Below, piece by piece: positions 1-7,591 of a stretch of 7,591 bases of DNA. Under the pieces are notes generated by a model that worked only from the letters and a program-made list of their open reading frames with translations, was not told the DNA's origin and ran no database searches. Position numbers and translations under genes: made by a program. Positions within the stretch are counted from its first letter, which is position 1; each line of letters opens with the position of its first letter. The DNA is taken from positions 1-7,591 of the forward strand of contig JARYMR010000071.1 of the NCBI GenBank assembly GCA_029907045.1. The letters are read 5' to 3'. The DNA is from Candidatus Bathyarchaeota archaeon (GTDB lineage Archaea; Thermoproteota; Bathyarchaeia; Bathyarchaeales; UBA233).

Positions 1-1
1 T

Positions 2-274
2 AGCATAGCCTACGAAACCGACATGGAATGCAGTGTTCTTGAGCGAAGGCTTGAATTCTTAATTAAAAATGGTCTTGTGGAAGAGCGAAATTCTGGCAGA
101 AAAACGCTTTATGCAATCACAGAACGTGGCGTGGCAGTTTTTAAAACTCTTAACTTTCAGAGGTATCTTGAAAAGGTTGTAAGCAACATTAGAATTATTG
201 ATGAAGCCACGCATATTATTCCTACAATTTCGGAAGGACAGCGAAAGAAAACGGTGGAAAACGAAAGCTATTAA
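2..274 (+). CDS. Winged-helix transcriptional regulator, 3' part (cut by left window edge)
   Basis: The reading frame is open to the left edge, so the true start lies outside the window; the ATG at 23 is inside the domain and is not a convincing start. The visible 90 residues form the second half of a small archaeal winged helix. A recognition-helix-like segment (around VLERRLEFLIKNGLVEE) is followed by a wing with a basic turn (NSGRKTLYAITERGVAVF), the usual pattern of one-domain archaeal regulators in which a 'TERG' turn follows the wing. After it comes a helical tail of about 40 residues, possibly for dimerisation. The role is inferred to be DNA binding near its own locus; the target is unknown. 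It is 33 nt upstream of the radical SAM gene on the same strand and could be co-transcribed with it. The family call is by pattern; the exact subfamily is not clear. Confidence 0.75.
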   Translation, partial: SIAYETDMECSVLERRLEFLIKNGLVEERNSGRKTLYAITERGVAVFKTLNFQRYLEKVVSNIRIIDEATHIIPTISEGQRKKTVENESY

Positions 275-307
275 AAGAAATGGCAGATGTTTTCCTAAGA
301 GAACAAT

Positions 308-1315
308 ATGGCGCAAATTTCACTAGAAACCATTTGGCGAATGGGCGAAAAAGAACTTGTTAGCCTATTAAATTCTAATTTGTTCTCTTCAAAAACTGGG
401 AAAATCCATTTTTACGCTCCAAGCTTCATGTATTATAAAACAAGCTATTACCGTTCTTCGCCTATGGCTTTTCCAACAATATCTATCACTGGAAGGGGTT
501 GTGCCCTTAGGTGTAAGCATTGTGGGGGAAAAGTTTTAGAGACAATGCATTCAGCAACGACGCCCGAAAAACTTTTTGAGTTATGTTCTAGGTTTAAGAA
601 AGAAGGTGCCTTGGGCTGTCTTATTAGTGGTGGATGTTTGCCCAATGGTTCTGTTCCCCTTGAAAATTTTGTTGAGGTTATTGAAGGGGTTAAGAGGGAT
701 TTGGGTTTAACAATTTTTGTCCATACTGGAATAATCAATTTCTCTATGGCTAAGAGGCTTAAGAAGGCGGGGGTGGACGCTGCATTAATAGACATTATTG
801 GTTCAGAGGAAACAATAAAAGAAATTTACAACCTAAACATAACCATTAAGGATTATGAAAATTCTTTGAAAGCCTTAAGCGAGGCGGGCATAGCTTTTGT
901 GCCCCATGTGATTGTTGGGCTTCATTATGGAAAACTAAAAGGCGAACTTCAAGCTTTGAAGCTCATATCTAAATACAAGCCTTCGGCTGTTGTCATTATT
1001 GCGTTTATGCCCATCCATGGGACTAAGATGGAGAAGATTGAGCCTCCAAAACCAATGGACATAGCAAGAGTCATAGTGGCTGCAAGGCGGATTTTCCCAG
1101 AAACGCCTGTAGTTCTTGGATGTATGCGCCCCAAGGGCAAGCATCGCACAAAAACAGATGTTTTAGCTATTAAAGCAGGCGTGGATGCTATTGCTTTTCC
1201 AACGGAAGAAGCTATAAAATTTGCTGAAAGCAAAGGAAACGAAATTTTCTTCTCATCTTTCTGCTGTTCTCAGATTTACGTAGATTTTATGGATTTAGAT
1301 TCTTCTAAGAAATGA
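308..1315 (+). CDS. Radical SAM protein, biotin-synthase-like; candidate lipoyl synthase subunit (LipS2-like)
   Basis: This is a 335-aa protein. The radical SAM cluster motif CxxxCxxC is at C65, C69 and C72 (CALRCKHC), followed by a GGK glycine motif that would contact S-adenosylmethionine. The rest reads as a TIM-barrel enzyme: SGGC at 107-110, HTG at 139-141, DIIGS at 162-166, HVIVGLHYG at 200-208, MPIHGT at 234-239, and GCMRPKGKHR at 271-280. Further cysteines at 93, 104, 110, 272 and the pair 319-320 near the C-terminus could bind a second Fe-S cluster. The sequence resembles the archaeal 'biotin synthase homolog' group; from memory, one such protein is LipS2, which works with LipS1 to insert sulfur into octanoyl-protein. 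That assignment is inference, and no LipS1, lipoate ligase or GcvH gene is in the window. The ATG at 308 is the first start after an in-frame stop at 296-298, but no strong ribosome binding site precedes it. A later ATG at 341 is possible but less likely. Confidence 0.85.
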   Translation: MAQISLETIWRMGEKELVSLLNSNLFSSKTGKIHFYAPSFMYYKTSYYRSSPMAFPTISITGRGCALRCKHCGGKVLETMHSATTPEKLFELCSRFKKEGALGCLISGGCLPNGSVPLENFVEVIEGVKRDLGLTIFVHTGIINFSMAKRLKKAGVDAALIDIIGSEETIKEIYNLNITIKDYENSLKALSEAGIAFVPHVIVGLHYGKLKGELQALKLISKYKPSAVVIIAFMPIHGTKMEKIEPPKPMDIARVIVAARRIFPETPVVLGCMRPKGKHRTKTDVLAIKAGVDAIAFPTEEAIKFAESKGNEIFFSSFCCSQIYVDFMDLDSSKK

Positions 1316-1531
1316 ACGTTTCAAAGCGCTCATAATTTCATTTTTTAGTTTTACATAATTAGCGCTTAATCTTTTTGCATCTTTTTTCGCCATGCCTTGG
1401 CGGATAAGCTGTTTTTCAAAGGCTTTTCTTGCCTTTCGTACATTCCAACCAAAAGTAAGCCATAAAACAAAAAGGGTAATTGAAAGGCGAGTGAAATGTA
1501 GGGCTATGCTAAGAATGCTGCTAATCCTCAT
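1295..1531 (-). CDS. Small membrane-anchored protein of unknown function (78 aa)
   Basis: I do not recognise a named family. One hydrophobic helix spans about residues 6-28 (ILSIALHFTRLSITLFVLWL) and is followed by a very basic region rich in K and R to the C-terminus, so the tail probably lies in the cytoplasm. Residues 37-60 match residues 54-77 of the 131-aa protein encoded just upstream without gaps: AF, K, L, G, A and a closing NYV are identical, and several other positions are similar. The ATG at 1531 directly follows an in-frame TAG two codons earlier, so it is the first possible start. A purine-rich AAGGGGCGAG lies about 10 nt before it. The gap to the upstream gene is 19 nt, which suggests co-transcription. 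The 3' end overlaps the convergent radical SAM gene by 21 bp. The shared motif and tight spacing argue that the ORF is real. Confidence 0.65.
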   Translation of the reverse strand: MRISSILSIALHFTRLSITLFVLWLTFGWNVRKARKAFEKQLIRQGMAKKDAKRLSANYVKLKNEIMSALKRSFLRRI

Positions 1532-1550
1532 GTACTAAAACTCGCCCCTT

Positions 1551-1946
1551 TTAGTCTTCGTTCTCTTCCTCTTCTTCTTTGCGTTTTTCAGCAAGTTTTT
1601 CTTTTATTTTTCTCGAAATCTCTTCGCCTATTTCCTTGCCTTCTCCCGCGGCGACCACAATCTTCTTTTCTTTTCCTGCATGTTTAAGAATGTCTCCGAG
1701 GCTTGTGAATACTGAAACGTAATTCTCTGTCATTTTTACAGCGGTTTCTTCTGGTATACCTGCTTCTTTTAACTCCTTGTAGAAGGCTGCTGCTGCCTTT
1801 CCCATGTCTCTTCCCGCTTCTTCGGAAAATACGCTTGCAATTATTCCCTTTATTAGTGCTGGCACCTCTCTGGAAAGTGCTCCAAAGACTTCTTTAATCT
1901 CTTCTACATCTTCCTCCCATTCTTTCTTTTTCTTTTCTTCGCTCAT
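1551..1946 (-). CDS. Charged helical protein of unknown function (131 aa)
   Basis: I do not recognise a named family. The protein is probably soluble and mostly helical. Its N-terminus is highly charged (residues 1-20, many E and K), a less polar amphipathic stretch covers about 25-57 (VPALIKGIIASVF and AAAAFYKEL), and the acidic-basic tail after 103 ends in a run of glutamates. Residues 54-77 carry the motif shared with the 78-aa neighbour (AF, then K, L, G and A at fixed spacing, ending NYV). The start is well supported: a GGAGGTG ribosome binding site at 1954-1960 lies 7 nt before the ATG. The gene is followed after 19 nt by the 78-aa membrane protein. A role together with that protein, for example as soluble partner to a membrane anchor, is inference from the shared motif and spacing only. 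Confidence 0.75.
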   Translation of the reverse strand: MSEEKKKKEWEEDVEEIKEVFGALSREVPALIKGIIASVFSEEAGRDMGKAAAAFYKELKEAGIPEETAVKMTENYVSVFTSLGDILKHAGKEKKIVVAAGEGKEIGEEISRKIKEKLAEKRKEEEEENED

Positions 1947-1988
1947 TTAGATACACCTCCATTGAGATGGATATCTTGGGCATTTCAG

Positions 1989-1997
1989 TTATTTATT
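1989..1997 (-). promoter_or_regulatory. Possible TATA box for the 131-aa gene
   Basis: On the minus strand the sequence reads AATAAATAA, which resembles an archaeal TATA box. It is about 45 nt before the ATG at 1946, so a transcript beginning some 25 nt downstream would include the GGAGGTG ribosome binding site in a leader of about 20 nt. The 77-nt gap after the regulator gene allows a promoter here, but read-through from upstream is equally possible. Confidence 0.3.
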
Positions 1998-2023
1998 GTG
2001 GTAAAAAGTGGTCAAATAGGTGT

Positions 2024-2455
2024 TCATTCAACCAATTCGTAAATATGCTCAAACCCTTTAACTTTTCGAACAATCCCTTCCTTTTCCAATCGCCTAACCC
2101 TTTCTCTGATAATTCTTCTAGATGCTTTTCCCCGCATTGTTCGAACTTGGCGTGTTATTGCAGAAATATTCAATTTTTCATGGAGGGCTAAAGCTTGCAC
2201 TATGCAGCGTGAAATATCATCTTTGGCAACCCACTCTTTCTTTAAGTGTTTTTCAGCAACTTTTAAGCGTGCGACAACCTTTAATGGTTCGCCGTATAAG
2301 CCCATTCCGAAGCGTGTTAGGCGCAGGTATGGCGCTAATGCTGCGTATTCTGGGTTATTCATTATTAGGGTTTCGAGGGTTTCAAGCCTTTTTATTATTA
2401 AGTCCAGTTTTTTGCTTAACTCTTCAATAGTGGAGTTGCTGCCTTCTTTTTCCAT
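2024..2455 (-). CDS. Coiled-coil and winged-helix DNA-binding protein (143 aa)
   Basis: Residues 9-32 form a probable coiled coil with leucine and isoleucine heptads ([20 protein letters not shown]), suited to dimerisation. A linker with [13 protein letters not shown] follows at 34-46. Residues 81-141 form a probable winged helix: helices around [12 protein letters not shown] and [11 protein letters not shown], a basic recognition helix ([17 protein letters not shown], about 113-129), and a short wing ending FEHIYELVE. The role is inferred to be transcriptional regulation; the ligand and targets are unknown. It lies between DUF763 (72 nt upstream) and the two small genes (77 nt downstream), all on the minus strand, so it may regulate either. 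The ATG at 2455 has no clear ribosome binding site, and a short or absent leader is possible. Confidence 0.75.
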
Positions 2456-2527
2456 GTTTCTTCGTTTCTTTATAATTGCGTAGTGATAAAAGAGTTTGTG
2501 GTTTTTGAGGTTAGTGTAATTAAGCTA

Positions 2528-3652
2528 TTATTTTGGGATAAACTCGCGCAATCTCTGCAAAGATTGTATTCGGTCTTTGTTGCCTATTTTTGCTTGTTCT
2601 ATCGCTTGTTTTAACAGCCTTATTGATTCGTCCATGGCTTTTCTGTCCACGGGATGGGGGACACCGTCTTTTCCGCCGTAGGCGAAGGAGTATTTTACTG
2701 GGTCTTTCCAGCATGGTTTTTCTCCGTAAATGAGTTCGGCTATTAGGGCTAAGCCTCGGACTGTGGCTGGTCCTACGCCTTTGAAACCTAAAAGTTCTTC
2801 GTAATTGCGTGGTTGGAACTCGTAGACTTGTTGGAGGGCTTTCCAGTTTATGTTTGTTGGCATGGATAAAACTTCTATGGGGTATTCTTTCCATGCGGTT
2901 TCTGTGGTTTTTGGCATCCATTCTTGAAGGGATTTTTGGTGGGCTGGTCTCACGGACATGATTAAGCGCATGATTTTGTTTGGTTTTTCTTTTGCTATGT
3001 CTACTGAGGCTTTTCTGCAGCCTTCGCTTTCTTTCGCCGTCATGTCTAAGGCGATATTTCGTTTTATGTCGCCAACTATGGCGTTGTGGGGTTCCACCAC
3101 GAAGTTTTGGATTTTTTCTGAAAGCCAATGATAGCGCCTAGCGGTGCGGTCTTGGGGGCACATGCCCTGTTGGATTACCGCCCATTCGCCTTTTTCGGTT
3201 AAAAAGAACGAGTGATGGTAAAGTTGGTAGCCTGCTTGGATGGCAGTATTATCCACCTTTGCGCTCATCTTACTTGCATAGCGTAGATTTTCTGTTTTGC
3301 TTGTGGAAAATCCGAATTTTTCGCTTACCCGCTCAATTTCTAGAGGGGTTTGTCTTGAAATTTTGCCCTTTCCGCCGCAGATAGCTATGCCATGCTCTTC
3401 TGGGATGATGGCTTGTTTTAGAACTCCAGTTACGACTGTTGTTACGCCTGAAGAGTGCCAGTCATAGCCTAAAACGCAGCCTAAAGCCTGAAACCAGAAG
3501 GGGTCTGATAGGCGCTTTAGAAATTCGCCATTGCCATACTCGTCAACAATTATTGTGACTATTTCTTTTGCTAATTTTTGCATGCGAACAACTAACCATT
3601 TTGGAGCTTTACCATAATGAAGTGGAAGTTTAGCGATACCTGTTCTTTGCAT
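2528..3652 (-). CDS. DUF763 domain protein with helix-hairpin-helix motif
   Basis: This 374-aa protein matches my memory of the DUF763 family, which occurs in archaea and some bacteria and whose biochemical role is not known to me. Recognisable segments are the N-terminal MQRTGIAKLPLHYGKAPKWL, a GYQLYHHSFF segment at 141-150, and SFAYGGKDGVPHPVDRKAMD at 322-341. Residues 286-309 (ELLGFKGVGPATVRGLALIA and onward) look like a helix-hairpin-helix, a motif that binds DNA backbone in repair enzymes and nucleases. A nucleic-acid role is therefore plausible but is inference. I chose the ATG at 3652 because family members begin at MxRTG. Upstream in-frame TTG codons at 3673 and 3670 would add 7 or 6 residues that do not look conserved. 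There is no transmembrane segment or signal peptide. The gene is preceded by a 189-nt gap, so it probably has its own promoter. Confidence 0.85.
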   Translation of the reverse strand: MQRTGIAKLPLHYGKAPKWLVVRMQKLAKEIVTIIVDEYGNGEFLKRLSDPFWFQALGCVLGYDWHSSGVTTVVTGVLKQAIIPEEHGIAICGGKGKISRQTPLEIERVSEKFGFSTSKTENLRYASKMSAKVDNTAIQAGYQLYHHSFFLTEKGEWAVIQQGMCPQDRTARRYHWLSEKIQNFVVEPHNAIVGDIKRNIALDMTAKESEGCRKASVDIAKEKPNKIMRLIMSVRPAHQKSLQEWMPKTTETAWKEYPIEVLSMPTNINWKALQQVYEFQPRNYEELLGFKGVGPATVRGLALIAELIYGEKPCWKDPVKYSFAYGGKDGVPHPVDRKAMDESIRLLKQAIEQAKIGNKDRIQSLQRLREFIPK

Positions 3653-3680
3653 AAGCTCTGTCAAACCCAACAATATGCTA

Positions 3681-3700
3681 TGCTTTAAGCCTTATTTTTA
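3681..3700 (-). promoter_or_regulatory. Possible promoter of the DUF763 gene
   Basis: On the minus strand this stretch reads TAAAAATAAGGCTTAAAGCA, with two A/T-rich TATA-like cores (AAAAATAA and CTTAAAGC). Either would place a transcript start shortly before the ATG at 3652, giving a short leader. This fits the absence of a strong ribosome binding site there. The support is composition and spacing only. Confidence 0.3.
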
Positions 3701-3702
3701 CC

Positions 3703-3747
3703 TTGCCAAACACCAATTTTGTGATATTTCCTCTATAGTTTTGGCAA
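3703..3747. repeat. 8-bp perfect inverted repeat upstream of DUF763
   Basis: TTGCCAAA at 3703-3710 and TTTGGCAA at 3740-3747 are exact reverse complements separated by 29 bp. The pair lies immediately upstream of the TATA-like stretch of the DUF763 gene. It may be a divided operator or a chance match in A/T-rich sequence. Confidence 0.4.
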
Positions 3748-3820
3748 TGTTGGAAAATGGAGTTGTTTTCAACCTTATTTTCTCTACCCCCTCCCCCTCT
3801 AGAGTTTTCGCCCATCTTCA

Positions 3821-3835
3821 AAACCTATAAGGTTT
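3821..3835 (-). other. Short hairpin just after the coaD stop codon
   Basis: AAACCT at 3821-3826 and AGGTTT at 3830-3835 form a perfect 6-bp stem with a 3-nt loop, starting 6 nt after the stop codon of the last gene in the CoA operon. On the minus strand it is followed by a T (TTTT) run and then by a purine-rich stretch with two runs of five G. It may mark the 3' end of the operon transcript. Archaeal termination usually needs only T-runs, so a role for the hairpin is uncertain. Confidence 0.35.
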
Positions 3836-3841
3836 GGTCTA

Positions 3842-4339
3842 TTAATTATGCCAATTTTTTATTATGTGTCCTTCTCTGTCTATTTCTCCCCTTCGAATCC
3901 TTGTCGTCGAGATTGGCGCATGATTCTCCGATGGAACCATGTCAATAACAACAATTTCCAAAGGCTTCAAACCCCTTCTGGCACGTTCAGCATTAATTCT
4001 ATTAGCCATTGGTTCTGTTTCTCTGCTAACAACCAAAGCTTCAACACAACCCTCAGACAAAGTCACGCCAAAAGGGTCATTTAAAGGCATAATCTCAGCC
4101 CTTTCCAAAAAACCCATTTTACGCAGAAAATCCTTAAGCTCCTTAAGCCTTTCATTGTATGAGGCTGTTATATGCGGTTTTGTTAAGCTTTCTACAAGCC
4201 TATCAGAGCATAAGCCTATTAAAACGTGTTCGCCAACTTCAAAAGCCTTCATTAATAAGGCTCTGTGCCCCTTATGAAGCTCGTCAAAAGTGCCGCCAAC
4301 AGCAACAGTTTTAAACCTTTTTCTCTCCATTACTTTCAT
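3842..4339 (-). CDS. coaD: Phosphopantetheine adenylyltransferase, archaeal type
   Basis: The enzyme transfers AMP from ATP to 4'-phosphopantetheine to give dephospho-CoA, the penultimate step of coenzyme A synthesis, in the cytoplasm. The 165-aa sequence shows the nucleotidyltransferase Rossmann fold: VAVGGTFDELHKGHRALL at 12-29, with the HxGH nucleotide motif HKGH at 22-25, and ISTTRIRRGEID at 143-154, the second ATP motif. The length is normal for the archaeal form. Its first codon overlaps the stop of the pantoate kinase gene as TGATG, which points to translational coupling. I chose the ATG at 4339; a GTG at 4342 (4-nt overlap) or the ATG at 4330, immediately before ERKRFKTVAVGGTF, are alternatives that leave the domain intact. 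It is the last gene of the three-gene CoA operon. Confidence 0.93.
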   Translation of the reverse strand: MKVMERKRFKTVAVGGTFDELHKGHRALLMKAFEVGEHVLIGLCSDRLVESLTKPHITASYNERLKELKDFLRKMGFLERAEIMPLNDPFGVTLSEGCVEALVVSRETEPMANRINAERARRGLKPLEIVVIDMVPSENHAPISTTRIRRGEIDREGHIIKNWHN

Positions 4340-5274
4340 CACTCTATTAGCCTAGCGCCTTGAATGTCAATCGGAGCCACGAGAACATTGTTTTCGGGTA
4401 AAACCTGCTTAAAAGCTTGAGCCACATTTTCCGCATTTTCCAATGTTGTTAAGGCGTGAACTGCCTCACCAACCATGTTTTGCGCCGCACCTATGGCACC
4501 TGCTTTCTCAGCAAGCTTCACCAAAATGCGAACCCGCTCAGTTGCAAAAACAGTTTTTTGGGCAAAATCCCAGCAACAAGCCAAAAAATTTTCAAGAGAA
4601 GGCTTCGAAAGAATTTTTTCTAAGGTTTTCTTTCCCCACTTGTTAACGGCTAAACGCTTTTCCTGTGAAGATAAAACCTCCCTTGTTAGTATTGGTCCAA
4701 AAACTCCCGCAACAATCACGTAATCTGTTGTTATTGGTATGCGGTCAATTATGGCGATTCCAGGTGCGCCTGGTTCAACTGTTATTATGCATCCTCCAAG
4801 CATCAAGGGTCCAACAGTGCCCAAACCAGTTTTGCACCTAACCTCTGCAACATGCGCAATTCTACCAAGCTGATTATAAGTCAAATTTAAGCCCAAAGCC
4901 TTTGAAAGCGCCAAAGCAGCAGTTAAGGCTCCAGCAGCACTTGAACCAAAACCAGCACCAATTGGCACGTCAACCCTATGTTTAATCACCACTTTATATG
5001 ACATGTCAACTTTTTTTAACAACATTTCCGCTACAGCCCTAGTGGTTTCAGCTTCTGGGGCGATTTTTCCATTTATAAAAACATTAATGCTGTTCGTATC
5101 GTTTTCTTCTACAGAAACTTCTGTTGTTACTCCCTTTTGAATTCCGAAGCCTCCGCCTCTCGCCCCAACCTTTTCCAAGTCTGAAATTGGACTACCGTCC
5201 GGCAATGTGTCGCATATTTCAAAGAAGCTTGAAATTCCAGCTGGACTGAAAGCCTTTAAGGATTTTTTTGCCAA
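4339..5274 (-). CDS. Pantoate kinase, archaeal GHMP family
   Basis: Archaea phosphorylate pantoate first and then condense it with beta-alanine, using pantoate kinase and phosphopantothenate synthetase in place of the bacterial pantothenate route. This 311-aa protein shows GHMP kinase features: an N-terminal AFSPAGISSFFEI segment (8-20), the glycine-rich ATP loop PIGAGFGSSAAGALTAA (104-120), KTGLGTVG (148-155), and a C-terminal GAIGAAQNMVGEAV segment (259-272). The length is normal for the family. The start is TTG at 5274: the conserved region begins within eight residues and no ATG lies nearby. An AGGGA about 9 nt upstream may serve as ribosome binding site. The gene starts 1 nt after the transporter stop codon and its TGA overlaps the coaD ATG, so the three genes are almost certainly one transcript. 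The partner phosphopantothenate synthetase is not in the window. Confidence 0.92.
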   Translation of the reverse strand: MAKKSLKAFSPAGISSFFEICDTLPDGSPISDLEKVGARGGGFGIQKGVTTEVSVEENDTNSINVFINGKIAPEAETTRAVAEMLLKKVDMSYKVVIKHRVDVPIGAGFGSSAAGALTAALALSKALGLNLTYNQLGRIAHVAEVRCKTGLGTVGPLMLGGCIITVEPGAPGIAIIDRIPITTDYVIVAGVFGPILTREVLSSQEKRLAVNKWGKKTLEKILSKPSLENFLACCWDFAQKTVFATERVRILVKLAEKAGAIGAAQNMVGEAVHALTTLENAENVAQAFKQVLPENNVLVAPIDIQGARLIE

Positions 5275-5275
5275 A

Positions 5276-6052
5276 TTATTTTTCCCTAGCTTCAGTTTTC
5301 TGCGAAGTTTTCAGTGATGGATATGCCTTATAACAAGCCTTTATGATTGGTGGGCCTAGTAGGAGGATGAATGGGATTTCTGTGGCGAATGTCCAGACGA
5401 ATATTATGGGTATAAACGAGGATGGTATAGGGTTTTTGAAATAGCCTTGTGGAGAGAAGAATATTTGGCTGTAAGCCCAAACCACAACGGCTATTATTGC
5501 GCTTCCAACTCCCAATCCTGTGACTGAACCAACTCCATAATTTTTCCATTCAGGCCACAACTTGGCAATCACGAGGGTGATGAGTAAACTGGCAACAACA
5601 GTCAGAATAAACATAATGATAATTTCGAAGGAGGAAAAGGTGCCAGCGAAGTAGGCAACAGATTCTGATGGTAACAGAACTGTTGGCAATAAGAGACCAG
5701 CGGCAATGATTACGCTTCCCATAATTACACTTGAACTTATCTTTTTCCAATCAAGTGTAGAACGGGAAATGTAGCCTAAAATGAAGAATCCGGCGAAATT
5801 GGCTGTAACGCCAGCTGACAAACTAAGCAATGCGTCTCCATGGAACATCATGTCTCTGATAAAAATGCCGATTGCCGCGCCTATGCCTCCAGTTAAGGGT
5901 CCAAATAAAACAGCAAAAACTGCAGGTATAACGGCTGCTGGCCAAAATGCAACTCCGCCAACTGTTATGCCTAAATCAGTTAACCGTCCAACTACTGCAT
6001 ATAAAGCTGCACAAACCCCAATCATTGCAACATCAGAGGCTTTCATTTTCAT
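5276..6052 (-). CDS. ECF-type transporter substrate-binding (S) component, possibly for a CoA precursor
   Basis: This is a 258-aa integral membrane protein with about seven hydrophobic segments (roughly 8-25, 33-50, 55-66, 78-96, 107-127, 141-165, 175-198, 212-238, some of which may pair or re-enter). ECF S components bind a vitamin-like substrate and dock onto a shared EcfT/EcfA energising module, which is absent here and would be encoded elsewhere. Family-like features are the AxxxA helix motif near the N-terminus (A15-A19), a GPLTGGIGAAIGIFIRDMMF stretch at 51-70, and the glycine-rich membrane segments. At 258 aa it is longer than most S components (about 200 aa). It is first in the operon with pantoate kinase and phosphopantetheine adenylyltransferase, so pantoate or another CoA precursor is a plausible substrate; that is inference. 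The ATG at 6052 is preceded by GGGTGA at a spacing of about 4 nt; a second ATG at 6046 is possible. Confidence 0.8.
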   Translation of the reverse strand: MKMKASDVAMIGVCAALYAVVGRLTDLGITVGGVAFWPAAVIPAVFAVLFGPLTGGIGAAIGIFIRDMMFHGDALLSLSAGVTANFAGFFILGYISRSTLDWKKISSSVIMGSVIIAAGLLLPTVLLPSESVAYFAGTFSSFEIIIMFILTVVASLLITLVIAKLWPEWKNYGVGSVTGLGVGSAIIAVVVWAYSQIFFSPQGYFKNPIPSSFIPIIFVWTFATEIPFILLLGPPIIKACYKAYPSLKTSQKTEAREK

Positions 6053-6061
6053 CCTTTCACC

Positions 6062-6131
6062 CTTCTGAAGTTCTCCAGAGAACCCTTTTCTAAATAAGAG
6101 TTTTCTATGGATTGTTTAAACTTGTTTAAAC
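6062..6131 (-). promoter_or_regulatory. Promoter and palindromes upstream of the CoA operon
   Basis: Four elements lie here. GTTTAAAC occurs twice exactly, at 6114-6121 and 6124-6131, with a 10-bp repeat period, so both copies face the same side of the helix. A TATA-like CTTATTTAG (minus strand) lies at 6090-6098. A perfect inverted repeat with 6-bp arms, GTTCTC and GAGAAC around a 2-bp centre, occupies 6070-6083. CTTCTGAAG at 6062-6070 overlaps the end of that repeat and abuts the ribosome binding site. If the TATA-like box is used, transcription would start near 6065-6070, placing the inverted repeat between TATA box and start, where a repressor would block transcription. The assignment is from pattern and position. 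Confidence 0.45.
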
Positions 6132-6188
6132 TTTGGCTATTAGGGGATTATGCGTTTCTCATTTGCTAATTGTTTTACAAGTCTACAG

Positions 6189-6214
6189 TTATGTGTAGCT
6201 TTGTTCTACGCACA
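6189..6214 (+). repeat. Copy 1 of a 26-bp dyad element upstream of a pilin gene
   Basis: This 26-bp element recurs at 6915-6940 with a single difference (C or T at its eleventh position). It contains arms TGTGTAG (6192-6198) and CTACGCA (6206-6212) around a 7-nt centre; they pair at six of seven positions with one T-G. The flanking CCATCATAT (6217-6225) is also nearly repeated as CCATCTTAT after the second copy, with 2 nt less spacing. It lies just upstream of the TATA-like box of the 188-aa pilin gene, where an archaeal activator would bind. Confidence 0.7.
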
Positions 6215-6221
6215 AACCATC

Positions 6222-6256
6222 ATATTTAAACCCGAACTGATTCTGCTCCACGGAGA
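6222..6256 (+). promoter_or_regulatory. Core promoter and ribosome binding site of the 188-aa pilin gene
   Basis: ATATTTAAAC at 6222-6231 is a good archaeal TATA-like box. A start about 25 nt downstream falls near 6250, giving a leader of only about 14 nt that still contains GGAGA at 6252-6256, 7 nt before the ATG at 6264. This arrangement supports the ATG at 6264 over an in-frame ATG at 6150, which would read through the repeat and the promoter. Confidence 0.55.
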
Positions 6257-6263
6257 GAAAAAA

Positions 6264-6830
6264 ATGAACTTGTTAAAGAATAAGAAAGCATTAAGCACAG
6301 TGGTGACAACGCTCATAATCCTAGTGGTTTCAGTGCTATTGGCAACTGTTGTAACTTTCTATGCCATAAACGTAACAACAACACGTGTACAAGAGGAATC
6401 ACTGTTCCTAACAAAACAACATGTATGGTACAACACGACTGGAGGCTGGGCTGTAGGAGCAATAATCATAATCAATACTGGCGGTAAAGACGTTGTTATA
6501 GACAAGGTGACTGTTAGAGGACAAGAATGCCCATGGACAAACGTTTACTACTGGAGAACTAACACGGTCACGATTTCAGCCGATCTTAATGTTACACATC
6601 TACCGCCAAGTGAAATGAGCTCCGATGATTGGGCTTTAGTGCTTCCTAGCGCGGATGAATTCAAGGCAGCAGACTCTGATTTGACATTGAAGTCAGGTTA
6701 TACAATGGTCTTATACATCGAAAACCCCGATAGCATCGCCTTGAACGATGTGGGCATACCCGTTGGCATAACCATCTTCACATCAAACGCCCAATACTAC
6801 AAAGAAACAAACGTTGAGGCTGCTCAATAG
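6264..6830 (+). CDS. Type IV pilin or archaellin-like surface protein (188 aa)
   Basis: The N-terminus MNLLKNKKALSTVVTTLIIL has the class III signal layout: a short basic leader, a probable prepilin peptidase cut between A9 and L10, then a long hydrophobic helix (10-36) that would form the filament core. The rest is a beta-rich extracellular domain with a hydrophobic strand before a glycine turn (AVGAIIIINTGGKDVVIDKV, 63-82). Sequons N-x-S/T at N36, N57 and N109 suggest N-glycosylation. The sequence after the cut fits archaeal adhesion pilins (KKALSxVVTTLI) better than archaellins, but the distinction is not firm. No pilus ATPase, platform protein or peptidase is in the window. The start at 6264 is supported by GGAGA 7 nt upstream and by the short leader. 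It is divergent from the CoA operon and followed by a T-rich terminator. Confidence 0.85.
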   Translation: MNLLKNKKALSTVVTTLIILVVSVLLATVVTFYAINVTTTRVQEESLFLTKQHVWYNTTGGWAVGAIIIINTGGKDVVIDKVTVRGQECPWTNVYYWRTNTVTISADLNVTHLPPSEMSSDDWALVLPSADEFKAADSDLTLKSGYTMVLYIENPDSIALNDVGIPVGITIFTSNAQYYKETNVEAAQ

Positions 6831-6840
6831 CAGCATAAAC

Positions 6841-6869
6841 CCTCCTTTTTCTCTTTTCCCCTTGTTTTT
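6841..6869 (+). terminator. T-run terminator after the 188-aa pilin gene
   Basis: Ten nt after the stop codon begins a pyrimidine-rich stretch with three T-runs (6846-6850, 6854-6857, 6865-6869). Archaeal RNA polymerase commonly stops at such runs without a hairpin. It implies that the next pilin-like gene needs its own promoter, in line with the second copy of the 26-bp element. Confidence 0.55.
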
Positions 6870-6914
6870 ATGTTCCTATTCTGCATCAATTTTTAAGGTA
6901 TGGATTTTGTATAC

Positions 6915-6940
6915 TTATGTGTAGTTTTGTTCTACGCACA
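6915..6940 (+). repeat. Copy 2 of the 26-bp dyad element, upstream of the second pilin-like gene
   Basis: It is identical to the copy at 6189-6214 at 25 of 26 positions, with the same imperfect arms TGTGTAG and CTACGCA. It is followed by CCATCTTAT (6941-6949) and by A/T-rich sequence including ACTATAAAA (6953-6961), which could be the TATA box. Only 20 nt separate it from the first in-frame ATG of the next gene, against 49 nt for copy 1. Confidence 0.7.
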
Positions 6941-6960
6941 CCATCTTATCTTACTATAAA

Positions 6961-7591
6961 ATGGAAAGCTTCTTTTTGAAATGCAAGAGAGGAGACTGCG
7001 AACCATTGCGTCATGAAAGTTTCAAGAAGAGGTTAACAAAGTTCTTGTTTTCAAGAAGGGCGTTAACCATACCAGTCACATACCTAATCCTCTTTGCCTC
7101 TCTTATGGCGATAATTTCTGTAACCTATAGCCTAGCTGTAGCAAAAATCAGCGCTCGAGGCGCCTACTTTAGGGCTTCTGTGGCTAAACAGAATATGCAA
7201 GCTTTAGATGATGCAGTTCGCTCTGTGGCTTGGAGTTTCGGCGCTTCGCAAATTGTTTACATGGAAGATTGTGGAGGCACTTTTAAAATAGAGCCAACAG
7301 CTAAAACGCTCCTAATTAACCTCACAGACGAACAAGCCTTTTCGGAAATAGTGTTCAACAGTTCTGTTGGAAAGGTTTCGATTGAACTTGAGCCTGCTGA
7401 AATTTATTATGATGGCACATTCCTCAGAGGCGATAATAGACCAATAACAAACCAAAGCTCTTCCACCATGTCTCAGCTTTATGTGGCTTTAGGCGATGGG
7501 ACAAAAAATTTGGTTCTTTGTTATCGTCCCTTGGCAACAGTAGCCGTTATTGGCTCGGTTGATGGAAAACCATTAAACCTCATTCGCATAA
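6961..7591 (+). CDS. Pilin-like surface protein, 5' part (runs off right window edge)
   Basis: The frame is open from the ATG at 6961 to the right edge, giving at least 210 residues; the C-terminus is missing. A basic stretch KKRLTKFLFSRR is followed by ALTIPVTYLILFASLMAIIS (34-53), a class III-like signal with a probable cut between A34 and L35 and then a membrane helix to about residue 62. The layout matches that of the 188-aa pilin (KKALSTVVTTLI against RRALTIPVTYLI). The rest appears extracellular, with sequons at N120, N133 and N164 and cysteines at 104 and 187. It may be a minor pilin or a membrane-anchored surface protein. The start is uncertain: the ATG at 6961 has no ribosome binding site and abuts a TATA-like sequence. 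TTG at 7006 (GGAG at 6991-6994) and TTG at 7045 (GAGGT at 7029-7033) are alternatives and give shorter leaders. Confidence 0.8.
   Translation, partial: MESFFLKCKRGDCEPLRHESFKKRLTKFLFSRRALTIPVTYLILFASLMAIISVTYSLAVAKISARGAYFRASVAKQNMQALDDAVRSVAWSFGASQIVYMEDCGGTFKIEPTAKTLLINLTDEQAFSEIVFNSSVGKVSIELEPAEIYYDGTFLRGDNRPITNQSSSTMSQLYVALGDGTKNLVLCYRPLATVAVIGSVDGKPLNLIRI

Follow-up and report, generated by a model that had tools for sequence, protein, structure and literature searches.

A conserved control element before type IV pilus-like genes of Bathyarchaeia, with a TrmB-family protein as candidate regulator

Background

Why do two unlike pilin-like genes of one archaeon share nearly the same 26 bases upstream? 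Bathyarchaeia are uncultured, and we know of hardly any work on gene regulation in this class. The window analysed here, that is, the whole stretch of 7,591 nt from a Candidatus Bathyarchaeota archaeon, carries one such element at 6189-6214 (TTATGTGTAGCTTTGTTCTACGCACA) and another at 6915-6940 (TTATGTGTAGTTTTGTTCTACGCACA). A sequence-only reading of this DNA had taken the pair for the site of a dimeric regulator that might define a surface-appendage regulon. We compared the window with related loci and genomes to ask what the element is and what may bind it.

Results

The two elements agree at 25 of 26 bases, as originally counted, and each contains the dyad TGTGTAG-N7-CTACGCA, followed by a TATA-like AT-rich box just downstream and then by a pilin-like gene. 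The CCATC block recurs with the 2-nt shift already noticed, at 6217-6221, 2 bases past the first element, and at 6941-6945, abutting the second. On the forward strand, the regulatory element of pilin A spans 6189-6216 (dyad 6192-6212; CAAA completes the conserved ACGCACAAA) and is kept before pilin A orthologues, and its TATA-like box ATATTTAAA (6222-6230) stands at a conserved distance from the dyad. The gene B element (6915-6940, forward strand; dyad 6918-6938) is followed by the TATA-like box TTATCTTA at 6946-6953 of the same strand, 2 nt nearer the dyad than at A, and the B promoters of related loci (L086-L096), where readable, have the same arrangement. Scanning the window for the dyad with up to three mismatches located two places only, each on both strands (4 matches versus 0.33 expected; 0 of 200 shuffles reached 4). 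By inspection, TACATA, the box of EarA-type sites, is absent from both window elements and from their junctions to the TATA-like box. A reading as RNA elements was set aside, the dyads being 5' of the TATA-like boxes. Directly 5' of the first dyad, window positions 6170-6188 hold a second, partly palindromic stretch (~TTGTTGWAC...GTACAG), also present ahead of pilin A in several loci of the window's type (L086-L096).

Gene A (6264-6830, forward strand) encodes a pilin-like protein of 188 aa. A mechanical open reading frame (6150-6830) spans the first element, which we take as non-coding because the pilin alignment begins at ATG 6264. The view that both elements are non-coding and lie upstream of pilin-like genes stands, with a correction to gene B, whose start is probably TTG 7006 and not ATG 6961, since the latter overlaps the expected promoter and relatives align to TTG 7006. 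An RBS-like GAGAGGAG (6987-6994, forward strand; by eye) precedes this start, and gene B (7006-7591, forward strand) extends past the window end. Proteins A and B gave no BLASTP match to each other at E < 10, in agreement with the statement that the coding sequences are unalike. Family assignments were weak: protein A reached 19.7 bits against PF07790, the archaeal type IV pilin family (cut-off 25.2), and 23 bits against the NCBIfam UpsA model (cut-off 130), a B orthologue had no meaningful family match and none to PF07790, and PHROGs returned nothing for the two pilins tested.

The pilin reading is supported by the operon found in relatives, where gene B is the first gene ahead of the assembly genes. 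In the relative L086, outside the window, these include a T2SSE protein (PF00437, 120 bits) and a T2SSF protein (PF00482, 55.6 bits), as in type IV pilus-like assembly. Both A and B were present in 19 of the 20 fetched loci, the twentieth (L101) being the other site of genome G082. Most fetched loci keep one gene order, namely A, B, small protein, T2SSE ATPase, T2SSF platform and three more genes; in some, gene copies are absent or truncated at the end of the locus. Many genomes have a second pilin A copy (A'). The assembly ATPase resembles FlaI, and the platform is similar to BasF and UpsF, each with a score under the cut-off, so we call the locus type IV-pilus-like. In G004 the assembly ATPase (L086, 10391-11990) appears as two overlapping open reading frames in different frames, perhaps through a frameshift that is genomic or arose in assembly. 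To the left of the locus, window positions 308-6052 hold radical-SAM-like, nucleotidyltransferase-like, kinase-like and transporter-like genes (by eye) that are common to many loci of the window's type, and these shared flanking genes are the basis of the window's clade assignment.

Across 84,980 genomes, the exact 18-base pattern TGTGTAGNNTTNTTCTACGCA was found in 10 stretches (11 sites), all from Bathyarchaeota; ten sites precede A or B and the eleventh lies at a locus end. Searched with up to three mismatches, those 10 genomes yielded 17 sites with 0-1 mismatch; each genome has one or two of them, and every such site with a readable gene lies at the pilin locus. The same genomes held 2 sites with two mismatches and 23 with three, versus 17 for the reversed control pattern. 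The refined pattern TGTGTAGNNNTGTTCTACRCA with at most two mismatches occurred in 74 of 256 Bathyarchaeia genomes, partly by chance (~130 matches listed versus ~25 of the reversed control). Exact TGTGTAGNNNTGTTCTACRCA was present in 34 genomes, every one with pilin A, while 0-1 mismatch extended this to 43 genomes, among which G086, G153 and G191 had no pilin A among the matches listed (down to ~209 bits), a weak absence given that the genomes are drafts; G191 carries pilin B. Outside the class, 323 genomes of the phylum (G257-G579) contained no exact TGTGTAGNNNTGTTCTACRCA, and two of them (G310 and G370) contained it with one mismatch. The one-mismatch sites in G059 (contig C92) and G086 had no pilin gene in view. 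Several related sites were also seen: additional ones in G010 and G125 (TGTGTATTTTTGTTCTACGCG), one before another pilin-like gene in G082 and G083 (TGTGTAGTTTTGTTTTACACA; by eye), identical to a site in G154, and others before a gene resembling an assembly ATPase in G085 and G087 (by eye). The sites of G082, G083, G085 and G087 (L047, L048, L076 and L078) are each trailed by ACAATATT or a similar stretch.

The upstreams of 82 pilin A copies revealed that A' promoters keep the same geometry with differing inner bases, which gives the general form TGYGT-N11-ACRYACAAA-N5-WTA. A score of at least 13 out of 14 was reached by 64 of these 82 upstreams, versus 0.3% of shuffles and 8 of 344 upstreams of other open reading frames drawn from the 20 fetched loci and the window; extraction required an ATG start and overlooked copies with a different one, among them the leading pilin of G230, which was found by eye. 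The element is thus conserved before orthologous pilin genes of many Bathyarchaeia, as a regulon would require. All 8 high-scoring control upstreams belong to clusters 21, 24 and 25, within ~10 kb of a TrmB gene, beside a MoxR-like AAA protein (cluster 26; PF07728, PF08406) and a VWA-like protein just under cut-off (cluster 29). Clusters 21, 24 and 25 (L097-L105, L237-L242) are small families of unassigned function that carry the pilin-type promoter element. In loci of the window's type, the AAA is missing from the B promoters, which lie 2 nt nearer the TATA-like box.

Exact matches to the generalised promoter numbered 91, in 49 of the 256 Bathyarchaeia genomes, against 3 for the reversed pattern (G060, G061, G062). 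Enrichment before pilin genes, which the sequence-only reading had named as support for a regulon, was seen, with 82 pilin promoters among the 91 matches; six others precede cluster 21 or 24 genes, one is at the end of a contig with no gene after it and two are left over. By coordinates, 63 precede pilin A and another 13 lie just past pilin A, ahead of the gene that comes after it; in the six loci read (G065, G066, G067, G188, G195 and G198) this gene is B. The remaining 15 include three before B, one before A' and two ahead of pilin genes whose starts are truncated at contig ends (the G070 and G148 matches were assigned by eye).

The spacing between half-sites was 11 in 58 of the 75 promoters with a score of at least 11. 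In a set of 47 unique sites, a conserved TA stood at a fixed distance from the dyad, its columns not having been used in site choice, whereas the half-site columns are inflated because the sites were picked by half-site score. Mirror covariation of the half-sites was mixed, with pairs 6/16, 7/15 and 10/12 speaking for it and 3/19 against it, measured against shuffles that ignore relatedness, and the left half-site is often poor in deep lineages. In L099, the second pilin A gene (9983) is preceded by tandem dyads, TTGTAGTACTGTTCTACGTG and then TGTGTAGTGCTGTTCTACGCACAAA, for one pilin gene.

The best candidate for the regulator is a TrmB-family protein (cluster 18), proposed from sequence comparison. 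Its L099 copy has a TrmB-family DNA-binding domain (PF01978, 58.9 bits; cut-off 25.6), and the cluster profile matches the TrmBL2 structures 5bpd, 5box and 5bqt (E ~1e-7). The sugar-binding effector domain PF11495 had no match at E <= 0.001 in this copy, and the TrmBL1 and TrmBL2 NCBIfam equivalogs scored far under their cut-offs (30.4 of 650 bits and 27.8 of 530 bits, respectively). Taking presence as a match of at least 200 bits in a search with an alignment of six copies (matches listed down to ~102 bits), we found TrmB in 77 of 91 genomes with pilin A among the matches listed versus 12 of the 165 others (256 genomes; Fisher P = 1.8e-37, a statistic that ignores ancestry). It was likewise present in 30 of 34 genomes with the exact element versus 59 of 222 without; the four lacking a match (G001, G005, G008 and G150) are drafts.

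Of the 77 genomes, 40 have TrmB no more than 10 kb from a pilin A gene: 25 carry it immediately upstream and in the same orientation, with gaps of 125-770 nt, 14 carry it 6.9-9.3 kb away on the opposite strand, and one has it on the same strand at a distance of 7.2 kb. The remaining 37 have it farther off or on a different contig, and in the window's locus type (L086-L096) it was found within 15 kb of pilin A in 0 of 11 genomes. The recognition region reads LHRTETY in all 14 copies found (19 loci read, 5 without a copy). In 28 of 30 loci (27 unique), the promoter of the TrmB gene itself has another conserved box (consensus ~ATTCAtATTttgAaTTCAgAAGTATAAAATA), which differs from the element, and a TATA that looks strong, so the link between TrmB and the element is put forward as a hypothesis. 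The ATTCAtATTttgAaTTCAgAAGTATAAAATA-type box stands ~60-80 nt 5' of the TrmB gene (L106-L135) and is possibly an autoregulatory site.

Discussion

The 26-base element proves to be a genuine control site, strongly conserved before pilus-like genes of Bathyarchaeia. It is most likely, to judge from its dyad, the site of a dimeric regulator that switches these genes, as the sequence-only reading had suggested, and the regulator is perhaps of the TrmB family. The regulon is small and narrow; the earlier idea of a surface-appendage regulon holds in that pilin promoters share the element, but within these narrow limits, and the appendage may be a pilus or an archaellum.

We lean towards an explanation in which a regulator, most likely a TrmB-family dimer, binds the promoters of the type IV-pilus-like locus at this element. 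The dimer would sit on the dyad directly 5' of a BRE/TATA that looks weak by eye and help to recruit TFB and TBP, and in answer to some signal two transcripts, that of pilin A and that of pilin B with the assembly operon, would be switched together. The likeliest binder is the TrmB-family protein whose gene shows linkage to the pilin locus in numerous lineages; presumably the genome of the window has this gene too. Activation would fit because a dimer site directly 5' of a weak-looking core promoter is also the arrangement described, in the available texts, for TrmBL1, Tgr, EarA and Ptr2 (PMC4158304, PMC5512572). Weighing on the other side are the presence of TrmB in 59 of 222 genomes without the exact element, the often poor left half-site of deep lineages and the contrary covariation at 3/19. 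We see about an even chance that this TrmB lineage serves specifically as the pilus switch across much of the class, reading TGYGT-N11-ACRYACAAA before pilin promoters and, in some lineages, before small gene families near MoxR/VWA-like genes, maybe as part of the same surface response.

Rather unlikely, in our judgement, is that another regulator binds the dyad while TrmB acts on its own box or higher in a cascade and is merely linked to the locus. The different conserved box of the TrmB promoter speaks for this and was counted against TrmB, since with its strong TATA it would be the more obvious TrmB site, as do the four exact-element genomes without a TrmB match and the lack of linkage in the window's locus type; yet TrmB is linked in two different arrangements (25 directly upstream, 14 on the opposite strand at 6.9-9.3 kb), and gene families near it share the promoter element. 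A repressor operator, at which the dimer would cover the BRE and keep the pilin promoters off until a signal releases it, is improbable. The dyad does end a few bases from the TATA-like box, so a bound dimer could block TFB, and repressors at promoter regions are described (PMC5512572), but the TrmB-family and EarA cases with sites 5' of BRE/TATA are activators in the available texts (PMC4158304, PMC5512572) and the pilin core promoters look weak.

The better preservation of the right half than the left in deep lineages, for example at the first pilin of G230, would suit an alternative core promoter made of the right half (ACRYACAAA) and the TATA box and read by a variant TFB, the left half being secondary. 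Closer genomes, however, keep the left half almost equally, and the spacing of 11 recurs in 58 of 75 promoters, which makes this account improbable. The identity of 25 of 26 bases inside one window might also suggest a recent copy, such as a dispersed repeat, a recombination site or gene conversion, but there are one or two strong copies per genome, and A-type and B-type promoters retain their own flanks across related loci. We regard this origin as scarcely credible, whether by dispersed repeat, by recent duplication or by gene conversion, and rejected all three. The sequence-only reading had named a dispersed repeat as evidence against its regulon and had itself discounted recent gene duplication.

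In literature covered in part on archaeal pilin and archaellum promoters, TrmB regulators and Bathyarchaeia pili, we found no earlier description of the element, and the comparisons that follow draw on partial texts of the sources. TrmB-family proteins bound 5' of BRE/TATA are described as activators (PMC4158304). TrmBL1/Tgr, with the TGM motif, and Halobacterium TrmB resemble our candidate, which has PF01978, as dimeric HTH proteins that act on a dyad and activate from this position (PMC4158304). The known members mainly govern sugar metabolism, and their motifs, TATCAC-N5-GTGATA and TACT-N7-8-GAGTA (the latter read by Halobacterium TrmB), are unlike the element, although the N7-8 spacing is similar to that of its dyad (PMC4158304). 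EarA, the archaellum activator of Methanococcus and Pyrococcus, also has sites immediately 5' of the BRE of an appendage promoter and activates a weak promoter, but through repeated 6-bp TACATA boxes at the archaellum operon rather than a dyad (PMC5512572, PMC10665913). The gene for CsmR of Haloferax volcanii likewise adjoins appendage genes and its semi-palindromic motif lies near the TATA box, whereas this motif reads TATCA-N4-TGATA and the genes rise in the deletion strain (PMC13286277). The ups pilus promoter of Sulfolobus acidocaldarius is similar in having a conserved motif in an archaeal pilus operon promoter, but the motif is a hexanucleotide of the UV response (PMC5817253). The hvo_0169 adhesion mutant of H. 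volcanii concerns a TrmB-family gene that affects adhesion; the available description discusses a sugar link and contains no pilin promoter site (PMC5198076).

Together, these findings provide a regulatory site for surface pili of Bathyarchaeia that recurs across much of the class, and name a candidate regulator. The element is directly testable as a sequence and recognisable in metagenomes. If the proposed role of the candidate is true, TrmB-family control would extend to surface appendages.
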